Assembly: GCA_037442505.1 (NCBI GenBank)
Contig: JBBIPZ010000003.1
Span: 1 to 11,785 of the forward strand
DNA: 11,785 nucleotides
Origin: JBBIPZ01 sp037442505 [NCBI: Deltaproteobacteria bacterium]
GTDB lineage: Bacteria > CALINM01
Direction of reading: 5' to 3'
A model generated the notes under the pieces. It saw only the letters and a program-made list of their open reading frames with translations. It was not told the origin of the DNA and made no database searches. Position 1 is the first letter of the stretch, and each line of letters opens with the position of its first letter. Position numbers and translations under genes: made by a program. Positions 1 to 11,785 of the stretch are shown here, piece after piece.

Positions 1-8
1 TTTTTTTC

Positions 9-38
9 TTGACATTAATTGGTTGAAATTGTTATTCT
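9..38 (+). promoter_or_regulatory. Probable sigma-70 promoter of the tRNA-Val/thrS transcript
   Basis: A perfect -35 hexamer TTGACA (9-14) is followed after 18 bases by TATTCT (33-38), which matches the -10 consensus at four of six positions. The expected start is near base 45, about ten bases before the mature tRNA 5' end, leaving a short leader for RNase P to remove. No comparable promoter is visible between the tRNA and thrS, so this one may serve the whole translation cluster. The T-run at 1-7 could be the tail of an upstream terminator, but its hairpin would lie outside the window. Confidence 0.55.
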
Positions 39-54
39 TTCATATCTAATATAT

Positions 55-126
<72 letters not shown>

Positions 127-152
127 TTTATATTTTTTGCAAAGTGAGTAAA

Positions 153-1961
153 ATGAACCCAATAGCAGCGCGAAAAAATGGTGTGTTGGTTGATTTGAGT
201 TCAGCTGATGAGAACTCTACACCTGTTTTCACTACTGATAAAGATGCTCTGGATATCCTGCGTCACAGTTCTGCTCATGTAATGGCAGAAGCGGTGAAAG
301 AGCTTTTTTCTGACGTAAAGGTGGCTATAGGACCTTCTACAGAATCTGGCTTTTATTATGATTTTGACCGTGATACCCCCTTCACTGAAGAAGATCTAAC
401 TAAAATCGAAGCCAAAATGGCTGAACTTATTGATAAAAAACAGTTTTTTAAACGCAATGTCATCGGAATTGATGATGCTATAACATATTTCAAAAATTTG
501 GGTGAGATTTATAAAATAGATATTCTTGAAGAATTAAAAAGACAGGGGGAAAAAGAGGTATCACTATATACACAGGGTAACTTCACCGATTTATGTAGAG
601 GGCCTCACATCCCGGATACAAGTTTTATCAAGGCTTTTAAGCTGCTTTCTGTTGCTGGTGCTTATTGGCGCGGCGATGAAAAAAACAAGATGTTACAGCG
701 TATTTACGGCACTGCCTTCTTTAGCAAAGAAGAGCTGGATAGGTTTCTATCACGTCTTGAAGAGGCTAAAGAACGAGACCACAGAAAGTTAGGTAAAGAA
801 CTTGATCTTTTTAGTATAAGTGACGAAGTAGGACCAGGTCTTGTTATCTACCATCCAAATGGTGCTTTACTACGTTATTTAATCGAAGAATTTGAGAGAA
901 GAGAGCATTTACGTCGTGGCTATCAGATGGTGTTTGGTCCACAAATCATGCGCTTAGAAATGTGGAAAAAGTCTGGACACTATGACAACTATCGTGAAAA
1001 TATGTATTTTACAGAAGTTGAAGGACAAATGTTTGGCATCAAGCCAATGAACTGCATTGCACATATTCACGTTTATAAGTCAAAGGTCAGAAGTTATAGA
1101 GATCTGCCTTTGCGTTATTTTGAATTAGGCACGGTCCATAGACACGAAAGAAGTGGTGTCCTACACGGATTGTTACGTGTTAGAAGCTTTACACAGGATG
1201 ATGCACACATCTTTTGTCGTCCCGATCAGGTAGAAGATGAGATTAATAATGTTATTAAGTTTGTTGATGACGTGATGGGTATTTTTGGCTTCAATTACGA
1301 GATGGAGCTTTCAACACGCCCGGAAAAATCACTCGGTAGCGATGAGATATGGGAATTGGCAACTAATGCATTGAAAAGCTGTCTTGATAAATTAGGCAAA
1401 CCATACGATATCAATGAGGGTGATGGAGCCTTTTACGGTCCCAAGATCGATATCAAACTTAAAGATGCCCTTGATAGAAAGTGGCAGTGTGCGACAATTC
1501 AGTGCGACTTTAATTTACCTGAACGTTTTGATTTAGGTTATATTGGTGAGGATAATAAACGCCACAGACCTGTTATGTTGCACAGAGTTGTTTTAGGGTC
1601 AATAGAAAGGTTTATCAGTATCCTTATTGAACATTTTAAGGGTGCTTTTCCTTTCTGGCTTTCTCCTATACAGTTACTGATCGTTAACATTACAGACAAA
1701 CAAATTGATTATTCAAAAAATGTAGCTCAAGTGCTAAGGGAAAACGATTTTAGAGTTGAAGAAGATTACAGAAACGAGAAGTTGGGATTTAAAATTAGAG
1801 AAGCACAGTTGCGAAAAATTCCTTATATTGTTATCATAGGCAATAAGGAAGTTTCGTCTGAAACTGTTTCTGTACGTTTAAGAACAGGTGAAGAAAGAAA
1901 AGGGGTTAAGTTGGCGGATTTGATTGCCGAACTTAAAGAAAGCTCTTTATTAAGGAGGTAG
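153..1961 (+). CDS. thrS: Threonine--tRNA ligase, N-terminally short
   Basis: This is a cytoplasmic class II synthetase that charges tRNA-Thr and edits mischarged Ser-tRNA-Thr. The predicted protein has 602 residues, against about 640 in E. coli. Only about 25 residues of the N-terminal TGS domain remain (residues 1-26). The editing domain follows, with its HxxxH (H38, H42) and C148/H152 metal-type residues. The catalytic core is intact: zinc ligands C301, H352 and H477 by alignment to E. coli C334, H385 and H511, and motif 2 arginine R330. The C-terminal anticodon-binding domain covers roughly 505-602. The start is ATG 153 with a weak GTGAG element just before it. The frame is open to position 57, but that stretch lies inside the tRNA gene, and TAG at 54-56 closes it, so no full TGS domain can be encoded in frame. 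From memory, Campylobacterota ThrRS is similarly short. The stop overlaps the infC ribosome binding site. Confidence 0.96.
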
Positions 1962-1967
1962 TTTATA
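1952..1967 (+). promoter_or_regulatory. Shine-Dalgarno and AUA start of infC
   Basis: A strong AAGGAGG (1952-1958) lies across the end of thrS, and six bases later is the codon ATA (1965-1967), in frame with the IF3 sequence. No ATG, GTG or TTG occurs in this frame between the thrS stop and the conserved RINEKI segment. The next alternative, ATT at 1983, is 24 bases from the Shine-Dalgarno. In known infC genes a non-AUG start (AUU in E. coli) lets IF3 repress its own translation. AUA would serve the same purpose here. Confidence 0.8.
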
Positions 1968-2474
1968 GAAAAGGAACACAGAATTAATGAGAAAATTAAG
2001 GCGGCAGAGGTTAGAGTTGTTGATGAAGATGGCAAGCAGATAGGTATCTTAAATCGGGATGAGGCAATAAGTATCGCAAGGGAAAGGGGTTATGATTTAG
2101 TTGAGATTTCACCAAATGCTGACCCGCCCGTTTGTAAAATTATTGATTATGGCAAGTTTAAGTACCAGCTTAATAAAAAAACACAGGAAGCTAAAAAGAA
2201 ACAAACAGTTATTCAAGTTAAGGAAATTAAATTAAGGCCTAAAACTGATGTGCATGATATAGAGGTAAAATCGAAGCACATACGCAGATTTATAGAGGAC
2301 AAAAACAAAGTTAAAGTTTCCGTCGTATTCAGAGGAAGGGAACTAACGCATAAAGATGTCGGTGTTAAGGTGATGGATGAGCTTTTGAAAAGGGTAGAAG
2401 ATGTTGCAAAGATAGAGACAGAAGCAAAATTTGACGGCAAAAGTTATGTTGTGGTTCTGTCTCCCAAAAAGTGA
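1965..2474 (+). CDS. infC: Translation initiation factor IF-3
   Basis: IF-3 binds the 30S subunit, keeps it apart from 50S and checks start codon and initiator tRNA pairing. The 169-residue product has the IF-3 hallmarks: an N-terminal RINEKIKA segment, then DLVEISPNADPPVCKIIDYGK, a lysine-rich linker, and a C-domain containing VKEIKLRP and VSVVFRGRE. The length is normal for the family. The start is the unusual AUA at 1965, chosen for its spacing from AAGGAGG and because an internal ATG such as 2250 would delete the whole N-domain. Only one sense codon separates it from the thrS stop, so translation may be coupled. Autoregulation through the start codon is expected from E. coli but not shown here. 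Confidence 0.93.
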   Translation: MEKEHRINEKIKAAEVRVVDEDGKQIGILNRDEAISIARERGYDLVEISPNADPPVCKIIDYGKFKYQLNKKTQEAKKKQTVIQVKEIKLRPKTDVHDIEVKSKHIRRFIEDKNKVKVSVVFRGRELTHKDVGVKVMDELLKRVEDVAKIETEAKFDGKSYVVVLSPKK

Positions 2475-2504
2475 TTCAAATATATTTTCAGGAGGAATAG
2501 TAAG

Positions 2505-2702
2505 ATGCCCAAGTTAAAATCGCACAGAGGAGCTGCCAAACGTTTTAAAATAACTGGCACAGGCAAGGCTAAATATAAAAAGGCGAACCTGCGCCATCTA
2601 TTAACATCAAAACAAACTGGCAGAAAAAGAAGTTTAGGTAAACCGGGTGTTTTAAATACGACACAGTCAGCAATTATTAGAAAAATTTTACCATATTTAT
2701 AA
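2505..2702 (+). CDS. rpmI: 50S ribosomal protein L35
   Basis: This is a 65-residue, very basic protein of the large ribosomal subunit. The N-terminus MPKLKSHRGAAKRFKITGTGK is the family signature (usually MPKxKTxxxAxKRFK...TGxGK), followed by HLLTSKQTGRKRSLGKP. Length matches the usual 64-66 residues. The start ATG has AGGAGG at 2491-2496. It lies 30 bases after infC and 14 bases before rplT, the classic infC-rpmI-rplT arrangement. In E. coli and Bacillus, L20 represses this pair by binding the leader mRNA. I did not identify such a site here. Confidence 0.98.
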   Translation: MPKLKSHRGAAKRFKITGTGKAKYKKANLRHLLTSKQTGRKRSLGKPGVLNTTQSAIIRKILPYL

Positions 2703-2716
2703 AGGAGTTGTAAGTC

Positions 2717-3061
2717 ATGCCAAGAGCAAAAGGTGGATTTAAAACAAGAAGAAGACACAAAAAGTTTCTCAAGTTAGCTAAGGGTTACTGGGGAGCAAGA
2801 AACAGACTTTACAAAATAGCACGTGTGGCGGTTGAACGTTCCTTAGCATTTGCGTTTCATGGTAGAAAGCTTAGAAAGAGAGAATTCAGAACGTTATGGA
2901 TTGCAAGGATAAATGCCGCTTGTAGAAGTTTAGGTACAACCTACAGTAAACTAATGGGCAACTTAACAAAAAGGAATATTCAGATTGACAGGAAAATGCT
3001 TGCAGAAATAGCGGTATCTGATCCAAAAGCTTTTGAAGCAATTGTTAATTCCTCATGTTAG
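2717..3061 (+). CDS. rplT: 50S ribosomal protein L20
   Basis: L20 is a 23S rRNA-binding protein needed early in large-subunit assembly. The 114-residue product shows the expected basic N-terminal extension (MPRAKGGFKTRRRHKKFLKLAKGYWGARNRLYKIA). The globular C-domain includes FRTLWIARINAACRSLGTTYSKLMGNL and DRKMLAEIAVSDPKAFEAIV. The start ATG has AAGGAG about ten bases upstream. The final codons overlap the pheS start by seven bases, implying coupled translation. In E. coli this protein is the translational repressor of its own operon. Whether that applies here cannot be seen. Confidence 0.98.
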   Translation: MPRAKGGFKTRRRHKKFLKLAKGYWGARNRLYKIARVAVERSLAFAFHGRKLRKREFRTLWIARINAACRSLGTTYSKLMGNLTKRNIQIDRKMLAEIAVSDPKAFEAIVNSSC

Positions 3062-4080
3062 ACCAAAGAAAAGTAGAAGAGATTAAAGAAACGGCAAAAG
3101 AAAAGATCGGGCTTATACGTTCAGAAGTGGATTATACGAACGTAAAAGCCCTTTTTCTTGGTAAAAAAGGCATAATTGCTGATGCAATGAAACTACTGCC
3201 TCAACTTTCTCCAGAAGAAAGAAAGGCTTTAGGTGCCAATATAAACAGCCTTAAAAACTTTATAGAAACAGAACTCGAAAAAAAACTTGCTGAAATTAAA
3301 GAGGAAGAGAAACGCAAGACCCTTTTTGAAAAATCTATTGATATCACTTTGCCACCCAAACTGTGGCACACGATAGGTACATTTCACCCTCTCACACAAG
3401 TTCAAGAAGAGATAATTAATATTTTTGTAGGGATGGGTTTTGACATAGCTGAAGGTCCTGAAATTGAAAGTGATTATTATAATTTTGAAGCTCTAAATAT
3501 TCCCCCGGAACATCCTGCAAGAGAAATGCAAGATACATTTTATATCGATGAAAAGAACCTGCTTAGAACTCATACATCACCTGTCCAGATAAGATATATG
3601 GAGAAAAACACACCTCCTTTGAGAGTTATTTGCCCAGGTAAAGTTTATAGAAGAGATTCTGATGTAACACATAGTCCGATGTTTCACCAGATAGAAGGTT
3701 TTATGGTCGACGAAGGCGTTAGTTTTGCCAATCTTAAAGGTGTTCTAACTGAGTTTTTGCAATCTTTATACGGGAGAAATTTAGCAGTTCGTTTCAGACC
3801 AAGTTATTTCCCTTTTACTGAACCAAGCGCTGAAGTTGATATTGCTTGTGTGGTCTGTAGTGGACAGGGATGCCGTGTATGTAAGGGAACGGGATGGTTA
3901 GAAGTTCTTGGTTGCGGGATGATTCATCCTTACCTTTTTAAAGTGGTTGGCTATGACAAGGAAAAGTTTAGTGGATTTGCATTTGGACTGGGAGTTGAAA
4001 GGCTTACGATGTTAAAGTATGCTATTGATGATATTCGTCTTTTTTATGAAGGTAACATAAGTTTTATGGAGCAGTTCTGA
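3055..4080 (+). CDS. pheS: Phenylalanine--tRNA ligase alpha subunit
   Basis: This is the catalytic subunit of the alpha2-beta2 enzyme that charges tRNA-Phe. At 341 residues it is normal length. Residues 1-85 form a lysine/glutamate-rich helical tRNA-binding arm. The catalytic domain holds motif 1 (about 111-145), RTHTSPVQIR, and motif 2 around GKVYRRDSDVTHSPMFHQIEG (195-215). FRPSYFPFTEPSAEVDI (246-262) and motif 3, GLGVERLTMLKY (312-323), follow. Cysteines 265, 268, 273 and 276 make a CxxC-x4-CxxC knuckle that could bind zinc, with another at C287. A similar cysteine-rich insert occurs in many bacterial PheS proteins. No Shine-Dalgarno precedes the start, and the gene overlaps rplT by seven bases, so translation probably depends on ribosomes finishing rplT. 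The E. coli pheM leader and attenuator between rplT and pheS are absent. Confidence 0.97.
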   Translation: MLDQRKVEEIKETAKEKIGLIRSEVDYTNVKALFLGKKGIIADAMKLLPQLSPEERKALGANINSLKNFIETELEKKLAEIKEEEKRKTLFEKSIDITLPPKLWHTIGTFHPLTQVQEEIINIFVGMGFDIAEGPEIESDYYNFEALNIPPEHPAREMQDTFYIDEKNLLRTHTSPVQIRYMEKNTPPLRVICPGKVYRRDSDVTHSPMFHQIEGFMVDEGVSFANLKGVLTEFLQSLYGRNLAVRFRPSYFPFTEPSAEVDIACVVCSGQGCRVCKGTGWLEVLGCGMIHPYLFKVVGYDKEKFSGFAFGLGVERLTMLKYAIDDIRLFYEGNISFMEQF

Positions 4081-6494
4081 TGCGCGTACTTTTCAACTGG
4101 TTAAAAGATTACATTGAGATAGAAGAAAATGCCACAGAAATAGCTGAAAAACTTACGATGTCAGGTTTTGAAGTTGAATATATTCACGATTTCAAAAGTG
4201 ACTTTAAAAATATAAAGACCGCCAAAGTATTATCTGTATCTCCTCATCCAAATGCAGACAAGTTAAAAGTTTGTAATGTATCCATAGGGACAAGCACCCT
4301 TCAAGTTGTGTGTGGTGCACCTAATGTAGATAAAGATCAAAATGTTGTTATTGCATTACCCGGTGCAGAACTAAAAGGTGGAAAAATAGAAAAAAGCATC
4401 ATACGTGGTGTTGAATCAAACGGTATGCTTTGCTCTGAAAAAGAGCTCGGGCTTGCCACGCACTCAGATGGCATATTAATTTTACCTGATGATGCTAAAA
4501 TCGGCATTGATCTCTGGCAATTTTACAGAGAGATTGATGATTTTGTCCTTGACATTGGGATAACTCCTAACAGAGGTGATTGCCTATCACACTTAGGGAT
4601 AGCAAGAGAGATTGCGGCCATAACAGGAAGGCAGGTTAATTATACTAAACCTCAATTAGAACTTTTAACTAAAGCTGATTTTGCTGAGATCATTATTGAC
4701 TCACCTAAATTGTGTCCGAGATATACTGGAAAGTTGATTAAAAATGTTACTATAAAGCCTTCTCCTGATTTTATTAAACTCAGGCTACTTGCCTGCGGAA
4801 TGAGACCAATTAATAACATAGTTGATATCACTAACTATATAATGCTCGACTTAGGGCAGCCACTTCATGCGTTTGATTATGACCTTATAAAAGACAAGAC
4901 AATCATCGTAAGAACTGCCAGGGACAATGAAAAACTTGTCACCCTCGATGGAAAAGAAAGATGTCTGACAAATGAGGATATTGTTATTGCAGATAAAGAA
5001 AACCCCATCGCTCTGGCAGGTGTGATGGGTGGACTTGACACTGAAGTTACTGAAAAGACTAAAAACATCTTTCTGGAGAGTGCATTTTTTAATCCTCCTA
5101 CCATAAGAAAAACGGCAAAAAGGTTATCATTACAATCAGAAGCATCATATAGATTTGAAAGATGTGTAGATATAGAAAACGTTCCTTTTGCTGCCTGTAA
5201 GGCTGCCAATCTGATGAAAGAGTTTGCAGGGGGAGAAACCACAACAGCTGTTCTTGACTGTTATCCAATACCATATCAAAAAAGACACATAATCTTTAGA
5301 CCTGAAAGATGCTCGGTTTATCTCGGAACAACTGAACCCATTAATTATGCTGAGAAAAGGCTGAAACTACTTTCGTTTGAAATTAACAAAAAACAAGGTG
5401 AGTGGGATATAACAGTACCTTCTTTTCGCAGTGACGTTTCTATCGAAGAAGATATTTACGAGGAGATTGCACGATTAGGCTTCTATAAAGAAATTAAACC
5501 TATAATGCCGGTTGTCGCAATGAAAGCAAGATTAGATAATAACCAGCGTCTATTTTACAACACAGTTAGAAACTTTCTCGTTGATAACGGCGCTACAGAA
5601 GTTATTACATATAGCTTTGTTCCCGAAAAAGAAGTAGAAAAGATTTTTATGTTAGATAAAATAAAAGGCTCTTTGGTTTACATCAAAAATCCTCTAACAG
5701 AAGAGCCTGCCGTTATGAGGCCTAATCTTGTCGCAAGCCATCTAAACGTCGCGGTTTTAAATCATTCCCGGTTGAACAATAATTTTAAACTTTTTGAGAT
5801 CGGGAAAAAATATCTACTCAACAATGAATCTACAAAGAAAACAAGTTTTATAGAAAAAAATGTTTTGTCACTTGTCTTTTCTGGCCTCGTTAATGAAAAA
5901 ACATGGTACTCAAAAGAAGAACCGTTTACATTTTTTGACATAAAAGGTTTTATAGAACTGTTACTTAACAGGATTTTGAAAAGCAGTTTTAAGTTAAAAC
6001 AAATCGTTCCTGATAAACTACCATTTTTGCATCCAAAAGAATCTGGAGAAATTTTACACGGACAAAAAAATTTAGGTTTTATAGGTCTGGTTCATCCTGA
6101 TGTCTCTTCTACATACGAACTTAAGAAGGATATCTATCTTGCGGAAATTGACTTAGAACTCCTCTATCAGCTTTTTTTACATAAAACAGTTAGTTATTAT
6201 GGCATTTCAAAATTTCCATGGGTTGATAGAGATATAACTATTATTGCGGAAGAAAACATTTGCAATCAGGATGTTTTAAATGTAATATTTGAAAGCTCAG
6301 AGGATATCCTTAAGGATGTAAAACTGATTGATATTTATAGAGGCGAAAATATTGGTAAAAACAAAAAAAGTATGACATATAAGCTGTTTTACCAATCCTC
6401 AGAAAGAACCTTAAGCGATGAAGAAGTCAATTTAGTTAATGAAAAGATTGCACGTAGTTTAGTAAATAAGCTAAATATTGAATTTCCAAAGTAA
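4080..6494 (+). CDS. pheT: Phenylalanine--tRNA ligase beta subunit
   Basis: This is the partner of PheS, responsible for tRNA binding and for hydrolysing Tyr-tRNA-Phe. Its 804 residues are the usual size for the long bacterial type. The order of parts is an EMAP-like tRNA-binding domain (about 40-150, HPNADKLKVCNV and CGAPNV), then the B3/B4 editing region from about residue 210 with RPINNIVDITNY, GQPLHAFD and GVMGG. A conserved segment around 342-364 contains SEASYRFERCVD, followed by B5 (about 402-475) and a catalytically inactive synthetase-like core. The C-terminal ferredoxin-fold anticodon-binding domain is at about 704-804 (SKFPWVDRDI). The ATG shares one base with the pheS TGA, so the two subunits are translationally coupled, fitting their equal stoichiometry. 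Confidence 0.97.
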   Translation: MRVLFNWLKDYIEIEENATEIAEKLTMSGFEVEYIHDFKSDFKNIKTAKVLSVSPHPNADKLKVCNVSIGTSTLQVVCGAPNVDKDQNVVIALPGAELKGGKIEKSIIRGVESNGMLCSEKELGLATHSDGILILPDDAKIGIDLWQFYREIDDFVLDIGITPNRGDCLSHLGIAREIAAITGRQVNYTKPQLELLTKADFAEIIIDSPKLCPRYTGKLIKNVTIKPSPDFIKLRLLACGMRPINNIVDITNYIMLDLGQPLHAFDYDLIKDKTIIVRTARDNEKLVTLDGKERCLTNEDIVIADKENPIALAGVMGGLDTEVTEKTKNIFLESAFFNPPTIRKTAKRLSLQSEASYRFERCVDIENVPFAACKAANLMKEFAGGETTTAVLDCYPIPYQKRHIIFRPERCSVYLGTTEPINYAEKRLKLLSFEINKKQGEWDITVPSFRSDVSIEEDIYEEIARLGFYKEIKPIMPVVAMKARLDNNQRLFYNTVRNFLVDNGATEVITYSFVPEKEVEKIFMLDKIKGSLVYIKNPLTEEPAVMRPNLVASHLNVAVLNHSRLNNNFKLFEIGKKYLLNNESTKKTSFIEKNVLSLVFSGLVNEKTWYSKEEPFTFFDIKGFIELLLNRILKSSFKLKQIVPDKLPFLHPKESGEILHGQKNLGFIGLVHPDVSSTYELKKDIYLAEIDLELLYQLFLHKTVSYYGISKFPWVDRDITIIAEENICNQDVLNVIFESSEDILKDVKLIDIYRGENIGKNKKSMTYKLFYQSSERTLSDEEVNLVNEKIARSLVNKLNIEFPK

Positions 6495-6507
6495 AAAGGT
6501 GGTGTTT

Positions 6508-6792
6508 ATGACAAAGCAAGACTTAATAAAAATGATGATGGAAGAATTGGGCTACTCTCGCAGAGATTCTATGGAACTCATCGACAAAACATTCGATATA
6601 GTTAAGGCAACGCTTTTGAAAGGTGAAAATGTTAGAATTGCCGGTTTTGGTAACTTTGTTGTCAGAAATAAGGCAAAAAGAGTAGGAAGGAATCCAAAAA
6701 CTAAACAGGAATACGAGATAAAAGAACGTGCAACAATTGTTTTTAAACCTGCTACTACTTTGAGAAAGGAACTTAGAGAAAAAGATAAATAA
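6508..6792 (+). CDS. ihfA: Integration host factor/HU-family DNA-bending protein, IhfA-like
   Basis: This is a small nucleoid protein that binds and sharply bends DNA as a dimer. The 94-residue product contains the family core: an N-terminal helical pair, GENVRIAGFGNFVVR (about 39-53), and the flexible beta-arm with GRNPKT (60-65), whose proline intercalates into the minor groove. The start is ATG 6508, with an AAGGTGGT Shine-Dalgarno at 6497-6504. An upstream in-frame TTG at 6478 would run into pheT and lacks a ribosome site. Position after pheT is where ihfA sits in gamma- and deltaproteobacteria, which favours IhfA over HU, though sequence alone does not settle it. Sites and partner subunit are not visible in this window. 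Confidence 0.9.
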   Translation: MTKQDLIKMMMEELGYSRRDSMELIDKTFDIVKATLLKGENVRIAGFGNFVVRNKAKRVGRNPKTKQEYEIKERATIVFKPATTLRKELREKDK

Positions 6793-6802
6793 AAGTTTAT
6801 CT
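6783..6802 (+). other. Small A/T-rich hairpin in the ihfA-merR junction
   Basis: AGATAAA (6783-6789) is the exact inverse complement of TTTATCT (6796-6802), with a six-base loop. It covers the ihfA stop codon and the place where a merR ribosome site would be expected. The stem is weak (one G-C pair) and there is no following T-run, so it is not a convincing terminator. It might limit merR translation or be chance in AT-rich DNA. Confidence 0.3.
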
Positions 6803-6806
6803 CCAT

Positions 6807-7136
6807 ATGGTAGAACTAAAGAGATACTATAAGATTGGTGAAGTATGCAAGATAGCAGGGATTCAACCTCATCTTCTAAGATACTGGGAGAAAGAGATTG
6901 CGGCTATACGGGCGCACCGTTCGTTAAAAAATCACAGGCTTTATTCTAAGGAAGCCGTTGAAAAAATTATTAAAATTAAGTCGTTGATTGATGAAGGTTA
7001 CAAATTGGATACTATAAAAAACAAATTTTCAGGTAAAAAAGGTATGACTCCTGAAACTGCAACACTATCGGCACCAGAGCTATTAAAAGAAATAAAAAAT
7101 GATTTGCAAAAAATCAAATCTTTGTTAGAATGTTAA
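6807..7136 (+). CDS. Small MerR-family transcriptional regulator
   Basis: The 109-residue protein has an N-terminal winged helix-turn-helix of MerR type (residues about 7-75): YYKIGEVCKIAGIQPHLLRYWEKE, then NHRLYSKEAVEKIIKIKSLIDEGYKLDTIK. After this there are only about 35 residues, including a short lysine/leucine-rich amphipathic stretch (about 91-107) that could be the usual dimerising helix. No effector-binding domain or metal-binding cysteine pair is present, and the only other cysteines are C14 and the last residue. The gene lies 14 bases after ihfA, a pairing also known in deltaproteobacteria, so it is probably the last protein gene of the cluster. No Shine-Dalgarno is visible. Its targets are unknown. 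Confidence 0.88.
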   Translation: MVELKRYYKIGEVCKIAGIQPHLLRYWEKEIAAIRAHRSLKNHRLYSKEAVEKIIKIKSLIDEGYKLDTIKNKFSGKKGMTPETATLSAPELLKEIKNDLQKIKSLLEC

Positions 7137-7142
7137 ACTTGT

Positions 7143-7219
7143 CGGGATGTAGCGCAGCTTGGTAGCGCACACGCTTGGGGTGCGTGTGGTCGTGGGTTCA
7201 AATCCCGCCATCCCGACCA
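7143..7219 (+). tRNA. tRNA-Pro (anticodon GGG)
   Basis: This is a full cloverleaf. Acceptor CGGGATG (7143-7149) pairs with CATCCCG (7209-7215), the D stem is GCGC/GCGC, and the anticodon stem is CACGC/GCGTG. The T stem is GTGGG/CCCGC around TTCAAAT. The loop TTGGGGT puts GGG at 7177-7179, followed by G at position 37, as expected for proline tRNAs reading CCC and CCU. The discriminator is A and CCA is encoded (7217-7219). It starts six bases after the merR stop, so it may be cotranscribed with the translation cluster and cut out by processing. Confidence 0.97.
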
Positions 7220-7247
7220 TTATTATTTAAGCTTACCTATACCTTAA

Positions 7248-8162
7248 CTATTTTTGAGCCATTTCAAGATAAGCTATGGAAGATATTGCCGCTGTGCAGC
7301 CATCTCCTACAGCTGTTGCAATCTGTTTATATGGTTTCTTAACACAGTCGCCTGCTGCGAAAATCCAATTTACACTTGTCTGTCTGAATTCATTCGCCAG
7401 AATATAGCCATTTTCGTCGACTTCAACGATACCTTTTAACAAATCTGTTCTTGGCTTGTAACCAACAAATATAAACAGTCCTGATATGTCTAATACTTGT
7501 TCTTCTGTTGTCAAAACATCTCTGATAGTAATACCTGTCAGAAACTCATCACCGTGAAGTTTTGTAACAATTTTATTCCAGATAGGCTTAATCTTTTCGT
7601 TTCTCAGTGCCTTTTCCTGCAGATACTTCTCTGCTCTAAATTTATCTCTTCTATGTATAATATAAACAGTTTTGGCAAAGTTTGTTAGAAAAATAGCCTC
7701 CTCTATTGCTGTATTGCCTCCTCCCACTACAGCAACATCCTGCCCACGAAAAAAGGCACCATCACACGTTGCACAATAAGAAATCCCCTTACCTGTCAGT
7801 TCATTTTCCTTTTCTAAACCCAACTTCATTGGAGAAGCACCTGTTGCTAATATTAACACCTTACATATATATTCGTTCCTATCAGTAACAACTTTTTTGT
7901 TAGTCGTGTCAATATTCTTAATGCTTTCATACGATATTTCAGTACCAAAACGTTTAGCCTGTTTCTCCATCAAACTACCTAATTCTGGTCCCATTATACC
8001 TTCTGGAAAACCAGGATAGTTTTCAACATCTGTAGTGAAAACCATCTGGCCACCAACTGATTGTTCTTCTAAAACAAGTGTACTTAGCATAGCCCTTGAA
8101 CAATATATTGCGGCTGTTAAACCAGCAGGACCACCACCAATAATAATCACATCTTTTTCCAT
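7248..8162 (-). CDS. trxB: Thioredoxin reductase (NADPH, FAD)
   Basis: This flavoprotein passes electrons from NADPH to thioredoxin in the cytoplasm. The 304-residue length is typical of low-molecular-weight TrxB. The FAD-binding GGGPAG lies at residues 9-14, the redox-active CATC at 130-133 and the second dinucleotide fold GGGNTA at 147-152. HRRDKFRA (170-177) has the arginines expected to bind the NADPH 2'-phosphate, and a C-terminal FAAGDC motif contacts FAD. The start ATG has GAGGTGA a few bases upstream on the minus strand. It is the only minus-strand gene in the middle of the window, converging on tRNA-Pro with 28 bases between them and diverging from prmA. No thioredoxin gene is adjacent. 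A GGGNTA in place of the common GGGDSA is seen in some relatives. Confidence 0.95.
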   Translation of the reverse strand: MEKDVIIIGGGPAGLTAAIYCSRAMLSTLVLEEQSVGGQMVFTTDVENYPGFPEGIMGPELGSLMEKQAKRFGTEISYESIKNIDTTNKKVVTDRNEYICKVLILATGASPMKLGLEKENELTGKGISYCATCDGAFFRGQDVAVVGGGNTAIEEAIFLTNFAKTVYIIHRRDKFRAEKYLQEKALRNEKIKPIWNKIVTKLHGDEFLTGITIRDVLTTEEQVLDISGLFIFVGYKPRTDLLKGIVEVDENGYILANEFRQTSVNWIFAAGDCVKKPYKQIATAVGDGCTAAISSIAYLEMAQK

Positions 8163-8201
8163 ACGTTCACCTCAAAAAATACTTTTCAAAATAACAAATA
8201 A

Positions 8202-8231
8202 ATTATATGCTTATAGCTTATGACTTTTCAA
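8202..8231 (-). promoter_or_regulatory. Probable trxB promoter
   Basis: On the minus strand a perfect -10 TATAAT (8202-8207) lies 18 bases after TTGAAA (8226-8231), a good -35. The predicted start is near 8195, giving a leader of about 33 bases that includes the GAGGTGA ribosome site. The -35 element lies within the first codons of prmA, so RNA polymerase bound here would overlap the prmA start region. Confidence 0.65.
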
Positions 8232-9044
8232 GTTAATTTGCCTTATGATAACGACGAGACTAAAGAGCTAATTTTAGCTAAACTTCTGATTTTCAATCCG
8301 ATGGGTATCTGGGAGAAAGACAATGAATTGATTGTTTACTTTTCAGAAACATCTGATTTTGAAAAGTTTGCAAAGGCAAATAAGGATCTGAGCTTTTATT
8401 ACGAACAAATCGTAAAAAATGTTGATTGGGTGGCAAAATCGCAAAAATTTCACAAGATTATCAGAATAAAGCCTTTTGTTATAGCTGCTCCATTTCTCGA
8501 GAAAAAGGCTAAGATTAAAACACCCTACAAGTTTAAAATAATCATCAACCCATCTTTTGCCTTCGGCACTGGTAGCCATGCTACAACGAAAATGTGTATA
8601 AAATATCTTTGTAATAACATAAAAAGGGGAATGTCTGTTCTTGACATGGGCACAGGCACAGCAATTCTATCAATAGTTGCAGAAAAATTAGGTGCTGCAA
8701 AGATTTTAGGAATAGATATTGATGATATCGCTCTGAAAGAGGCTGAAAAAAACTTAAAAAGAAATCATTGTAAAAAGGTTCTTTTAGCCAACACGCTGCC
8801 ATCGGAAATCAATCAAAACTTCGATCTTGTGGTATGCAATATCCTTTTTAATGACATTATTAAACTCGATCAGATATTTGCAGCAGCCTTAAAAAGAGGT
8901 GGAGATTTAATTCTTTCTGGACTTTTGTATGAACAAAAAAAAGATGTTTTAGAGGTTTACTCCAAAAACTTTAAATACATAAACTCAATCAGGCAAAAAG
9001 ATAAAAATTTTGACTGGATAGCAATGTATTTTAAAAAGCTATGA
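8220..9044 (+). CDS. prmA: Ribosomal protein L11 methyltransferase
   Basis: PrmA transfers methyl groups from S-adenosylmethionine to lysines and the N-terminus of L11. The 274-residue product shows the PrmA segment FAFGTGSHATT (113-123; often GTGTHPTT), then the SAM motif LDMGTGTAILS (141-151), acidic ribose-binding residues in GIDIDDIA (164-171), and VVCNILFND (204-212), where the family has NIL. The N-terminal 100 residues are a divergent L11-binding region. It is first in an operon with rsmE, which its stop overlaps by ATGA. No Shine-Dalgarno precedes ATG 8220, and a possible -10 lies only about ten bases upstream, so a leaderless message is possible. The substrate assignment rests on family motifs. 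Confidence 0.9.
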   Translation: MTFQVNLPYDNDETKELILAKLLIFNPMGIWEKDNELIVYFSETSDFEKFAKANKDLSFYYEQIVKNVDWVAKSQKFHKIIRIKPFVIAAPFLEKKAKIKTPYKFKIIINPSFAFGTGSHATTKMCIKYLCNNIKRGMSVLDMGTGTAILSIVAEKLGAAKILGIDIDDIALKEAEKNLKRNHCKKVLLANTLPSEINQNFDLVVCNILFNDIIKLDQIFAAALKRGGDLILSGLLYEQKKDVLEVYSKNFKYINSIRQKDKNFDWIAMYFKKL

Positions 9045-9778
9045 CAATTCCTCGAATTATTCTTGACACTACTTTGGAAGACGGTAAACTCGTAGAGATT
9101 AATTCTGAGCCTTATCATTATCTTTTTAGAGTTCACAGGTTGAAAAGTGGTGATAAGTTCTATCTTTTAGATAAAAATAGACGTGAGTTTTTATGCGAAG
9201 TAGTTGACATTTCTAAAAACAAACTCACTGCTTACTGTTTTCTTTTTAAAAATTTGAGTGAACCAGATTACAAAATAAAACTTATTTTCAGTCTTCTTAA
9301 AGGTGATAAAAATGAGTTTTTAATCAAAGCCGGCACACAAATGGGGATTACTGACTTTGAGCCTATAATTACAAGCAGAACCATTATCAGACTTGACCCG
9401 ATAAAAGCAAAAGAAAAAGTTGAAAGATTTAGAAAAGTTGCTGAGGATACAGCAAGGACATCTTTTTTATCTTTTATACCAGTTGTAACTGAAATTAAAG
9501 ATATTAAGCAGCTTTCTTTTGAAGTAAACTCTTTACATTTATTTTTGTCTGAAAAAAAAGATATACCACTTATAAGCAGTTACGAAAATGAAATTAGACA
9601 GTCAAAAAACATAACTGTTTTGTTAGGTCCTGAGGGCGGTATCGATGAAGAAGAGTTCAAGTTTCTTATTGAAAAGGGTTATAAACCTATTTCTTTGGGT
9701 GAGAGGGCATTAAAAGCCGAATTTGCTTTTGTTTTTGGGCTTTCTGTGGTAATTTACATTAACAGGGGGAGATTTTGA
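9041..9778 (+). CDS. rsmE: 16S rRNA (uracil1498-N3)-methyltransferase
   Basis: RsmE is a SPOUT (knotted) methyltransferase that modifies U1498 in the 30S decoding region. The 245-residue length fits. An N-terminal PUA-like part contains YHYLFRVHRLKSGDKFYLLD. The knot region has LIFSLLKGDKNEFLIKAGTQMGI (about 86-108), then LLGPEGG with DEEEF. The last conserved motif reads LGERALKAEFA (219-229), where most relatives have LGxRILRxETA: the glutamate is kept, but arginine is lysine and threonine is phenylalanine. The ATG overlaps the prmA TGA by four bases, so the two ribosome-modifying enzymes are translationally coupled. Function is likely but the altered SAM-loop motif lowers certainty a little. 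Confidence 0.9.
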   Translation: MTIPRIILDTTLEDGKLVEINSEPYHYLFRVHRLKSGDKFYLLDKNRREFLCEVVDISKNKLTAYCFLFKNLSEPDYKIKLIFSLLKGDKNEFLIKAGTQMGITDFEPIITSRTIIRLDPIKAKEKVERFRKVAEDTARTSFLSFIPVVTEIKDIKQLSFEVNSLHLFLSEKKDIPLISSYENEIRQSKNITVLLGPEGGIDEEEFKFLIEKGYKPISLGERALKAEFAFVFGLSVVIYINRGRF

Positions 9779-9779
9779 T

Positions 9780-10481
9780 GTGGGATTTTATACAGCCGTA
9801 GAAGAAATTCTAAAAAAACTCATCTATAAAATAAAAAATACGAAAAGGTTAGACCTGCTTTCTGAACTCGACTATACGGTCGTGGATTTAGAAACCACAG
9901 GTTTTAACTTGCCTCCAATCGACCGAATTATCGAGATAGGCGCAGTAAGAATAAAAAATCTCAAAATTGTAGATGAATTTTCCGTTCTCGTTAATCCTTT
10001 GAAACCAATCCCGCCTATAGCTACTGAAGTAACACATATAACTAACGATGACGTAAAAAAAGGTATTAAGATAGGAAAGGCGCTAAAAGAGTTTTTCAAA
10101 TTTTCAACTAATAGCATCATTGTTGCCTACAACGTCTCTTTTGACTATCAATTTATAACTGAGGCATCTCGTTATAGCATCGGTTATATTCCCCGAGAAA
10201 ACACATTGTGTGCATTTGAATTAGCAAAAAAGTTGTTTTATTTTATCGAACGATATGACCTTGATTATGTTTGTGAATATTTAAATATAACCATAGAAAA
10301 TAGACATCGTGCATTAGGTGATGCTATAGCCACTGCTAAACTGTTTCTTATTTTGATTGATTTACTTAAAAAGGTAGGTATAAATAGCTATAACGAAGCA
10401 AAGCTTTTTGAGCTTGGAAACACATTGCCAAAAGAAATAAGAAAGTTGTTAGAACACTACAGAAGATTAGGTATTATCTGA
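9780..10481 (+). CDS. DnaQ-family 3'-5' exonuclease (DNA polymerase III epsilon-like)
   Basis: This is a DEDDh exonuclease of the DnaQ/RNase T superfamily. In 233 residues all five catalytic positions are visible: D36 and E38 in DLETTG (ExoI), D122 in NVSFDYQF (ExoII), and H176 and D181 in HRALGDAIAT (ExoIII). ExoII reads AYN instead of the more usual AHN. There is a 30-residue helical N-terminal extension and a basic C-terminal tail. The start is GTG 9780, eight bases after AGGGGGAG (9764-9771). The overlapping ATG at 9778 opens a frame that stops after seven codons. It could be a replicative proofreading subunit or a stand-alone repair exonuclease, and sequence does not decide. It follows rsmE by one base and overlaps the next gene tail to tail by eight bases. 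Confidence 0.88.
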   Translation: MGFYTAVEEILKKLIYKIKNTKRLDLLSELDYTVVDLETTGFNLPPIDRIIEIGAVRIKNLKIVDEFSVLVNPLKPIPPIATEVTHITNDDVKKGIKIGKALKEFFKFSTNSIIVAYNVSFDYQFITEASRYSIGYIPRENTLCAFELAKKLFYFIERYDLDYVCEYLNITIENRHRALGDAIATAKLFLILIDLLKKVGINSYNEAKLFELGNTLPKEIRKLLEHYRRLGII

Positions 10482-11785
10482 TTAATTCTTCCGACTTTAT
10501 GGCATAGTATATCATCTTACGCCACAAAGTAACTCTACTATAGCCTAAAAGTTTAGATGCCTTAGTTTTGTCTAAGTCGCATTCTTTTAAAGCCTTTATG
10601 ATTCTTTCACGTTCTGCATTATGATCTTTTAGATGGTTATTTATATAAGCTGCGGCCCTGATTTCAAAAGGTAAATCTTCAGGTGTGATGTAACTTTTAC
10701 TGTCAGGCAACATAAAATAAACACTTTCAATAACATTCTTAAGTTCCCTAACATTACCTTTCCAATCGTAGCCTGTTAGAATTTCCAAAGCATCATTGGA
10801 AAAACCTACAACCTTCTTACTAAACTTCTCTCCATAAGAATTGATTAGTTCACGTAAAAAATGTTCTGCTAATAAAGGTATATCTTCCACTCTATCACGC
10901 AGAGGCGGTATGAACAGATGAAATGTATTCAATCTATAAAACAGTTCTTCTCTAAAATTGCCTTTTTTAGTCTCAGCCTTCAAATCTTTACTCGATGTTA
11001 AAATTAATAAAGCCTTATTTTTACGTGGTTCATTGCTTCCAACGCGACAAAAAGTGTTATCCTCCAATAACCGTAAAAGTTTTGACTGAAATGTTAATGA
11101 AGTTTCTGTAATTTCACTGAGCAAAACTGTTCCTTCTAAAGCTAACTCTAACTTGCCTTCCCTTTTAGAAGCGTTACTATTACCATTTTCATATCCAAAC
11201 AGCTCACTTTCTATAAAATTATCTGGAAATGCCGCACAATTAATTTTAATAAAAGGTTTTGATTCATTTCTCGATAGTTTATGTATTGTCGAAGCAACTA
11301 AATCTTTACCCACCCCACTCTCACCTGTTATTAAAACAGGCGATTGGGTAAGCGAGACAGCCTTAACAAACTCAATAACGTACTTTATCGCATCACTTTT
11401 TCCACAAATACCCATAAAGGATTTGTCAGATTTATTTGTACTGGGAAAACTAACGATATTTTTAATAAGAGCAATACCACCTAACAAATTTTCCTGATTA
11501 TCTTTAATTATTTTAAGTTTGGCTTTAACAATGACCGACTCACCATTTTTTCTAATAATTGTAGTTAAGGCTTCTTCAACATCGTGCCTTGTTTTTACAC
11601 AATAGTCAAAAGGACAGGAAAATTCTTCAGTAAAAGAGCAGATATTAGGACATGGCTGTCCGTAAATTTCTTCCTTTTTGAAACCGGTTATAGCCTCTGC
11701 TACCTTATTAAATTCTATTATTTTGAATGACTTATCAACTATTACCACACCATCACTAACTTCTTGCAACAACTCATTGTAAAAC
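10474..11785 (-). CDS. PAS-AAA+-Fis regulator of the NtrC type with degenerate sigma-54 activation motifs (5' end beyond window)
   Basis: Numbering is from an in-frame TTG at 11772, but the frame continues unbroken to the right edge with a PAS-like sequence, so the true start is probably outside. A PAS domain (about 1-105) carries four cysteines (41, 45, 53, 58). The AAA+ domain (about 118-345) keeps Walker A GESGVGKD (150-157), the arginine-finger segment FREELFYRL (273-281), PPLRDRVEDIPLL and sensor II GNVREL. A Fis-type helix-turn-helix ends the protein (about 387-425). Two key features are lost: the sigma-54 contact loop, normally GAFTGA, reads GNSNAS (197-202), and Walker B reads LLSE with S219 in place of aspartate. 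By family knowledge it should therefore be poor at hydrolysing ATP and at activating sigma-54. It may instead act as a sigma-70 regulator or repressor. Confidence 0.9.
   Translation of the reverse strand, partial: FYNELLQEVSDGVVIVDKSFKIIEFNKVAEAITGFKKEEIYGQPCPNICSFTEEFSCPFDYCVKTRHDVEEALTTIIRKNGESVIVKAKLKIIKDNQENLLGGIALIKNIVSFPSTNKSDKSFMGICGKSDAIKYVIEFVKAVSLTQSPVLITGESGVGKDLVASTIHKLSRNESKPFIKINCAAFPDNFIESELFGYENGNSNASKREGKLELALEGTVLLSEITETSLTFQSKLLRLLEDNTFCRVGSNEPRKNKALLILTSSKDLKAETKKGNFREELFYRLNTFHLFIPPLRDRVEDIPLLAEHFLRELINSYGEKFSKKVVGFSNDALEILTGYDWKGNVRELKNVIESVYFMLPDSKSYITPEDLPFEIRAAAYINNHLKDHNAERERIIKALKECDLDKTKASKLLGYSRVTLWRKMIYYAIKSEELIR

Follow-up and report, generated by a model that had tools for sequence, protein, structure and literature searches.

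The 11,785-nt stretch of DNA analysed here (the window) carries at one edge a gene for a bEBP whose AAA+ domain has jointly lost the GAFTGA motif, the Walker B Asp, the usual sensor I sequence and an otherwise invariant Arg, and has kept the residues that contact neighbouring subunits. We lean, with modest confidence, towards reading it as a PAS bEBP paralogue that left the sigma-54 pathway and would now work as a PAS-controlled, ATP-gated DNA-binding regulator, either at sigma-70 promoters or by repression. The gene, its elements and its immediate neighbour map as follows.

10474..11784, minus strand: degenerate bEBP gene with the order PAS, AAA+, lid, Fis-type helix-turn-helix (HTH); 436 aa readable, 5' end past the window edge
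11455..11757, minus strand: PAS sensor domain (PAS_9), residues 10-110 (Pfam, E 5.1e-14)
11599..11652, minus strand: PAS cysteine cluster C45, C49, C57, C62 (alignment; numbering counted from the translation)
Residues 126-290, minus strand: Sigma54_activat domain (PF00158; Pfam, E 2.2e-51)
11305..11325, minus strand: Walker A GESGVGK, intact (translation and alignment)
11167..11184, minus strand: L1 loop, GNSNAS where relatives have GAFTGA (translation and alignment)
11113..11133, minus strand: Walker B GTVLLSE, Asp replaced by Ser (residue 223), Glu224 intact (translation and alignment)
11008..11010, minus strand: residue 259, Leu in place of Arg (alignment)
10981..10998, minus strand: sensor I region TSSKDL, where most relatives have ATN(K/R)(D/N)L (translation and alignment)
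10930..10956, minus strand: arginine-finger segment FREELFYRL (R278, R284), intact (translation and alignment)
10648..10899, minus strand: AAA+ lid domain (AAA_lid_14), residues 296-379, including sensor II (Pfam, E 9.4e-23)
10741..10758, minus strand: sensor II GNVREL (translation)
10513..10617, minus strand: Fis-type helix-turn-helix (HTH_8), residues 390-424 (E 4.8e-10)
9780..10481, plus strand: RNase_T, DnaQ-like exonuclease, a convergent neighbour sharing 8 bp with the 3' end of the bEBP gene

The protein is read from a single open frame (window 11784-10477, minus strand, 436 aa) that is followed by a stop at 10474; because the window edge cuts the gene, its start codon and possible additional N-terminal domains lie out of view. 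Its matches to PF00158, the lid and HTH_8, together with the fold, place it in the sigma-54 activator/bEBP superfamily. An AlphaFold2 model built on 48 aligned sequences reached a mean pLDDT of 91.9, with 74 in the block of residues 201-210 that holds L1, and the top Foldseek match of this predicted fold was the NtrC1 AAA+ structure 1ny6 (TM 0.94 by target length, rmsd 1.3). No equivalog cut-off was reached with the NCBIfam models of PrdR (284.9 of 795), NtrC (TIGR01818; 224.6 of 558.6) and TyrR (201.7 of 576), and the score against the DhaR model was likewise far under its cut-off. Profile libraries nevertheless class the protein as a sigma-54 activator, though the defining feature of that class is missing.

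Translation and alignment bore out the original prediction at every sequence element it had named, that is, GNSNAS in place of GAFTGA, a Walker B strand without its Asp, the TSSKDL reading of sensor I, and the persistence of Walker A, the arginine fingers, sensor II and the Fis-type HTH, for which Pfam agreed. Conservation was scored over 120 aligned relatives, each covering the AAA+ core, after 38 rows had been dropped (the duplicates L081-L110 and partial matches); loci L162 and later are absent from this set, and the fragment L158 does not reach the loop. Leaving out four degenerate proteins encoded in tandem pairs yielded a canonical set of 116. A GAFT-type L1 motif with central Phe and Thr is absent from the window protein and occurs in 116 of the 120 relatives (75 GAFTGA exactly, 30 GAFTDA and 11 other near variants), its presence throughout the canonical set being partly by construction since the four degenerate proteins were left out. 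The loop is also short, spanning 12 residues from E199 to G210 versus 14 or 15 in the canonical relatives and 14 in the four degenerate ones. The predicted loss of the grip on sigma-54 is well supported by these two features of the sequence, a missing GAFTGA and a loop two residues short. As to Walker B, the window protein has Ser-Glu instead of the Asp-Glu pair, and the canonical relatives have Asp (112/116) or Thr (4/116) at the first position; in L059 the strand reads Asp-Asp, with the Asp retained. Residue 259, Leu here, is Arg in all 120 aligned relatives (116/116 canonical, 4/4 degenerate).

On the other side of the inventory, alignment showed that the Walker A Lys, the switch Asn182, Glu224, R278, R284, R298 and the sensor II R346 are all retained. 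So are E199, E213 and R247, at positions that vary among the relatives (kept in 72, 83 and 78 of the 116) and that match PspF E81, E97 and R131, described in the excerpts available to us as a switch coupling loop L1 to the nucleotide state (PMC2745333). The same excerpts led us to reject the idea that the lost Arg at 259 corresponds to PspF R131, as the pre-sensor-I RVGG starts at R131 and this residue is the window R247, which is kept (PMC2745333). The inventory as a whole indicates that the protein has lost the tip that contacts sigma-54, together with portions of its own catalytic site, and has kept what serves ring assembly and the contacts to a neighbour's ATP. By position along the PspF sequence, residue 259 would presumably be R143.

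The departure from the relatives is more than chance would give, and it centres on L1, Walker B, sensor I and R259. In the canonical set, 71 columns reach a conservation of at least 90%; of these the window protein breaks 14, canonical proteins 0-7 (median 2) and the four degenerate relatives 21-26. Breaks fell in 8 of the 11 columns that make up L1, Walker B, sensor I and R259 versus 6 of the 60 others (Fisher p = 3.6e-5, a value that is descriptive only because the functional columns were picked after the breaks had been seen). One clade of PAS bEBPs (L034, L036, L050, L061) shares the loss of the Walker B Asp, replaced there by Thr, but differs from the window protein in keeping GAFTGA, with 69 of the 71 conserved columns intact. 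The original argument from Walker B was therefore stronger than the data allow: the Asp is indeed lost, but its loss alone need not mean a dead machine.

That the gene is not a decayed pseudogene, as had been proposed, is well supported by the open frame and by codon usage. Its codon score (0.209) lies within the range of ten other window genes, which also formed the reference (0.132-0.314), and remains normal in each of five gene segments (0.14-0.254), on both sides of the loop. The two shifted frames score -0.023 and 0.119, and the latter value, near that of the lowest real gene, makes the test only moderately sharp. A frame-shift artefact was rejected on these grounds, the frame being open and codon usage normal around the loop; a single error cannot give 14 scattered changes. 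The end branch leading to the protein is long, with 2.13 changes per column in the larger of two quick trees and 2.03 in a careful tree.

Relatives are numerous and distant. A scan of genome contigs returned at least 202 relatives, from which the best 80 of 202 were kept; the two top-scoring among the matches listed, from Stygiobacter electus and an Aminicenantes bacterium, share 38 and 39% identity with the window protein over almost the full length, and some matches listed reach 43-45% over the AAA+ part. In a sample of 395 genomes with four candidates scored per genome, 28 had a match at E <= 1e-78, those listed being 35-41% identical, and a second sample gave a match at E 1e-80 in one of ten genomes. 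No match appeared at 1e-83 in 55 genomes (up to 31 candidates scored) or in six genomes (all candidates scored), nor at 1e-80 in 80 genomes (up to 21 candidates scored). These samples overlap in part, and the thresholds were set to show only relatives as close as the best known, or closer. Among the matches listed, none exceeded 41% identity in the genome sample or 45% in the contig search, and a close orthologue was not found in either. The sigma-54 family PF04552 was detected in all 12 genomes examined from related groups, in G255 by a partial match only, at the first bases of its contig. As markers for placing the organism, ThrS (best match 67%) and PheT (best 41%) both led to the phylum of the genome that carries L006, by our inference Desulfobacterota, and no single class stood out as its home; against 38 genomes from which relatives' loci had come, ThrS reached 59% at best.

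As judged from the alignment, the PAS domain of the window protein resembles a cysteine-bearing subfamily that is common among its sigma-54-type relatives. A three-cysteine pattern occurs in 39 of the 54 PAS-aligned relatives; the window protein has four cysteines at another spacing. Canonical Cys-PAS bEBPs from the phylum of L006, whose genome record is Deltaproteobacteria bacterium GWC2_42_11, share with it the domain order and a PAS cysteine cluster at about 33-41% identity (G255, G067 and G350, plus G208, G048 and G122), but unlike it they keep GAFT(G/D)A, the Walker B DE, the invariant Arg and sensor I. In the last three of these genomes (loci L192, L193 and L194) the canonical Cys-PAS bEBP gene lies directly behind a thioredoxin-reductase-like (trxB-like) gene, with genes for DUF5320 and Mrp/NUBPL-type ATPases further along; these families were assigned by profile scans on the G208 copies only, and by similarity in G048 and G122. 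A trxB-like match was seen in 3 of 190 loci, the flanks being short in many of them. Such an arrangement calls to mind the D. vulgaris orp locus, described in the sections available as lying under the bEBP DVU2106 with its GAFTDA motif (PMC4641369, PMC3897727). In the window itself, a thioredoxin reductase gene (trxB) occupies 7248-8162; we claim no operon link between it and the bEBP gene, because 2.3 kb and three genes of the opposite strand lie between the two. We take the orp genes to include Mrp-like ATPases.

The original prediction also held that the protein may be a nucleotide-bound switch acting on sigma-70 promoters or a repressor, which is plausible in that precedents exist, as far as the consulted parts of the two sources go (PMC10274813, PMC3162934). 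GAFTGA-less bEBPs acting at sigma-70 promoters include R. capsulatus NtrC, VpsR (spelt VspR there) and Caulobacter NtrC, with differing nucleotide requirements in the passages available: ATP binding but not hydrolysis is essential for the first, ATP is not needed by the second, and the third, which lacks GAFTGA, still depends on residues of both Walker A and Walker B (PMC10274813). TyrR, DhaR and HupR are further examples in the excerpted text of a survey that counted 4850 true and 121 putative activators and about 110 homologues with minor motif deviations, and in which changes of the GAFTGA Phe or Thr are said to reduce or mostly abolish activity (PMC3162934). Judging from these partial accounts, R. 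capsulatus NtrC and HupR, Caulobacter NtrC, TyrR, DhaR and VpsR are like the window protein in having GAFTGA lost or altered; Caulobacter NtrC differs in keeping the Walker B Asp (D235), which is Ser here. NtrC has a receiver instead of a PAS domain as its input.

It is on these published GAFTGA-less bEBPs at sigma-70 promoters, with their varied ATP needs as given in the portions seen, that our preference for an ATP-gated regulator outside the sigma-54 pathway is founded. Under such a mechanism, the PAS domain with its cysteine cluster would sense a signal, possibly redox or a ligand, and would control a nucleotide-dependent assembly of the AAA+ domain, making the oligomer the putative switch. 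ATP is probably still bound, given that the Walker A Lys, the Walker B Glu and the sensor II Arg are kept, and may be held without useful hydrolysis, which is probably weak because of the Walker B Asp-to-Ser and sensor I changes. With the arginine fingers intact, neighbouring subunits would probably still be engaged, in a ring that, without GAFTGA, would be expected to be unable to grip sigma-54. The Fis-type HTH would then supply the output by binding DNA, either at sigma-70 promoters or to repress. The sigma-54 promoter pattern has one match in the window versus 0.94 expected. If the protein is functional, it shows that GAFTGA, the Walker B Asp and an otherwise invariant Arg are dispensable after leaving sigma-54, with the fingers and sensor II kept. 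A few bEBPs without sigma-54 contact are known, but the joint losses seen here look unusual. In a partial literature search we met no description of a joint loss of GAFTGA, the Walker B Asp, sensor I and the invariant Arg with the neighbour-contacting residues kept, a statement about the texts retrieved that makes no claim of absence from print.

GAFTGA-less bEBPs were also found in a different setting. In 6 of 395 genomes of the phylum sample (G175, G077, G146, G115, G079, G039), a lower bound because three candidates were scored per genome, such a gene lies directly behind a canonical bEBP gene on the same strand. These tandem pairs, the two genes of each sharing one strand, are located as follows.

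L138, 3140-5884: tandem pair
L157, 4689-7433: tandem pair
L143, 4138-7204: tandem pair
L154, 2131-5110: tandem pair
L166 and L167: one tandem pair each

The six genomes make it plain that, in this part of the tree, a blank bEBP repeatedly sits next to a working one, and the pairs offer a genetically simple place for testing natural mixing of bEBP rings. Walker B reads DE in the second bEBP of G175, G077 and G146, EG in that of G115 and G079, and DG in that of G039, a gene cut by the end of the stretch examined; a family scan found no PAS domain in the degenerate copy of G077, and one is present in that of G115. The G175/G077/G146 and G115/G079 types form one clade in the larger quick tree and in the careful tree. 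Behind the pair, five of the loci (L138, L157, L166, L143 and L154) encode a membrane subunit resembling NarI/DsrM and an iron-sulfur protein resembling DsrK; family scans covered the L157 copies, which score under their NCBIfam cut-offs (48 of 300, and 358.8 of 400), and the others were assigned by similarity only. The paired degenerate bEBPs are like the window protein in combining a GAFTGA-less AAA+ domain with a Fis HTH. However, the four that were aligned lack three residues that the window protein has kept, namely the finger Arg at R284, the switch Asn and the Arg of sensor II, and they retain the Arg lost at window residue 259 and a full-length loop. On account of those three residues, the two are not of the same design. 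Nor was their grouping stable: the window protein joined the paired proteins in one quick tree and stood alone in the larger one (both contained it twice), and it again stood alone in the careful tree, which contained it once and was built without the trait columns; forcing it together with the paired proteins was not rejected there (AU p 0.25).

These pairs bear on an explanation that the original prediction had not raised and that we consider possible, if doubtful, namely that the window protein is a non-catalytic partner subunit that enters mixed rings with a canonical PAS bEBP, lends its fingers and a second sensor, and tunes or blocks the partner, which is perhaps encoded upstream past the window edge, or elsewhere. 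The retention of trans-acting arginine fingers after GAFTGA and the Walker B Asp have gone would fit such a role, as do the tandem arrangements in six genomes and, in the parts seen of the relevant papers, the hetero-hexamers documented for HrpR/HrpS and suggested for VnfA1 together with VnfA3 or VnfA2 (PMC7057263, PMC9542535). Against it, no partner is visible within the window, the paired degenerate proteins differ in design, and their grouping with the window protein is unstable. A more specific form, which we judge improbable, is that of a natural blank bEBP subunit that slots into rings of canonical Cys-PAS bEBPs. The parts for its own catalysis and for gripping sigma-54 (GAFTGA, the Walker B Asp and sensor I) would be off, and it would retain both fingers, which act on a neighbour, as well as the residues that couple L1 to the nucleotide. 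If true, such a subunit would set the number of sigma-54-gripping subunits and would give one activator a second sensory input.

Gene decay after a recent loss of function would account for the 14 broken conserved positions and the long end branch, but seems very unlikely to us in view of a frame of 436 codons that has stayed open with the nearest relatives about 60% diverged, of normal codon usage in five segments and of breaks that cluster in one functional set while the fold, the fingers and the HTH are kept. We judge least likely of all that the protein continues to activate sigma-54 by way of an unorthodox L1 loop. The ring machinery is largely kept, including the counterparts of the PspF switch residues as they appear in the excerpts (PMC2745333), and a D. 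vulgaris bEBP with the motif GVATGV is predicted to be functional in the part of the report available (PMC4641369). Here, however, the loop lacks both Phe and Thr and is shorter by two residues, and changes of either residue cut or mostly abolish activity in the sections of the survey seen (PMC3162934).

Elsewhere in the window, a tRNA-Pro (GGG) gene lies at 7143-7219, between a MerR-like gene and trxB. The ThrS gene (153-1961), a short way past a tRNA-Val gene (54-127), appears to begin within the usual TGS domain, and four ThrS matches listed for one class likewise come without the N-terminal part.
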